Below the pieces are notes generated by a model. It made no database searches and was not told the origin of the DNA. It saw only the letters and a list, made by a program, of their open reading frames with translations. A program made the position numbers and the translations under genes. Positions 1 to 64,000 of a stretch of DNA of 64,000 bases are shown in pieces; the first letter of the stretch is position 1; every line of letters starts with the position of its first letter. The stretch is from Hyphomicrobiales bacterium. GTDB lineage: Bacteria; Pseudomonadota; Alphaproteobacteria; Rhizobiales; Rhizobiaceae. The stretch spans positions 1 to 64,000 of the forward strand of contig UEIF01000049.1 of NCBI GenBank assembly GCA_900468805.1, written 5' to 3'.

Positions 1-69
1 AGCGGCGACCGCCTGAAGACAAACATCGTCACAAACGCGGTCAATGTCGGTATTTCATACCATTGGTGA
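1..69 (+). CDS. C-terminal tail of a probable outer-membrane beta-barrel protein (partial)
   Basis: The window opens inside a reading frame that ends at a TGA at 67-69. The last residues read NAVNVGISYHW. An alternating hydrophobic strand finishing in an aromatic residue is the usual C-terminal signature of outer-membrane beta-barrels (Omp25/31-like proteins in Rhizobiales typically end in a similar strand). Only 22 residues are visible, so the family cannot be named. The rest of the gene lies upstream of the window. About 300 bases without a convincing gene follow before the two-component pair. Confidence 0.45.
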   Translation, partial: SGDRLKTNIVTNAVNVGISYHW

Positions 70-372
70 TCCGCATGGAGCGACCAGTGGGGATATTCGC
101 ACGCTGATCGCTATTCCGCCTCAACCAAACAGTAATTTCGGGGCGACGGCTTCTCTGTCCTTCGGCCTGGAGATGGGCTTGCTAGTTGTCCGAATATGAA
201 GCGGCTCGTGGCTATATGGCAGCGTAGCTTTATAAGGGATTGCTCGATGCTGTCTGTCGCGTTGTCGATGAAAACGAGGTCGCCCGGGCACGTCGGATGC
301 GCTTGCGGGTCCTGAGCCGGTACAACGAGGAAGGCGCAGGGCGCTTGCAAGACATTGAACCAGTGGGAGTGA

Positions 373-1035
373 ATGGTGCGCATACTCTTAGTCGAAGACG
401 ACGACCTCATCGGTGAGGCCGTTCGAGACCACATCAATATTGCCGGCTACGCGACTGACTGGGTCCGCACGATGGCGGATGCCGAAGCTGCAAGCACATC
501 TGTCGAGTACGGCCTCATTCTCCTTGATCTGCAGCTTCCGGACGGCAACGGGCTGGTTTTCCTCGAGGGTTTTCGAGCACAGGGAGGTCATGCCCCGGTA
601 ATCATCCTGACCGCCCGTGATCAGATTTCTGATCGCATCGCCGGTCTTAACGCAGGCGCTGACGACTATTTGATCAAACCATTCAACCTCGGAGAGCTCG
701 AAGCAAGAATCCTCGCTGTCCGTCGCCGCTACGAGGGGCGTCCCCAAAACATCGTCCGGGTTTCCGATATTGTAATTGAACGAGCAACCCATTCTGTCAC
801 GGTTGGCGGACAGGACGTTCAGTTGACCCCACGCGAATGGGCGTTGCTCGATCTGCTCGTCCAGAGGCCTGGAAAGTTAATCACGCAGAAGCGGATCGAG
901 GAAGCCCTTTATGCGTTCGGCGAGGAGGTCGAGAGCAATACTGTGCAGGTCTACATCAGCAGGCTGCGCAAGAAGATCGGGTTGGAGAAGATCAGGACGG
1001 CGCGAGGCATCGGCTATATGCTGATGGTTGAATGA
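373..1035 (+). CDS. OmpR/PhoB-type response regulator
   Basis: A 220-residue cytoplasmic DNA-binding response regulator. The N-terminal receiver (about 1-115) shows the acidic cluster EDDD at 8-11, the phospho-acceptor Asp52 in LLDLQLPDG, the Thr of LTARD and the Lys of LIKPF. The C-terminal winged helix (about 125-220) carries LTPREWALLDLL and the recognition-helix region NTVQVYISRLRKKIG. The ATG is preceded by GGGAG at a good distance. The stop overlaps the start of the histidine kinase by four bases (ATGA), so the two are translationally coupled and almost certainly partners. The architecture resembles QseB/TctD-type regulators; the regulon cannot be inferred. Confidence 0.95.
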   Translation: MVRILLVEDDDLIGEAVRDHINIAGYATDWVRTMADAEAASTSVEYGLILLDLQLPDGNGLVFLEGFRAQGGHAPVIILTARDQISDRIAGLNAGADDYLIKPFNLGELEARILAVRRRYEGRPQNIVRVSDIVIERATHSVTVGGQDVQLTPREWALLDLLVQRPGKLITQKRIEEALYAFGEEVESNTVQVYISRLRKKIGLEKIRTARGIGYMLMVE

Positions 1036-2360
1036 GAAAAAATCGCAGCATCATCTACCCTCTTATGACCGCGCTTTCGGGCCTACTGGTCATATTCTGG
1101 CTTGGGGCCATCGGACTGGGAATCCTTGTAATGCGCTCGGAGTTCGACGAGATCTTCGATGGTGCGCTCAAGGAAACTGGCGAACGATTGCTGGCTATCG
1201 TTGAAGAGGGTCGGGTTCCAGATATCCGGGATGGTGATCAGCAGGAGCGGACGCCGCTGGCGCCTTCCGCCCACGAATACCTAGTCTACCACGTACGCGC
1301 CGAAGACGGACGCATTCTTTTCCATTCAAAGGGCTCCCCTGTAGAGCCGTTCGATGTGCCGCTGACGGCAGGCTTTCATGATTCCGAAAAGTACCGTTTC
1401 TACACGGCTGTTAGTGCGAATGGTGCAATATTCCTGCAGGTCGCTGATCAGTTCAGCAACCGGCGCGAAGCCGTCCGCGAAAGCGCGGTGACCATGCTCA
1501 TACCGCTAGCCATCTTGCTGCCACTCAGCTTGCTCTTGATGGCGTGGATTACAAGAAGGGCAGTGGACCCTATCAATAAACTGCGGGAAGCGATCTCGGA
1601 GAAGGACGGTGGCAACCTGTCGCCGGTCGAGACGGAGACGACGCCTCGGGAACTGAAGCCAATCGCCCAGTCCGTGAACCTTTTGCTTCAGCGCGTGCGG
1701 GCGACGATCGATGCGGAAAGAGAGTTCGCCACGCACAGCGCGCATGAACTACGCACGCCTCTGGCCGGGGCGTTAGCGCAGACGCAAAGACTTCTGGCTG
1801 AACTACCGGACGACGCCTTGAAGGCGCGGGCGCGCAATATAGAGCGAGCTCTCGTCAAGCTCGGGCATACGTCCGAAAAACTCTTGCAGCTCGCACGGGC
1901 AGAGGCCGGCCTCGGGCAGGCTGCGGTCATGACCGATCTCCGCTATGTGCTCGATCTGGTCATAGGGGACTACAAGCGCAATTTGGGAGCGACGCAGCGG
2001 CTGGTATATGCAAGTTCGACCAAACCACTGATGCGCATGGTCGATGTTGATGCGCTTGGCATTGTCGTAGGCAATCTCATCGAAAATGCAGTTGTTCATG
2101 GAGAGCCAGGCGGCAGGATCGTGATCTCCATCGACGATAAAGGTATCATAGGCATCGCTAGCGACGGTCCGGCGCTCTCTGCGACCGATCTCAAGGGTTT
2201 GAAATTGCGGTTTCGTCGCGGGACGACTTCCGCCAAGGGTTCGGGGTTGGGCCTCGCGATTGCCGACACGATGGTCCGGCAGATGGGTGGGGTTCTCGAG
2301 CTTTTATCACCCGCAAGCGGACGCGTGGATGGTTTCGAGGCCAGAATCCTACTCCCGTGA
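1032..2360 (+). CDS. Sensor histidine kinase, partner of the upstream regulator
   Basis: A 442-residue inner-membrane sensor kinase. There are two membrane segments (about residues 10-35 and 155-178) enclosing a periplasmic sensing domain of about 120 residues, then a HAMP-like linker. The dimerisation/phosphotransfer helix carries His238 in HELRTPLAG. The ATPase domain has the N box (GNLIENAVVHG) and the G box (GSGLGLAIADTM). It overlaps the response regulator by ATGA. The size and layout match QseC/TctE-type kinases, but the periplasmic domain gives no clue to the ligand. Confidence 0.93.
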   Translation: MRKNRSIIYPLMTALSGLLVIFWLGAIGLGILVMRSEFDEIFDGALKETGERLLAIVEEGRVPDIRDGDQQERTPLAPSAHEYLVYHVRAEDGRILFHSKGSPVEPFDVPLTAGFHDSEKYRFYTAVSANGAIFLQVADQFSNRREAVRESAVTMLIPLAILLPLSLLLMAWITRRAVDPINKLREAISEKDGGNLSPVETETTPRELKPIAQSVNLLLQRVRATIDAEREFATHSAHELRTPLAGALAQTQRLLAELPDDALKARARNIERALVKLGHTSEKLLQLARAEAGLGQAAVMTDLRYVLDLVIGDYKRNLGATQRLVYASSTKPLMRMVDVDALGIVVGNLIENAVVHGEPGGRIVISIDDKGIIGIASDGPALSATDLKGLKLRFRRGTTSAKGSGLGLAIADTMVRQMGGVLELLSPASGRVDGFEARILLP

Positions 2361-2548
2361 TGACGCTCCAGGTCATGTCGGCGGCGCGTCGCCATGCGGG
2401 AGCAGTTTCCTGCGATCAGACCGAGCTGATGTCGGTCACGGCACGCCCCCGAGACGTAGCGGTCGCCTACTCCAAGGGAACTCCGCTAAAGACGGCGATC
2501 GAGAGCCGCACGTCGGACCGCATCGATGAGGTTGTCGTTGCGGGCTGA
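2360..2548 (+). CDS. Possible small ORF after the sensor kinase
   Basis: A 62-codon frame whose ATG overlaps the last base of the kinase stop codon; a GTG three bases earlier is also possible. The product would be soluble and slightly basic, with no signal peptide, membrane segment or motif I recognise. The coupling to the kinase is the only positive argument. It may be spurious read-through of intergenic DNA. Confidence 0.2.
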   Translation: MTLQVMSAARRHAGAVSCDQTELMSVTARPRDVAVAYSKGTPLKTAIESRTSDRIDEVVVAG

Positions 2549-2611
2549 ATCAGAGATCGCCGACAGGTACGGCGCGAGGTCGCAGGGAGGCACGTCGCTT
2601 GCCCCGCAGGT

Positions 2612-2824
2612 TTAGCTTTCGAGGCGGTCGTCACGCATGGATCGAACGACGTCACGTTCGATCTCAAGGCATGCAGTCACGTACTCCTCGAACAGGGTTT
2701 CCTCGGAAGGATTGAAGCGCATGAACTCACGGGTCTCGACAGCGAGTTCATAGGCCTCGAACATCTGAAGCTGCCATGGGCGCCGAGCGGACATGATCCG
2801 GCTGCGCATCTGCGGCAAGCGCAT
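2612..2824 (-). CDS. Small hypothetical protein
   Basis: Not recognised. The frame is open to 2977, but its N-terminal 50 residues look like unconstrained sequence, so I place the start at the internal ATG giving about 70 residues beginning MRLPQMRSRIMS. The C-terminal half is acidic and helical (EAYELAVETREFM, then EEYVTACLEIERDV), which looks like genuine coding sequence. No signal or membrane segment. It is transcribed towards the two-component operon. The start is uncertain. Confidence 0.45.
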   Translation of the reverse strand: MRLPQMRSRIMSARRPWQLQMFEAYELAVETREFMRFNPSEETLFEEYVTACLEIERDVVRSMRDDRLES

Positions 2825-3052
2825 GGCGAGGCGTCTGCGTCCGGCTTCCTTGCGATTCACAATTCCGTGCTCCGGTCCATTGTTCGGTCCGTCGATAATA
2901 GCACGTGTGGCATCACGCGCAGCCTTCATCTTCCGTCCGGGACTTTGGTCCGGGTCATCCCCGGACTGAGGTCGCATGCGGGGAACAGCGAAGGATTCCT
3001 GTCGTTGGTTGGGCAGCGGTCAAAAAGGCCGCTTCAACAAAAGGAGGATCAC

Positions 3053-3451
3053 ATGCTTTCCAAACTTATCGTAGGTGCAGCCGCAGCCGCGGCACTGATG
3101 TCGGGCGTTGCGTTCGCGCAGTCTTCGACGGTTAACGGCGCTGCAGGCGGCGCAGTCACCGGCGCGATCGTCGGCGGGCCTGTTGGTGCTGCCGTCGGTG
3201 GTGTTGCTGGTGCCATTGTCGGCACGGTGATCGATCCGCCGCCGGAAAAGGTCGTCACCTATGTCCGTGAGGCGCCTGCATCCTCGACCCGCGTCGTGGT
3301 CAAGGAGAAGGTCGTCGTCGGTCAGCCGCTTCCGCAAACCGTCGTCGTCACACCGGTTCCGGAAAATTCGAAATATTCATATGCAATCGTCAACAACGAG
3401 CGCGTCATCGTCGAGCCGTCGTCGCGAAAGGTGATCCAGATCATCAACTGA
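3053..3451 (+). CDS. Exported glycine-rich protein with DUF1236-like C-terminus
   Basis: A 132-residue envelope protein. The start is set by an AGGAGG site at 3042-3047, not by the longer open frame. The N-terminus is a clear signal peptide (MLSKLIVGAAAAAALMSGVAFAQ). A glycine/alanine-rich stretch follows (about 28-60, repeated GGPVGAAVGG-type units, as in glycine-zipper proteins). A valine-rich domain comes next, with the ending YAIVNNERVIVEPSSRKVIQII, typical of the DUF1236 proteins common in Rhizobiales. Function unknown; likely periplasmic or outer-membrane associated. A strong hairpin follows the stop codon. Confidence 0.75.
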   Translation: MLSKLIVGAAAAAALMSGVAFAQSSTVNGAAGGAVTGAIVGGPVGAAVGGVAGAIVGTVIDPPPEKVVTYVREAPASSTRVVVKEKVVVGQPLPQTVVVTPVPENSKYSYAIVNNERVIVEPSSRKVIQIIN

Positions 3452-3486
3452 TCGGTCCGTATGCGGCTGAGCCGCATCCGCCGATC
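3450..3486 (+). terminator. Nested inverted repeat after the DUF1236 gene
   Basis: An inner stem ATGCGGC / GCCGCAT with a 3-base loop lies inside an outer GATCGG / CCGATC pair that begins within the stop codon. No T-run follows, so it may act as a mRNA 3'-end stabiliser or a Rho-associated end and not as a classical intrinsic terminator. A second, looser stem (GCCGCACG / CGTGCGGC) lies at 3506-3537. Confidence 0.5.
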
Positions 3487-3556
3487 CTCGACAGAAACGA
3501 CGTCCGCCGCACGTCGACTGCCACGGCGTCGTGCGGCCTCGAAAAGCGAGTATATA

Positions 3557-3694
3557 ATGAAAATCAAGACCCTCTCCGTCCTGATGACGGCGCTGTCGAC
3601 CGGCGTGTCGCCCGTCACCCACGCCAACGGCAGGCCCCGCCAGCAAGGCAGAATTTTCGTTCAGGTGCAGCAGCCGGACGGCGCAACCAGGTGA
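3557..3694 (+). CDS. Small secreted peptide candidate
   Basis: A 45-codon frame starting at an ATG in an AT-rich patch. The N-terminus (MKIKTLSVLMTALSTGVSP) resembles a signal peptide with possible cleavage near THA. The mature part would be about 25 polar residues. No family recognised. It sits between a DUF1236 protein and a receiver protein, so it may belong to the same envelope-stress group. The ribosome site is weak. Confidence 0.35.
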   Translation: MKIKTLSVLMTALSTGVSPVTHANGRPRQQGRIFVQVQQPDGATR

Positions 3695-3757
3695 CACGCT
3701 CGGAAAGCGCCATCATGTGTCGCCTACATTTATTTACAACCGCCTTGGAGAAGAACC

Positions 3758-4138
3758 ATGCGTCTGCTCATCGTCGAAGACGAACCAATAATTGCTCTCG
3801 CAATCGAGGAGGTCGCGATCGCCGCGGGATTTGAAATCGCCGGCATCGCGACAAACACGTCTGAAGCCTTGGAGCTTGGACCGGAGGCGGATGTCGCGAT
3901 CATCGATGTTCGGCTTGGAGACGGCCTCACCGGCCCCTCCATCGCCCGCGCGCTTTTTGCTGGATTCGGACTGGGCGTTGCCTATCTCACTGCGAATCCC
4001 GACCTCGTCGAGGACGCCGATGGACATGTCGTCATCACCAAACCGGCCAGCGCCGAAAGGATCAAGGAGGCGTTGTCCATGGCAGCAAGAGGCGCTCGCG
4101 AACAAACGCTTCAGGATCGGTCTGGACAGACGACATAA
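3758..4138 (+). CDS. Stand-alone response-regulator receiver domain
   Basis: A 126-residue single-domain receiver with no output domain. The fold markers are present: EDEP at 7-10, phospho-acceptor Asp50 in AIIDVRLGDG, the switch Thr in AYLTANPD, and Lys in VITKPAS near residue 98. In Rhizobiales such proteins act in phosphorelays or with HWE-type kinases. No kinase is adjacent. The gap downstream to 4362 holds nothing I can identify. Confidence 0.85.
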   Translation: MRLLIVEDEPIIALAIEEVAIAAGFEIAGIATNTSEALELGPEADVAIIDVRLGDGLTGPSIARALFAGFGLGVAYLTANPDLVEDADGHVVITKPASAERIKEALSMAARGAREQTLQDRSGQTT

Positions 4139-4362
4139 GACGGGACGCCGCCGGAGCTAGTACTCGGTTTCTTCTGCGACGTGGAACGCCGCTGCCTGCC
4201 AATGGTCAGTAAAGGGTGTCCACAATTCAGATTCCATCAAGTGTGTTACTCGCGGCCCAAGCGTATCCTCACCGCCCTTGCCGGATCGCAAGAGGCGATC
4301 TTAGGGAGCACGCCTGAAGAGGCTGCGTTGTTTTGTGCTGCGATCCAAGATCCTGTTTAAGA

Positions 4363-4731
4363 CTATCTGACAAGACAGGCCGCCTGCTGTTTGCCGTCTT
4401 CGATAACGGCACGAGCAAGATTCGCTGCAACCGCGACGCAAATGACAGCGCAGGCAATGGCGACCACGCGCTTCGCCCGATTACGCCAACCAATGGCGTT
4501 GACGACGAAACCCGCTCCGTAGATGAAAAGCGTGGGGATGGCGAAGATCGCCACATTGATCAGGCCGTCGCAGTCCAGCGCGTCGATGTCCAGCGTCGCC
4601 TGGTATTCATTTGATGGCATCAAGGCAGCAAGTAGGGCCAGGGGCATGCCCAACACCAGTATGGTCCAGCCCAGCATCCTACCAAAGCCGCCGCCTTTCG
4701 GTGCTGGAGAGTAACGACCTTTGTTGCTCAT
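4363..4731 (-). CDS. Small multi-pass membrane protein
   Basis: A 122-residue inner-membrane protein of unknown function with about three hydrophobic segments: near 19-40 (MLGWTILVLGMPLALLAA), 58-82 and 87-108. A short proline/glycine-rich cytoplasmic N-terminus precedes them. An AGG motif lies just upstream of the ATG. Single gene, no recognisable family motif. Confidence 0.6.
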   Translation of the reverse strand: MSNKGRYSPAPKGGGFGRMLGWTILVLGMPLALLAALMPSNEYQATLDIDALDCDGLINVAIFAIPTLFIYGAGFVVNAIGWRNRAKRVVAIACAVICVAVAANLARAVIEDGKQQAACLVR

Positions 4732-4906
4732 GATTGCCTGGGTTGGTCAGGGATGGTCTGAAGAAAAGGTACTGACAAAATTCCTGGAACGCTCCAACAC
4801 ATCGGACATTCTGATGACCTCCATAATGGAGAGGCAAGAAGAGGTCCTCGCCGCTCTTCTGTTCTCTGAGATATCAGCTGTCCGCTTCATCAAACGACTC
4901 GGTTGT

Positions 4907-5152
4907 TCATTGATGCGCTCCTCCGCTTCCGTCGCCGTGTGATGTCGGCCAAGCGCCGCCCTCAGTGCGCTCGAATTGAACACCGCTCAATGCGCCGTTT
5001 TGTGATGTCGCAGGCCGAGACTTCCGCCGTGCCCATTCTTCCGAGAGATAAGAGAGGTAAATAACGCCCGTTATCAACATCAAACCGCCAATTACACCGG
5101 TCCCAATCAACATGATCGTCCAGATATCAGGCCAGGAACTGCTGATCTGCAT
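4907..5152 (-). CDS. Small single-pass membrane protein
   Basis: An 81-residue product with one strong membrane span near residues 10-35 (WTIMLIGTGVIGGLMLITG) and a polar, glycine-rich C-terminal tail. The ATG is preceded by GAGGAG about ten bases upstream, which supports translation. Function unknown. Short opposing frames downstream (4721-4983) are not convincing. Confidence 0.5.
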   Translation of the reverse strand: MQISSSWPDIWTIMLIGTGVIGGLMLITGVIYLSYLSEEWARRKSRPATSQNGALSGVQFERTEGGAWPTSHGDGSGGAHQ

Positions 5153-5510
5153 AGCGGCTAACTCCTCACGACAGATAATGTTGAGTTAATCGAATTCCAC
5201 GTTTTGGCTAGGCGTGCGTCATGCCGAAGCCATCTTTGTTCTGCTTGCCGGCATCAATGGGTATGCGGTCACCAACGGGAATGCGGCCAGCCTCAGCGTG
5301 CGGGCCCATATCGATTTCCTTGCTGACGAGCTGCAGCATCACGCTTGAATCGCCGCACCAAACCCGAGGAAGGTTCTGAGAGCATATCTCGACTGCAAAA
5401 TCTGCAATAAGGAGCGTTTGGTTCGGACCGTAAATCGACCTATCTTGACTGTCTGAAGTCTCTCATCGCGTTGCTCTCGACCGCGACGCCAACTCACACG
5501 GGCACCTTCC
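5153..5510. other. Intergenic region without a convincing gene
   Basis: 358 bases between the small membrane protein and the ThDP enzyme. A plus-strand open stretch at about 5187-5348 lacks an ATG (a GTG is possible near 5213) and reads IFVLLAGINGY, faintly reminiscent of a Doc/Fic fragment. The similarity is too weak to call. It probably carries the promoters of both flanking genes; no clear -35/-10 pair is visible. Confidence 0.4.
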
Positions 5511-7157
5511 ATGACCAAAGGCTCAGATCTCCTCATTGCGGCGCTTGAAAACGAAGGTGTGGAGCGCATCTTCGGCATTCCAGGCGAAGAAAACCTCGAC
5601 GTCGTCGAATCCATCCGCAAGTCGTCCATCCAGCTCGTGCTCACGCGACACGAGCAGGCGGCCGCGTTCATGGCAGCGACCTACGGGCGACTGACGGGTA
5701 AGCCTGGCGTATGCCTGACGACGCTTGGTCCAGGAGCGTTGAACCTGTCGACGGGAGCGGCCTACGCGCTTCTCGGCGCGATGCCCATGGTGATGATTAC
5801 CGGCCAGAAGGGAATTCTGTCATCGCGGCAGGCTCGCTTCCAGATTGTTGACGTCATCGCATCGATGAAGCCGCTGACCAAGCTCACGCGCCAGATCGTT
5901 TCGCCGCAGATGATCCCGACCATGGTGAGGGAAGCGTTCAGGATCGCGCAGGAGGAACGGCCTGGTCCGGTTCATCTCGAACTGCCTGAAGACATCGCTG
6001 CGGAGGAATGTGAGGACATCGCGCTGATCGCCCCGCATCAGCTCGAACTGCCGACGGCAAGCGATGCTGCGCTCGATCGTGCCGCGGCCCTGATTGCGTC
6101 GGCCAAGCGTCCGTTGCTCATGTTCGGAGCAGCAGCCTCTCGTCCCCGCTCCACGTCAGACCTCGCGCAGTTCGTTATTCGAACCCGCATCCCCTATTTC
6201 ACGACGCAGATGGGGAAGGGGACGGTTCCAGGGGGAACCGAACTCTACATGGGCACTGCGGCCCTCTCGGAGAAGGACTATGTTCACGAGGCCATCGAGC
6301 AGGCAGATCTGATCGTCACGATCGGCCACGATACGATCGAAAAACCACCGTTCATCATGGGCAGGCGCGGTCCGAAAGTCGTTCATATCGGATATCAGCC
6401 GGCAACGGTCGAGCAGGTCTATTTTCCTCAGGCCGAGGTCATCGGCGACATGGGGCCGTCACTCAAGGCGCTCGCAGATCGCCTGGAGGGCAAGTTGCCG
6501 AACGCGCAGGCGCTTCTTCACCTGCGCGAGCGAATTCTGGACCGAATTGCAGACCGCGCGACTGAACAACGGTTTACGCCTCAGAGGCTGGTCCACGACA
6601 TTCGCGAGGTCATGCCCCATGACGGCATTCTCGCTCTCGACAACGGCATGTACAAGATTTGGTTCGCTCGCAACTATCGCACCAGAATGGCGAACACGTT
6701 GCTTCTCGATAACGCGCTCGCGACGATGGGGGCTGGCCTTCCATCGGCAATGGTCGCTTCGATGCTTTATCCGGAACGACGGGTCATGGCGATCTGCGGC
6801 GACGGTGGCTTCATGATGAATTCGCAGGAGCTGGAAACCGCCGTCCGGCTCAACCTGAACCTCGTCATTCTCGTCATTGAGGACGACGCCTACGGGATGA
6901 TCCGTTGGAAGCAGGCCGTGGACGAATTTCCGGACTTCGGAATGACATTCGGCAATCCGGACTTCGTCAAATATGCGGAATCCTATGGCGCCAAAGGCAC
7001 AAGGGTCGATGAAATCGGCCAGTTCAAGCAGGTGCTCGAGGATGCCTTCAAGGGTGGGGGCGTGCACCTAATTAATGTCCCCATCGACTACTCGGAAAAT
7101 GAACGTGTGCTGGTCAAAGAGCTGCGCGAACGGCTGCCGGCAATACTGGAGGCATGA
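5511..7157 (+). CDS. Thiamine-diphosphate enzyme, acetolactate-synthase large-subunit family
   Basis: A 548-residue ThDP-dependent enzyme that would condense or decarboxylate 2-oxo acids in the cytoplasm. The three family domains are present: the PYR domain with catalytic Glu48 (LTRHEQAAA), a central Rossmann-like domain, and the PP domain with the ThDP/Mg motif GDGGFMMNSQELETA starting near residue 430. The length is typical. No regulatory small subunit (ilvH/ilvN) is beside it; an aldehyde dehydrogenase follows one base after the stop. This argues for a catabolic role, for example 2-oxo acid to aldehyde to carboxylic acid, not branched-chain amino-acid synthesis. The acetolactate synthase label is a family name; the substrate is unknown. 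Confidence 0.85.
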   Translation: MTKGSDLLIAALENEGVERIFGIPGEENLDVVESIRKSSIQLVLTRHEQAAAFMAATYGRLTGKPGVCLTTLGPGALNLSTGAAYALLGAMPMVMITGQKGILSSRQARFQIVDVIASMKPLTKLTRQIVSPQMIPTMVREAFRIAQEERPGPVHLELPEDIAAEECEDIALIAPHQLELPTASDAALDRAAALIASAKRPLLMFGAAASRPRSTSDLAQFVIRTRIPYFTTQMGKGTVPGGTELYMGTAALSEKDYVHEAIEQADLIVTIGHDTIEKPPFIMGRRGPKVVHIGYQPATVEQVYFPQAEVIGDMGPSLKALADRLEGKLPNAQALLHLRERILDRIADRATEQRFTPQRLVHDIREVMPHDGILALDNGMYKIWFARNYRTRMANTLLLDNALATMGAGLPSAMVASMLYPERRVMAICGDGGFMMNSQELETAVRLNLNLVILVIEDDAYGMIRWKQAVDEFPDFGMTFGNPDFVKYAESYGAKGTRVDEIGQFKQVLEDAFKGGGVHLINVPIDYSENERVLVKELRERLPAILEA

Positions 7158-7158
7158 A

Positions 7159-8550
7159 ATGTCGCTTACCCTGACGGTTTATCAGGCATTCGATCGGGCG
7201 ATCATCGCCGAGTTGCCCACAGATGACGCCGCTTCACTTGACCGCAAGCTGGATATTGCCGCGAAAGCCTTTGCCGATCGCGAGGGGTGGTTGCCTGCCC
7301 ATCAGCGCATGACGATCCTCAGAAAGGCGTCAGCGCTCCTGCACGACAATCGCGACCGCTTCGCAATGATGATCGCGCGGGAAGGTGGCAAGCCGCTGGC
7401 GGACGCGATCATCGAAGTCACACGAGCGATCGACGGGCTGGTCAATGCTGCCGATGAGATCCGCAACTTCGGCGGCAAGGAAGTCCCGATGGGATTGACT
7501 GCCGCCAGTCTCAATCGGTGGGCCTTCACGACCAAGGAGCCGATTGGTGTTGTAGCGGCGATCTCGGCATTCAACCATCCACTCAATCTCATCGTCCATC
7601 AAATTGCGCCTGCCATCGCCGTCGGATGTCCCGTTATCGTAAAGCCTGCTGCAACGACGCCGATCTCGTGTATCGAAATCGTGAAGTTGCTTTGGGAGGC
7701 CGGCCTGGACGAGCGCTGGTGTCAAACCTTCGTCACCGATGACAACGCCCTTGCTGAATCGTTTGCGACCGATCCCCGCGTTGCGTTTCTGAGCTTCATC
7801 GGATCGGCGAAAGTCGGATGGTATCTCAAGAGCAAGCTGCCGCCCGGTACGAGATGTGCACTTGAACATGGCGGCGCAGCACCTGTCATCGTTGATCGAA
7901 GTGCAGATGCGGCCGCGGTCGTCGGCCCTATTATCAAAGGCGGTTACTATCATGCGGGGCAGGTCTGCGTATCGGTCCAGCGGATATTCGTGCACGAGGA
8001 CCTCCTGGAACCGTTCACCGAGAACCTAGCCGCCGGGGTCGCGGCTCTTCGGGTCGGCGATCCGACGTTGCCGCAAACTGAAGTGGGCCCACTCATCCTG
8101 CCACGCGAAACGGAGCGGGTGTCGAACTGGATCCGGGAAGTGGTTGATGCCGGAACAAGGCAGCTCGGAGGTGGGCGTCTTTCGGACACGACGCTGCTGC
8201 CCTCGGTCCTGATCAATCCGCCGGCGGACGCAAAGGTCTCGCAGCTAGAAGTCTTTGGCCCGCTGACCTGTGTTTACGGTTACCAGAACCTCGACGATGC
8301 GGTTCGGATTGCCAACTCCTTGCCTTATGCGTTTCAGGCGAGCGTATTTTCCTCGGATATCGCCGTCGCACTCCGGGCGGCGAAACGTCTGGATGCAGCC
8401 GCCGTTCTGATCAACGACCACACTGCGTTTCGGACGGATTGGATGCCGTTCGCAGGTCGCCGCCAGTCCGGTTATGGCGTCGGCGGTATCCCCTGGACGA
8501 TGCAGGAGATGGCCGATGACAAGATGGTCGTTCTGAATGGGGTAAGTTAG
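7159..8550 (+). CDS. NAD(P)-dependent aldehyde dehydrogenase
   Basis: A 463-residue aldehyde dehydrogenase oxidising an aldehyde to its acid. The start is fixed by CTGGAGGC overlapping the end of the upstream gene; a longer open frame upstream is only overlap. Family motifs: the cofactor-binding FNHPLNL region, general-base Glu236 in LEHGG, catalytic Cys270 in GQVCVSVQR, and the C-terminal GVGG-type segment. It is slightly shorter than the usual 480-500 residues. Being one base downstream of the ThDP enzyme, it probably oxidises that enzyme's product. It converges on the MFS gene 27 bases away. Confidence 0.9.
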   Translation: MSLTLTVYQAFDRAIIAELPTDDAASLDRKLDIAAKAFADREGWLPAHQRMTILRKASALLHDNRDRFAMMIAREGGKPLADAIIEVTRAIDGLVNAADEIRNFGGKEVPMGLTAASLNRWAFTTKEPIGVVAAISAFNHPLNLIVHQIAPAIAVGCPVIVKPAATTPISCIEIVKLLWEAGLDERWCQTFVTDDNALAESFATDPRVAFLSFIGSAKVGWYLKSKLPPGTRCALEHGGAAPVIVDRSADAAAVVGPIIKGGYYHAGQVCVSVQRIFVHEDLLEPFTENLAAGVAALRVGDPTLPQTEVGPLILPRETERVSNWIREVVDAGTRQLGGGRLSDTTLLPSVLINPPADAKVSQLEVFGPLTCVYGYQNLDDAVRIANSLPYAFQASVFSSDIAVALRAAKRLDAAAVLINDHTAFRTDWMPFAGRRQSGYGVGGIPWTMQEMADDKMVVLNGVS

Positions 8551-8577
8551 GCGTTGTCTCGCGCGCCGAGGGTCGCT

Positions 8578-9807
8578 TCAATCGTTACCGGCTGCGGACC
8601 GTGAGGCCCGCCGGTCGAGAAACAGCAGCCACGCCGTCCCGGCAAGCCCCGAGAAAGCAGCGACCACCGCCGTGCCGGAATAGCTGGTGATGGCAGTCCC
8701 TGCCGCAAAGAGGACGGCGCTCAGCCCGGCGCCGAGGAAGATGTTGACGGAGATCAGCGCGCTGCCGAGACCGGGCCGATCGGCGATCAGGTCCTGAAGG
8801 TAGGTAATCGGAATGGAGATGAGCGACGCTGCGCCAATGCCGCTGATGAGGGTGAGCGCGTAGACATGCCAGGGTTGATCGGCAAAAGCCAGAAGGATCA
8901 GATAGACCGCGTAGATCAATGCCCCGAGGACAAGGGCTGCAAGCTGGCCGACAATGCGCAGCATGCGCGACCAGACGATGATGAAGACCACTTCCAGGAG
9001 TGCGACGATCCCCACCAGAATACCGATATCGGCGACCGTGCCGTCGGCGGCGCCGGTGACGACGAGGGGAAGTATCGCGTCGTTCACATGCAAGGTGCTG
9101 CTGATCAGCGCGACCGCCATCACCCGGCTGATGATCTTCGGAGAGATCACCTGGCCGAGTGCGGCAAGATAGGAGAGATGGTGCGTGGCGGCATTGTCCG
9201 TGCCGCTTTGCCGTGGCAGCAAGACGCCGACGAGCCCGAGACAGACCAGACAGGACATGCAAGCAAAGAGATAGGCCGGTAGCATGGACGGCGAGGAGGA
9301 CAGCAGAACGCCCGTAAGCCCGGGAACAAGCACCCAGGAGAGTGAGATCATTGCCCGCACACCGGAATTGACGGTCGCCACCTCGCCAGGCGCCATTCCC
9401 CTGGCTGCGGCACGCACATTGGCAAAGAGCAACGAGTTCAGCGAGCCATAGACCGGCAGCAGCAGAAGCGCGCTGAGGACAAAGATTCCCTGAGTGGGAA
9501 AAAAGTAGACCGCGCCATAGCCGACAACACCGAACGTCGCCGCGACAAGCATCATCGTGCGATATTCCCCGAGCCGGTCGGCAAGATTGCCGAAAAGAAT
9601 GCTGACAATCACGTTGACGGCTGCCGCTGCAAAGATCAGCGCAGAGTAAACCTCGTTCGACAGGCCGAGTTCGAGGATACCGACCACGGATCGATAAGGG
9701 GTCGTCGTCGCGCCCGCAAATCCGAACGTGAAAATGGCAATCATGCTCACGCGGATTGCAGGATTACGGAAAACGTCGGGGATCAAGCGGTTCATGATGG
9801 TCGTCAA
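8578..9807 (-). CDS. MFS transporter, sugar-efflux (SET) type
   Basis: A 409-residue, roughly 12-helix major-facilitator protein of the inner membrane. The conserved loop after helix 2 reads GNLADRLGEYRTM (a variant of the GxLaDRxGrr motif). Overall layout and length match SetA-like sugar-efflux transporters, which export sugars or toxic glycosides. Translation could start at this ATG or at MNRLIPDVF four codons in. It follows the hexosaminidase gene on the same strand after about 270 bases containing a strong hairpin, so joint transcription is possible but not shown. Confidence 0.75.
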   Translation of the reverse strand: MTTIMNRLIPDVFRNPAIRVSMIAIFTFGFAGATTTPYRSVVGILELGLSNEVYSALIFAAAAVNVIVSILFGNLADRLGEYRTMMLVAATFGVVGYGAVYFFPTQGIFVLSALLLLPVYGSLNSLLFANVRAAARGMAPGEVATVNSGVRAMISLSWVLVPGLTGVLLSSSPSMLPAYLFACMSCLVCLGLVGVLLPRQSGTDNAATHHLSYLAALGQVISPKIISRVMAVALISSTLHVNDAILPLVVTGAADGTVADIGILVGIVALLEVVFIIVWSRMLRIVGQLAALVLGALIYAVYLILLAFADQPWHVYALTLISGIGAASLISIPITYLQDLIADRPGLGSALISVNIFLGAGLSAVLFAAGTAITSYSGTAVVAAFSGLAGTAWLLFLDRRASRSAAGND

Positions 9808-9824
9808 CGGGTTGGAGCGCGCCA

Positions 9825-9846
9825 GGCGGGACGGGAACGTCCCGCC
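9825..9846 (-). terminator. Perfect 9-bp stem-loop between hexosaminidase and MFS genes
   Basis: GGCGGGACG and CGTCCCGCC flank a GGAA tetraloop, a very stable hairpin. No U-run follows on the minus strand, so it may be a transcript-stabilising element or an attenuator of MFS expression and not a full terminator. Confidence 0.5.
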
Positions 9847-9962
9847 CTCGCCAGGACCGCCATGGATCTGGCATGCAAGTGCTTTGGAAGGCAGGCATGC
9901 GTCGTGTAGCTGAAATGCTTGCCGAAGGGAAAGGCCGCGCGCTTCGGTCTTACATTCATCAG

Positions 9963-10073
9963 CTATCCGATGTCCCGCCGGATCAAACGCTCCATACCCT
10001 CGGCCAGGGTCAGAAGCGGCGCAATAAGCTTCCGACTAGCGATCGCCGCACCGATTGCGGCATACGTTGCCAT
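9963..10073 (-). CDS. Possible 36-residue small protein
   Basis: The ATG lies one base after the hexosaminidase stop codon. The frame encodes MATYAAIGAAIASRK followed by an amphipathic stretch rich in Leu, Glu and Arg. This composition fits a small alanine-rich helical peptide, and the coupling to the upstream gene is suggestive. No family recognised; it could be chance. Confidence 0.3.
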   Translation of the reverse strand: MATYAAIGAAIASRKLIAPLLTLAEGMERLIRRDIG

Positions 10074-10074
10074 C

Positions 10075-11991
10075 TCAAAGTGTCGGGCTCAGTGGCACGA
10101 TCGCCGCGAACCGGTCCCAATCCTTGGCTGCCTTCGGCGTCCAGGCAGCTTCAGCAATTGCCGGAAGACGGGGGAAGACGAGACGGTTGAAATAACCGCG
10201 TGACAGGAAATGTTCCGACCAGATGCAGGCCTGGACACCCTTCAGCTTGTGCTTCAGCTCTTCGGGGAATTCGCCGGCTGCCTCATAGGCATAGGTGTGG
10301 GCTGGCGGAACGGTGCCGGCCCAGCTTGCGCCGGGTTCCTGGAAGGCCTCGGCCTGGACCATGTCGAGATAGTAGGCCTGGCCGGGGGTCATGACGACAT
10401 CATAGCCTTGGCCGGCAAGTTCGATGCCGACCTGTGGATTTTCCCAGGCCATCAGCAGACTGTCTTCTGCCGCAACCCCACCGCCATGGGCGACCTCGTT
10501 CCATCCCGCGAGCTTGCGGCCGCGCTTGTCGAGCATCGTTTTGACCTGCTTCAGGAAAAAGGACTGGAGTCCGAACGTGCCGGAAATGCCTTCATCGGCC
10601 ATCAGCTTCTTGGCACGGGGCGAGGCGAGCCAGGAACCGTTCGCCACTTCGTCGCCGCCGATATGGATGTAGGATGAGGGGAACAGCTCGACCATTTCGT
10701 CGAAGACCTTTTCCAGGAATTCGTAGGTCAGCGGCACGGCCGGGTTCAGCGCATTGTTGGGATAGCCCTGAACCGAATGGTAGCTTTCCGGGGCCTCCTG
10801 GCCGTCGGTCAGTTCGGGCAGGGCGATCAGTGTCGCTGCATTGTGGCCGGGAATGTCGATCTCCGGCACGACCTCGACATGGAGGGCGCCGGCATGCGCT
10901 ACGATGTCTCTGACATCGTCCTGCGAATAGAAGCCGCCGGCGGGCTCTGCGCCATTGCCGAGCTGCGGCAGCAGCGGTTCGTCCGGTCCGCGCAGCACGC
11001 CCGTGGTCGTCAGCTGCGGATAGGCCTTGATCTCCAGGCGCCAGGCCTCGTCATCGGTCAGGTGCCAGTGGAAGATGTTGAATTTGAACCAGGCAAGGAT
11101 GTCGATCAGCCGCTTGACGTCGACAACCGGATAGAATTGCCTGGAGACGTCCAGATGGCACCCGCGCCAGCTGTAGCGCGGCCGGTCGAAGATCGTTCCG
11201 GAAACCGGAAAGCGGAATTTGCCCTTGCTCACGCGCGCCCCGTTCAGCAATTGCGCAAGCGAAGTGAGGCCATATTGGCGGCCGGCAGCTCCCGAATAGG
11301 AAAGCGTGATGCGGTCTGCGGCAAAGCGCAGCCGGTAGGCTTCGCCATCGAGCCCGGCGTCTATCTCGAAGGCGAGTGACCGGCCCTGCGGCGAGGCCAC
11401 GAGATTGAAAACCGAATGGTCGCTCTCGAAAAGGCGGTGCGTCAGGGCAATAACCTCGGAGATCGCCGCCAATTCCTCGGCGCTCGCTCCCTCGGGAAAG
11501 AGGACGACCGGAAAGTCGTCGCCCGGCTTGGCGTCGATCTCGGCCGGCCACGGCTGCAATGCGAAAGGCAGATCGAGGCGGCCCCCGGGCAGGAGCACGG
11601 GCGGAGGCTCGCTCACACGGCCCTCGAGCAGCAGATCGGAAACGGCCACCGGCAGATGCTCTCCCGATGACAGCGTCAGATAGGCGGACTTGGCGCCGTC
11701 AGTGCAGTGGCGTGCCGGACGATGCAGGCCGGCGACCGTGAAGGTCCAGCTTTCGCCGGCAGCGACAGCCAATCCGGCCGGTGGCGCAAATTCATGGAAA
11801 TTGGCGTTGCGTCTGAGGAAGGTGGCGTTGGTGCAGGCGTTCGAGTCAATGACGCGAGTCAGTGACGTGTAGGCGAACCTGAAACCGGAAAGCGGCTTAT
11901 CGGAAAGATTGAAAAGCGTGAAAGTGAACGCGCCATTCGGTCCGCCATTAGGGTTCCAGCTGTTCTCCAGGCGGTAGCAGGCCGGTTTCAT
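10075..11991 (-). CDS. Beta-N-acetylhexosaminidase (glycoside hydrolase family 20)
   Basis: A 638-residue enzyme removing terminal N-acetylglucosamine or N-acetylgalactosamine from chitin oligomers or glycoconjugates by substrate-assisted catalysis. The N-terminal ~250 residues form the non-catalytic domains. The GH20 barrel follows, starting around RPRYSWRGCHLDVSRQFYP. The active-site motif IHIGGDEVANGSW places the catalytic pair at Asp447-Glu448, and WHLTDDEAWR is also conserved. No obvious Sec signal peptide, so it is probably cytoplasmic and acts on imported oligosaccharides. It is the last full gene of the RidA-RpiR-SDR unit, 30 bases from the SDR gene. Confidence 0.9.
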   Translation of the reverse strand: MKPACYRLENSWNPNGGPNGAFTFTLFNLSDKPLSGFRFAYTSLTRVIDSNACTNATFLRRNANFHEFAPPAGLAVAAGESWTFTVAGLHRPARHCTDGAKSAYLTLSSGEHLPVAVSDLLLEGRVSEPPPVLLPGGRLDLPFALQPWPAEIDAKPGDDFPVVLFPEGASAEELAAISEVIALTHRLFESDHSVFNLVASPQGRSLAFEIDAGLDGEAYRLRFAADRITLSYSGAAGRQYGLTSLAQLLNGARVSKGKFRFPVSGTIFDRPRYSWRGCHLDVSRQFYPVVDVKRLIDILAWFKFNIFHWHLTDDEAWRLEIKAYPQLTTTGVLRGPDEPLLPQLGNGAEPAGGFYSQDDVRDIVAHAGALHVEVVPEIDIPGHNAATLIALPELTDGQEAPESYHSVQGYPNNALNPAVPLTYEFLEKVFDEMVELFPSSYIHIGGDEVANGSWLASPRAKKLMADEGISGTFGLQSFFLKQVKTMLDKRGRKLAGWNEVAHGGGVAAEDSLLMAWENPQVGIELAGQGYDVVMTPGQAYYLDMVQAEAFQEPGASWAGTVPPAHTYAYEAAGEFPEELKHKLKGVQACIWSEHFLSRGYFNRLVFPRLPAIAEAAWTPKAAKDWDRFAAIVPLSPTL

Positions 11992-12021
11992 GTCTCGTTC
12001 CTCTCGATTCTCTTGGGCTGT

Positions 12022-12798
12022 TCAATAGTGCTCGGACTGCGAAAAGGTGCGGGCGAGCTCGGCCTGGCCGGCCGTCAGGCCACAGTCGACAGGCAGGCAG
12101 ATGCCGGTGATCGCCGCTGCCTGTGGTCCAGCGAGGAAGGCGACGGCATTGGCGACGTCCTTGGGATCGACGACGCGCTGCAGCGGATACCAGCGGCGGG
12201 CATCCTCGAAGACATTGGGATTGGCGGCTGCCCGGGTTTCCCAGGCCTGCGTCTTGACCGTTCCGGGGGCGACCGCATTCGAGCGGATCCCGAATTTCCC
12301 GTATTCGACCGCGACAAGCCGGGTGAAATGCAGAAGACCGGCCTTGGCGGCGCTATAGGCCGGATGGCCGAAAACATTCATACCGTTGACCGAGGCAATA
12401 TTGACCACCGAGCCTCGCGACATCTTCAGCTGATCCGCGACGGCCCTGAAGCAGAGAAAAGCCGCTTCGAGGTTGAGCGCGTTGTCGGCGCGCCAGATCT
12501 CCGGCGTCGTGTCATGCAGGCTGACGGCGCGGGCAGCCCCCGCATTGTTGACGAGCGTGCGCAGGCTGCCGAGTTCGGCAGCGCGTCCGGCAAGAGCCGC
12601 ACAGCTGGTCTCACTGGTCACATCGCATTCGACGGCAATGAAGCGGTCGGTCGGTCCAAGCCTGCCGGCCGTGGCCGCCGCAGCGCCGGCATCGATATCG
12701 GCAAGCAGGATGACGTCATGATCGTCGCTCAGCCGGCCGGCGATCGCCGCGCCGATATCGCCTGCTGCACCCGTTACGATGGCCACCGATTGCGTCAT
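12022..12798 (-). CDS. Short-chain dehydrogenase/reductase
   Basis: A 258-residue NAD(P)-dependent oxidoreductase of the classical SDR type. The start is placed at the ATG after AAGGAAG, giving the N-terminus MTQSVAIVTGAAGDIGAA; the longer frame overlaps rpiR. Motifs: the TGAAGDIG cofactor loop, NNAG-type strand (VNNAGAARAV), and catalytic Tyr148 / Lys152 in YSAAK. In sugar-catabolic operons such enzymes oxidise or reduce a hydroxyl or keto group of a sugar acid or amino sugar. It lies 19 bases after the RpiR regulator in the same operon. The substrate is unknown. Confidence 0.88.
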   Translation of the reverse strand: MTQSVAIVTGAAGDIGAAIAGRLSDDHDVILLADIDAGAAAATAGRLGPTDRFIAVECDVTSETSCAALAGRAAELGSLRTLVNNAGAARAVSLHDTTPEIWRADNALNLEAAFLCFRAVADQLKMSRGSVVNIASVNGMNVFGHPAYSAAKAGLLHFTRLVAVEYGKFGIRSNAVAPGTVKTQAWETRAAANPNVFEDARRWYPLQRVVDPKDVANAVAFLAGPQAAAITGICLPVDCGLTAGQAELARTFSQSEHY

Positions 12799-12817
12799 TG
12801 CCGCTTCCTTCTGTTGA

Positions 12818-13684
12818 TCAGTCCCCGAGCAGCTGCTTGTCGTCGTCGCCATCGCGGTGGGCGACCAGCTGTTGCTTGATGCGTCTGAGCGTCGTCAATG
12901 CCTTCGGCTGGATGGCATAGGCGACGAGGCTCGCCAGGATATCGACGGTCGCGATATAGGCGATGCGCGTCGATGTCGGCCGATAGATGTTGGTACCTTC
13001 CGGAAGATCGATGGGCACGACGATCTCGGCGGCGCTGGCGACAGGGCTGTCGGTCTGCGTCAGCGCGATGGTCCTGACCTTTCCCTCGCGTGCGAGCGCA
13101 AAGGCCCGCACCAGCTCGGCATTGCGTCCGGAAAAGGACGAACCGATGATCACGTCGCCTGGCTTTGCAGCCGCCGCCATCATCAGCTGCATGCTGTGGT
13201 CGGAGCTGGACGTGGCACGCAGGCCAAGCCGAAAGAGCCGGTTCTGCAGCTCGTCGGCGATCATCGAGGAATTGCCGCCCGAACCGAAGGCATAGATCAT
13301 CTCCGCCCTGGCGATCTGCGCAACGGCAGCTTCGATCGCCGTCAGGTCCAGCGAGCGATGCAGCAGGAACAATGCGTTCTGCGCCTTGGTGATGATATCC
13401 TGCGCGACGTCGGAGGGAGCGTGGCTCTTCGATTCCGGCTTCAGGTAACGCACGCCGACATGGGCGGTGCGGGCAAGCTGCACCTTGAAATCGGAAAAGC
13501 TCTCGCAGCCGAGCCGGCGACAGAAACGGGTGACCGTCGGCGGCGACACTTCCGCACGTTCGGCAAGCTCGATGATCGAGGCATTCACGGCGAATTCGAA
13601 ATCATTGACGACGATTTCGGCGATGCGGCTCTCGGAGGCGGAGAGTCGGCTCTTGTCTTCCTGCAATGTCGAAAAGATATCCAA
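12818..13684 (-). CDS. RpiR/MurR-family transcriptional regulator
   Basis: A 288-residue regulator. The best start is a TTG at 13682-13684, preceded at an ideal distance by GGGAGGAA; the frame stays open further up without a good site. The N-terminal HTH (about 1-80) reads IIELAERAEVSPPTVTRFCRRLG. The C-terminal SIS sugar-phosphate domain (about 125-260) has AFGSGGNSSMIADEL and IIGSSFSGRNAELV. This family senses phosphorylated sugars or amino sugars (MurNAc-6-P, sialic-acid derivatives). It sits between RidA and the SDR, so it probably controls this operon and, through a shared upstream motif, the Gfo/ABC operon too. Confidence 0.9.
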   Translation of the reverse strand: MDIFSTLQEDKSRLSASESRIAEIVVNDFEFAVNASIIELAERAEVSPPTVTRFCRRLGCESFSDFKVQLARTAHVGVRYLKPESKSHAPSDVAQDIITKAQNALFLLHRSLDLTAIEAAVAQIARAEMIYAFGSGGNSSMIADELQNRLFRLGLRATSSSDHSMQLMMAAAAKPGDVIIGSSFSGRNAELVRAFALAREGKVRTIALTQTDSPVASAAEIVVPIDLPEGTNIYRPTSTRIAYIATVDILASLVAYAIQPKALTTLRRIKQQLVAHRDGDDDKQLLGD

Positions 13685-13707
13685 GCCGGTTCCTCCCTGC
13701 CGATCTC

Positions 13708-14097
13708 CTAGTCGACCTTCTTCTTGTATGCGACACAATCGATCTCGACCTTGCAATCCACCATCATCGACGATTGGACGCAGGCGCGGGCAGGCGGATG
13801 CGCGCCGAAATAGTCCTGGTAGATCTTGTTGAAGGTCCAGAAGTCGCGCGGATCATCCAGCCAGACACCAACGCGCACGACATCCTCGACGCCGTAACCG
13901 GCTTCATCGAGAATGGCGAGCACATTGGCGATCGTCTTGTGCGTCTGGGCAACGATATTGCCGTCGATGATCTCGCCGTTTTCCATTGCTACCTGGCCCG
14001 AAACGTAGAGCCAGCCATCGGCCTCGACAGCGCGCGCGAAAGGCAGCGCCTTGCCGCCGGCGCCCGTTTGAACAGTGCCATATCGCTTGATGGACAT
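13708..14097 (-). CDS. RidA/YjgF-family protein
   Basis: A 129-residue RidA-type protein. These trimeric enzymes hydrolyse reactive enamine/imine intermediates released by PLP enzymes. The start MSIKRYGTVQ is chosen for its spacing after CAGGAA. The conserved Arg in PARACVQ and the surrounding FGAHPPA segment are present, as is the SGQVAMENGEI strand. It is the first gene of the RpiR operon and faces the divergent D-threonine-aldolase-like operon. A RidA beside a PLP enzyme suggests that an enamine intermediate arises in this pathway; that link is inference. Confidence 0.9.
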   Translation of the reverse strand: MSIKRYGTVQTGAGGKALPFARAVEADGWLYVSGQVAMENGEIIDGNIVAQTHKTIANVLAILDEAGYGVEDVVRVGVWLDDPRDFWTFNKIYQDYFGAHPPARACVQSSMMVDCKVEIDCVAYKKKVD

Positions 14098-14108
14098 GCT
14101 GGGTTCCT

Positions 14109-14136
14109 GCAAATTATTTTCTTGATAAGTTGACAA
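14109..14136 (-). promoter_or_regulatory. Shared upstream motif of the RidA-RpiR operon (candidate RpiR operator)
   Basis: On the minus strand this reads TTGTC, eight bases, then AAGAAAATAATTT, 12 bases before the RidA start. The same TTGTC-N8-AAGAAAATAA arrangement occurs ahead of the Gfo/Idh/MocA operon at 22738-22766. GAAA-N4-TTTG approximates the AT-rich palindromes bound by RpiR-family proteins. Confidence 0.5.
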
Positions 14137-14186
14137 GGGACCATAGAAAGCGGATTTTGACCAGAGAAAAACGGCATTTATGAAAA

Positions 14187-14198
14187 GAATTTAAATTC
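14187..14198 (+). promoter_or_regulatory. Perfect 12-bp palindrome before the NTF2-like/MlrC operon
   Basis: GAATTTAAATTC, preceded by TGAAAA, lies 10 bases upstream of the first ATG of the plus-strand operon, in the region divergent from the RidA operon. It is a candidate operator for the same RpiR regulator, based on position and its AT-rich GAA/TTC composition. Confidence 0.4.
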
Positions 14199-14208
14199 GG
14201 GGCCGAGA

Positions 14209-14694
14209 ATGCGCGATCCTTTCAAGAATCCTTTCCCGTCCTCTGATGCTGCACGGCACGCCATTTGGGAGATGCTCGTACCCCGCGATATCGACGCATT
14301 CCTGGCAGCCGACTGGTCGAAGGTCGAGGATGATTTCGTTGAGGAGGGCTTCATCGGCATCGACGGCCGCAGGCAGGTCAGCCCCGACAAGTGGCGCCTG
14401 GCATTCCCGGCCCTTTCGGCCTATCGCGACGAATGGCTGAAGCAGGCAAAGGACTTTGCCACGCAGAGCTTCGCCGAGGATACCCGTACGGCGATCTTCA
14501 CCACCACGACGCTCGAGGATATCGAGATCGAGGGTGACATGGCGCTTGTCCGCAAGAAGTTCGATGGAGGCCTGACAAAGAGCGATGGCACCCGCGACGT
14601 CATGCAGTGGCAGACGCTCTATTATTGCAGGCTCCACGAGGGACGGTGGAAGATTTGCGGATTTACCGGCTACCTGCCGAACCCAATGGGTTGA
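14209..14694 (+). CDS. NTF2-like (SnoaL-type) domain protein
   Basis: A 161-residue cytoplasmic protein with an NTF2-like fold signature: an N-terminal helix region (WEMLVPRDIDAFLAADWSKVEDDF), a mid domain, and a beta-rich C-terminus (ALVRKKF, WQTLYYCRLHEGRWKICGFTGYLP). Such domains serve as small isomerases, hydrolases or ligand-binding subunits. It is first in a three-gene plus-strand operon with the M81 and D-threonine-aldolase-like genes, so a role in the same catabolic route is likely. No catalytic residue can be assigned. Confidence 0.65.
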   Translation: MRDPFKNPFPSSDAARHAIWEMLVPRDIDAFLAADWSKVEDDFVEEGFIGIDGRRQVSPDKWRLAFPALSAYRDEWLKQAKDFATQSFAEDTRTAIFTTTTLEDIEIEGDMALVRKKFDGGLTKSDGTRDVMQWQTLYYCRLHEGRWKICGFTGYLPNPMG

Positions 14695-14724
14695 AGCGGG
14701 GCCGACGAAACAAGGCCAACTCAC

Positions 14725-16200
14725 TTGCGCATTTTTACGGCAGCACTGGCGACCGAAACCAATACGTTTTCCCCGATCTGCGTGGATCGCCGCGCCTTCG
14801 AGGCCTCTCTCTATGCGCCGCCCGGCGAGCATCCGGAAACGCCGACACTCTGCACCGCGCCGCTCACCGTCGGCCGTCGCGTCACCGCCGAAAAGGGCTG
14901 GCAGCTGATCGAGGGTACGGCGGCCTGGGCAGACCCTGCCGGTCTCGTCAACCGCGAGGCCTATGAAGGGCTGCGCGACGAAATCCTCGACCAGCTCCGT
15001 GCCGCAATGCCTGTCGATGCCGTGGTGATGGGCCTGCATGGGGCAATGGTGGCAGCGGGATACGAGGACACGGAAGGCGACCTGCTGACCCGCATGCGCG
15101 ACATCGTCGGGCCTGATGTCCTGATCTGCGCCGAACTCGACCCGCATAGCCATCTCACCAAGAAACGCATCGAGGCGCTGAATTTCGCCGTCTATTTCAA
15201 GGAATTCCCGCATACGGATTTCGTCGATCGCGCCGAGGACCTCTGGCGCATCGCCGTCGATGCGCTGGAAGGCAGGGTCAAGCCCGTCAATTCGGTGTTC
15301 GATTGCCGGATGATCGATGTCTTTCCGACGTCGCGCGATCCGATGCGCTCCTTCGTCGACAAGATCATGCGGATCGAGAAGGAAGATCCGGAAGTCCTGT
15401 CGATCTCCGTCGTCCATGGTTTCATGGTCGGCGACGTGCCGGAGATGGGCACCAAGCTGCTTGTCGTCACTGACAACAATCCGCAAAAGGGTGCGGCTCT
15501 GGCACGCGAACTCGGCATGGCGCTCTTTTCCAAGCGCGGCACCTTCATGGTGCCGCAGATCGATGAGAAGGAAGCCGTATCCCGGGCGATGGCTGCGACA
15601 GCCTGGCCAGTCGTCATTGCCGATGTCTGGGATAATCCGGGCGGCGGTACCGCCGGGGACGCCACCGTCATTCTCGAGGAGCTTCTGGCCCGCGGCGTAA
15701 CACGTGCCGCAATCGGCACTATTTGGGATCCGATCGCCGTGCAGATCTGCTTTGCCGCAGGCGAAGGGGCCGAAATTCCGCTGCGCTTCGGCGCTAAATC
15801 GGCACCCGGGACAGGCAATCCCGTCGACGGCACGGTCAAGATCGTCAAGCTGGTGAAGAATGCCGAGATGCGGTTCGGTGAAAGCCTCGCGCCTTTCGGC
15901 GATGCGGCCCATATCGTCTTGAACGGCATCGACATCATTCTCAATTCGACCCGGGCGCAGAGCTTCGATCCGAGCCTGTTTTCGGTGATGGGCATCGATC
16001 CGACCAGGCAGAAGATCCTGGTGATCAAATCGACCAACCACTTCTTCGCCTCCTTTTCGAAGATTGCCGCCGAAATCCTGTATTGTTCGGCCGGGACACC
16101 CTATCCGAACAATCCGGCGACGACCCAATATCGCCGGGCGCCGAAGACCATCTGGCCGATCGTGGCCGATCCTCATGGAACCGAACGCGGAGCCGCCTGA
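14725..16200 (+). CDS. M81 family metallopeptidase (MlrC-like)
   Basis: A 491-residue protein of the M81/MlrC family, named for the microcystin-degradation protein but common in proteobacterial catabolic operons. The start is a TTG (14725), giving the family N-terminus MRIFTAALATETNTFSP; no ATG fits. Typical motifs: GLHGAMVAAGYEDTEGDLL, ICAELDPHSHLT, YFKEFPHTDF with metal-binding candidates, and DVWDNPGGGTAGDAT. Members are thought to be zinc amidohydrolases cleaving an amide or peptide-like bond. It lies between the NTF2-like gene and the D-threonine-aldolase-like gene. The actual substrate is unknown. Confidence 0.88.
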   Translation: MRIFTAALATETNTFSPICVDRRAFEASLYAPPGEHPETPTLCTAPLTVGRRVTAEKGWQLIEGTAAWADPAGLVNREAYEGLRDEILDQLRAAMPVDAVVMGLHGAMVAAGYEDTEGDLLTRMRDIVGPDVLICAELDPHSHLTKKRIEALNFAVYFKEFPHTDFVDRAEDLWRIAVDALEGRVKPVNSVFDCRMIDVFPTSRDPMRSFVDKIMRIEKEDPEVLSISVVHGFMVGDVPEMGTKLLVVTDNNPQKGAALARELGMALFSKRGTFMVPQIDEKEAVSRAMAATAWPVVIADVWDNPGGGTAGDATVILEELLARGVTRAAIGTIWDPIAVQICFAAGEGAEIPLRFGAKSAPGTGNPVDGTVKIVKLVKNAEMRFGESLAPFGDAAHIVLNGIDIILNSTRAQSFDPSLFSVMGIDPTRQKILVIKSTNHFFASFSKIAAEILYCSAGTPYPNNPATTQYRRAPKTIWPIVADPHGTERGAA

Positions 16201-16201
16201 G

Positions 16202-17302
16202 ATGCATGATAACCGGTTTGCCGTCGTCGCCAGGGTTGGGGACAGGATCGCCGATCTTTCGACGCCGCGCCCGATCATCGACGAAGACAGGCTGGCTGCC
16301 AACATATCAAGGGTTCAGTCCTACATGGACGAGCACGGGCTGAATTTCCGCCCGCATATCAAGACGCACAAGATACCGGCACTTGCCGCGGCGCAGGTCG
16401 CGGCCGGCGCCAGGGGCATCAACTGCCAGAAGGTGAGCGAAGCCGAGGTTTTTGCCGAAGCCGGTTTCGAGGACATCCTGATCACCTTCAATATTCTGGG
16501 GCCACAGAAGCTCGAGCGGCTCGCCGCCCTCAATGATCGCATTTCCGGCCTCAAGGTCGTCGCCGACAGCGACATCACGGTCGATGGTCTCTCCGCATAT
16601 TTTTCCGGCCGCAAGCCGCTTACTGTTCTGGTCGAATGCGATACCGGCGGCGCACGCTGCGGCGTCCAGATGCCGGAGCAGGCGGTTTTGCTCGCGAGGC
16701 GGATCGCCGCAGCCGGCGGGCTGACATTCGGCGGTATTCTCACCTATCCGAAGCCGCAGTCTGCCGAGGCCGTCGAAGCCTTCATCCAGGCGACGTTGAA
16801 ACAGCTGACCGCCGAGGGCATTGCCTGCTCGATCGTCAGCAATGGCGGCACGCCGAGCCTTTTTGATGCACATCTGGTCAGGTCGGCGACGGAGCATCGG
16901 GCCGGAACCTATATCTACAACGACCGCCAGATGATCCGGATGGGACATTGCACGCAGGACGAATGTGCAATGCATGTCGTGGCGACCGTCGTGTCGCGCC
17001 CGAATGCCGACCGCGCCGTCATCGATGCGGGCTCAAAGGCGCTCACCTCCGATCTTCAAGGCTTTGCCGATTTCGGCCTCGTCGTCGGCCATCCCGAGGC
17101 GAGGATTGCCAGCCTCTCGGAAGAGCACGGCGTTATCGACCTGTCGGCCTGCAGCGGTGAACGCCCGCAGATCGGGGAAAAGCTCTTCATCATTCCGAAC
17201 CACACCTGCGTGGTTTCCAACCTGTTCGACACGATGGTCTTCCATCGCAACGGCGTCGTCACGCGCGTCGAGGATGTCGTCGCGCGCGGGCTCGTCTGGT
17301 AG
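16202..17302 (+). CDS. D-threonine aldolase / DSD1-family PLP enzyme
   Basis: A 366-residue fold-type III (alanine-racemase-like) PLP enzyme. The start MHDNRF lies one base after the MlrC stop. The N-terminal barrel carries the PLP lysine, about Lys54, in RPHIKTHK, the hallmark of D-threonine aldolase and D-serine dehydratase (DSD1) relatives. VECDTGGARCGVQ and SNGGTPSLF are also conserved. The C-terminal metal-site region includes IIPNHTCVVSNLFD. These enzymes cleave D-3-hydroxy-amino acids to glycine plus an aldehyde, or deaminate D-serine. The neighbouring RidA fits the chemistry of the latter. It converges on the ABC ATPase gene with 14 bases between. Confidence 0.88.
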   Translation: MHDNRFAVVARVGDRIADLSTPRPIIDEDRLAANISRVQSYMDEHGLNFRPHIKTHKIPALAAAQVAAGARGINCQKVSEAEVFAEAGFEDILITFNILGPQKLERLAALNDRISGLKVVADSDITVDGLSAYFSGRKPLTVLVECDTGGARCGVQMPEQAVLLARRIAAAGGLTFGGILTYPKPQSAEAVEAFIQATLKQLTAEGIACSIVSNGGTPSLFDAHLVRSATEHRAGTYIYNDRQMIRMGHCTQDECAMHVVATVVSRPNADRAVIDAGSKALTSDLQGFADFGLVVGHPEARIASLSEEHGVIDLSACSGERPQIGEKLFIIPNHTCVVSNLFDTMVFHRNGVVTRVEDVVARGLVW

Positions 17303-17316
17303 CCATTATCGGCCGT

Positions 17317-18450
17317 TCAGGCCGTTGCCGGCGCAAGCAGGTTCATGTCGATATCGGTCAGTTCGACCCGACGTTCGAAGGCGATCCCCTTATCGTCAAA
17401 GAGATGGCAATCGACGGCGTTGATGCCGACGGCGACCGGCGCGTCGGCGCGGATGCCGACACTGCCGGGCAGCATCGCGCAGAAATTTTCCGTTTCGCCG
17501 CCGAGCGCGGCGTAGGCCACCGTGTTTGCGCCAAGCCGCTCGATGACGCTCGGTGTGACCGTCAGCGAAATGTTGCCGGAACCGAGCTGGATATGTTCGG
17601 GCCGGATGCCGAGCGTCAGCGCCTTGCCGATCATGCCGTCGCGCGGTGTCACCGGAAGGGTCGCCGTCTGGCCGAGATATTCCACGGTCACGCCTGTTTC
17701 GCTTGCAGACGTGCAGGTGACGGGCAGGAAATTCATTTTCGGATTGCCGATGAAGCCGGCAACGAACTGGTTGGCCGGCTTGTGGTAAAGCTCGAGCGGT
17801 GCACCCGTCTGCGAAATATTGCCGACATCAAGCACGACGATGCGGTCGGCCATCGTCATGGCTTCAACCTGGTCATGGGTCACGTAGATCATCGTCGCTT
17901 TCAACTGCCGGTGCAGTTTGGCGAGTTCGATGCGCATGTCGGCGCGAAGCGCGGCATCGAGATTGGACAACGGTTCGTCAAACAGGAAAATCTTCGGCTC
18001 GCGAACGATGGCCCGGCCGATCGCCACGCGCTGGCGCTGTCCGCCGGACAGCATGCCGGGCTTCTGCTGCAGTCTGGTGTCGAGATGCAGGATGCGTGCG
18101 GCGTTCTCGACCTTGGCCCTCAGCCTTTCTTCCTCCATCTTCTCGACGCGCAGCGGGAAGGCGATATTCTCGAAAACGGTCATATGCGGATAGAGCGCAT
18201 AGGACTGGAAGACCATGGCGATGCCGCGTTTGACGGGCGGCAGGTCGTTGACCCTCACACCATCGATGATGATGTCGCCTTTGGTCGTCGCATCGAGACC
18301 TGCGATCATGCGCAGGAGGGTAGACTTGCCGCATCCGGAAGGCCCGACGAAGACGACGAACTCGCCGTTCCGGACGTCGAGCTCGACGCCTTTGAGAACT
18401 TCGTAGTCGCCATAGAATTTTTGAACCTTACTGAGCTGAAGCTGTCCCAA
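17317..18450 (-). CDS. Sugar ABC transporter ATPase, UgpC/MalK type
   Basis: A 377-residue ATPase of a CUT1 carbohydrate importer. Walker [10 protein letters not shown] (about 37-45), signature [14 protein letters not shown], Walker [12 protein letters not shown], the switch His in [10 protein letters not shown], and a C-terminal TOBE/regulatory region (about 240-377). It is the last gene of the Gfo-permease-permease-binding-protein-ATPase operon, separated from the binding-protein gene by a hairpin. It would power uptake of the island's substrate. UgpC-type ATPases can serve more than one CUT1 system. Confidence 0.92.
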
Positions 18451-18495
18451 AAATCTGTCTCCGGTCCCGGCCTGAACGAATATGAGGTGGTCGGT

Positions 18496-18526
18496 GAGGA
18501 TCGCAGATCTTTGACCTGCGATCCTC
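18496..18526 (-). terminator. 11-bp perfect stem-loop between binding-protein and ATPase genes
   Basis: GAGGATCGCAG and CTGCGATCCTC pair across a 9-base loop immediately after the binding-protein stop. No T-run follows, so it is better seen as a 3'-end stabiliser that keeps the upstream binding-protein message abundant relative to the ATPase. Confidence 0.6.
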
Positions 18527-18535
18527 GACGTCGGT

Positions 18536-19765
18536 TTACTTGAAGGCTTCGATCTCGCCGGTAGCCTTCTTCAGAGCGGCCTCCGGTTCGGCTTTGCCGG
18601 TAACGACGGACTGGACCATCTCGATCATCGAGTTCTGGAAGCCCTTGTAGTCGGTGAAGAGCGGCTCGGGACCACCGAAGGCGATGCCGTCGATGAACGG
18701 CTTCCACGACGGGTCGGCTTTGACGAATTCGTCGACCTTGGCGGACGGACGCAGCGGGGTCAGGCCAGCACCGCCCTGGAGCTCGTATTCACCCTGAGGA
18801 CCCGGCGAGGTGATGTACTTGGCGAATTCTGCCGCCTTTTCTTCGACGCCCGTGCCCTTGAATACTGCCAGGCTGTCGGTGATCAGCAGCGTGCCTTCAC
18901 CCTTGGCCGAAGGGCCGAGCGGCAGCGGCGCGACGCCCCAGTTGATCTTGGTGTCCTTGAGGCGGGCAGCAGCGCCCGAACCTGCCTGTATCATGCCGAC
19001 CTTGCCGTCGAGGAAGATGGCGCGGATTTCATTCTGTTCGTAGGCGGTTGCGCCTTCGACGGAGTAGGGCATGATGTCCTTGTAGGCCTGCAGGGCAGCC
19101 AGCACTTCCGGGCTGTCCATAACGATCTTGTCGCCATCGATGACCTTGCCGTTATTGGTGTAAACCCAATGCATGAACTGGTGCATGGTGTTGTCGAAAG
19201 TCTTGGCCGGAAGGCCGTAGCCTGCGATACCGGTCTTTTCCTTGATGGCCTTGGCATCGGCGATTTCTTCAGCCCAGGTCTTCGGCGGCGTTTCAGGGTC
19301 GAGCCCGGCCTGCTTGAAGAGATCCTTGTTCCAGTAGAGGGCCTTGGTCGAGAATGCGACCGGCACGCCCCACTGCGTATCGTTAAAGGTGACGGTATCG
19401 ACGATGTTGGGATAATAGCTCTTCTTCTCTTCGTCGGTCATCGGCACCGGAACGATCAATTCGTTCTGGGCGAATTCCTTGAGCGTACGCGAGCCCACAT
19501 AGGCCATGCCGACCGGCGTGCCTGCTGCAGCAAGCGTCGTCGCCTTGTCCTGGCACTGTTCCCAGCCGACAACTTCCGGTGTCACCTTCCAGCCGGGATT
19601 CTTGCCTTCCCATTCCTTGATGTACTTCTCATGGATGGGGTCGATCTTGTCGCCGCAATAGATCCAGCTGATTTCCTGGTCAGCGGCATGAGCAGTCATG
19701 GTACCGAGCGCGGTGGAACCGAGCAGGGCGAGGGCCATGAGCCCGGTCTTGAATTGGATTGTCAC
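18536..19765 (-). CDS. Periplasmic sugar-binding protein (CUT1)
   Basis: A 409-residue extracellular solute-binding protein, family 1. A signal peptide covers about 1-27, ending in TMTAHAA. The mature protein starts [14 protein letters not shown] and has the two-lobe pattern of maltose-type binding proteins ([14 protein letters not shown], then [12 protein letters not shown]). It captures the substrate for the two adjacent permeases. A start codon choice a few bases upstream is unlikely. The sugar cannot be read from sequence; the island suggests an aminosugar or sugar acid. It follows permease 2 by 39 bases. Confidence 0.9.
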
Positions 19766-19804
19766 TTTTTAGCTCCCGTTTTCTCTGGTGGTTCTAGTTT
19801 TGTC

Positions 19805-20665
19805 TTACTGTTTCACCGCGCCAGCGGTCAGGCCGCTGACGAGATACCGTTGAAGGAAGAAAATCACGATCATCGCTGGCGCGATGCCAACGAAACTTGC
19901 CGCCATCAGCTCATTCCAAACGACTTCCTGACGACCGAAATAGGCGAAGAGCCCGACTGGCAGCGGCGCGAATTCGGTCTTGGAATTGAAGGTCAGGGCG
20001 TAGATGAACTGCTGGGCGTAGGATCCGATGAAGGTGGTGATCGCCACCACTGTAATGCCGGGCATGGCGATCGGCAGGATGACGCGCCGCAGCGTGTAGA
20101 AATGGCTGGCGCCGTCGACGAAGGCCGCTTCATCCAATTCCCTCGGAATACGCATCATATAGGTGCGCAGTAGCCAGATCGCCGAGGGGATCAGGAAGGC
20201 GATGCCCGGGACCATGATGGCGAAATAGGTATTCAACAGCCCGAACGAGCGCATCAGCCGGAAGAGCGGAATGAGCAATACGGCGCCCGAAAACATGTTG
20301 ACAGCCAGGAACGCCCCAAGCAGCAGCCCGGCGCCTTTGAACTCGAAGCGCGCGAAGGCGTAGGAGGCCGGAACGACGAGGATCAGCACAGCGGTAGTGA
20401 CGACGGTCGAGATGAAGAAGGAATTGAAAATATAGCGCCCAAAGCCCGGTACGCTGACCCACATCGTCCGGTAGGCCTCAAACGAGCCGTTTTCGGGAAT
20501 GAACCGGTAGGGGGAGGAAAACAGCTGGCTGAGAGGCTTCAGTGAGACGAGAAACCCCTCGACGAAGGGGGCGAGAACGAAAGTGAGGAACACCAGGATA
20601 CCGGCATAGATGCCGATGACTTCATACCATTTGTACCGATTGATCAGCAGATGGGGTGTCTTCAT
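19805..20665 (-). CDS. Sugar ABC permease (MalG type)
   Basis: A 286-residue, six-helix inner-membrane permease. I start at MKTPHLLINRYKWYEV, whose ATG overlaps the stop of permease 1 by four bases; the longer open frame is overlap. The coupling-helix EAA loop reads ELDEAAFVDGASHFYTLRRVILPIAMPG, the canonical MalG-like form. The C-terminus RYLVSGLTAGAVKQ is typical of CUT1 second permeases. It pairs with the upstream MalF-type permease. Confidence 0.93.
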   Translation of the reverse strand: MKTPHLLINRYKWYEVIGIYAGILVFLTFVLAPFVEGFLVSLKPLSQLFSSPYRFIPENGSFEAYRTMWVSVPGFGRYIFNSFFISTVVTTAVLILVVPASYAFARFEFKGAGLLLGAFLAVNMFSGAVLLIPLFRLMRSFGLLNTYFAIMVPGIAFLIPSAIWLLRTYMMRIPRELDEAAFVDGASHFYTLRRVILPIAMPGITVVAITTFIGSYAQQFIYALTFNSKTEFAPLPVGLFAYFGRQEVVWNELMAASFVGIAPAMIVIFFLQRYLVSGLTAGAVKQ

Positions 20666-21546
20666 CGCTTGTCTCCGGAAGAAAGGCGGCTGGTAATGCG
20701 GAAATAGCAGACGCAGAAGATCGACAGGAAGATGCAGATCAGTACCGCGCGCGCTGCGCCTTCGCCATATTTGTTCGAACCGATCGCGGTGCGATAGGTA
20801 TCGATGATCATCGTCGTGGTCTCGCCGCTCGGGCCGCCCCGCGTCAGGATCCAGATAATGTCGAAGGAGTTGAAGGTGGAGATCAGCGACAGCATCGACA
20901 TGGTGATCATCGAGGGCACGATCAGTGGCAGAGTGATGCGGCGGAAACGATAGAAACGTCCGGCGCCATCCGTCCAGGCTGCCTCGTAGAGATCCTGCGG
21001 GATCGCCTGCATGGCGGCCAGCATATAGAGCGTAACCATCGGAACGCCGATCCATACATCGGTGATGATCGTTGCCCAGAAGGCAGTCGATCCTTCAGCA
21101 AGGAAGGCGACAGGGCCGGAGGCGAGGCCGAAGCGCTGAAGCATGCCGGAAATCATCCCGAACTGGCCGTTATACATCCAGCCCCACATGAAGATGCCGA
21201 TTGCCATCGGAACGATCCATGGCGGCATGGTCAGCACGCGAAAGAGCGCGCGGCCGGGCACTGCGGAGTTCAGCATCGTGGCGCCGAAGATGCCGATGAT
21301 CATCTTGATCGAGACCGAGAAAAACGTCCAGATGAAGGTCCGGATAATGACCTCGGCGAAGGTCGAATTGAAGATCTTGCCGTAGTTGACCCAGCCCACC
21401 CAGTTGGTGGTCTTCTTCAGCGACGCGTCAGTGAACGACAGGATGAAGGTGTCGAGTAGCGGATAGGCGACGATCACCGTGACGTAGAGGACAGCCGGAA
21501 AAAGAAGGAGCCAGGCGAAGATGACCGTGCTGCGTTGAACACCCAT
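20662..21546 (-). CDS. Sugar ABC permease (MalF type)
   Basis: A 294-residue inner-membrane permease with about six helices. The EAA loop reads DLYEAAWTDGAGRFYRFRRITLPLIVPS. The N-terminal hydrophobic segment AWLLLFPAVLYVTVIVAYPLLDT is typical of MalF-like subunits. It overlaps permease 2 by ATGA and starts 12 bases after the oxidoreductase gene, so the operon is continuous. Confidence 0.93.
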   Translation of the reverse strand: MGVQRSTVIFAWLLLFPAVLYVTVIVAYPLLDTFILSFTDASLKKTTNWVGWVNYGKIFNSTFAEVIIRTFIWTFFSVSIKMIIGIFGATMLNSAVPGRALFRVLTMPPWIVPMAIGIFMWGWMYNGQFGMISGMLQRFGLASGPVAFLAEGSTAFWATIITDVWIGVPMVTLYMLAAMQAIPQDLYEAAWTDGAGRFYRFRRITLPLIVPSMITMSMLSLISTFNSFDIIWILTRGGPSGETTTMIIDTYRTAIGSNKYGEGAARAVLICIFLSIFCVCYFRITSRLSSGDKR

Positions 21547-21558
21547 CTTCTTGCCTCC

Positions 21559-22716
21559 TCAAGCCGCCCTTGCGTGGAGCGCCTCGTCGAAGCGGTCCCA
21601 TATGGGGCGCAGATCGACGACCGTCTTTTTCATCCTTGCCTCGTCCATGGCGAGGGCGAGAATGCCGGCCTCCAATGCGTTCAGGGTCGAGACCGGGAGT
21701 TCCGAGCCGGTGCGCACGCTTTGCAGAATATCGGCTGCCATCTGCTCGTCGGCGCCGTAATGCTGCGACAGCTCGGTCGCAGCATATTTGTTTTCGACGA
21801 TCTTGTTGCCGGTCAGCTGCTCGTGGACGTCGAGATAACCGCGGACGAAATCGCCCTCTGCCATGCCGCGCGAGCCCATGATGGCGAAGCGGCGGAACTG
21901 GTCGGGAACATTCAGATTGGTGTGGAAATTCATGCCGACGCCATTGGCATATTCGACGATCGCCACCTGGTAGTCGATGATGTCGGCGTCGCTGTCGAAC
22001 ACCTTGTCCGAGCCCATCCAGCCGCTCGGCTTGCGATGGAAGAGTTCCAGATCGTTGATGCCTTCGCGCGCCGGGTCGTTTGCGGGAATGAAGCTCTTGC
22101 GGCCGCCGAAGCTCGCTACCCGTTCCGGGCGGGCGCCGATCACGCCATTATAAAGGTCGAGGTCGTGGCAGCACTTTTCCAGCATGAAACTGCCGGAGTA
22201 ACGCTCGTAGCGACGCCAGTCGCGCATGAAGAAGGCGCCGTGATAGGGTTCGATATGTTCGGAGGCTTCGATGGACACGATATGGCCAAGCTTGCCTTCG
22301 GCCTGGACGGCGCGCAGATCCTTGTAAAGGGGAGAGTAGCGCAGCACGAGGCCGACCATCAGCCGCTCATGGCCGAATTTTGCCATCAGATGGGCAAGTT
22401 CGATGCTCTCGGCAATCGTCGTCACGATCGGCTTTTCGCAGAAGACCTTGAGGCCAGCCTCCAGACCGAGACGGATATGATCGAGATGCAAATGGTTGGG
22501 AGAGCCGATCATCAGGAGATCAAGCTTTTCGGAGCCGAGAAGCTCCTGCGGCGAACCATAGGCCCTGCCGACAGAGACGCCCTTTTCCGTCAGCTCGGGA
22601 AGCCCCGCGGGATCCGGATCGACATAACCGACGATCTCGAAGCTGCTGTCGATAGCCTTGAAGACATAGCCAAGATAGCCAAGCCGGAATCCCAGCCCTA
22701 TGATTCCCACTTTCAT
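21559..22716 (-). CDS. Gfo/Idh/MocA-family oxidoreductase
   Basis: A 385-residue NAD(P)-dependent dehydrogenase acting on a sugar or inositol-like polyol. The start MKVGIIGLGFRLG is chosen over a longer frame because it begins the Rossmann fold. Motifs: GIIGLGFRLG cofactor loop, the family EKP motif in VFCEKPIVTT, and a C-terminal substrate domain with ASEHIEPYHGAFFMRDWRRY and CCHDLDLYNGVIG. It is the first gene of the ABC operon and so probably carries out the first or second oxidation of the imported sugar. Its promoter shares a motif with the RidA-RpiR operon. Confidence 0.9.
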   Translation of the reverse strand: MKVGIIGLGFRLGYLGYVFKAIDSSFEIVGYVDPDPAGLPELTEKGVSVGRAYGSPQELLGSEKLDLLMIGSPNHLHLDHIRLGLEAGLKVFCEKPIVTTIAESIELAHLMAKFGHERLMVGLVLRYSPLYKDLRAVQAEGKLGHIVSIEASEHIEPYHGAFFMRDWRRYERYSGSFMLEKCCHDLDLYNGVIGARPERVASFGGRKSFIPANDPAREGINDLELFHRKPSGWMGSDKVFDSDADIIDYQVAIVEYANGVGMNFHTNLNVPDQFRRFAIMGSRGMAEGDFVRGYLDVHEQLTGNKIVENKYAATELSQHYGADEQMAADILQSVRTGSELPVSTLNALEAGILALAMDEARMKKTVVDLRPIWDRFDEALHARAA

Positions 22717-22737
22717 GCTAGTGATGTTCCCAGTTTC

Positions 22738-22766
22738 GTAATTTATTTTCTTCAAGTTGGGACAAA
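22738..22766 (-). promoter_or_regulatory. Shared upstream motif of the Gfo/ABC operon (candidate RpiR operator)
   Basis: On the minus strand: TTGTC, eight bases, AAGAAAATAAATT, ending 22 bases before the oxidoreductase start. It matches the element at 14109-14136 with identical spacing. The rest of 22767-23047 holds no gene that I can support. Confidence 0.5.
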
Positions 22767-23047
22767 AATCAGAGCCCGTCAACCGAAAACGGGGCTGAAT
22801 GCGAGTTGATGAAATTGATTTTCATCGGCCGCGATATTTGCCCGGCTCGAACCCATCGTGCCGCCGCCTTTCGTACCGCCACTCGACAACCCGCCCGGGC
22901 CTGATCTCGTACCCGGGTCAGGCCTCCCGAACCCGACCGGACGATGCTGCCAGGTCTCACAGCCGGACGTCGGCTCGCTGTCCGCGGCTGACCTTGGCGC
23001 CTCGCAAGAGCGAAACCCGCCGTGAGGGCTAGACTAGGCGAAGCATT

Positions 23048-23659
23048 TCACTGCGAACGAGGGCCTGCTTCGTCGTCGGGACTCTTCAATGCGTATTCAA
23101 CGGTGTAAACGCGAACGCGGGGGCGGCTTTTATCAGTCTTCTCCCCGAATTTGAGTTTCTCGGTGATCACCGGAACCACCTCCTCGCCTCGTCCTTTGTC
23201 AATGAGCGAGGCTGCAACATCGCCATCGATGATAGCGGGTGGGGCTTGCAGTTCGTCAAGAAAGTCTTGGGAATCGCTCCAGCCTTCGGAACGCCAGGTT
23301 TCGATGCGTTGATCCAGATCGACAGCTCCCGCGTCATTGAGGATGTTGAACGCCAGGTCGTGACGGTCAGGCGACAGGCCGGATATCGCGAGCAGATGGC
23401 CGCCTCGCCGAATGCCCTCCCTGTATGCCGCATGGTCAGCTTGCGGGAACAGGAAATTTTCGAGTTTGTCCCAAAGGCTGTTTTGATCGTCCGGCTTTTT
23501 TGTCGGGGCCTGCATATCTTTGATCAGGTTGATGCTCCCTCGTGGAATGCCAGCCGCCTTCAGCCGTTCGGCGGCCTCTTCAGCCGCGCCTCGATCATCA
23601 AAGAGCGATGTCAAAGATAGGAAATGGCTTGCACCTTTGTCAGCGTCGCCTTGTGTCAT
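23048..23659 (-). CDS. General-stress-type protein with YflT/17M-like N-terminal domain
   Basis: A 203-residue protein. The start MTQGDADKG has GGAG about nine bases upstream; earlier in-frame ATGs lie in repeat-containing leader DNA. Residues about 12-100 (SLTSLFDDRGAAEEAAERLKAAGIPRGSINLI) resemble the heat-induced stress YflT / GSP17M domain, including the glycine-rich GIRRGGHLLAISG segment. The C-terminal half is polar and ends RPRVRVYTVEYALKSP, similar to the DUF2382/YsnF end in related proteins. Presumed role in envelope or oxidative stress; not established. Confidence 0.65.
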   Translation of the reverse strand: MTQGDADKGASHFLSLTSLFDDRGAAEEAAERLKAAGIPRGSINLIKDMQAPTKKPDDQNSLWDKLENFLFPQADHAAYREGIRRGGHLLAISGLSPDRHDLAFNILNDAGAVDLDQRIETWRSEGWSDSQDFLDELQAPPAIIDGDVAASLIDKGRGEEVVPVITEKLKFGEKTDKSRPRVRVYTVEYALKSPDDEAGPRSQ

Positions 23660-23732
23660 CGTTTTCCACTCCATTGTCTCTTGCGTTAGCAGGAATTCCT
23701 GGCAGGGCCGACGGTTCCCGATCATGGCTTCT

Positions 23733-23788
23733 TCGATCGGCCGCGGCCGAGAGGTCTTGTTCGATCGGCCGCGGCCGAGAGGTCTTGG
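23733..23788. repeat. Perfect 28-bp tandem duplication
   Basis: Two adjacent identical 28-base units (23733-23760 and 23761-23788), each containing the palindrome CGGCCGCGGCCG and ending AGAGGTCTTG. They lie in the intergenic region between the divergent stress-protein and ROK genes, so they could be paired protein-binding sites or a slippage duplication. Confidence 0.85.
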
Positions 23789-23878
23789 CAAGAATCGGCT
23801 CGTTGTTCAGGGAACCTCTATCAATGACCCCGCGTTACCCTGTCCCATCCTTGGGTTTCCCAGGTGTCGAGGTTATCG

Positions 23879-24958
23879 ATGGAAAAAGCCAAATCGGAAA
23901 AGCAGGCTCGGGCGGTTCCCCTGGCCCATGGTGCTGCAGAACTCCCCGCTGTCATCATTGATGAATACAGCAGCAAATTGCGTGGCAAGAACGGCTTTCT
24001 CGGTGACGACGCCAATAAAACGACCTTCTCCCTGAAGGTCGACGAGCTCCGGAAACTTCTGCCGGCACACGGGAAGGATCCGCTCAATAAGACGCCGGCG
24101 AAAGATATCTCCAGAAAGAAAATAAACGCGCTGCTGCGCGGTGATGATGTCGAGGCCGCCGCCGTCATCATGGGCGCAATCGAAGGCTTCGCCCAGGATT
24201 TTGCAGGTGTGATCGAGAAATTTCTCAAAACCCGCATCTGGTCGAAAACCGAGAAAATTGTCATCGGCGGCGGGTTCAGGCAGGGGCGTGCCGGCGAGCT
24301 GGCGATCGCCAGGACACAGCTCCTGCTCACAGCAGCTGATCTGGATGTCAAGCTGCTACCGATCGCCCATCATCCCGACGAAGCCGGATTGATAGGCGCA
24401 GTCCATCTCATGCCGGACTGGATGCTCAATGGCCATGAAGCAATCTTGGCCGTCGATATCGGCGGCACCAACGTGCGAGCGGGCATCGTCGAGTTCGGCA
24501 AGGGGAAAAGCCTGAACCTTGACGAGACACATGTCGTGGAGTCGATTCTCTGGCGCCACGCAGACGATGAGCCAAGCCGTACCGCAACCATCTCCAGGCT
24601 TGCCTCCATGCTCGACGAACTCATAGGAAAGGCGAAGTCGGCGCGTCTAGGGCTAGCGCCGCTGATCGGTATCGGCTGTCCCGGAGTTGTCGAAGCCGAC
24701 GGATCAATCGTTCGGGGAGGCCAGAATTTGCCGGGCGGAAATTGGGAAAGCGATCATTTCAACCTTCCCTTTGAGCTCAAAAAGGCAATACCGCACATCG
24801 GCGGCCATGACACTTTCATAATGATGCATAATGACGCCGTCTTGCAGGGACTTTCTCAGCTGCCCCAAGTGAAAGACGTTTCGCGATGGGCGGTGCTCAC
24901 GATTGGCACCGGCCTCGGAAACGCCCACTTCACGAACCGGGTCGTTAAAGAGAAATAG
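23879..24958 (+). CDS. ROK-family sugar kinase with apparently circularly permuted motif order
   Basis: A 359-residue protein carrying all the main ROK kinase motifs but in an unusual order. The start MEKAKSEK follows GAGG. Residues 18-22 (GAAEL) resemble the sugar-contacting loop. IVIGGG (127-132) and DEAGLIGA (167-174) are normally near the C-terminus of ROK proteins. Only then come the phosphate-binding VDIGGTNVRAG (192 on), GIGCPG (264-269), HND with the candidate catalytic Asp319, and TIGTGLGN (341-348) right at the C-terminus. The zinc motif CGxxGCxE is absent. If folded normally, the new termini fall between the TGTG loop and the sugar loop. Likely cytoplasmic glucokinase/ROK activity; whether active is unknown. 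Confidence 0.8.
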   Translation: MEKAKSEKQARAVPLAHGAAELPAVIIDEYSSKLRGKNGFLGDDANKTTFSLKVDELRKLLPAHGKDPLNKTPAKDISRKKINALLRGDDVEAAAVIMGAIEGFAQDFAGVIEKFLKTRIWSKTEKIVIGGGFRQGRAGELAIARTQLLLTAADLDVKLLPIAHHPDEAGLIGAVHLMPDWMLNGHEAILAVDIGGTNVRAGIVEFGKGKSLNLDETHVVESILWRHADDEPSRTATISRLASMLDELIGKAKSARLGLAPLIGIGCPGVVEADGSIVRGGQNLPGGNWESDHFNLPFELKKAIPHIGGHDTFIMMHNDAVLQGLSQLPQVKDVSRWAVLTIGTGLGNAHFTNRVVKEK

Positions 24959-25254
24959 TGTGAACGGCGCGTGCTCGCGGAGCCTTCAGCGCGTCGAAGC
25001 TGATGTCCCCGGTAGTCATATTGTCTCCGGCATTGTCGACCCTGGAAATGACGTGCCAAAGGTTCATCAAGGGCACCATCCCCAAAGACGCTTGAGTGAG
25101 GTTACGGCAAAGGTCCTATTGTCATACCAAGCACCAATATTGGTGGGCGCTTGCGGTTTCCGCCTAGAGCTGTAAGCGTTATCGTGCGGCGAACCAGAGC
25201 CTCCAACAGTTTCTATTCACGTCGTCATATCCTGCGAAAATCATGGAAATTCGG

Positions 25255-26139
25255 ATGAACCCAAAGCGTCGGAATTTGTTCGCGCTGCTTGGAAGCGCGC
25301 TTTTTGCGTGGCCGGCGTTGTCTGCTGGCTTCGGCAAAAACCCAGCCACCGCACCCACCCGGTCTACGGTGATGCCTCGTCATGTGATCTGCTTTCTCGG
25401 TGACAAGAATGGCCTTGCGTCGCTGAGAAAAACCGCTGAAACGGCCATCAGCCAATTCGCTGAGGGTTTTTCGATCGATGAAAGCTATTCCGTGGACAAC
25501 GCGGACGATCGCATGAAACAATCCTTCGCCGTCTGCTGGGATCGCGTGGCAGAGAACGCTTTTAACGAGGCGGATGAAAGAGCCGTCTCAGAGCATGGGT
25601 CAGTCTTGTATGTTCTGGGGCCGCATGTGGTGGCGGAAAAGACCGTTGCGATATCTGCTATTGCATTGCGCTTCGTGCAATTCATGCTGGATAGTGGTGC
25701 GCTTGCCGCCAAGGGTGAGAGTGCCGGGGTTGCACACGGGATAGATCGATGGAAGGAACTCGCCGATCAAGCTCACGAAGCAACGATATCGAACGATACG
25801 CTGGCGCTTGCATCGACCTGTCGCCTCGCTTTCGCCCGCCGTCCCATTGGTGATCCGACTGCCGGTGAAAGCATGGAAACCGTTGGTTTTCACCTGGTCG
25901 GCTTGCCCGATGTGATAATAGACGATGTGAAACTCCCTAACCCCAAAATATATACAAACGGCGATCAGATCGAAATTGCCGACTTCATCGATGCCATTGC
26001 CACCAAGATGACTGAAAATGGCGTCCTGGAAACCATTGCACGCGACAAATACAGCTTGTCTGACGATGGGAGGTATGACGAGGATAGTTTTAAGTTCAAT
26101 CCTTTCGGGATTGTAACGATTAAAACTGTCCCATTGTAG
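25255..26139 (+). CDS. Unrecognised exported protein
   Basis: A 294-residue protein. I prefer the ATG at 25255, after GGAA, over the one 12 bases earlier. The N-terminus MNPKRRNLFALLGSALFAW resembles a signal peptide or lipid-free anchor. The body is soluble, with segments such as ETVGFHLVGLPDVII and GDQIEIADFIDAIATKMTENG. These give a faint resemblance to DUF4261 proteins, which I cannot confirm. No neighbours in operon: the ROK gene ends about 300 bases upstream, and the flavodoxin gene converges. Function unknown. Confidence 0.55.
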   Translation: MNPKRRNLFALLGSALFAWPALSAGFGKNPATAPTRSTVMPRHVICFLGDKNGLASLRKTAETAISQFAEGFSIDESYSVDNADDRMKQSFAVCWDRVAENAFNEADERAVSEHGSVLYVLGPHVVAEKTVAISAIALRFVQFMLDSGALAAKGESAGVAHGIDRWKELADQAHEATISNDTLALASTCRLAFARRPIGDPTAGESMETVGFHLVGLPDVIIDDVKLPNPKIYTNGDQIEIADFIDAIATKMTENGVLETIARDKYSLSDDGRYDEDSFKFNPFGIVTIKTVPL

Positions 26140-26205
26140 AGCATGTCGTAGCGGCCATTTGCGGACGAGTGATTGATCCGTGATATGACGCAGGCGAGTA
26201 CCCAA

Positions 26206-30650
<4,445 letters not shown>

Positions 30651-30771
30651 GCTGGGTTCCGATGATACGGCGGCAGTCGACCGCCTGTTTTCATTGATCC
30701 GGAATCTAGCGCTCGCGCCTGGATTAGATTAGCAGCTATAATCGGCATGAACCTATTAGTGGAGCTTATGA

Positions 30772-31671
30772 ATGGCGCATGAGAATTTCAACGACCTCGT
30801 TGCCTTCCTCACGGTTGCTCGGGAGCAGAGCTTCACCAAGGCGGCGGCCAAGCTCGGCGTCTCCCAGTCGGCTCTGAGCCAGACCGTCCGCGCTCTCGAG
30901 GGGCGTCTGGGCATAAGGCTTCTCACAAGGACGACACGCAGCGTGTCCCCGACCGAGGCCGGGGAACGGCTCCTCCAGACGGTCGGCCCGCGTTTCGAGG
31001 AAATCGAACTGGAACTGAGCGCGCTTAGTGAGCTGAAGGACAGGCCCTCGGGCAACATCCGCATCACCGCGGGGGAACATCCGGCCGTCTTGGTCCTCGC
31101 GCCTGCGATCCGCCAGTTGGCCGTCGACTATCCAGAGATCAACGTCGAGGTGATCGTCGACTACGGTTTGACCGATATCGTTGCGGAGCGCTACGACGCA
31201 GGCATTCGGCTTGGCGAGCAGGTGGCCAAGGACATGATCGCCGTGCGGGTGAGCGGCGACATGCGCATGGCAGTTGTGGGCACGCCCGGATACTTCGAGC
31301 GGCGTGGACGCCCGGAGACGCCTCAGGACCTGACCGGGCACAACTGCATCAACATGCGTCTTCCGACGAGGGGCGGCATATTCCCATGGGAATTCGAGCG
31401 TGACGGCAGGGAGATCAAGGTGCGCGTGGACGGACAGCTCGTCTTCAACAACCTGGCAATGCGCCTGGATGCTGTGCTGTCCGGCCTAGGTCTCGCATAC
31501 CTTCCGGAGGACCAGGTTGCCTCCCACGTGGCGGAAGGACGACTTGAGCGGGTTCTGGACGCGTGGTGCGAGCCGTTTCCGGGTTACCATCTCTACTATC
31601 CAAACCGGAGACATGCCTCGCCCGCCTTCTCGGTCTTCGTCGAAGCGCTCAGACAGCGGGCCAGGGGTTAG
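30772..31671 (+). CDS. LysR-family transcriptional regulator
   Basis: A 299-residue LysR regulator. The N-terminal HTH (about 5-65) reads FLTVAREQSFTKAAAKLGVSQSALSQTVRALE. The remaining part is the periplasmic-binding-protein-like effector domain, with the DTG-like region VDYGLTDIVAERYDAGIRLGE. It is divergent from the MFS/AKR/flavodoxin operon, which it presumably controls; the 121-base gap would hold both promoters. It resembles regulators of AKR/quinone-response operons. The ligand is unknown. Confidence 0.92.
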   Translation: MAHENFNDLVAFLTVAREQSFTKAAAKLGVSQSALSQTVRALEGRLGIRLLTRTTRSVSPTEAGERLLQTVGPRFEEIELELSALSELKDRPSGNIRITAGEHPAVLVLAPAIRQLAVDYPEINVEVIVDYGLTDIVAERYDAGIRLGEQVAKDMIAVRVSGDMRMAVVGTPGYFERRGRPETPQDLTGHNCINMRLPTRGGIFPWEFERDGREIKVRVDGQLVFNNLAMRLDAVLSGLGLAYLPEDQVASHVAEGRLERVLDAWCEPFPGYHLYYPNRRHASPAFSVFVEALRQRARG

Positions 31672-31802
31672 ATCGTCAAGGCTTATCAACTTTCCGCGAT
31701 TGATAAGCCTGCCTAATAGGGCCAATCAAGTTTGATCGGCTAATGCTGCGGCGCACCATCGCGTACCCTGACCTCTTCGCATCGTCAGGGAAGACTTGCA
31801 GA

Positions 31803-32282
31803 ATGAAGATCCTAAGAAAGAGCATTGCCTTGGCCGCGGCGATATTGGTGACGCTCACCGGATATCCGGTCCGCGCCGAGGAGAACCGCGTCCAGTTCCC
31901 GCCTGATCTCGGGGCTCTCGTCCACTACACCACGGTTCGTCGCGGTGACGTGACCGAACACATCATGACTACCCCTGATGCGCTCGAGGCGGTCAGGAAG
32001 GGGCAGCCCATTCCCGATGGTACCCATTTCGTGCTTGTCGACTACCGTGACAGCAAGGTCTACCGCTACTTTGTCATGCAGAAGGGCAAAGACTGGGGGA
32101 AGGACTACGACGAAGACCGTCGGACGGACGACTGGCAGTTCCAGTGGTTCTGGGCTGACAAGTCGGTGAACATGGACGAGAACACCGCCCGCTGTCAGTC
32201 CTGCCATTCGTCGCGATCCGACAGCAGTTTCCTCTATACCTTCGACGCGCTCGGTGCCTTCGACGGCAAGGTGTTCGAATGA
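31803..32282 (+). CDS. Cytochrome P460-family c-type haem protein
   Basis: A 159-residue periplasmic protein. The start MKILRKSIALAAAILVTL begins a Sec signal peptide ending near VRAEE. A single haem-binding CQSCH motif lies at 131-135. The beta-rich domain with VLVDYRDSKVYRYFVMQKG fits the P460 family (hydroxylamine or small-nitrogen oxidation, or cytochrome c' beta relatives). It overlaps the next gene by ATGA, so the two form an operon. Electron transfer to the downstream membrane protein is plausible. No other nitrogen-oxide genes are nearby. Confidence 0.8.
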   Translation: MKILRKSIALAAAILVTLTGYPVRAEENRVQFPPDLGALVHYTTVRRGDVTEHIMTTPDALEAVRKGQPIPDGTHFVLVDYRDSKVYRYFVMQKGKDWGKDYDEDRRTDDWQFQWFWADKSVNMDENTARCQSCHSSRSDSSFLYTFDALGAFDGKVFE

Positions 32283-32974
32283 GTCCGGTGTTTCTGACCC
32301 GGCTCGTTCTGGATTTTGTGGCAGTCGGGTTCTTCGTGATGGCGATGGCCTACTGGTGGCTCGACAACCGCACGCACGAACTTGTCGGAACAGTCATGTT
32401 TGCTCTGCTTTTCCTTCACAACGTCTTCAACCGCCGTTGGTGGGGCAGGCTACCGAAGACGAGGCGCGCGTCACGGCCATGGATCACGGTGGTTCTCAAT
32501 CTGACGCTCCTGGTTTCCATGGTCGCTCTCATGAGCACCAGTGTGCTCGTTTCCCAATCGCTGTTCAGGCAGGTTGCCGTCGGCGGCGCGACCGCCCGCG
32601 AAATCCATATTCTCGCGGCTTACTGGTCGCTGGTCGTCGTAGCGCTTCACCTGGGACTGCACTGGTCGATCGTCATGAACGTGGCGCGCGCCATCCTGGG
32701 CATCTCAGGGAAGAATGCCACCCGCACTCTGGCGCTCAGGCTTGCGTCCGTCGGCATTACCGTGCATGGCGTGCACAGTTCTTTCGAACTCGGGATATGG
32801 CCGCGGTTGCTCAACCTTCCAACCATGCAATTCTGGGATTTCAACGAGGACACGGTTGGCTTCTTCATTCACCTCGGGTCGCTCCTAGGTTCGTTCATCG
32901 TGCTAGGGCATTACACCATAGTTGCCATTGGCCTTCGCCCGCGGCGTACCGAGCCTGCGATGCACCCTAACTGA
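32279..32974 (+). CDS. DUF4405-family membrane protein (possible haem-b membrane subunit)
   Basis: A 231-residue inner-membrane protein with about five hydrophobic segments. Histidines fall in or next to them (LLFLHNVFNRRWW, IHILAAYWSLVVVALHLGLHWS, ITVHGVHSSF, LGHYTIVAI). This pattern, and the FNRRWW segment, match DUF4405 proteins related to cytochrome-b/ferric-reductase-like membrane proteins. Coupled by ATGA to the P460 gene, so it may be the membrane partner taking or giving electrons. Haem binding is inference from the histidines. Confidence 0.75.
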   Translation: MSPVFLTRLVLDFVAVGFFVMAMAYWWLDNRTHELVGTVMFALLFLHNVFNRRWWGRLPKTRRASRPWITVVLNLTLLVSMVALMSTSVLVSQSLFRQVAVGGATAREIHILAAYWSLVVVALHLGLHWSIVMNVARAILGISGKNATRTLALRLASVGITVHGVHSSFELGIWPRLLNLPTMQFWDFNEDTVGFFIHLGSLLGSFIVLGHYTIVAIGLRPRRTEPAMHPN

Positions 32975-33040
32975 CATGACTGCAATCGGCGCGATGCGTA
33001 TCCGGGTTCCGATCCAAATAAGCTGGCGGATATTCGTCCG

Positions 33041-34138
33041 TTACAATTCGAGATCAAGCTGGGCCTGCTGGTGCGTATTGCCGGCTCCTGCGCCTGTCAG
33101 CGAAGAAAGCGTCACGCCGAGCAGGCGCACAGGGCGCTTGAACGGATAGACGGTCGCAAGAAGTGCTGATGATGCGTCGAGGATTTCAGCCACGTTGGCG
33201 AACGGGATTGCCTCCGTTCGACTGCGCGTTGCCTGGGTGAAGTCCGAATATTTGATTTTCACGGTCACCGTCTTGCCGCCGATGCCCTGCGCCTCGCAGT
33301 AGCGCCAGACCTTTTCGGCAAGCGGCCTCAGTTCTGCGTTGGCAAGATCGAGATCGATGATGTCTTCGATAAAGGTGTCCTCGGCACCGACGGATTTTCT
33401 GATCCGATCGGGCTTGACCTGTCGCTCGTCGATGCCGCGGGCAATGCCATAAAAATATGGTCCTGACTTCCCGAAATGCTCCTGCAGGAAAGCAAGCGAT
33501 TTCGATTTAAGATCGGCGCCGGTCTCGATCCCGTATTTCCGCATACGCTCGGCGGTGGCTGGCCCCACGCCATGGAATTTATTGATCCGGAGGGCCTCGA
33601 CAAATGCTGGCCCGTTCTTGGGCGTGATGACGGCCTGACCATTAGGCTTGTTGAGGTCGCTCGCCATCTTGGCCAGGAACTTGTTGTAGGAAATCCCGGC
33701 CGACGCGTTGAGGCCGGTGACCTGCTTGATCTTTGCACGGATCTCCAGTGCAATCTCGCTGGCGATCTCCATGCCCTTGAGATTTTCGGTGACGTCGAGG
33801 TAGGCCTCGTCGAGGGATAGCGGCTCGATCAGCGGCGTGTATTCCGCAAAAATCTCACGGATCTGTTGGGACACTGCCTTGTAGATGTCAAAACGCGGCG
33901 GCACGAAAATCAGATCCGGGCATTTGCGCTTGGCGGTTACCGAGGGCATCGCCGAGTGAACACCGAATTTGCGCGCTTCGTAGCTCGCCGCCGCCACCAC
34001 GCCGCGGGCGGCCGATCCACCGACGGCAATCGGTTTGCCGCGCAATTCCGGGTTATCGCGTTGCTCAACCGACGCATAAAACGCGTCCATGTCGACATGC
34101 ACGATTTTTCGGACGGGGGATGAGCTCATGTTGTTCAT
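33041..34138 (-). CDS. dinB: DNA polymerase IV (translesion, Y family)
   Basis: A 365-residue error-prone DNA polymerase bypassing lesions during SOS. The start MNNMSSSPVRK is set by the Y-family N-terminus HVDMDAFYASVEQRDNPEL. The catalytic acidic residues are in VDMDAFYAS and PLSLDEAYLDVT. The thumb helix-hairpin-helix region (FHGVGPATAERM) and the little-finger domain follow. Length is normal for DinB1. It is monocistronic, with a near-consensus LexA box upstream. Rhizobia usually have more than one dinB, so this may be an accessory copy. Confidence 0.93.
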   Translation of the reverse strand: MNNMSSSPVRKIVHVDMDAFYASVEQRDNPELRGKPIAVGGSAARGVVAAASYEARKFGVHSAMPSVTAKRKCPDLIFVPPRFDIYKAVSQQIREIFAEYTPLIEPLSLDEAYLDVTENLKGMEIASEIALEIRAKIKQVTGLNASAGISYNKFLAKMASDLNKPNGQAVITPKNGPAFVEALRINKFHGVGPATAERMRKYGIETGADLKSKSLAFLQEHFGKSGPYFYGIARGIDERQVKPDRIRKSVGAEDTFIEDIIDLDLANAELRPLAEKVWRYCEAQGIGGKTVTVKIKYSDFTQATRSRTEAIPFANVAEILDASSALLATVYPFKRPVRLLGVTLSSLTGAGAGNTHQQAQLDLEL

Positions 34139-34177
34139 GGCGGCTTCAGCGATCGGAGCGGCATTTATATCATGCAG

Positions 34178-34192
34178 AAACAAAAAGAGAAC
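34178..34192 (-). promoter_or_regulatory. Near-consensus alphaproteobacterial LexA (SOS) box upstream of dinB
   Basis: Minus-strand GTTC-TCTTTTT-GTTT matches the alphaproteobacterial LexA operator GTTC-N7-GTTC except for the last base, 40 bases upstream of the dinB start. Alphaproteobacteria use this direct-repeat form. The rest of 34139-34464 shows no gene. Confidence 0.55.
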
Positions 34193-34464
34193 ATAGCAGG
34201 CTTTGCTGCGATTTCAACGATTTCGATGTGGCGGTTGCCGCGCCGCTACCGGCCGCCGAAGGCCTTTTCGTTCTGTCAATATCAGCCTCAGCAGTCGGAC
34301 GTCGGCGTCGCCCTGTGCGTGCTCTAACGTTGGCGGGCCGGCAGGACAGCTGGCGCGATCACCCGATAGGGTTAGCGCGGTACGTATTGTAGAATGTGCG
34401 GATATACGCATAATTTCTGCGGCTGGCACTGCCAGGCAAGATCGTCGAGGCTCTGGGGGATCCC

Positions 34465-35487
34465 ATGGAAACAATCGTCGAAGACGCCCATGCTGGCGTA
34501 GTGTCGCCCGAACTCGTAGTTGACGCACTATTTGCGTGCCGAAAGACTGCAGCGATCAGGGCGGCCATCGAGCTCGATCTCTTTACTCACATCGGCGAGG
34601 GCAAAACGGCAGCATTGCTGGCATCGGCAACAAGCGCCTCGGAGCGTGGGGTGCGTATCCTGTGCGACTACCTCGTGGTACATGGTTTCCTGACGAAGGA
34701 GAGCGGACAGTACCGAATGACGCCCTCGACCAGAATGTTCCTCGATCGCAATTCGCCGGCCTATATGGGCTCTGCCGTCGAGTTCGTCGCTGCACCCGAA
34801 ATACTGGATAATTTTCTGCGCGATCCGGCCGCCGCCGTGCGAAACGGTGGTTCGGCCGGGCTTGCGAACATGTCCCCAGACAACCCCGTTTGGGTGAAGT
34901 TTGCGCGCGGCATGGGCTCGTTTACCGGGCTCAGCGCCAAAATACTGGCTGGCGAAATCTCCGGCTGGCAGAGCCCTCCCAAAAAGGTTTTGGACATCGC
35001 TGCAGGTCCAGGCGTTTTCGGGATCGAAATTGCGAAGGCCTTTCCATCGGCGGAGATCGTCGCCGTCGACTGGGCTGCGGTGTTGGAGCTGTCGCGGCAG
35101 AATGCGAAAAAAGCCGGCGTGGCGGACCGGTACCGGACGATCGCCGGCAGCGCCTTCGATGTGGAATGGGGCACGGGTTATGATCTCGTCCTGCTTCCGA
35201 ATTTTCTGCACCACTTCGATTTGCCGACATGTGCCCAACTGTTACGAAAGATCATCTCGAGCCTGGCAGAGGATGGTCGGATCGTTGCGGTCGATTTCGT
35301 GCCGAACGAAGACGGCGTGTCGCCGCCTTTTCCCGCGGCCTTCTCCTGGGAGATGCTTGTCGGCACGCCGGCGGGCCAGGCCTATACGCAAAGTGAGCTG
35401 ACCGAAATGGCAAGACTGGCTGGCCTTGCCGGCGTCATGGTCAAACCGATGCCGCCAACTCCGGCAAGCCTCATTCTCTTCGAATAG
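34465..35487 (+). CDS. SAM-dependent methyltransferase (O-methyltransferase family 2 type)
   Basis: A 340-residue methyltransferase. The N-terminal winged-helix dimerisation domain (about 15-95: ALFACRKTAAIRAAIELDLFTHIGEG) is followed by a Rossmann SAM domain with motif I VLDIAAGPGVFGIEIAKAFP (about 175-195), the acidic end VAVDW, and LPNFLHHFD. This layout matches hydroxyneurosporene/caffeate-type O-methyltransferases acting on small phenolic or polyketide-like hydroxyls. No biosynthetic genes are adjacent. It converges on the CocE-type hydrolase, overlapping it by 17 bases at the 3' ends. Confidence 0.82.
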   Translation: METIVEDAHAGVVSPELVVDALFACRKTAAIRAAIELDLFTHIGEGKTAALLASATSASERGVRILCDYLVVHGFLTKESGQYRMTPSTRMFLDRNSPAYMGSAVEFVAAPEILDNFLRDPAAAVRNGGSAGLANMSPDNPVWVKFARGMGSFTGLSAKILAGEISGWQSPPKKVLDIAAGPGVFGIEIAKAFPSAEIVAVDWAAVLELSRQNAKKAGVADRYRTIAGSAFDVEWGTGYDLVLLPNFLHHFDLPTCAQLLRKIISSLAEDGRIVAVDFVPNEDGVSPPFPAAFSWEMLVGTPAGQAYTQSELTEMARLAGLAGVMVKPMPPTPASLILFE

Positions 35488-37234
35488 CCGATCGACCGCC
35501 GCCTGCGTCGTGCAACCCGGCCAGTGATGCCGCTATCGGATAGGCTGCGGTCACGACCGGCAGGACGAGCCGGCTTGGATAGCAGGTCCCGGAAAAGATG
35601 CGCTGCTCGGCCGTCGCGAAATCCGATTGCCTCGCAAGAGTGGAAGCGATGCCAGACTGCGGATTGCGATCGAAACGCGGGAAGTTCGAGGAGGCGATCT
35701 GCAGCCGTAGCCGATGCCCCTTCTTCAGCAAGCGGCTCATATGTCCGAGGCGGATGGAGATCTCCTGAGGTTCGTCGCTCGCTTCGCTTCGGTTCCATCG
35801 CAGGATCCCATCGACAATGCCGACGCTTTTTCCATCCGAATCGACCTCGCACAGCTTGGCCGTCCAGTCACAGGTCATGGCCGAAGTCGTGACCCAGAGG
35901 CTCGCCGTCACCAGCCCCGTCACCTCCAGATCGTCGCGAAGTGGATGACCGGTAAAGACCAGGACGTCTTCTCGTGTCTCAATCCCCGTCTGATCGCGCG
36001 GTCCTGAATTGCGGCCAAGAAGCAGGCCGGGCAGAAATGTCGCACCGCCAATGCTCGGCACCGGGGTCGACGGATCGGACATGTAGGTGCTGGTCGCTTT
36101 CGCACCCGGTGCCGTACCCAGCGCGCCTCGGCTGCAATCGAGAAAATGCGGTACGGCGATCGTATCAGGAAGCGGCCAGTCGGGAGCAGCGTGCCAGCTG
36201 TTGGAACCCGAACGGAAATATCGGACCATCGGCGATCTCGGTTGGCGGCCCTGGAGAACGCTGTCGAAAAAATCCAGGTTCTCTTCCGCAAGGTCGACGC
36301 TTGATGCAGCATAGCCGAGCCACTCTTCGCCCTGCCAGTCGCTTGGATTGCCATGAGACCAAGGGCCGATGATGAGCCGGTCCGGCATCTGGCTGTTGCC
36401 CGCCCAGCGCGATTTCGCCTGTTCAAAAAGCTCGATAGAACCTTCCAGGAAGAGGTCGTTCCACCCGGCGACGACGAGCATCGCGGTGTGGTTTGTTTGG
36501 GTCCAGTCGAGCCGGTCAGTTCCGGGCCTGCTGTCGACCGCCTGCGGATCGAACCAGTCGCGAACGTAGGGTGCAAGCTCTGTGATCGCTTCATCGAGGA
36601 TTGGCAGCCTCGCGAATGCCGCAGCAGGATCTCGCTGCAAAAGTTCGAGCAACGCCTGCACACGGTCGCGCATATCGGCTGGCATCGCCGCCATTCGATG
36701 CTGGATATGATCGGCCCCAAGCGACTCGATCACCCACAGCAGCAGAAATGCAAGTTCGAGGGCACCGCCGCGATACATCCATGTTTCGCCGTGGCGTGCG
36801 GTCGTCAGTTGCGGCGCAATCGCCGCCAGCCCCACGGGATCCTCTTGGAGCGCCAGCACCTGCGTTGCGCCGACATACGACGCCCCGAACATTGCGACCT
36901 TTCCGTTGCAGAAGGACTGGCGTCGCAGCCATTCGATCGTGTCGGCACTGTCACGTCCTTCGAATTTGAAGGGAACGAAATCGCCGTCCGACTGATAGCG
37001 GCCCCGCGTATCCTGGACCGCGATCGCATAACCCCGGCGTAGCGCCGTCTGGAATTCCAGGGCGGAAATATATTGCGAGCCGAAGGGCGTTTCCTTGCGA
37101 TAGGGAGTGCGTTGCAGAAGCACCGGGCAGGCGCCGTCCGTCGCGGGAAGCCAGATATCGGTCTTCAGGATCACGCCGTCACGCATTGCCACATCGACAT
37201 TGTCGAGCAGCCTGAACGTTGCCTGTTTCGTCAT
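35471..37234 (-). CDS. CocE/NonD-family hydrolase
   Basis: A 587-residue alpha/beta-hydrolase of the X-Pro dipeptidyl-peptidase / cocaine-esterase group. The nucleophile motif is GASYVG (about residue 117 region), the catalytic His lies in IIGPWSHGNPS, and the C-terminal jelly-roll domain (about 330-587) carries SIRLGHMSRLLKKGHRLRLQI. Cleaves esters or amides. It is six bases downstream of the sugar permease in the isomerase/ABC operon. It may therefore deacylate an imported esterified sugar; that role is inference. No signal peptide. Confidence 0.85.
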   Translation of the reverse strand: MTKQATFRLLDNVDVAMRDGVILKTDIWLPATDGACPVLLQRTPYRKETPFGSQYISALEFQTALRRGYAIAVQDTRGRYQSDGDFVPFKFEGRDSADTIEWLRRQSFCNGKVAMFGASYVGATQVLALQEDPVGLAAIAPQLTTARHGETWMYRGGALELAFLLLWVIESLGADHIQHRMAAMPADMRDRVQALLELLQRDPAAAFARLPILDEAITELAPYVRDWFDPQAVDSRPGTDRLDWTQTNHTAMLVVAGWNDLFLEGSIELFEQAKSRWAGNSQMPDRLIIGPWSHGNPSDWQGEEWLGYAASSVDLAEENLDFFDSVLQGRQPRSPMVRYFRSGSNSWHAAPDWPLPDTIAVPHFLDCSRGALGTAPGAKATSTYMSDPSTPVPSIGGATFLPGLLLGRNSGPRDQTGIETREDVLVFTGHPLRDDLEVTGLVTASLWVTTSAMTCDWTAKLCEVDSDGKSVGIVDGILRWNRSEASDEPQEISIRLGHMSRLLKKGHRLRLQIASSNFPRFDRNPQSGIASTLARQSDFATAEQRIFSGTCYPSRLVLPVVTAAYPIAASLAGLHDAGGGRSAIRRE

Positions 37235-37240
37235 GGTTCC

Positions 37241-38242
37241 TCAGCGCCTTCCGACGAGCCGCTGCCGTAACTGGTCAAAGGATACGGCAAGAATGAGCAG
37301 AATGCCGGTAGCAGCTTGCTGCCAGGAAGAATTGATGTTCATCAGCGTCAGGCCATTGTTCAAGACACCGACGATCAGCAGGCCGATCACCGTGCCGAAC
37401 ATCGTTCCGGTGCCGCCCTTCAACGATGTTCCACCGAGAATGACGGCGGTGACAACCGCGAGTTCCAGACCTAGGCCGGTCGTGCCGGATGTCGAGCCAA
37501 GCTGCGAGGCACTCATCAGTCCCCCGAGCCCGATGAAAGCGCCCGATAACAGGAAACTTGAGAAGACCACGCGCTTTGTCTTGATACCAACCAGGCGCGC
37601 TGCATTTTCATTGGCGCCGATCGCATAAATGGACCGGCCGAACACGGTGCGCTTGAGGACGATGCCGATCACGATCGCCACGAGAATGAAGACCAGCGCC
37701 GACAGCGGGATATTGAAGAGGGGGCGCCAGATTGCCCAATCGAAATTGGCGATCAGCAGGTTCTTGCCGCCGCCGATCGACTGGGTCAGTCCTCGGAAGA
37801 TTGCCAGCGTTCCGAGCGTGGTGATCAGCGCATTAACGCCGATTTTTGTGACCAGAAAGCCGTTGATCACGCCGATGCCCATGCCGACGACCAGCGCGAG
37901 GGCACTTGCCGGCACGATGCCGATACTGTTGACGGTCAGGGCCATGACAAGCGCCACGAAGGCAACACCGCTGCCGACCGACAGATCGAACTGGCCGGCG
38001 ATCAGCAGCATCGTTCCGCCGGCAGCGAGCACGCCAGTTATGGACAGCGCGGTGATCACGTTGACCCAGTTGCCCCAAGTCAGGAAATAGGGCGAGCTCA
38101 ACGAAAAGAAGACGATTTCCGCGATCAGGAAGGCGAGAAGGGCCGCCGATTCCGGTGTCTTGCGAAAGAAGCTGGCCTTGTCACCATTCGCGTCAGTGTC
38201 CGCCATGGTTGTCATGGCCTCGGTTTGAAGCTTGTCATGCAT
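37241..38242 (-). CDS. Sugar ABC permease (RbsC type)
   Basis: A 333-residue CUT2 permease of the inner membrane. The start MHDKLQTEAM is selected by AGGAGG eight bases upstream; it overlaps the ATPase gene by eight bases. RbsC-family marks: GQFDLSVGSGVAFVALV, NGFLVTKIGVNALITTLGT, IGANENAARLVGIKTKR and GGTSLKGGTGTMFGTVIGLLI. It works with the ATPase and binding protein in the same operon to import a pentose or related sugar. Confidence 0.93.
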   Translation of the reverse strand: MHDKLQTEAMTTMADTDANGDKASFFRKTPESAALLAFLIAEIVFFSLSSPYFLTWGNWVNVITALSITGVLAAGGTMLLIAGQFDLSVGSGVAFVALVMALTVNSIGIVPASALALVVGMGIGVINGFLVTKIGVNALITTLGTLAIFRGLTQSIGGGKNLLIANFDWAIWRPLFNIPLSALVFILVAIVIGIVLKRTVFGRSIYAIGANENAARLVGIKTKRVVFSSFLLSGAFIGLGGLMSASQLGSTSGTTGLGLELAVVTAVILGGTSLKGGTGTMFGTVIGLLIVGVLNNGLTLMNINSSWQQAATGILLILAVSFDQLRQRLVGRR

Positions 38243-39734
38243 GGACACCGCCTCCTGCGGCCTCTGTCAGGGTTTCGGTCGAAATACGCTCATGCGGAAT
38301 TTCCGCGATCAACTGTCCGCGCACGAGCACCAGCGCGCGGCTGGCGACCGCATTGATGTCTTCATAGTCGGAGGTCGCGATGATGATGGCATGGCCCTTG
38401 ACCGTAAGTTCCGCCAGCACACGATAGATCTCCTGGCGGGCGCCGACATCGACCCCGCGCGTCGGCTCCGTCAAGACAAGGATTTTCGAACCCGCCTCAA
38501 GCCAGCGGCCGAGCAACACCTTCTGCTGATTGCCGCCTGACAATTCGGTAATCGTCTGGCTGCCGGACGCGTCCGCCTTTACACGCAGCTCCCGGTGCCA
38601 TCTGGAATAGGCTGCGCGTAGCCGATCGCCGCTCAGCATGCCGTAACGCGCCAGCCGCGACCAGCTCGGTGCGGACAGGTTTTCGGCGAGCGTCATGGTG
38701 CGCAGAAGCCCCTCGCTTGCCCGATCGGCCGGCAAATGGCCGATGGACGCCGCGATCGCCTCGGCGGGGTGACGAAAGCGCACCGACTTGCCATTGACGA
38801 TCAGCGTGCCTTGATCGAACGCGCGTGCACCGACCAGCGATGCGGCGAGCTCCTGAACGCCGGAGCCGACTTTGCCATACATGCCGAGGATCTCGCCGGG
38901 GCACAGCGAGAAGGAGATATTCGAAAAGGCATCGGAGGCGAGACGATCGGCCTCAAGCACCGGCTGTGCGACTGAGGAGGGGGCGGCAAGTGCGTGGCGC
39001 GCATGGGCAACCGCCCGCCCGACCATCGCTTCGATCACCTGTTCCTGGCTGACCTCGCTGGTTGGACGATCGAGCGAAACGCGGCCGTCGCGCAGCACGC
39101 AGACACGATCGGCCAGGGCAAAGACCTCGTCGAGCCGGTGGGTGATATAGAGAATAGCGGTTCCGCGTTCGGCCAGACGCCGGATCAGCTGAAAGAGCTT
39201 ACGCGCCTCAGCGTCCGATAGGGCAGCCGTCGCCTCGTCGAAGATGATGCATTTCGAGGTGCCGATCGTTGCGCGGGCGATTTCGATGATCTGCCGCTCG
39301 CCGAGCCTGAGGTTTGCCACTTTCGCCGTCAAAGGCAAGTCGGCACCGAGAAGATCGAGCGCTTCGCGTGCCATCGACTGCATCGCCCGGCGATCAAGAA
39401 GGCCGCCCCTGGTCGGCCACGCGCCAAGCAGGATATTTTCCGCAACCGTCAGGGTCGGGGCATCGGCAATCTCCTGGGCGATCAGTCTTATGCCGGCATC
39501 CCTTGCATCACTCACGCCATGGAAGGATGCTGCCTTGCCGTCCACGGCTATTGTGCCATCGTCCGGCCGGTGATCACCGGCCAGAATGCGCACGAAGGTG
39601 GATTTACCGGCACCGTTTTCCCCGAGCAGGGCGGTGATCGTCCCGCCCGCAAGATCGAGGTCCACGCCATGCAGGACCTCGACGGAGCCGAACGATTTCC
39701 GGATGCCGCGCACGGCAAGGAAGTCGGTGGTCAT
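38235..39734 (-). CDS. Sugar ABC transporter ATPase, two-domain RbsA/MglA type
   Basis: A 499-residue tandem ATPase for a CUT2 importer. Domain 1: Walker A GENGAGKST, degenerate signature LRLGERQIIEIARA, Walker B CIIFDEATAALS. Domain 2: degenerate Walker A (MYGKVGSGVQE), signature LSGGNQQKVLLGRW, and Walker B ILVLTEPTRGVD, in which the usual Asp before Glu is replaced by Thr. Asymmetric domain degeneration is normal in this family; the LTEP variant is notable. It overlaps the binding-protein gene by ATGA and the permease by eight bases. Confidence 0.93.
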   Translation of the reverse strand: MTTDFLAVRGIRKSFGSVEVLHGVDLDLAGGTITALLGENGAGKSTFVRILAGDHRPDDGTIAVDGKAASFHGVSDARDAGIRLIAQEIADAPTLTVAENILLGAWPTRGGLLDRRAMQSMAREALDLLGADLPLTAKVANLRLGERQIIEIARATIGTSKCIIFDEATAALSDAEARKLFQLIRRLAERGTAILYITHRLDEVFALADRVCVLRDGRVSLDRPTSEVSQEQVIEAMVGRAVAHARHALAAPSSVAQPVLEADRLASDAFSNISFSLCPGEILGMYGKVGSGVQELAASLVGARAFDQGTLIVNGKSVRFRHPAEAIAASIGHLPADRASEGLLRTMTLAENLSAPSWSRLARYGMLSGDRLRAAYSRWHRELRVKADASGSQTITELSGGNQQKVLLGRWLEAGSKILVLTEPTRGVDVGARQEIYRVLAELTVKGHAIIIATSDYEDINAVASRALVLVRGQLIAEIPHERISTETLTEAAGGGVHA

Positions 39735-40792
39735 TTGCAGGCATACTCCGGATAGACCTTGGCGATATTTTCAGGCGTGATCAGCTCGTGCGGAACCAGG
39801 ATCTGGCTGTTGATCTTCCCGCCTTTGATGGCCTTGACAAGATTGGGCACGATCAGGTTCGCATAACGCTCGGGAAAATAGGCGGCTGTCGCGATGAAAT
39901 GCGGAGCGGTCCAGATCTGGCAATTGTCCGGATCAAAATTCTGAACGCCAAGATAGAGGTCCTGATTTCGTCCCTGCGTGCGCGCCGCGGCAAGAGCAGC
40001 GGTGATGACGTCTTCGTTGATGCCGACGGTGATGATCTTGCCGGCACCGGGCAGGGCAGTCAGGGTGTCGGTAAACTGGCGCTGTGCAGCGTCGGCCTGG
40101 CCGCCGGCACCGGTGTCGATGATGCGCAGGTTCTGAACCGGTCCGCAGACGGCTTCGAAGGCCTTGCGGATGCCGCCCATGCGCTGGTCGTTGACGACGC
40201 CGACGGCGGTCGATTCCAGCGAGACGAAGGCATCGTATTCGCAGTTGAAGTTCTTTGCGAAATACATGCCGAGTTCGTGGCCGACGATCTCGCCTGCGTA
40301 GGAATTGGCAGCGCCGACGAAGGCGGTCTGGCAGGGCTTCTGTTCGATATCGATCGCAATGACCGGAACCTGCGGTCCCTCGGCACAAATGTTGGCTGCC
40401 GCTGCCGCGTCCGCCTGGAAGGTGACGAGGCCATTGACGTTCTGCGTCTTGAATTGACGAACGCAGGACAGCGCCGTTGCTGCATCCATCTTGGAATCGC
40501 AGGTCACGAGTTTGAAGCCGGCAGTCTCCGCCGCCTTTTCCATACCGCGCTGCAGCGCATCGGTGAAGGGAACGCCGAGGATGAGTTGCGTGAAGCCGAT
40601 CGTCAGATCCTTGGCGCTGCCCGGTTCAATCGGCTCGAACTTTGCCACCTCGGCCGGCGGCGTCGGTGCGGGAGCGTCGAGATGAATTTCGGCGGCATGT
40701 GCCGTCTGGCCTGCCAGAGCAAGGACGGCTGCGATCAGCAGTCCTTTGAAGCCGCGTCCGCGGACTGGGTCTTTCGAATTCCATGTTGGCAT
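39731..40792 (-). CDS. Periplasmic sugar-binding protein (CUT2)
   Basis: A 353-residue substrate-binding protein of the RbsB/periplasmic-binding type 1 fold. A long hydrophobic leader (GLLIAAVLALAGQTAHAAE) serves as signal peptide. Conserved pattern: LTIGFTQLILGVPFTDALQRGMEKAAETAGF, and IDIEQKPCQTAFVGAANSYAGEIVG. It follows the isomerase gene by 67 bases and overlaps the ATPase gene by ATGA. The ligand is probably a pentose, judged from the isomerase. Confidence 0.92.
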   Translation of the reverse strand: MPTWNSKDPVRGRGFKGLLIAAVLALAGQTAHAAEIHLDAPAPTPPAEVAKFEPIEPGSAKDLTIGFTQLILGVPFTDALQRGMEKAAETAGFKLVTCDSKMDAATALSCVRQFKTQNVNGLVTFQADAAAAANICAEGPQVPVIAIDIEQKPCQTAFVGAANSYAGEIVGHELGMYFAKNFNCEYDAFVSLESTAVGVVNDQRMGGIRKAFEAVCGPVQNLRIIDTGAGGQADAAQRQFTDTLTALPGAGKIITVGINEDVITAALAAARTQGRNQDLYLGVQNFDPDNCQIWTAPHFIATAAYFPERYANLIVPNLVKAIKGGKINSQILVPHELITPENIAKVYPEYACK

Positions 40793-40859
40793 GTCAGGTC
40801 CTCCTCACCTGTTGATCTGTTGTTGACCGGGGCGACACCCAGCCTATGCACGAGACTGT

Positions 40860-42287
40860 TCAGCAGATCTGGACCACCTCGATATCCAGAAGCTTGCCAA
40901 ATTTTTTGATTTTCGTTGCGATATGTCCGGTGCCGACAGCGCAGTGATGGGCCGGACCCTCAGCGTTCCAATCCTCGACGAAACGGCGGGCACCGATCTC
41001 GAACTTGTAACGGCTGTTCGTATTGCCGATCTCCAGGATCGGTCCTGCAACGGACTGGCCCTCGGCGCAGATCAGCACGATCCGGCCCTGACGCTCGATG
41101 ACCGAGAGAAGCGTCACCGGGCCATGCCGAACGGACATTTCGACACTGACGCCGGATCCAACCTTGCCGTGATAGACCTTCAGCGGCCGGATCTTCGTCT
41201 TGCCCTCTGCGACCTTGATATGGCCCGGCCCGTCATGTCCCATGAGCACGACATCCTCGACAAAATCCATGGCGTAATATTCGGTGAAGGATCCGCCGAC
41301 TCCGAATGTGTCCATGATCTTCATCGCTTGGGCGTTCTTGACCTCGTATTCGCCGGCCACCGGCACGCCTTGCGCCGTTAGCAGGGAGGAGCCGACGATG
41401 ACCGAGGTGATCACGTCCTCGTATTCATGGCCGGGCGTGGATTCGTAATAATAGGCGAGCGAGCCGAGCTTCTTGTTATCGACGAACTTGCGCAGGGCCA
41501 CCGCGGTAGCGGCCGCTCGGCGCAATTCGGCCGGATCGCAATCCGCATCGATGTCGAATTCGGCCTTCATCGTCGCAAGCGAGGCCGTGATCTCTTCGTC
41601 GGCCAATTCGCGCCGCAGGCGCGCCAGTTCGTCGATCTCGACGATTTCGATATGCGTGCCGAAGGCTGCGGTTTGCGCCGTCAGATCGGAATAGATGTCG
41701 AGCATGCCGTTATAGTAGTGCCCCATGACGCCAAGCCGGTTATGTGCCATCACATGGGCGACACGGGCTGCATCGATCCAGTCGGCGATTTCGCGCTCAA
41801 CATGCGCGTCGCCATGCAGCATGCCCGTGACCTGGTGGAAAGCGACACCGGACCGGCGAAAGACATTGGCGAGTTCCGGGACGGGGCAGGCACCGCAATG
41901 GGCGAGCCACTCACCGGTCATCCTCGTGCGGTCGCCGAGTCCGTTGACGCGGCGATAGTCGATCGCGGCTTCCGGCTGCAGATTGAGGATGATGACGGGA
42001 ACGCGTGCCCGGCGCACAACGGGCAGGACCGTGGATGAAAGCGCGTAGGTCGTCACATGCAGGAAGATGATATCGACATCCGCTTCACGGAAGCGATGGC
42101 CAGCCTCCAATGCCTTTTCGGCCGTATCGATCAGGCCAAGGTTGACGACGTCGATATCCGGGCGGGCAAGCTTCCCGGCCATCTGCCCGACATAGGCTGA
42201 AAGTCTTTCTTCCAGCCCCTCGAATTGGGGCCAATATGTTGCAAGGCCTATCCCGAACAGGCCAACCTTCAGCTTGCGGTCCGTCAT
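40860..42287 (-). CDS. Arabinose/fucose-isomerase-family ketol isomerase
   Basis: A 475-residue cytoplasmic enzyme with the fold of L-arabinose (AraA) and L-fucose isomerases, which interconvert aldose and ketose with Mn(II). The start MTDRKLKVGLFGIGL gives the usual length; the longer frame is low-complexity leader. Motifs: NLQPEAAIDYRR, HVMAHNRLGVMGHYYNGMLDIYSD, FDIDADCDP, SSLLTAQGVPVAGEYEVKNA and MGHDGPGH. A conserved Glu/His set for metal binding is plausible but not mapped. First gene of an operon with the CUT2 transporter, which likely imports its substrate. Confidence 0.82.
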   Translation of the reverse strand: MTDRKLKVGLFGIGLATYWPQFEGLEERLSAYVGQMAGKLARPDIDVVNLGLIDTAEKALEAGHRFREADVDIIFLHVTTYALSSTVLPVVRRARVPVIILNLQPEAAIDYRRVNGLGDRTRMTGEWLAHCGACPVPELANVFRRSGVAFHQVTGMLHGDAHVEREIADWIDAARVAHVMAHNRLGVMGHYYNGMLDIYSDLTAQTAAFGTHIEIVEIDELARLRRELADEEITASLATMKAEFDIDADCDPAELRRAAATAVALRKFVDNKKLGSLAYYYESTPGHEYEDVITSVIVGSSLLTAQGVPVAGEYEVKNAQAMKIMDTFGVGGSFTEYYAMDFVEDVVLMGHDGPGHIKVAEGKTKIRPLKVYHGKVGSGVSVEMSVRHGPVTLLSVIERQGRIVLICAEGQSVAGPILEIGNTNSRYKFEIGARRFVEDWNAEGPAHHCAVGTGHIATKIKKFGKLLDIEVVQIC

Positions 42288-42496
42288 GCGCGGTCCGACG
42301 CCGGGCAATGAACTGGGCATGGCAGCAGGCATAGCCCGGCTGCGCTCAGCAACGAAAACACTGACATTTCTCCTCCAGAGCCGCGATTGGAGTTGCGGTT
42401 CGATCATCTGCCTTCAGCGGCAACTTGCGCTGTCGGTTCTGTCCTCTTGATAAACCGTAGCATTGCCGATGCCAGTTGACATCACGCTCATTTCTT

Positions 42497-42528
42497 CAAA
42501 AATGATCTGAAGCATACAAAAAATGATC
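42497..42528. promoter_or_regulatory. 21-bp-spaced direct repeat in the AraC/isomerase divergent region
   Basis: CAAAAATGATC at 42497-42507 and CAAAAAATGATC at 42517-42528 place two ATGATC cores 21 bases apart, on the same face of the helix. This spacing fits the half-sites of AraC/XylS proteins. They lie 14-45 bases before the AraC-type start, between it and the isomerase operon. Confidence 0.45.
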
Positions 42529-42542
42529 CTCGGAAAAGTTAC

Positions 42543-43421
42543 ATGACACAGAATTATTTCCTCTATTTACCCGATAATCGGCTGTGTTCTGCCTGGGGAT
42601 GCACGGCAATCTCCAGCGGGCATACGAAAATCCTGCCTCATTCCATATATCCTCCCATTCGCCATCCAGACGATCATCATTTCGACTGGAAGAGGGGCCG
42701 TATCCTGCAGGCCTATCAGGTCATCTTTATCGCGGAAGGACGCGGCCTGTTCGAATTCGGACGCCGCGGCAGGCGCCAGCCGGTCGAGGCCGGGTCCATT
42801 GTCCTTCTGTTTCCTGGCGTCTGGCATCGCTTCGCGCCCGATCCCGAGCTGGGCTGGACTGAAAACTGGATCGAATGTCGCAGTACGGCTTTCGATTTCG
42901 CGCGCACCGCTGGATTGATTGACCCTGCGCATTCCGTGCTGCCGTCGAGCCCGGATTTCGCGGCCGTTTTCGAAAAGATCCACAGCCTCGCGGTGGAGGA
43001 AGGGCTTGCCAACCAACCGCTTCTTTCAACCCTCGGCTTGCAGCTTCTGGCTTTGCTCTCCCAACAACGAGAGCTGGCATCGGCCGCGCCGGCGGATCGT
43101 CTCGTGGAACGGGCACGCGTCATCCTGATGGAGCGCTGCACGCAGCGAGTATCGGTCGAGGATGTCGCCCAGGAACTTGGTGTCAGCTATTCGTATTTTC
43201 GGCGCGTCTTCCGCGAGAGGACGGGCGTCTCGGCCAAACAGCACCTCGTATCCCTAAGAATACGGCGGGCCCAGGATATTTTCGCCAATACGGATAAATC
43301 TATCAAGGAAGTGGCCGGGCTCCTGGGCTTCAGTTCGGCTTTCCATCTGTCGTCACAATTTCAACTCCTCGTGGGATGCAGCCCATCCGAATACAAGCGT
43401 CGTACCAGCTGCGGTGAGTGA
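42543..43421 (+). CDS. AraC-family transcriptional regulator
   Basis: A 292-residue regulator. The N-terminal cupin-type ligand domain (about 35-160) includes YQVIFIAEGRGLFEFGRRGRRQPVEAGSIVLLFPGVWHRF, typical of AraC/MelR sugar sensors. The C-terminal double HTH (about 195-290) has VEDVAQELGVSYSYFRRVFRERTG and IKEVAGLLGFSSAFHLSSQF. It is divergent from the isomerase/CUT2/CocE operon, which it presumably activates in response to the imported sugar. Confidence 0.93.
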   Translation: MTQNYFLYLPDNRLCSAWGCTAISSGHTKILPHSIYPPIRHPDDHHFDWKRGRILQAYQVIFIAEGRGLFEFGRRGRRQPVEAGSIVLLFPGVWHRFAPDPELGWTENWIECRSTAFDFARTAGLIDPAHSVLPSSPDFAAVFEKIHSLAVEEGLANQPLLSTLGLQLLALLSQQRELASAAPADRLVERARVILMERCTQRVSVEDVAQELGVSYSYFRRVFRERTGVSAKQHLVSLRIRRAQDIFANTDKSIKEVAGLLGFSSAFHLSSQFQLLVGCSPSEYKRRTSCGE

Positions 43422-43622
43422 GATTAAATGTCGTCGAGATCTCAAAGCGTTTGCGCCCACGTCTCGCCAAATTCCCATCTGGCACCCTGTCATTGGGCCG
43501 ACGGGTCATCCACGGAGCCTTCTCGCGGAAGGGAGCGGGCTTACCGATGCTTCTCGTGGTCCTTTTCGACGCTGACATTCCAGCGGTTGAGCGTCCACTT
43601 CTCAAATCGGACCCGCCAGCGT

Positions 43623-43985
43623 CTATGACGTCATCAGGCCCAGCTCGAGCCGCCTTTTCTTCGGCAGGCCCCGCGAGACGATGAGATGCGACTCGCGGAG
43701 GTAGTCGCGCAAGCTAGCGTCAGAGAGGCCGGGCTTTGCGAAGTGCTGGATCCACTTCATGCCGCGCGATGCGAGATACGGGGCGGGGCGCAAACCAGGT
43801 TGTTCCTTCAGCATCTCATAAGCGATTTCGCTGACTTTGAAGGTGAAACTTGGTTCGTCGTCGTGCCAACCGCCGATCGCGAACACCTTGCCGCCGACTT
43901 TCCAGACATGCGATCCGCCCCATTGGACGACGTAGCTCGTCGCCGGCAGCATGCCGCAAAACGCATTGTAATCCTCGTATGTCAT
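43623..43985 (-). CDS. YjbR/MmcQ-family protein
   Basis: A 120-residue protein with the CyaY-like fold of the MmcQ/YjbR family, once proposed to bind DNA. The start MTYEDYNAFC follows GGAG by eight bases. Typical segments: HVWKVGGKVFAIGGW, LRPAPYLASRGMKWIQHF, and DYLRESHLIVSRGLPKKRR at the end. Cytoplasmic; function uncertain. Monocistronic. The 200 bases between it and the AraC gene hold nothing recognised. Confidence 0.85.
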   Translation of the reverse strand: MTYEDYNAFCGMLPATSYVVQWGGSHVWKVGGKVFAIGGWHDDEPSFTFKVSEIAYEMLKEQPGLRPAPYLASRGMKWIQHFAKPGLSDASLRDYLRESHLIVSRGLPKKRRLELGLMTS

Positions 43986-44077
43986 AACTCTCACTCCGGC
44001 CGGCCGCCATCATCTGACCCATCATGGCATGTCGATCGCGGATCCGCACGTCGTCGAGTGCAGACTCGGTACGCCCC

Positions 44078-44431
44078 TCATGCTTCACTCGAATACCACC
44101 CGCCTCTGGCGCTGATCCTTGTCAAACCGAGGGCCTGACTCCATCCACTCGCAAATGCCGCTTTCTGGTCCGTGGCGATAGCACAAGACGAACCGCTGCT
44201 GAACGTTGCCGTCAGCTTCTGTTTCGTGGCACGCGCAGGGGAAGCTGTTGCTCCTCCTTGAATAAGCGAAATCTGTGCTGCGCGCGACCGTCGCTCGCCA
44301 TGGCGTTCTACTATTGCTTTGTGACCACCGGAGGGTGAAGAGACGCCGAGCCAGAACTGCGCGAGGCGATCGGACAATGCCGTAACTTCGGTCGTGAGCG
44401 TATGGGACGCAGCATTCGACTCCTCGACCAT
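44078..44431 (-). pseudogene. Decayed C-terminal end of a methyl-accepting chemotaxis protein
   Basis: The minus-strand frame begins MVEESNAASHTLTTEVTAL and continues SDRLAQFWLG, which is the extreme end of an MCP signalling domain as found in rhizobia (AMVEESTAASHxLxxE...QFxxG). A SPARAT linker follows, then ATDQK. A +1 frame at that point reads EWME, the expected start of the usual C-terminal EW-EF pentapeptide, so a frameshift has probably scrambled the terminus. The sensor, HAMP and main signalling hairpin are absent; upstream DNA belongs to ehuA. It is a relic, not a working receptor. The gap 43986-44077 shows nothing else. Confidence 0.6.
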
Positions 44432-44476
44432 TTTTTAGGCCGCCGCCGACGACTCTGCTGCCGCTGAATTTCCTGA

Positions 44477-45256
44477 TCAACCTAGAACGGATGACAGAAA
44501 TTCACGCGTCCGCTCCTCTTGCGGAGCGCCGAATATCTTTTCCGGTGCACCCTGCTCGCAAATGCGACCCTTATCGAAAAAGCAGACGCGATCGGACACT
44601 TCTCGGGCAAAGCGCATTTCATGAGTGACGAGCAGCATGGTCAGATCATGTTCATGCGCCAGTCCGCGGATGACGGAAAGCACTTCGCCCACCAGTTGCG
44701 GATCAAGTGCCGAAGTCGGTTCATCGAAAAGCAGAACCCGTGGACGCATCGCAAGCGCACGGGCAATTGCCACACGCTGCTGCTGCCCGCCGGAAAGCTG
44801 CGCCGGGTACTGGTCCTTCTTATCCGCCAGCCCCACCATCTGCAGCAGTTCAATCGCCCGCGCCTCCGCTTCCGCCCGCGCCATTCCCAGCACCCGCACC
44901 GGCGCCTCGACAACGTTGCGAAGCACCGTCATGTGAGGAAAGAGATTGAAGCTCTGGAAGACCATTCCGACGTGATTGCGGATCTGGCGCAGGTGTTTTT
45001 CCGACGCTTGGAAAGGCCCTTTGCCCCCCGGCTCGTGGTAGGGCGTACCAGCAAGCGTCAGCTTGCCTTCCTGGAAGGGTTCAAGTGTCATCAGAATACG
45101 CAGGACCGTCGACTTGCCGGAGCCTGACGGTCCGATGAGCGTGACTTTCTCACCCTTCGCAACGCTGAAATTGAAGTTGTCGAGCACTGTCAGAATGCCG
45201 AAGCGCTTGGTGACATCGGAAAACTCAATGATGGGCGGATCGATGTTATTGGTCAT
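44477..45256 (-). CDS. ehuA: Ectoine/hydroxyectoine ABC transporter ATPase
   Basis: A 259-residue amino-acid-type ABC ATPase. The start [12 protein letters not shown] overlaps the EhuD stop by ATGA; the longer frame is overlap. Walker [10 protein letters not shown], signature [14 protein letters not shown], Walker [13 protein letters not shown], and the switch His in LVTHEMRF. With EhuB, EhuC and EhuD it forms the S. meliloti-type ectoine importer. It is the last gene of the ectoine operon; the chemoreceptor relic follows. The name rests on the gene neighbourhood; the ATPase alone would be called a polar-amino-acid type. Confidence 0.88.
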
Positions 45257-45945
45257 CGCAAGGGTATTCCTGCTTTTGGAAGCGCTTTCTGCAAGCGGTG
45301 GAGGCCTGCCGAGCAGATCAGCGTCAGCAGAAGGAAGATCAGGCCGACAAGCGTCAGCGGCACGAGATATTCGAAAGTGCGTTCGCCGATCATGTTGGCA
45401 AGCCCCATCATCTCGAGAACGGTGACCACGGAGAGGACCGGCGTTTCCTTGATCATAGCCACGAGATAATTGCCCATGGCCGGCACGATGCGCGGAATTG
45501 CCTGGGGAAGGATGATGTCGCGATAGGTCTGCATACGGGTCAGATTGAGCGCGGTTGCTGCTTCCCACTGGCCACGATGCACGGCTTCAATGCCGCCGCG
45601 ATAGACCTCCGACGTATAGGCCGCATATTGCAGACCGAGTGCCAGCGCACCGGTGAGGAAGGCGGGCAGCACGATGCCGAAATCGGGCAGTACGTAATAA
45701 AGGAAGAACAACTGCACCAGAAGCGGAGTATCGCGCAGGAACTCGACGATGAAGGCGGTCGTCCAGGAGATAACCTTGATACGGCTGCGGCGCATCAAGG
45801 CAAACACGAGGCCAAGCACCAGGGCAATCGCAAAGCCGGCGGCTGCCGCCTTCAATGTGACCGTCAGACCAATCAGGATGATGGGAAGGATCGAGGTCGT
45901 GTAGGTAACCCAGGTCGTCGTGTCCCATTCGTAGCCGTACATCAT
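45253..45945 (-). CDS. ehuD: Ectoine/hydroxyectoine ABC permease EhuD
   Basis: A 230-residue inner-membrane permease of the HisQM type with about five helices. The EAA-like loop includes [28 protein letters not shown]. It overlaps ehuA by ATGA and lies 13 bases after ehuC. The pair of HisQM permeases following a family-3 binding protein is the ehuBCDA order described in Sinorhizobium meliloti. The assignment to ectoine rests mainly on the adjacent catabolic genes. Confidence 0.88.
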
Positions 45946-45958
45946 ACCGGTAAAGTCC

Positions 45959-46624
45959 TCACGAGTGGCTGCCGCGGGGGAAGACGTCGCCGCGTCGCAC
46001 GAAATGCTCGATCACACGGATCGCAACCATCAAGAGGAGCGACATGGCGAAGTAGCAGACGAGCGTGATCGAATAGATGCTGGCGCTATCGAGCGTCATG
46101 TTGCGGATCGACTGGGCTGCGAAGGTGAGATCGGCGATCGAGATCAGCGAAACCAGCGAGGAAAGCTTCAACGTTTCGATCGCGAGATTGCCGAATGCCG
46201 GCATCATCTCGACGACCGCCTGCGGCAAGGAAATGCGAAACAGCGTCTGGAAACGGTTGAAATTCAGCGCGCGGGCGGCTTCCAGCTGCTGCGCTGAGAC
46301 AGACGAGAGCGCGCCGCGCACGATTTCCGCGCCGTAGCCGCCGGCATGCGCGGCGAGCACCAGAATGCCCGTCGTGATCGGATCGAAACTCAAGCCGACA
46401 AGCGGCAACGCATAGTAGAACCAGAAAAGCTGGACAAAGAGCGAGGTGCCGCGGAAGACCTCCGTATAACACAGCGCGATAGCCGATAGGATCGGTCCGC
46501 CCTCAACACGCAGTATGCCGAACACAAAAGCGAGCACCGCGCCGATGGCGATCGACGCCAATGTAATTGTCATCGTGACGATCGCACCTTGCCAGAGCAT
46601 CGGCAGGTAGGCTGTCCAGCCCAT
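45959..46624 (-). CDS. ehuC: Ectoine/hydroxyectoine ABC permease EhuC
   Basis: A 221-residue HisQM-type permease. Segments ITLASIAIGAVLAFVFGILRV and the EAA-like loop SAQQLEAARALNFNRFQTLFRISLPQAV are typical. It is separated from ehuB by a short gap containing a stable hairpin, and from ehuD by 13 bases. It forms the membrane channel with EhuD. Confidence 0.88.
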   Translation of the reverse strand: MGWTAYLPMLWQGAIVTMTITLASIAIGAVLAFVFGILRVEGGPILSAIALCYTEVFRGTSLFVQLFWFYYALPLVGLSFDPITTGILVLAAHAGGYGAEIVRGALSSVSAQQLEAARALNFNRFQTLFRISLPQAVVEMMPAFGNLAIETLKLSSLVSLISIADLTFAAQSIRNMTLDSASIYSITLVCYFAMSLLLMVAIRVIEHFVRRGDVFPRGSHS

Positions 46625-46650
46625 CCGGAAATCTCCCGATTTTTACGAAT

Positions 46651-46674
46651 GGCGCTCGATTGGGATCGAGCGCC
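46651..46674 (-). terminator. 10-bp perfect stem-loop between ehuB and ehuC
   Basis: GGCGCTCGAT and ATCGAGCGCC pair across a TGGG loop, nine bases after the ehuB stop. No U-run follows, so it fits a 3'-stabilising or attenuating element that keeps the binding protein in excess over the permeases. Confidence 0.65.
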
Positions 46675-46682
46675 TTCTGCCA

Positions 46683-47534
46683 CTACTTGCCGGCGCAGAG
46701 GTCGGCGACGTTCTTTCCTGCAGCCGCGGCGATACTCTGTTCTGAGACGCCGTACTTGAGAAGGATCTTCTTGTACTCGTCCGTCTTGCGAAATTCGACA
46801 AGGGCTGCATTGAAGGCGTCTCGAAGCTCCTTGTCTTCAGGGCGGAAGGCGAAGCCGCCGTAGTTGCGCACCGGTGCACCTTTGACGATCGGATCTTCAA
46901 ACGGTGCTACCTGCTCGACCTGCGCCTGGTCCTTGGCGAGTGCGGCGACAGTCAGCTCGGTCGCCGCATACGCGTCAGTTCGACTTTGAACGGTCGGGAT
47001 AGCGTCGGCATTGGCTGGGATGAAGACGATCTGCTCATCCTTGACGCCAACGGCGCGCAGGAAGTCCACATTGTTGGCGCCCGAAACGACAGCCACGGTG
47101 AGCGAAGGATCCTTGGCGATGTCTGCGTAGGTTTTTAGCCCCTTAGGATTGCCCTTCTTGACCAGAAGCCCCTCGCCATAGGACGAGTTTGGCTCGGTGA
47201 AGGCCACCTGCTTGCACCGTTCCGGCGAGATGTTCTGCTCGGCGGCGGCAAAATCGAAGCGTTTTGCCTTAAGACCCGGGATGAGTGTGCCAAATGGCGT
47301 GACGGTCCAGTTGGTCTCTTCGATTCCCATCGACTTCAGCACGGCGTTCGCAACATCAGGACCGATGCCGGCGGAAGTGCCGTCGGGTTGCATGTAGGAA
47401 TAGGGCACTTCGTTGGCCGTCGCGGCGCGGATATATCCCTCCTTTTTGACCTCTTCGACGGTGAGCGCGCTGGCAGATGTGATTCCAATGCCAAGAGCGA
47501 GGGCAGAGAGCCCGGCGATTTTCATGATATGCAT
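46683..47534 (-). CDS. ehuB: Ectoine/hydroxyectoine-binding protein EhuB
   Basis: A 283-residue periplasmic binding protein, family 3. The start MHIMKIAGLSALALG follows GAGGAG; a signal peptide ends near TSASA. The ligand-binding core includes VPYSYMQPDGTSAGIGPDVANAVLKSMG, FGTLIPGLKAKRFDFAAAEQNISPERC and FTEPNSSYGEGLLVKKGNP. In S. meliloti EhuB, aromatic residues clamp ectoine and hydroxyectoine. This protein has the general layout, but the individual contacts were not aligned. It is placed 44 bases downstream of doeB and before the permeases. Confidence 0.88.
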   Translation of the reverse strand: MHIMKIAGLSALALGIGITSASALTVEEVKKEGYIRAATANEVPYSYMQPDGTSAGIGPDVANAVLKSMGIEETNWTVTPFGTLIPGLKAKRFDFAAAEQNISPERCKQVAFTEPNSSYGEGLLVKKGNPKGLKTYADIAKDPSLTVAVVSGANNVDFLRAVGVKDEQIVFIPANADAIPTVQSRTDAYAATELTVAALAKDQAQVEQVAPFEDPIVKGAPVRNYGGFAFRPEDKELRDAFNAALVEFRKTDEYKKILLKYGVSEQSIAAAAGKNVADLCAGK

Positions 47535-47578
47535 GCGAATACTCCTCTGGTTTGGTTTTCGTGGTCCGTTTTCGGATC

Positions 47579-48607
47579 TCACGGGGTTTTGTGGTTGGTT
47601 TTCTCCGTGATCGTGGCGATGACGGAAAGGCAGTCGCCGGCCTTGATCAGGCCGGGTACGTGGCGCGCCGCGAGCACGCCGTCCATGGAGGCGCGGTACT
47701 CGATCGGCTTGATGCCGGTTTTTCCGATGTGATAGACGCAGGCGATGATCTCGCCGGTCCTGACGGGATCGCCGAGATCAAGTGCAAATGCGATCAATCC
47801 CTCATCCTGGGCGAAGCTAAAGCAATCGCTCGATGGCATATCCAGCCAGCTGCTCGGCCGAGCGTCTGGTACCCCCTTCAGAATTCCGGCGTGGCGCAGG
47901 AGGTTGAGGCTGCCCTGTCGGGCAATGCCGATGGATCTTGCGCTGGCAGTGCCCGCACCGCCCAGCTCGGTAGTGACGAAAACCTTGCCCATCTCTTCGA
48001 CCGTCGTATCAAGCATGCCGACCGCATCGATCTCCAGCATCTTCATCGAGTAGGGCGCAGCGAAAGCCGCAACGGCATCAAAACAGCGCGCTTCCTGGGC
48101 CTTGTCGGGCAGTTCGTGTGCTGCTGCATAGGGCAGAAAGTCCAGTGTCTTGCCGCCCGAATGGAAGTCGAGCACGATGTCGGCGAGTGGTATCAGATGG
48201 CGGGTGACATAATCCGCGATCTTTTCCGTGACCGTACCATCCGGGCGACCCGGAAAGCTGCGGTTCAGGTTTCCGCGATCAATCGGCGACGTGCGTGTGC
48301 CGGCGCGAAACGCGGGATAATTGAGCGCCGGGACGATGATAATACGCCCGCTCACCTGCGCCGGATCCAGCGTTTGCCCCAGCTCGAAGAGGGCCGCCGG
48401 ACCTTCATACTCGTCGCCATGATTGGCACCGGTGAGAAGAGCGGTCGGGCCTTCCCCGTTGGAAATGACGCAGACCGGGATCATCACCGAGCCCCAGGCG
48501 CTGTCATCCCGGCTATAGGGCAGGCGTAGATGCCCGTGCTGCACGCCCTTCGCGTCGAAATCGACGGAAGGGGTGATCGGCGAGGGGCGGGGCGTGCTGG
48601 TCAGCAT
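47579..48607 (-). CDS. doeB: N-alpha-acetyl-L-2,4-diaminobutyrate deacetylase (DoeB/EutE)
   Basis: A 342-residue zinc deacetylase of the succinylglutamate-desuccinylase/aspartoacylase family. It removes acetate from the ectoine-hydrolase product to give L-2,4-diaminobutyrate. Zinc/active-site motifs: ANHGDEYEGP (His and Glu), VLDFHSGG (third ligand His), and a C-terminal domain ending in the RHVPGLIKAGDCLSVI region. It starts four bases after doeA in the operon. Length and context match EutE/DoeB closely. Confidence 0.9.
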   Translation of the reverse strand: MLTSTPRPSPITPSVDFDAKGVQHGHLRLPYSRDDSAWGSVMIPVCVISNGEGPTALLTGANHGDEYEGPAALFELGQTLDPAQVSGRIIIVPALNYPAFRAGTRTSPIDRGNLNRSFPGRPDGTVTEKIADYVTRHLIPLADIVLDFHSGGKTLDFLPYAAAHELPDKAQEARCFDAVAAFAAPYSMKMLEIDAVGMLDTTVEEMGKVFVTTELGGAGTASARSIGIARQGSLNLLRHAGILKGVPDARPSSWLDMPSSDCFSFAQDEGLIAFALDLGDPVRTGEIIACVYHIGKTGIKPIEYRASMDGVLAARHVPGLIKAGDCLSVIATITEKTNHKTP

Positions 48608-48611
48608 CGCA

Positions 48612-49790
48612 TCAGCCCTTTACGAACAGCTGGCGTGGCACGTTCGACAGGCATTCGACGCCGGTTTCGGTGATCGCGATGCTCTCGGTGATTTCCAGCC
48701 CCATATCTTCGAGCCAGAGACCGGTCATGAAATGGAAGGTCATACCAGGCTTCAACTCCGTGCGGTCGCCCGGGCGAAGGCTCATGGTGCGTTCGCCCCA
48801 GTCCGGCGGATAGGACAGACCGATCGGATAGCCGGTGCGGTTGTCCTTGATGATCCCGTATTTCTTCAACACGGCGAAGAAGGCATTGGCGATGTCTTCG
48901 CAGCTATTGCCCGGCCTTGCTGCGGAAAGACCGGCTTCCATGCCTTCGAGCGTCGCCTTTTCCGCGTCGAGAAAGGCCTGCGTCGGCTTGCCCAGGAATA
49001 CGGTACGCGACAGCGGGCAATGGTAGCGCTTGTAGGCGCCGGCGATCTCGAAGAATGTTCCTTCGCCCAAGCGCATCGGCTTGTCATCCCAGGTCAGATG
49101 CGGGGCGGAGGCGTCCGCACCCGACGGCAGAAGCGGCACGATTGCCGGATAATCGCCGCCGAATTCCGACGTGCCGCGAATGCCGGCATCATAGATCTCG
49201 GCAACGAGATCGCATTTGCGCATGCCGGGCTCAATGACGTCGACAATGCGCTTGTGCATCAGCTCGACGATCTTGCCTGCCTTGCGCATATAGTCGAGCT
49301 CTGTCGTGCTCTTGACCGCGCGCTGCCAGTTGACGAGGCTTGCCGCATCCTTGAAGCGGGCATTGGGCAGATGCTTCTGCAGGGATGCGAATGCGGCTGC
49401 CGAGAAGTAGTAATTGTCCATCTCAACGCCAACCATGAGGCTGGCCCATTTGCGCTCATCGATGATCTGCGCCAGGAGATCCATCGGGTGGCGTTCGGTC
49501 GACTGGACGTAGTGATCCGGATAGCCGATGATATTGTCATGGTGCAGGTAAGCGGTGCGCTTTGCGCCATTGGCGTCCTGCTTGCGGCCGTACCAGATTG
49601 GTTCGCCGCTCGGCGGCACCAGGACGCACTGATGCACATAAAAGGACCAGCCATCATAACCGGTGAGCCAGTGCATGTTGGATGGATCGGTGACGATCAG
49701 GAGGTCGATCCCCGCCTTTTCCATCGCATGACGGGTTTTGGAAAGGCGCGCGGCATATTCCTCGCGCGTAAAATTCAGCGTCACGCTCAC
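48612..49790 (-). CDS. doeA: Ectoine hydrolase (DoeA/EutD)
   Basis: A 392-residue enzyme of the M24 creatinase/Xaa-Pro peptidase fold that opens the ectoine ring to N-acetyl-diaminobutyrate. The N-terminal creatinase-like domain (about 1-150) has LIVTDPSNMHWLTGYDGWSF. The pita-bread domain carries YRKAGKIVELMHKRI-type and GRPGNSCEDIANAFFAVL-like segments and FHFMTGLWLEDMGLEITESIAIT near the end. Metal ligands of true peptidases are not evident, as expected of DoeA. It overlaps eutC by ATGA. Confidence 0.9.
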   Translation of the reverse strand: MSVTLNFTREEYAARLSKTRHAMEKAGIDLLIVTDPSNMHWLTGYDGWSFYVHQCVLVPPSGEPIWYGRKQDANGAKRTAYLHHDNIIGYPDHYVQSTERHPMDLLAQIIDERKWASLMVGVEMDNYYFSAAAFASLQKHLPNARFKDAASLVNWQRAVKSTTELDYMRKAGKIVELMHKRIVDVIEPGMRKCDLVAEIYDAGIRGTSEFGGDYPAIVPLLPSGADASAPHLTWDDKPMRLGEGTFFEIAGAYKRYHCPLSRTVFLGKPTQAFLDAEKATLEGMEAGLSAARPGNSCEDIANAFFAVLKKYGIIKDNRTGYPIGLSYPPDWGERTMSLRPGDRTELKPGMTFHFMTGLWLEDMGLEITESIAITETGVECLSNVPRQLFVKG

Positions 49791-50800
49791 GCTGCATCTC
49801 CCATTTTGATGTCGTTTTCGATCGTCTGCCCGCCTCCCGCGTCTTTCGCGCGGGCAAGGGCCAGATTGGCGATGGCGGTATCCTGCACGCCGGTGCCTGT
49901 GAGGTCGGCGAAGGTTATTGCTTCTGCGCTCGAGCGGCCAACTGCCTTGCCGACGATGACAGCTCCGAGTTCGCTAAACTGTCGGTCCGACGCGACTGCG
50001 CCCGCCTTGATGGCATGGTGCAACTCGCCGAGAATGCGGGTCTGCGAGAGCCGATCCGCGACGTAAGTCGCCCGAGCAAAGGCGGCCGGATCGATTTCGT
50101 TCTTGTGCTCTGCATCCGATCCCATAGCGGTCAGATGCTGACCAGGTTCGAGCCATTCAGCCATCAGGATCGGCTGTTCTGCGGGCGTCGTCGTGACGAT
50201 AATATCTGCACCACGGACGGCTTCGCGTGGATCGGCAATGGCGGCGACCTCGATCCCGTGGTCGCGAGCGACGTCAGTGGCAAGCTTCTGCGCCTTTGCG
50301 TGGTCGCGTGACCAGATGCGCGCCGCTGTGATCGGGCGCACAAGCAGGAGAGCCGCGAGCTGCAGCCGCGCCTGCATGCCTGCACCAAAGATCGTTGCGA
50401 CGCAGGCGTCTTGGCGTGACAGGTGCCGCGCGGCGACCGCACCGGCGGCTGCCGTGCGCACATCCGTGAGATAACCGTTGTCGAGAAAAAGGGCTTCGAC
50501 CAATCCAGTCTTGGCGCTCAGCAGGATCATCAGCCCGTTGAGGCTCGGCAGACCGATCTTGGGGTTGTCGAAGAATCCGGGGCTGACCTTGATGGCGAGC
50601 CCGTCAAAGCCCGGCACGTAGGCCGTCTTGACGTCCACTTCACCACGAAAGTCCGGAATGTCCAGGCGCAGGATCGGCGGCATGGCAACGGCTTTGGTGG
50701 CGAGCGCAGCAAAGGCTTGCTCGACGCAATCGACGGCGGAGACGTCGAGCTTGACGATGGCGCGAAGGTCTTTCTCCATCAGGATGCTGATGCGGCTCAT
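49787..50800 (-). CDS. eutC: Ornithine-cyclodeaminase/mu-crystallin-family protein EutC
   Basis: A 337-residue NAD(P)-binding protein of the OCD/mu-crystallin fold, implicated with EutA and EutB in converting 5-hydroxyectoine to ectoine. It shows the GAGMQARLQLAALLLVRP nucleotide-binding motif and the VTTTPAEQPILMAEWLEPGQHLTAMGSD strand typical of the family. It overlaps eutB and doeA by ATGA on each side. Without EutA in the window, its role in hydroxyectoine use is uncertain. Confidence 0.85.
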   Translation of the reverse strand: MSRISILMEKDLRAIVKLDVSAVDCVEQAFAALATKAVAMPPILRLDIPDFRGEVDVKTAYVPGFDGLAIKVSPGFFDNPKIGLPSLNGLMILLSAKTGLVEALFLDNGYLTDVRTAAAGAVAARHLSRQDACVATIFGAGMQARLQLAALLLVRPITAARIWSRDHAKAQKLATDVARDHGIEVAAIADPREAVRGADIIVTTTPAEQPILMAEWLEPGQHLTAMGSDAEHKNEIDPAAFARATYVADRLSQTRILGELHHAIKAGAVASDRQFSELGAVIVGKAVGRSSAEAITFADLTGTGVQDTAIANLALARAKDAGGGQTIENDIKMGDAA

Positions 50801-51816
50801 GGGGCGGCCCTCGAGACGATTTTCTGGTGCAGCGCCGGGTCGATGTTGCCGCCTGAGATGATGATGGCTGTGGGGCCTGACAGTTCGACCTTGTTTGCGA
50901 GGATGGCGGCAATGCCGACCGCACCGGCACCCTCGACGGTTATGTTCTCTTCGCGCGCGGCATGGCGGATTCCTTCAGCAATCTCGTCTTCGGTCAGAAG
51001 CACGATGTCGTCCAGGAGATCGCGGCACAGGGTGAAGGTCACGTGGTTCGCAAGACCGATGCCGCCCCCAAGCGAATCCGCCAGCGTCTCCTCCTCGCGG
51101 ACCGCGACAGGCTTGCCGGCGGCAAGCGCCGCGTGCATGGCTGCCCCACGCTCCATCGAGATGCCGATGACGCGGATCTCAGGCTTCAAGGCCTTGACGG
51201 CAACGGCAATGCCGCCCGCCAGACCGCCGCCGGAAAGAGGCACCAACACGGTCGTAAGTTCGGGCAGGGACTCAACAATTTCGAGACCGATCGTGCCTTG
51301 ACCGGCCACGACGTTCGCATCGTCGAAAGGCGGGATCGGTATGAGGCCACGGCTTTCGATCAAGCGTTCGACTTCTTCTTGCGCGTCATCCTGCGATATG
51401 CCGACAAGGCGGATTTCGGCGCCGAGCGTTCGGACCGCTTCGACCTTGTTGGCTGGAACGAGCGACGACATGCAGATGGTGGCAGGAACGCTCAATTCGC
51501 GTGCGGCATACGCGACGGCGCGACCGTGATTTCCTGTCGAGGCGGTGACGAGGCCGCGCTTGCGCTCAGCATCACCCAGCGACAGGATCGCATTCATCGC
51601 GCCGCGCAGCTTGAAGGCGCCGATGGGTTGGCATGTTTCGAGCTTGAGATGGACGGGTTGACCGGTGCGTTCGGAGAGCGTGCTGGAACGAACGAGTGGT
51701 GTGCACGCCACCCCGCCGGCGATGCGAGCGGCAGCCTGCTCGATGTCCGCCAGAATGACTGGCAGCACCTTTTCTTCAGTCGATCTGGACAGGATTTCGC
51801 TCTTCATGATTGTCAT
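50797..51816 (-). CDS. eutB: Threonine-dehydratase-like PLP enzyme EutB (hydroxyectoine utilisation)
   Basis: A 339-residue fold-type II PLP enzyme resembling serine/threonine dehydratases and racemases. PLP Lys lies in PIGAFKLRGAMNAIL, and the phosphate-binding loop is SGGGLAGGIAVAV. In hydroxyectoine degraders it is thought to act on the hydroxylated intermediate. The first ATG (51816) and one three codons later are both possible starts; no clear Shine-Dalgarno site precedes either. It is the first gene of the minus operon after enuR, with its own AT-rich upstream region. Confidence 0.87.
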   Translation of the reverse strand: MTIMKSEILSRSTEEKVLPVILADIEQAAARIAGGVACTPLVRSSTLSERTGQPVHLKLETCQPIGAFKLRGAMNAILSLGDAERKRGLVTASTGNHGRAVAYAARELSVPATICMSSLVPANKVEAVRTLGAEIRLVGISQDDAQEEVERLIESRGLIPIPPFDDANVVAGQGTIGLEIVESLPELTTVLVPLSGGGLAGGIAVAVKALKPEIRVIGISMERGAAMHAALAAGKPVAVREEETLADSLGGGIGLANHVTFTLCRDLLDDIVLLTEDEIAEGIRHAAREENITVEGAGAVGIAAILANKVELSGPTAIIISGGNIDPALHQKIVSRAAP

Positions 51817-51883
51817 GTTGAGAGCGAAGTAAAATCATGTCAATTATTATATTGTAATGATTCAATGATTGTCGTGCGAGCCT
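51817..51883 (-). promoter_or_regulatory. AT-rich gap between enuR and eutB with a tandem repeat
   Basis: The 67-base gap contains AATGATTC at 51856-51863 directly followed by AATGATTG at 51864-51871, and an ATTATA (minus-strand TATAAT) at 51846-51851. A strong -35 is not visible. It is a candidate EnuR control site for eutB-ehuA. Confidence 0.35.
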
Positions 51884-53332
51884 CTAGCCGATCGAGCCGA
51901 TATCATAGACCGGCGGCAGTTGCTCGAAGGCTTGCCTCACGGTCGTCAGCGCCTTGGCCAGGCTTGCATGGTTCAGGCGTCCACCCAGACAGATACGAAT
52001 GCCGCCACCATGGCCCGGTCCGGCAATGAAGGGTTCGGAGGGCGTGACCGCGACATTCTGATTGGTCAGCGAACGGACCAGACCGTCCTCGGTCCAGTGC
52101 GATGGGACCTTGAGCCAGGCGCAGAGCGACAGCGGGTGACTAGAGGCGATATGGTCACCGAGGATTTCCGTTGCGATGGCTTGCCGCGCGCGTGCCTCAT
52201 CACGCTGGATTTCCAGCAATCGTTGCGCGGTACCGTTCTCGACCCAGCGCGTGGCGATTTCGCCGGTCAGATAGGTGCCGCTCCAGCTCGATACGCGCAG
52301 GATCGAGGCGGCGCGAATGGAATAGGCGGGCGGAACGACGAGATAGCCAACGCGCAACCCTGTCAGCACCGCCTTGGTGAAACTCGTGACGAAGAAACCG
52401 AGATCGGGCAACATCTCGGTGATCGAAGGCAGGTCCTCCTCGATCATCGGACGATAGACCTCATCTTCGATGACGAAAACACCATAACGCGCCGCAATTG
52501 CAGCAATCTCACGCCTGCGTGCGGCGCCTGAGACATGGCTTGTCGGATTATTGAGTGTCGGAATGACCACTAGTGCCCGGACGCCGCCTGCCGCACAGAC
52601 GGTTTCCAGCGCATCGGGCAAAATGCCCTCATCGTCCGTGGGTAAGCCCTTCAGGCTGAAGCCGAGGATATTGGAAAGCCCGATGATGCCGTGATCGGTT
52701 AGATTTTCACACAAGACGACATCGCCGGAGCGGACAATGCAGGTCAAAGCGAGAAAAATACCATGGGCGGCACCGTTGGTAACGAGAATGCGGTCTGCCC
52801 CGGCCGTGACGCCGAGCGTGCGCAACCAGATGCGCGCCGTCTCTCGGTGACGATCAAGGCCGGCGATCGGGCGGCAGGGACGCATGAAGCTTGCATTGTC
52901 GCCGTCGGCCAGCTCGCGAAGGATCTCGCGCGACGCGGTTTCATGCGCATCGAGATAGACGCCGCGAATAATGGAGAGGTCGAGCACCTCGTTGGCACTA
53001 TGATCCAGCATCATGCGTCCGGCACGGTCCGTCACGCGTGTCTTGACGAAGGTGCCGCGTCCGATCTCACCGCTCAGATAGCCGAGCCGCTCAGCCTCCT
53101 TGTAGGAGAGGCTGACGGTCTGCACGGAAAGGCAGAGTTCCCGCGCGAGATCGCGATGCGTCGGCATGCGATCCATCGGCTTAAGGACGCCGGCATCGAT
53201 ATCGGCGATAATGCGCTCGGTGAGCGCTGCATGCTTCGTCTCACCCTTTTGCTTGGCGAGGTTCGGCCGCCATGCCACCGGCTTTGTTGCCGTGATCGGA
53301 TCAAGGTTGAGGGGATTGGCCTGACGTCGCAT
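51884..53332 (-). CDS. enuR: MocR-type ectoine-catabolism regulator EnuR
   Basis: A 482-residue GntR/MocR regulator combining an N-terminal winged helix (about 20-95: DRMPTHRDLARELCLSVQTVSLSYKEAERLG) with an aminotransferase-like PLP domain. The PLP lysine is at about 320 in FVTSFTKAVLTGLRVGY. In EnuR proteins, the PLP forms an adduct with ectoine catabolites and releases repression of the uptake/degradation operon. It lies between doeD and eutB on the same strand, a typical location. The gene may be transcribed from the repeat-containing region upstream. Confidence 0.88.
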   Translation of the reverse strand: MRRQANPLNLDPITATKPVAWRPNLAKQKGETKHAALTERIIADIDAGVLKPMDRMPTHRDLARELCLSVQTVSLSYKEAERLGYLSGEIGRGTFVKTRVTDRAGRMMLDHSANEVLDLSIIRGVYLDAHETASREILRELADGDNASFMRPCRPIAGLDRHRETARIWLRTLGVTAGADRILVTNGAAHGIFLALTCIVRSGDVVLCENLTDHGIIGLSNILGFSLKGLPTDDEGILPDALETVCAAGGVRALVVIPTLNNPTSHVSGAARRREIAAIAARYGVFVIEDEVYRPMIEEDLPSITEMLPDLGFFVTSFTKAVLTGLRVGYLVVPPAYSIRAASILRVSSWSGTYLTGEIATRWVENGTAQRLLEIQRDEARARQAIATEILGDHIASSHPLSLCAWLKVPSHWTEDGLVRSLTNQNVAVTPSEPFIAGPGHGGGIRICLGGRLNHASLAKALTTVRQAFEQLPPVYDIGSIG

Positions 53333-53369
53333 GAAATTGTCTCGTTTTAATGACGATTATTTCATGACA

Positions 53370-53407
53370 TTATGCACGCTTCATCGCAAAAGATGAAGCC
53401 TTATGCA
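53370..53407. repeat. Direct TTATGCA repeat flanking an 8-bp hairpin upstream of enuR
   Basis: TTATGCA occurs at 53370-53376 and 53401-53407, 31 bases apart. They flank the perfect inverted repeat GCTTCATC / GATGAAGC (53378-53385 and 53392-53399, 6-base loop). It is in the 179-base doeD-enuR gap, 38-75 bases from the enuR start, so it could be an operator or a doeD 3'-end hairpin. Confidence 0.6.
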
Positions 53408-53511
53408 TCGTGAACCGTGATTGCTTCAGGAATAATCACGATCGTCGCGATTTTTACTGAGAAACGGGCGTTGCCAGGCGAGGCTTATCTCGCCCGGCAG
53501 CTGTGCTTGCC

Positions 53512-54915
53512 TCAGATCGTCTCGCCAGCCTGGACCAATTCGTCCATGACGGAGCGGACAGCGGATTCGGCGATGGCAACGATCTCGTCGACTTCTTCCT
53601 TTGTCGTGACGAGCGGCGGTGCAAAACCCAAGATATCGCCATGCGGCATGGCACGGGCAATGAGGCCCCGACTGCGCGCCGCCTTCGAGATCCGTGCGCC
53701 GACAGCGAGGCCGGGTGCAAAACGCACCTTCTTTTCCCGATCCGCAACGAATTCGATGGCGCCCATCAAGCCGACGCCGCGCACTTCGCCGACGATCGGA
53801 AGCTGAGCGAACCTGGCCTTCAGCTGCGCCTGGAAATAGGTGCCGACCGTGCGCGCATTCCCTGGCAGATCCTCCTTCTCGACGATGTCGAGAACGGCGT
53901 TTGCTGCTGCGGCGCCAATCGGATGGCCGGAATAGGTGTAGCCGTGCGAGAAAGCGCCGACGCGGTCGGCCCCTTCTTCCATCACCTTGTAGACCTTCTC
54001 GCCGACGATGGCCCCCGATAGCGGGAAGTAAGCCGAGGTGAGGCCTTTGGCGACGGTGATCAGATCGGGTTCGATACCGTAGTGCTGCGATCCGAACATC
54101 GAGCCGGTACGACCGAAACCGGTGATGACTTCGTCGGCGATGAGCAGGATATCGTATTTCCGGAGGACCTTTTGCACTTCGTCCCAATAGCCCTGCGGCG
54201 GCGGGGTGATGCCGCCGGTGCCGAGCACCGGTTCGGCGATGAAGGCACCGATCGTGTCCGGGTCTTCGCGCAGGATCAGGGCTTCAAGCTCGTCAGCGCG
54301 GCGCTTGGAAAATTCGACTTCCGTCTCACCTGCTTCTGCGCCCCAATAGTGATGCGGCACGCCGGTGTGGAGAATGCCGGCACGCGGCAGGTCCATGTGG
54401 TCGTGGTAAAAACTCATGCCGGTCATCGAGCCGGAGACGACGCTGCAACCGTGATAGCCCCGTTCGCGGGAGATGATCTTCTTCTTGTTCGGCTTGCCGC
54501 GCAGGTTGTTGTAGTACCAGACGAGCTTTGCTTGCGTTTCGTTGGCATCGGAACCCGACATGCCGTAGAAAACCTTACTCATCTTGCCGGGCGCCATTTT
54601 CACCAGACGATCGGAGAGGATCGCGAGCTCATCCGTCGTGTGGGCGGCATAGGTATGGTAATAGGCCAGGCGGTAGGCTTGGCGCGAGATTGCCTCGGCC
54701 ACCTCGGTGCGGCCATAGCCGACATTGACGCAGTAGAGACCGGCGAAACCGTCGATCAGCTGCTTGCCGTTCGCATCCTGAATGCGGATGCCCTTGCCGG
54801 TTTCAACGATCGTCGGATCACCCAACTTGCCGCTGGCGAAATCCTTGAGCTGCGTGAAGGGATGCAGGACCGAGTTCCGGTCCATCTCGGCGATCTGGTT
54901 GGGGTTGATGGTCAT
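53512..54915 (-). CDS. doeD: L-2,4-diaminobutyrate transaminase (DoeD)
   Basis: A 467-residue class-III PLP aminotransferase. It is expected to convert L-2,4-diaminobutyrate to aspartate-beta-semialdehyde. The start MTINPNQIAEMDRN follows AGGA. The PLP lysine is about Lys290 in ITVAKGLTSAYFPLSG. Conserved cofactor segments: MSGSDANETQAKL (phosphate), IADEVITGFGRTGSMFG (Asp) and GYTYSGHPIGAAAA. Overlap with doeC is not present (14-base gap). Alone it could be an omega-aminotransferase; the neighbours indicate ectoine degradation. Confidence 0.88.
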   Translation of the reverse strand: MTINPNQIAEMDRNSVLHPFTQLKDFASGKLGDPTIVETGKGIRIQDANGKQLIDGFAGLYCVNVGYGRTEVAEAISRQAYRLAYYHTYAAHTTDELAILSDRLVKMAPGKMSKVFYGMSGSDANETQAKLVWYYNNLRGKPNKKKIISRERGYHGCSVVSGSMTGMSFYHDHMDLPRAGILHTGVPHHYWGAEAGETEVEFSKRRADELEALILREDPDTIGAFIAEPVLGTGGITPPPQGYWDEVQKVLRKYDILLIADEVITGFGRTGSMFGSQHYGIEPDLITVAKGLTSAYFPLSGAIVGEKVYKVMEEGADRVGAFSHGYTYSGHPIGAAAANAVLDIVEKEDLPGNARTVGTYFQAQLKARFAQLPIVGEVRGVGLMGAIEFVADREKKVRFAPGLAVGARISKAARSRGLIARAMPHGDILGFAPPLVTTKEEVDEIVAIAESAVRSVMDELVQAGETI

Positions 54916-54929
54916 AACAACGGATCCTT

Positions 54930-56408
54930 TCATGCAGCGAGGTTGCCGAAGCAGACATATTTTGCTTCGAGATATTCCAGGAGGCCGTGGCGCGAGCCTT
55001 CGCGACCAAGGCCGGATTGTTTCCAACCACCGAAGGGTATCGGCGCGCCGGTGAATTTCGGCGTATTGACGGCGATCATGCCGTATTCAAGCCGATCGGT
55101 GAGGCGCATCGCTCGGCCGAGATCGTTGGTGTAGACGTAGGCTGCCAGTCCCATCTCGGTGGCATTGGCACGGGCGAGCACGTCCTGCTCGTTATCGAAC
55201 GGCAGAATTGCAGCGACCGGGCCGAAGGTTTCTTCGCGTGCAATCAGCATGTCGTCGGTGACATCTGCAAGCACGGTCGGCGTGACGAAATTGCCGCCGA
55301 GCGGGCTGTCCTGCCCGCCGCAGACGAGACGTGCACCGGCAGAAAGCGCCTGCGCAATCTGCTGGCGGCATTTTTCGGCGACCGAAGGGCGCGTCATCGG
55401 CCCGATATCGGTGCCGGGTTCAAGACCATGGCCGACCTTCAGCTCTTGGGTCGCCTTGGCGAAGGCATCCACGAACCGATCGTACTGGCCGCGCTGGACG
55501 TAAATCCTGTTGGCGGCAAGGCAATCCTGGCCCGACGTGGCGAATTTTGCGCCGATACAGCCCTTTACGGCTTTGGAAAGCTCGGTGTCGTCGAACAGGA
55601 TGAAAGGTGCATGGCCGCCAAGTTCCAACGAGGCCTTCTTCACGGTCGCCGCCGATTGTGTAAGCAGGATGCGTCCTACTTCTGTCGAGCCGGTGAAGGA
55701 AAAGGCCCGCACGTCCGTGTGCTCCAGCAGACGGCGCGCAAGCGGCGCGGCTTCGCCTGTGAGCACCTGGAAGACACCTGCGGGCATCCCGGCCTCCTGC
55801 GCAAGTTTTGCCAAGGCAAGTGCTGAAAGCGGTGTTTCCGGGGCAGGCTTGACGATCATGGTGCAGCCGGCCGCCAGTGCAGCACCCGCCTTGCGGGTAA
55901 TCATGGCGGAGGGAAAGTTCCACGGCGTGATCGCGACAGTGACGCCAAGCGGCTGCATCTGTACCGAAAGGCGGCTGCCAGGCAGGTGGCTCGGAAGAGT
56001 TTCGCCATAGGCGCGCTCGCCTTCGCCGGCAAACCATTCAAGGAAACTCGCGGCGTAGGAAATCTCGCCGAGCGACTCTGCCAGCGGCTTGCCCTGTTCG
56101 GCCGTCATGATGACGGCGAGATCCTGGGCGTTATCGCGCATCAGCCTGCCCCATGCGCGCAGGACCTGACCGCGTTCGATGGGTAGCTTGTCACGCCAGT
56201 CGAGGAAGGCATTTCTTGCGCCTTCGACTGCGGCATCGGCATCTTCGAGCGAGCAGGCCGCGACATCTGCGATCTGCTCGCCGGTTGCGGGATCGATGAC
56301 GCTCAGGATCTCTCTGCGCACGGTCCATGTGCCGTTCAGAAAGGCCCGGCGCTCGATCAGATCGGGTCGTTTCAGGTTTTTCAGCGCAGTGCTGGCGATG
56401 CCTTCCAT
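54930..56408 (-). CDS. doeC: Aspartate-semialdehyde dehydrogenase, ectoine degradation (DoeC)
   Basis: A 492-residue NAD(P)-dependent aldehyde dehydrogenase of the succinate-semialdehyde type, oxidising aspartate-beta-semialdehyde to aspartate. The start MEGIASTALKNLK follows GGAG by six bases. Motifs: TPWNFPSAMITRKAGAAL, catalytic Glu262 in LELGGHAPF, and Cys296 in GQDCLAANRIYV. First in the doeC-doeD unit and divergent from doeX. Without its neighbours it would be called a GabD-type dehydrogenase. Confidence 0.9.
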   Translation of the reverse strand: MEGIASTALKNLKRPDLIERRAFLNGTWTVRREILSVIDPATGEQIADVAACSLEDADAAVEGARNAFLDWRDKLPIERGQVLRAWGRLMRDNAQDLAVIMTAEQGKPLAESLGEISYAASFLEWFAGEGERAYGETLPSHLPGSRLSVQMQPLGVTVAITPWNFPSAMITRKAGAALAAGCTMIVKPAPETPLSALALAKLAQEAGMPAGVFQVLTGEAAPLARRLLEHTDVRAFSFTGSTEVGRILLTQSAATVKKASLELGGHAPFILFDDTELSKAVKGCIGAKFATSGQDCLAANRIYVQRGQYDRFVDAFAKATQELKVGHGLEPGTDIGPMTRPSVAEKCRQQIAQALSAGARLVCGGQDSPLGGNFVTPTVLADVTDDMLIAREETFGPVAAILPFDNEQDVLARANATEMGLAAYVYTNDLGRAMRLTDRLEYGMIAVNTPKFTGAPIPFGGWKQSGLGREGSRHGLLEYLEAKYVCFGNLAA

Positions 56409-56529
56409 GCGGAGCTCCAAATGGGGTTTACAGAGAGACTAACCGCGCGCCATGATCGAATGGCTGCATTGATTTCATCCTTCATGCAGGAATTATGCTT
56501 AAACTGGACACTGACCGCAGGATTTCTGC

Positions 56530-56997
56530 ATGACTACTCTCGACAGAGCCGACAGAGCGCTGCTCGCCGCCGTTCAGAAAAACAATCGCCTGACCTCGGA
56601 AGAGTTGGCACAGATCGTCAATCTCTCGCCGACTGCCTGTCAGCGACGGCTGAAGCGGTTGCGTGAAGAAGGGGTGATCGAGGCAGACGTATCGATCGTC
56701 TCGCCCAAGGCTGCGGGGCGCGGTGTCACCATGATCGTTCTTGTCTCGCTGGAGCGTGAACGGGCCGATATCGTCGATCGATTCAAGGCGGCGATCCGCG
56801 CCACCAAGGAAGTGATGATCGGCTATTACGTGACGGGTGATGCCGATTTCATCCTGGTGATTACGGCGAAGGACATGGAGGACTACGAAGCCTTTACGCG
56901 TCGGTTCTTCTATGAGAACCACGATATCAAAGGTTTCAAAACGATGGTTGTAATGGATCGAGTGAAGGCTGGCTTTGCCTTCCCGATAGAGGACTGA
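56530..56997 (+). CDS. doeX: Lrp/AsnC-family regulator (DoeX)
   Basis: A 155-residue feast/famine-type regulator. The N-terminal HTH (about 5-60) reads NRLTSEELAQIVNLSPTACQRRLKRLREEGVIEADV, and the RAM effector domain follows (about 70-150). It is divergent from doeC-doeD across 121 bases, the same relation DoeX has to doe genes in Halomonas. It is probably a second layer of control besides EnuR. Confidence 0.88.
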   Translation: MTTLDRADRALLAAVQKNNRLTSEELAQIVNLSPTACQRRLKRLREEGVIEADVSIVSPKAAGRGVTMIVLVSLERERADIVDRFKAAIRATKEVMIGYYVTGDADFILVITAKDMEDYEAFTRRFFYENHDIKGFKTMVVMDRVKAGFAFPIED

Positions 56998-57336
56998 TGG
57001 CACCGAGAGGTTTTCCAAAGTCCGCGTTGTTTCCGTTTTCTGCCGATCGACGCGCATTTGGCTTTCGCAACGGCATGTGAACGTCAACCTCCAACACTCT
57101 TGCAAAAGCTGCCGATATCGAGACGGTTACGTCCTCCTTCCCCCGCTGGGCACGCCAACATAAGACCGATCAATCTCAGAATTCCGGCGAGATGCGTTCC
57201 TGCGAAGACCCTTTGGCTGGACGCAGACGTCTGAGGTTTCATCGGATCGCTTATTGAACATCCATTCGACAAGAATGCATATGTGAAACCTTCGCATACG
57301 GTCTCTTGACAGCTCCTCTCTTGTCGTGGAGTGTAA
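56998..57336. other. Intergenic region between doeX and the LacI operon
   Basis: About 340 bases with no supportable gene. TTGACA at 57306-57311 might be a -35 for the LacI gene, but no well-placed -10 is clear. Confidence 0.5.
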
Positions 57337-57363
57337 GTAAAGCGGTTTACTAAAGCGGTTTAC
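57337..57363 (+). promoter_or_regulatory. Two tandem LacI-type operators at the start of the LacI gene
   Basis: GTAAAGCGGTTTAC (57337-57350) and CTAAAGCGGTTTAC (57350-57363) abut as a perfect 13-base direct repeat of TAAAGCGGTTTAC. Each is a near-palindrome centred on CG, the hallmark of LacI/GalR operators. The second ends seven bases before the ATG, so binding should block initiation and give tight autoregulation of the whole downstream operon. Confidence 0.75.
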
Positions 57364-57370
57364 AAGCTGG

Positions 57371-58432
57371 ATGGCGCAGGAACGAACCCCAGGGTTGAAA
57401 GATGTTGCGAAAGCCGCCGGTGTCTCGGTGACGACGGTGTCGCGCATGCTGAATGGTTCGCTGGATCTTCCGGCCCTCACCAGGCAGCGCATCGAGAATG
57501 CCATCGCCTCCCTCAAATATCAGCCGAATCCGCACGCGCGACGACTGAGCCGCGGTCGCTCCGACACGATTGGCCTCGTCGTTCCCGATATCGCCAACCC
57601 GTTCTTCGCGACCATGGTGGCGGCCGTGGAGGAGGAGGCGAATGACCGCGGGCTTGCCGTTTCTCTCTATGCGACGCTCAATCGCACCGGTCGCGAGGTC
57701 GCCTATCTCAGGCTCCTCGAACATAATCATGTCGATGGACTGGTGTTCGTCACCAACCATCCTGACAACGGCGATCTGGCGGCGCTGATCAACCGGACCG
57801 GCAAGGTCATTGTCGTCGACGAAGACGTTCCGCTTGCAGCCGTTCCCAAGCTCTTCTGTGACAACTTTCAGGGTGGGCATCTGGCGGGCCGCCATCTGGC
57901 TGAGTTTGGCCATCGCGACGTGCTCTATGTCGGCGGCCCCGATGCCATGATCAGCACGCAGCGGCGTTTCAACGGATTGCGTGAAGGGTTACGCGAGCGC
58001 TTTGGCGACGACATATCGATAAGTCGTTACAGCGGCGAATATACTGTTGGCTGCGGGCGCGACATGGCGCGCCGGTTTCTGAACGAGGGCATGCCGGCAA
58101 CGGCCATCTTTGCCAGCTCCGACGAAATCGCAATCGGCATGATCGAGGTCCTGCGGGAGAGGGGGATTTCGATCCCCGAGGATCTCTCGCTCATCGGCTT
58201 TGACGACGTCAGCCCGCTGCACCTCTTTGCGCCCCCCTTGACCGCGATCCGGCAGCCGGTGCGCACGATTGGCCGCCGTGCCCTATCTCTTCTTCTCGAA
58301 ACAAACTGGCAGGAGAGCAAATCGCTCGCCACCGAAGAACTCGTGCCAGTCGAAATCGTCGTGCGGAACTCCGTTGCGCCGCCGTCGACCCATAATAAGC
58401 AACGAGAACAAAACCAGAGGATGAGAACATGA
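57371..58432 (+). CDS. LacI-family transcriptional regulator
   Basis: A 353-residue repressor. The HTH and hinge (about 1-62) read LKDVAKAAGVSVTTVSRMLNGSLDLP then NPHARRLSRGRS. The ligand domain resembles periplasmic sugar-binding proteins (GLVVPDIANPFFATMVAAVEEEA, and ASSDEIAIGMIEVLRERG). Position just downstream of two matched operators indicates self-repression. The stop overlaps the binding-protein ATG by four bases, so regulator and transporter are translated together. Inducer unknown; a sugar or sugar lactone is likely. Confidence 0.92.
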   Translation: MAQERTPGLKDVAKAAGVSVTTVSRMLNGSLDLPALTRQRIENAIASLKYQPNPHARRLSRGRSDTIGLVVPDIANPFFATMVAAVEEEANDRGLAVSLYATLNRTGREVAYLRLLEHNHVDGLVFVTNHPDNGDLAALINRTGKVIVVDEDVPLAAVPKLFCDNFQGGHLAGRHLAEFGHRDVLYVGGPDAMISTQRRFNGLREGLRERFGDDISISRYSGEYTVGCGRDMARRFLNEGMPATAIFASSDEIAIGMIEVLRERGISIPEDLSLIGFDDVSPLHLFAPPLTAIRQPVRTIGRRALSLLLETNWQESKSLATEELVPVEIVVRNSVAPPSTHNKQREQNQRMRT

Positions 58433-59379
58433 AACAGATCAGACGTCGCGCGTTTACAGCCGCTCTTGCCTTCACCGCGCTTGCCGGTGCCACGCTCGGA
58501 GCCTCCCTTGCTCAGGCCGCCGGCAAAACCTATGCGCTTGTGCAGATCAATCAGCAGGCGCTTTTCTTCAACCAGATCAATGAAGGTGCCCAGAAGGCGG
58601 CTGATGCATCCGGCGACAAGCTGGTCATCTTCAACGCCAACAACGAAGCTGCCGCCCAGAACAGCGCCATCGAAAACTACATCCAGCAGAAGGTCGATGG
58701 CCTGATCGTCGTTGCAATCGACGTCAACGGCATCATGCCGGCCGTCAAGCAGGCGTCGGATGCCGGCATCCCCGTCGTTGCCATCGATGCGATCCTGCCG
58801 GACGGCCCCCAGAAGTCGCAGATCGGCGTCGACAACGGCAAGGCCGGCGCCGACATGGGCGCCTATTTCCTCGACTACGTGAAGAAGAACATGGACGGCA
58901 AAGCCAAGGTTGGCGTCGTCGGCGCGCTCAACTCCTATATCCAGAACGTTCGCCAGAAGGGCTTCGAGGACGCCATCAAGAGCGACGGGATCGAGACGTC
59001 AGGGGTCGTCGACGGCCAGAATATCCAGGACAATGCGCTTGCCGCTGCTGAAAACCTCATCACCGGCAATCCTGACATGACGGCGATCTACGCAACGGGC
59101 GAGCCGGCTCTCCTCGGCGCGATTGCTGCCGTTCAAAGCCAGGGCAAGCAGGACAGCATCAAGGTCTTCGGCTGGGATCTGACTGCGCAGGCGATCTCCG
59201 GTCTTGACGATGGCTATGTCGTTGCCGTGGTCCAGCAGGATCCGGCCGGCGAGGGCAAGGCCGCGGTCGAGGCTCTCGCGAAGCTGAGCGCCGGCCAGAG
59301 CGTCGAAAAGAGCATCTCCGTTCCGATCACGATCGTGACGAAGGAAAATGTCGAGCCTTACCGGGCCGTCTTCAAATGA
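58429..59379 (+). CDS. Periplasmic sugar-binding protein (RbsB-like)
   Basis: A 316-residue CUT2 binding protein. Signal peptide about 1-29 (AFTAALAFTALAGATLGASLAQAA). The mature domain has YALVQINQQALFFNQINEGAQKAAD and VDGLIVVAIDVNGIMPAVKQASDAGIPVVAIDA, typical of ribose/fructose-type binding proteins. It overlaps the regulator and the ATPase gene by ATGA on each side. A single-domain ATPase follows, as in the FrcBCA fructose system. Confidence 0.92.
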   Translation: MKQIRRRAFTAALAFTALAGATLGASLAQAAGKTYALVQINQQALFFNQINEGAQKAADASGDKLVIFNANNEAAAQNSAIENYIQQKVDGLIVVAIDVNGIMPAVKQASDAGIPVVAIDAILPDGPQKSQIGVDNGKAGADMGAYFLDYVKKNMDGKAKVGVVGALNSYIQNVRQKGFEDAIKSDGIETSGVVDGQNIQDNALAAAENLITGNPDMTAIYATGEPALLGAIAAVQSQGKQDSIKVFGWDLTAQAISGLDDGYVVAVVQQDPAGEGKAAVEALAKLSAGQSVEKSISVPITIVTKENVEPYRAVFK

Positions 59380-60185
59380 TGAGTGACAACCGGCCTGTTT
59401 ATGCCGGAGCCGGGGAGGCGCAAGCCTCCCCGCATTCCTCCGGCTCGTCTGCGCGAACGCCAGCCGTATCGTTGCGTGGCATCAAGAAGACCTTCGGTTC
59501 GCATCAGGCGCTGCGTGGCGTTGACCTCGACCTCTTTCCGGGCGAATGCCTCGGCCTCGTCGGAGACAACGCCGCCGGCAAATCGACGCTGACCAAGATC
59601 ATTTCCGGGACCTATCTGCCGGATGACGGAACGATTTTACTGAACGGCGAAGAGGTTCGCCTTTCCGGGCCTGCGGATGCCCGCGACCGCCATATCGAAA
59701 TGGTCTTCCAGGATCTGAGCCTGTGCGATCACATCGATGTCGTCGGCAACCTGTTTCTTGGGCGTGAGCTGACCAAAGGTCCCTTTCTCGATCGTCAGAA
59801 AATGATGAGCGAGGCGCGCAGGATGCTGGATGCGCTGGAGATCCGCATTCCGCGGCTCTCCGCCAAGGTTGAGAAGCTGTCGGGTGGCCAACGCCAGGCA
59901 ATTGCGATCGCCCGAGCGGCGTCGTTCAACCCCAAGGTCCTGATCATGGACGAGCCGACCTCGGCCCTTGCTGTCGCCGAAGTCGAAGCCGTGCTTTCTC
60001 TGATCAATCGGGTCAAGGCAAAGGGCGTGTCCGTCGTCCTCATCACCCATCGCCTTCAGGACCTGTTCCGGGTCTGCGACCGGATCGCTGTCATGTACGA
60101 GGGCACGAAGGTCGCCGAGCGCGATATCGCCAAGACCAATCTCGAGGATCTCGTCAAGCTCATCGTCGGGGGAGAAAGACATTGA
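59376..60185 (+). CDS. Sugar ABC ATPase, single-domain (FrcA-like)
   Basis: A 269-residue ATPase with one nucleotide-binding domain, unlike the two-domain RbsA type elsewhere in this window. Walker A GDNAAGKST, signature LSGGQRQAIAIARA, Walker B VLIMDEPTSALA and the switch His ITHRLQDLF. It would work as a homodimer with the permease that overlaps its end. Single-domain CUT2 ATPases are known from the Frc fructose importer of rhizobia. Confidence 0.92.
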   Translation: MMSDNRPVYAGAGEAQASPHSSGSSARTPAVSLRGIKKTFGSHQALRGVDLDLFPGECLGLVGDNAAGKSTLTKIISGTYLPDDGTILLNGEEVRLSGPADARDRHIEMVFQDLSLCDHIDVVGNLFLGRELTKGPFLDRQKMMSEARRMLDALEIRIPRLSAKVEKLSGGQRQAIAIARAASFNPKVLIMDEPTSALAVAEVEAVLSLINRVKAKGVSVVLITHRLQDLFRVCDRIAVMYEGTKVAERDIAKTNLEDLVKLIVGGERH

Positions 60186-61186
60186 CCGTCTACACCGAAC
60201 GCGCCAAGGGCTCGCCGATGGCCGACTTCCTGAGTGAAAACGCCCAGGTCCTGTCGATCGCCTTCTTCTTTCTGGCATGCCTCGTCTTCTTTTCGCTGAC
60301 GACCACCACTTTCATGACGACGGGCAACATCCTGAACATCGTGCGCCAGGCGGCTCCCATCCTCGCCGTGGCGATTGCCATGACGCTCGTCATCGTCACC
60401 GGCGGCATTGATCTCTCGGTCGGCTCGATGCTGGCGCTGATCAACGCCGTCGCGGCCATTACGCTCGCCACCGGCATTCCCTGGCCGGTCGTCTGCCTCA
60501 GCATGCTTGCACTTGGCGGCATTATCGGCCTTCTGCAGGGCTGGTTCATTGCCTATCAGAATATTCCCGCCTTCATCGTTACCCTTGCCGGGCTTTCCAT
60601 CCTGCGCGGCGTGGCGCTCTACCTTACGCAGGGCTATTCCATTCCGATCAACAACGAGCCAGGCTTCTTCTACCTGGGACGCGGGGAACTTGCCGGTTTT
60701 CCCGTTCCGGCGCTGATCGCGATCCTGGTCGCGATCGTCGGATATGTCATCATGGCCGTTACCAAATACGGTCGGCAGATCGTGGCGGTCGGATCCAACA
60801 TGGAGGCCGCACGCCGGGTCGGCATGCCCGCCAAATGGATCGTCGCCTCGGTCTACCTGGTATCAGGGATCGCTTCGGCGCTGGCGGGCCTGTTGATCGC
60901 GGCCCGTCTCGGTTCCGGTTCCTCGAATGCTGCCGTCGGCTTCGAACTGCAGGTGATCGCGGCCGTCGTGCTCGGCGGCACCTCGCTGATGGGCGGACGC
61001 GGCACCATGATCGGGACCGTCCTCGGCACGATGACCATTGCCGTCATCGGTAACGGCCTGATCCTCATGCATATCTCGCCCTTCTTCACCCAGATTGTCA
61101 CCGGCGCAATCATCCTGGTTGCCATCTGGCTGAATACCCGCATCTTCACCGCCAACTTCCGCTTGGCAGGCAGGAGGAAGAGCTGA
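60182..61186 (+). CDS. Sugar ABC permease (RbsC/FrcC type)
   Basis: A 334-residue CUT2 permease. The frame opens with a TTG at 60182 overlapping the ATPase stop (TTGA); an ATG at 60218 (MADFLSEN) is an alternative start. Marks: GGIDLSVGSMLALINAVAA, GWFIAYQNIPAFIVTLAGLSILRG, VGSNMEAARRVGMPAKW, GGTSLMGGRGTMIGTVLGTM. About ten hydrophobic segments. Its stop overlaps the phosphotriesterase-family gene by one base. Confidence 0.92.
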   Translation: MTVYTERAKGSPMADFLSENAQVLSIAFFFLACLVFFSLTTTTFMTTGNILNIVRQAAPILAVAIAMTLVIVTGGIDLSVGSMLALINAVAAITLATGIPWPVVCLSMLALGGIIGLLQGWFIAYQNIPAFIVTLAGLSILRGVALYLTQGYSIPINNEPGFFYLGRGELAGFPVPALIAILVAIVGYVIMAVTKYGRQIVAVGSNMEAARRVGMPAKWIVASVYLVSGIASALAGLLIAARLGSGSSNAAVGFELQVIAAVVLGGTSLMGGRGTMIGTVLGTMTIAVIGNGLILMHISPFFTQIVTGAIILVAIWLNTRIFTANFRLAGRRKS

Positions 61187-62256
61187 TGCCGCCGAACGAG
61201 CTTTCGCCGGGTCACGTGCGCTCCGGCAATGTAATGACGGTCCAGGGGCCGGTTGCGGTGTCGGACATTGGCGTCACGCTGATGCACGAGCATATCCTCA
61301 ATGACTGCCGTTGCTGGTGGCACGCGCCGAAGGAGCCCGAGCGGCAATATCTCGCCGAGGGTTTCGTCTGCATGGAGATCCTCAGCGAACTTAGGCAGGA
61401 TCCCTTCGTCAACAAGCACAACATTACGCTCGACGATGAGAAGCTTGCCGTCACCGAGCTCAAGGATTTTGCCGGTCTCGGCGGCCAGACAGTCGTCGAG
61501 CCGACATGCCAGGGCATCGGTCGCGATCCGCTGGCCCTGCGACGGATCTCCAAGGCGACGGGACTGAACATCGTCATGGGAGCCGGCTTCTATCTCGGCT
61601 CCTCGCACCCGGAAAAGGTTGCAGGCATGTCGGTCGGGCAGATCGCCGACGAGATCGTCTCGGAAGCAACTGTTGGCGCTGACGGCACGGATGTCAGGAT
61701 CGGCCTGATTGGCGAGATCGGCGTGTCCTCGGATTTCACCGCCGAGGAGGAAAAATCGCTGCTCGGTGCCGCACAGGCCCAGGTACGCACCGGTCTGCCC
61801 CTGATGGTCCATCTTCCCGGCTGGTTCCGCCTCGGACACAGGGTTCTGGATGTCGTCGCCTCGGAAGGTGGCGATCTCAGGCATACTGTGCTCTGCCACA
61901 TGAACCCGTCACATGACGATCTCACATATCAGTCGGAACTCGCCGCCCGCGGCGCATTTCTCGAATATGACATGATCGGCATGGATTTCTTCTATGCGGA
62001 CCAGCAGGTGCAATGCCCGAGCGATGAGGAGGCGGCGCGCGCGATCGTCAAGCTCGTCGAGATGGGACACACCGACCGTCTTCTCCTGTCCCACGACGTC
62101 TTCCTGAAAATGATGCTCAAGCATTATGGGGGCAATGGCTACGCCTATATCCTGCGTCACTTCCTGCCGCGCCTGAAGCGCCACGGTCTCGATCACGCAA
62201 CGCTCGACATCTTCATGCGCGCCAACCCGCGATCGGTCTTTCAGGCAAGTGCCTGA
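61186..62256 (+). CDS. Phosphotriesterase-family metal-dependent hydrolase
   Basis: A 356-residue amidohydrolase of the PTE/Php type with a binuclear metal site. Ligand candidates: His-x-His in LMHEHILND (about 27-31), Glu in VVEPTCQGIGRDP, His in LMVHLPGW, His in HMNPSHDD and Asp in LLLSHDVFL. The full metal set is present. Known relatives are lactonases and organophosphate-like hydrolases; in a sugar operon, hydrolysis of a sugar lactone is the more likely task. It is one base overlapped with the permease and 29 bases from the ThuA-like gene. Confidence 0.88.
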   Translation: MPPNELSPGHVRSGNVMTVQGPVAVSDIGVTLMHEHILNDCRCWWHAPKEPERQYLAEGFVCMEILSELRQDPFVNKHNITLDDEKLAVTELKDFAGLGGQTVVEPTCQGIGRDPLALRRISKATGLNIVMGAGFYLGSSHPEKVAGMSVGQIADEIVSEATVGADGTDVRIGLIGEIGVSSDFTAEEEKSLLGAAQAQVRTGLPLMVHLPGWFRLGHRVLDVVASEGGDLRHTVLCHMNPSHDDLTYQSELAARGAFLEYDMIGMDFFYADQQVQCPSDEEAARAIVKLVEMGHTDRLLLSHDVFLKMMLKHYGGNGYAYILRHFLPRLKRHGLDHATLDIFMRANPRSVFQASA

Positions 62257-62285
62257 GTACAAACATAAAAAGAAATGGAAACATC

Positions 62286-63056
62286 ATGACAAAGAAGGTT
62301 CTTCTCGTCGGCGAAAGCTGGGTCAGTTCGGCCACGCACTACAAAGGTTTCGATCAGTTCGGCAGCGTCACCTTCCATCTGGGCGCCGAGCCGTTGGTCA
62401 AGGCGCTCAAAGGCAGCGCGTTCGAACTCACCTACATGCCGGCGCACGAAGCGGTCGAACAATTCCCCTTCGATATGGCAGGGCTCGATGCCTATGACGC
62501 GATCATCCTGTCAGATATCGGCGCCAATTCGCTGCTTCTTCCCCCGGCGGTCTGGCTGCATTCGAAGACCGTTCCAAACCGCCTGAAACTGATCAAGGCC
62601 TGGGTCGAAAAGGGCGGCGGCCTGTTGATGGTCGGCGGCTATTTTTCTTTCCAGGGCATTGATGGCAAGGCGCGCTGGCGCCGCACGCCGGTCGAGGATG
62701 TTCTGCCGGTCACCTGCCTGCCTTACGACGATCGGGTCGAAATCCCGGAGGGGACGACGCCTGTCCTCGTCAAGTCGGGTCACGAGACCGTCGCTGGTCT
62801 CCCGGGCGAATGGCCACTGCTTCTCGGCGTCAATGAGGTAGAGGTGCGTGAGCGCGACGATGTTGAGGTCATCGCCCGTTTGCCGGATACGGAGGGCGGT
62901 CATCCACTTCTGGTCACCGGCCGCTTCGGCAAGGGCAGAACGGCCGCCTGGACGTCCGATATCGGCCCACACTGGCTTTCGCCAGCCTTCTGCGAATGGG
63001 AAGGCTACGGGCGTCTCTGGAAGAACATCCTCGGCTGGCTGACGGAGGCGAAATAG
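62286..63056 (+). CDS. Class-I glutamine-amidotransferase-like (ThuA-type) protein
   Basis: A 256-residue protein of the flavodoxin-like/DJ-1-GATase fold. The N-terminus VLLVGESWVSSATHYKGFDQF and the central region DAIILSDIGANSLLLPP, WVEKGGGLLMVGGYFSF are typical of ThuA-like and glutamine-amidotransferase-like proteins of sugar operons. A nucleophile cysteine equivalent is not evident in the GGYFS turn, so glutaminase activity is doubtful. It is likely a sugar-modifying or accessory enzyme of the LacI operon; the reaction is unknown. Confidence 0.72.
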   Translation: MTKKVLLVGESWVSSATHYKGFDQFGSVTFHLGAEPLVKALKGSAFELTYMPAHEAVEQFPFDMAGLDAYDAIILSDIGANSLLLPPAVWLHSKTVPNRLKLIKAWVEKGGGLLMVGGYFSFQGIDGKARWRRTPVEDVLPVTCLPYDDRVEIPEGTTPVLVKSGHETVAGLPGEWPLLLGVNEVEVRERDDVEVIARLPDTEGGHPLLVTGRFGKGRTAAWTSDIGPHWLSPAFCEWEGYGRLWKNILGWLTEAK

Positions 63057-63059
63057 GCG

Positions 63060-63962
63060 TCAATCGCCGGCAAGGATGCCGGCGAGTTCCGCCTTGCTCG
63101 GAAAGGCCGAACGCGTGCCACGGCGGCCGACGGTGATGGCAGCCGCAGCGGTCGCATGATGGATGGCCTTGGCGTCGAGCATGGTGGAGCGGAGCGCGGC
63201 CGAGGCAAGTGCTACGGCCATGAAGGTGTCGCCGGCGCCGGTCGTGTCAACGACCTCGACGGCACGGGCCGGAACGGTTGCAAGCACCTGATGTCCGCTT
63301 GCAAGGATAGCGCCGCTGCCACCGAGCGTCAGGACGGTCTGTGACACTCCGGCTTCGGCCAGACGACGGATCGCGGCCTCGCCGGACGATCCGGTCAGAC
63401 TTTCGGCCTCGCCTCTGTTGAGAAAGGCGATGTCGACAAGCGGCCAGAGCTCGGCGAAGTAAGGGCGGAGCGGCGAGGGGTTGAAGGCGGTCTTAAGGCC
63501 GCGGCGTCTGGCTTCGGCAAGAATGCCGCGGGTGACGTCTTCGCTGAGATTGCCCTGCAGCACGACGAGGTCGCCGCTGACGGCATCGCCAAGCGGGGCG
63601 AGCGCCTCTGACAGGGTCAAGGCTTCGGCCGATTCCGTCGTGGTGACGATGGCGTTTTCGCCGTCCGGCGTGGTGAAGATGATGGAGAAATCGCTGGTGC
63701 GATGCGGGCTGCCCAACAGACGGGCATCCAGCGCCTCGCCGGCAAGCTGGTCACGGATCGTCTGGGCGCGAAAATCCTCGCCGACAGCCGTGACGAGCGT
63801 CGTGGGAAGGCCCGTGCGGCCCATCACGACAGCCTGATTGGCGCCCTTGCCGCCAAGGTCGCGGGTCTCCTCCCGACCGAGGATCGAGGCGCCCGCTTCG
63901 GGCATGGACATTACGGAAATGGTCTCGTCGATGGCGACGTTACCGATGACATAGGCACGCAT
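63060..63962 (-). CDS. PfkB/ribokinase-family carbohydrate kinase
   Basis: A 300-residue cytoplasmic sugar kinase. PfkB signature 1 (GGKGANQAVVMGRTG, about 37-51) and signature 2 with the catalytic Asp (VDTTGAGDTFMAVAL) are present. It converges on the ThuA-like gene with only three bases between. Although on the opposite strand, it is well placed to phosphorylate a sugar made available by the LacI operon. It may belong to a separate unit extending beyond the window. Confidence 0.9.
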   Translation of the reverse strand: MRAYVIGNVAIDETISVMSMPEAGASILGREETRDLGGKGANQAVVMGRTGLPTTLVTAVGEDFRAQTIRDQLAGEALDARLLGSPHRTSDFSIIFTTPDGENAIVTTTESAEALTLSEALAPLGDAVSGDLVVLQGNLSEDVTRGILAEARRRGLKTAFNPSPLRPYFAELWPLVDIAFLNRGEAESLTGSSGEAAIRRLAEAGVSQTVLTLGGSGAILASGHQVLATVPARAVEVVDTTGAGDTFMAVALASAALRSTMLDAKAIHHATAAAAITVGRRGTRSAFPSKAELAGILAGD

Positions 63963-63988
63963 GGCTGGCTTTCAGAGAGGAAAGAAAA

Positions 63989-64000
63989 ATGCAGCAGATA
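63989..64000 (+). CDS. Possible start of a divergent gene (cut by window end)
   Basis: An ATG at 63989 is preceded by GAGAGGAAAG at suitable spacing, divergent from the kinase gene. Only four codons (MQQI) are in the window, so nothing can be said about the product. Confidence 0.25.

Follow-up and report, generated by a model that had tools for sequence, protein, structure and literature searches.

A naturally circularly permuted ROK-type kinase family with a probable link to stress response and trehalose metabolism

A 64,000-nucleotide stretch of Hyphomicrobiales DNA, the whole of which we call the window, encodes a protein whose two ROK halves stand in an N-to-C order rotated relative to that of the PF00480 family. 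That the protein arose from a ROK kinase by natural circular permutation is, in our view, nearly certain. The permuted order, its conservation in a family of homologues, a promoter element upstream of many members and recurrent gene neighbours were all established by computation. On balance, we favor a reading in which a single old permutation of a ROK kinase was recruited to the general stress response, where the protein would probably serve as a kinase of glucose, or of a related sugar, in trehalose metabolism.

The kinase gene lies on the forward strand as a single unbroken frame of 359 aa, with its ATG at 23879 and its stop at 24958, and a putative ribosome site (CGAGG, 23868-23872) precedes the ATG. 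From N to C terminus, the ROK elements appear as GGG, D.AGLIGA, DIGGT, GIGCPG, HND and TIGTGLG, with IVIGGG at residues 127-132, DEAGLIGA at 167-174, VDIGGT at 192-197, HND at 317-319 and TIGTGLG at 341-347. A previous sequence-only reading had reported that the C-terminal ROK elements IVIGGG and DEAGLIGA precede the phosphate loop VDIGGT, that all elements lie in one uninterrupted frame, and that the protein stops soon after TIGTGLG. We found the same positions and confirmed the rotated order and the open frame from ATG to stop, and the chain ends at residue 359. That reading also took the first residues, VPLAHGAAEL, as the segment that normally follows TIGTGLGN; the rotated alignments agree with this, at a register that is weak in this part. 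Features of the locus are collected in Table 1.

Table 1. Coordinates of the permuted kinase gene, its parts and flanking features in the window
Feature	Position	Strand	Basis
Divergent conserved protein without Pfam match	23048..23791	-	Same neighbour in 7/78 distinct genes, window counted
EcfG/RpoE2-type promoter-like element, GGAAC-N17-CGTT	23811..23836	+	Pattern scan; element upstream in 47/72 distinct loci
Circularly permuted ROK-type kinase gene, 359 aa	23879..24958	+	ORF, Pfam ROK, homologues
Equivalent of C-terminal half of normal ROK kinase (acceptor loop remnant, helices, IVIGGG, DEAGLIGA), residues ~12-180	23912..24418	+	hhalign; fold of N-half alone
Linker from ancestral C terminus to ancestral N terminus, residues ~178-188, MPDWMLNGHEA	24410..24442	+	Rotation optimum 181-186
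Equivalent of N-terminal half of normal ROK kinase (DIGGT, GIGCPG, HND, TIGTGLG), residues 187-354	24437..24940	+	Pfam; VIA Z 13.2 to 2yhw 405-554
DIGGT phosphate loop, residues 193-197	24455..24469	+	D193, G195, G196 invariant in 39/39
HND with presumed catalytic Asp 319	24827..24835	+	Invariant in 39/39; role presumed by homology
TIGTGLG second phosphate loop, residues 341-347, beside new C terminus	24899..24919	+	T341, G343, T344, G345, L346, G347 invariant in 39/39

Pfam ROK matched the window protein at residues 190-353 only, against profile positions 2-141 of 294 (E 9.5e-7, 29 bits, above the cut-off of 22.9), while the NCBIfam N-acetylmannosamine kinase model PRK05082 matched residues 78-178 against model positions 195-286 of 291 (whole-protein E 0.001). 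Because the C-half falls on early Pfam ROK positions and the N-half on late PRK05082 positions, the order is rotated. The Pfam match was seen at E 0.01 or better in 35 of 39 permuted-family members. With the ROK glucokinase model of NCBIfam, TIGR00744, the window protein scored 32.6 bits and did not reach the curated cut-off of 260.35 bits.

For profile comparison, 39 permuted-family members were aligned (A1) from 55 loci (L001-L055); 15 of the 16 loci left out were close to included rows, and the other, L022, has a broken frame (275 aa). Two sets of normal-order ROK proteins served as targets. The first (A2) comprised 14 proteins from the window's genome, taken from 16 ROK places without the shorter matches L069 and L071, and the second comprised 13 proteins from five other genomes, taken from 18 places minus the shorter L130, L131, L138, L139 and L141. 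When A1 was compared with A2 in native order using hhalign, two separate, out-of-order matches were obtained, one of the C-half to columns 2-144 (score 76.8, E 2.8e-10) and the other of the N-half to columns 196-292 (score 44.5, E 1.8e-5); the N-half alone matched the second half of ROK with E 1.8e-6. After rotation of A1 at residue 185, with residues 1-11 omitted, one colinear match extended over columns 2-292 of 294 (score 111.6, E 1.5e-15). A scan of 25 rotations reached its maximum of 110.5 twice, with residue 181 or 186 placed first, and the score dropped on either side of the optimum, to ~76 for a start at residue 91 and 59 for one at 316. Rotated constructs with 20 column-shuffled N-halves showed no gain (mean 76.5, largest 78.8). 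Against the second ROK set, in which the N-half again appeared as a second match in native order (E 2e-7), rotation raised the score from 87.7 (E 7.9e-12) to 131.5 (E 2.2e-18), and 20 further shuffled controls, with a maximum of 87.6, again showed no gain. The single colinear match with both ROK sets bears out the earlier interpretation of a natural circular permutation rather than a fusion or truncation.

The sequence-only reading had also proposed a Pfam or HMM alignment after rotation at about residue 185. This restored colinearity in profile-profile hhalign, as described above, but for the single sequence and its halves brought no real gain with either Pfam (ROK 29.1 bits rotated versus 29.0 bits native) or NCBIfam, and the N-half alone had no ROK match in Pfam. 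When A1 was compared with 29 single normal-order ROK sequences, rotation mostly shifted the hhalign score by <3, with the largest gain being 7.8 (L062); the rotated alignment nevertheless covered nearly the whole length of the single targets L128, L056 and L062. Against PDB sequences, native A1 gave a best E of 0.00014, its top match lying partly on an expression tag, and a rotated six-member profile gave a best E of 0.0071 over the first half only, with no gain from rotation. Because single-sequence Pfam, PDB sequences and single ROK targets showed little gain, the effect of rotation is one of profile-profile comparison, backed by structure.

AlphaFold2 on A1 produced a model with pLDDT 86.5 and pTM 0.86. 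Model residues 185-354 correspond to the first ROK half, with the best agreement to 2yhw 405-554 (Z 13.2, 2.0 A over 147 residues), and the C-half was also matched to 5nck 1-144 (Z 9.8) and 3vgk 2-142 (Z 10.2). The N-half folded alone (186 residues) reached pLDDT 74.2 and pTM 0.70. In a Foldseek search with this half, ROK proteins occupied the four best rows, but at E 0.1 or worse, all matches being above E 0.001. VIA-align placed second ROK halves at the top for the N-half alone (3vgk 130-296, Z 8.6, 2.4 A over 109 residues; 5nck 132-269, Z 8.2, 2.4 A over 97 residues), Z values near 8 that are modest by VIA-align's own note and that are closely followed by pantothenate kinases (Z 7.0-7.4). 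The two model halves thereby select complementary parts of the same ROK chains, as in 5nck, where the C-half takes 1-144 and the N-half 132-269. Whole-chain structural matches also included CoaX, actin and MreB, which a repeated-domain fold would allow. The comparison with known ROK kinases that had been suggested therefore identifies the C-half as a first ROK half and, more weakly, the N-half as a second one.

These data bear directly on a fusion of an unrelated N-terminal domain to a truncated normal-order ROK domain. Such a fusion would be in line with the restriction of the Pfam match to residues 190-353, the lack of a Pfam ROK match for the N-half alone and the small rotation gain against single sequences. 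However, both profile alignment and predicted structure put the N-half on the missing second ROK half, and shuffled N-halves gain nothing, so that we regard a fusion as extremely unlikely. The earlier reading had allowed for the N-terminal ~180 residues being an unrelated domain; they align instead to the second ROK half, and their predicted structure does likewise.

Homologues sharing the permuted order, another check that had been proposed, form a widespread conserved family, present in many bacteria of soil and plants, that spans Alphaproteobacteria and includes some genomes beyond that class. Among near genomes, relatives turned up in 9 of 41, a count that includes the window's own genome; wider sets gave 66 of 397 for the order (E 0.001 or better), 16 of 385 for the class and 22 of 398 for the phylum, five of the last being labelled 'same phylum' only. 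A near full-length copy (below E 1e-90) was present in 57 of the 397 order genomes. Matches at E 0.1 or better occurred in 211 plasmid records, in 204 of which they cover at least 80% of the query; among 60 listed rows, most carry the label 'ROK family protein' and one 'glucokinase'. The species-genome collection contributed sixteen loci, with Rhizobium, Neorhizobium, Agrobacterium, Pararhizobium and Alsobacter among the names, and phage records contained 2 weak partial matches. An assembly or sequencing artefact, in favor of which we have no point to offer, has a negligible probability because near full-length homologues recur in the plasmid records as well as in the genomes of several bacterial families and classes.

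The window's genome carries a second permuted copy on another contig, 62% identical to the first, and 16 further Pfam ROK places that include neither permuted copy; the 14 of these that were aligned are all in normal order. Of the 55 proteins read, all but L022 (early break) end no more than about 35 residues beyond T(I/M)GTGLGNA, and some have Lys-rich tails. Nine loci of the group that we call family f35 (L037-L041, L044, L047, L049 and L055) have a low-complexity C-terminal tail rich in Lys, Asp and Gly after the second phosphate loop. One in-frame stop each was seen in L091 (G539), G766:C29 and G822:C37, which may be decaying genes or sequencing errors. A plasmid labelled Roseateles (Betaproteobacteria, UNVERIFIED_ORG; L077, NZ_CP084753.1) carries the gene with a Shinella-like otsB neighbour, and the organism name may be wrong. 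An apparent fusion in L089 (open frame of 1022 aa) was rejected, the upstream part being a read-through frame that overlaps another ORF.

To place the family, a tree of 40 proteins was built from 13 rotated permuted members (of the 39), 14 normal-order ROK proteins of the window's genome and 13 other normal-order ROK proteins. All permuted members fell into one clade (support 1.0), whose branch measures 1.79 substitutions per site. A single permuted clade on a long branch fits one old permutation event. By hhalign score, the nearest normal-order single sequence was L129, with the zinc-free L141 second and L131 fourth (n=29). L131 and L141 had themselves been candidates for further permutants on account of first-half-only Pfam matches, and were rejected as zinc-free proteins of normal order; both carry an ELAHHP motif at the expected ExGH place and constitute a separate ROK subgroup.

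Fifteen positions of the motifs, D193, G195, G196, N198, R200, N318, D319, T341, G343, T344, G345, G347 and G130-G132, were invariant in 39 of 39 members, whereas T197 is replaced by S in 9 and by R in 2. We take the invariant motif residues to be the ATP and catalytic site by the known ROK mechanism, and the permuted protein is very probably an active kinase. ROK kinases typically share a zinc motif (CxCGxxGCxE), absent from some of them, and the acceptor motif ExGH. The window protein has no zinc motif and no cysteine cluster, its sole Cys being C267 in GIGCPG, so the loss of zinc noted earlier stands. HGAxxLPSV occupies the ExGH position, and Glu is found there in 12 of 39 members. Family-specific residues invariant in 39 of 39 are W225, H227, P232, R234, N283-P285, W289, F40, G42, D43, D67 and P68, and, as a conjecture, D43 may substitute for a lost acceptor residue. 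Because the canonical acceptor residues are not kept and there is no zinc site, glucose specificity does not follow from homology; we give glucose an even chance of being the main acceptor.

The loss of canonical acceptor residues might instead point to a catalytically silent or sensing ROK-like protein that acts as a stress regulator rather than an enzyme, and ROK does include regulators, of which Mlc and Lmo0178 are among the structural matches. Neither Pfam nor NCBIfam revealed a DNA-binding domain, however, and the ATP and catalytic motifs, Asp319 included, are invariant throughout the 39 members although a dead protein would not need them. A silent protein is accordingly improbable in our judgement.

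Upstream regions were searched for GGAAC-N15..18-[CG]GTT within 200 bp, a pattern that we take to be the EcfG/RpoE2 consensus. Collapsing 86 gene-bearing loci left 72 distinct regions; 47 contain the element upstream of the permuted gene, and its distance to the estimated start is 50-80 bp in 43 of them. Shuffled upstream regions contained a mean of 0.35 elements (largest 3), other 220-bp segments of these loci had it in 53 of 4258 cases (1.2%), and on the opposite strand it occurred in 7 of the 72 upstream regions. When one representative was kept per 70% protein-identity cluster, the element was present in 14 of 23. The strict element is missing from 25 of the 72 regions, including all 13 loci of family f35, a family that by inference is Bradyrhizobium-like; it is present in a Bradyrhizobium plasmid (L078). 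Across the window there were 5 promoter-like matches versus 3.2 expected, so that a single match in the window means little. NepR, a protein of the EcfG pathway, is encoded in the window's genome, and sigma-70 and terminator scans yielded nothing useful. A 28-base unit, TTCGATCGGCCGCGGCCGAGAGGTCTTG, stands twice in tandem at 23732-23787; the pair falls in the divergent ORF's start region and precedes the promoter element. Judging from the upstream sequences, members with the element are likely to belong to the general stress regulon. In Bradyrhizobium, otsA and otsB are under EcfG control, according to the available part of one report (PMC8092242).

Neighbours were counted after reduction of 108 loci to 78 distinct genes; in unannotated loci, neighbour genes were called by an ORF and codon-position heuristic, and some were checked with Pfam. 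Because many loci span 1.5 kb per side only, the counts cover near neighbours and are lower bounds. The commonest neighbour found was otsB (trehalose-phosphatase), which lies divergently in at least 26 of 78 distinct genes; it was Pfam-checked in two loci and annotated in 7 of 13 plasmid stretches examined, one of the 13 being without annotation. It was not seen in the examined stretch for 52 of 78 genes, the window's own included, and in the window's genome the sole otsA and otsB matches are grouped on contig C48, apart from both permuted copies. Six of the otsB loci have, after the gene, OtsA (GT20) and a GH15 enzyme whose N-terminal domain is trehalase-like, as assigned by Pfam for L104 and by tblastn for the remaining loci. 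Candidate treY, treZ and glgX genes surround the gene in L021 and L022, Pfam giving alpha-amylase-type domains for L021. In Sinorhizobium meliloti and S. medicae, a NAGGN-osmoprotectant M42 peptidase gene takes the place of otsB (3 distinct Sinorhizobium loci), and a ferritin-like gene lies divergently beside 4 distinct genes and is present somewhere in the examined stretch for 8. The divergent protein of the window may represent a family of stress proteins for which no model exists.

Other genes were noted at these loci. The second copy in the window's genome (L146, 3260-10432) lies among DJ-1/PfpI, two SRAP-matching ORFs and a LigD-type ligase, and Ku and ligD are also near the permuted-kinase copy of the 'Roseateles sp. 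XES5' plasmid (L077). By eye, the reverse strand of the window carries two consecutive, mutually similar aldo-keto-reductase-like ORFs (26860-28020 and 28124-29458), and a sugar ABC transporter permease pair with a Gfo/Idh/MocA-like oxidoreductase (19805-22782).

In the mechanism that we propose, the ancestral N and C termini would have been joined via a short linker, and new termini opened between TIGTGLG, the second phosphate loop, and the acceptor-binding loop of the C-terminal domain. We infer that in nature the chain would still fold into the usual two-domain ROK shape, binding ATP via DIGGT, TIGTGLG and GGG, with Asp319 as the base for phosphate transfer. In many members the gene would be part of the alphaproteobacterial general stress response through an EcfG/RpoE2 promoter. 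The kinase would most likely phosphorylate glucose and thereby supply or recycle glucose 6-phosphate for trehalose synthesis; what speaks most against this is the loss of the usual acceptor residues. At the otsB/GH15/otsA loci this could form a cycle, in which OtsA would consume glucose 6-phosphate, OtsB release trehalose, GH15 return glucose and the permuted kinase remake glucose 6-phosphate.

The permutation may be real and the kinase active with an acceptor other than glucose, the site having been rebuilt for another sugar or an osmolyte, e.g. a disaccharide or a sugar derivative. The scarcity of the ExGH Glu and the loss of the zinc site, set against family-specific residues that are nevertheless invariant, would suit such an acceptor, as would the variation of neighbours, with the M42 peptidase and ferritin-like genes at some loci. 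On the other hand, the commonest neighbour is a trehalose gene, where glucose is the obvious acceptor, and zinc-free ROK glucokinases exist, 1woq presumably being one. We therefore rate a non-glucose acceptor as possible and less probable than our preferred reading. A bolder form, equally tentative, is that one old permutation beside the acceptor loop freed the acceptor site and gave rise to a stress-response kinase of an osmoprotectant pathway, with an acceptor new to ROK enzymes. Our preferred reading remains the glucose or related-sugar kinase of trehalose metabolism.

The sequence-only reading recognized the permutation itself, and that part stands; the loss of ExGH besides that of zinc, the widespread family and the frequent stress and trehalose surroundings were not part of it. 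As far as we know, whole two-domain kinases seldom undergo natural circular permutation; here one such permutation is fixed in a conserved family together with clues to its biology. The family offers an experiment on how moved termini affect specificity in a much-studied enzyme, and an uncharacterised candidate for the network that links stress and trehalose in nitrogen-fixing symbionts of plants. It also means that the label 'ROK family protein' is based here on one protein half. In the portions of the open-access literature that were accessible, we came across no permuted ROK, hexokinase-fold or sugar kinase, an absence that is not proof, and the available parts of PMC7701253, PMC3454389 and PMC4167512 describe no permuted ROK kinase. 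An apparent RpoE2-ROK link in the accessible part of PMC8857273 was discarded, Rok there being a Bacillus silencer. Fold groups may contain circular permutants, as stated in the part of PMC1079889 at hand.

Compared with ROK sugar kinases (glucokinase 3vgk/2qm1 and N-acetylmannosamine kinase 2yhw/5nck; PF00480), the permuted kinase shares DIGGT, G(I/V)G..PG, ND, TIGTG.G, GGG and D.AGLIGA and has the same predicted halves, but in swapped order. It differs from them also in lacking the zinc and ExGH motifs, in carrying extra family motifs and in forming one long-branch clade. The inorganic polyphosphate/ATP-glucomannokinase 1woq, which we take to lack zinc, has the first-half fold and the absence of the zinc motif in common with the permuted kinase; the NCBIfam polyphosphate-glucose phosphotransferase model matched the window protein at E 0.017 only. 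The zinc-free L131 and L141, unlike the permuted kinase, are in normal order. The 'circularly permuted type 2 ATP-grasp protein', a name that occurs in PMC7701253, is likewise a known enzyme fold re-cut at new termini. The ATP-grasp fold differs from the ROK fold. With the EcfG/RpoE2 regulon that includes otsBA in Bradyrhizobium, part of the permuted family shares the promoter element and the otsB/otsA neighbourhood, whereas the available part of PMC8092242 mentions no glucokinase and no gene like the permuted kinase, which would be a candidate addition to that stress and trehalose setting.
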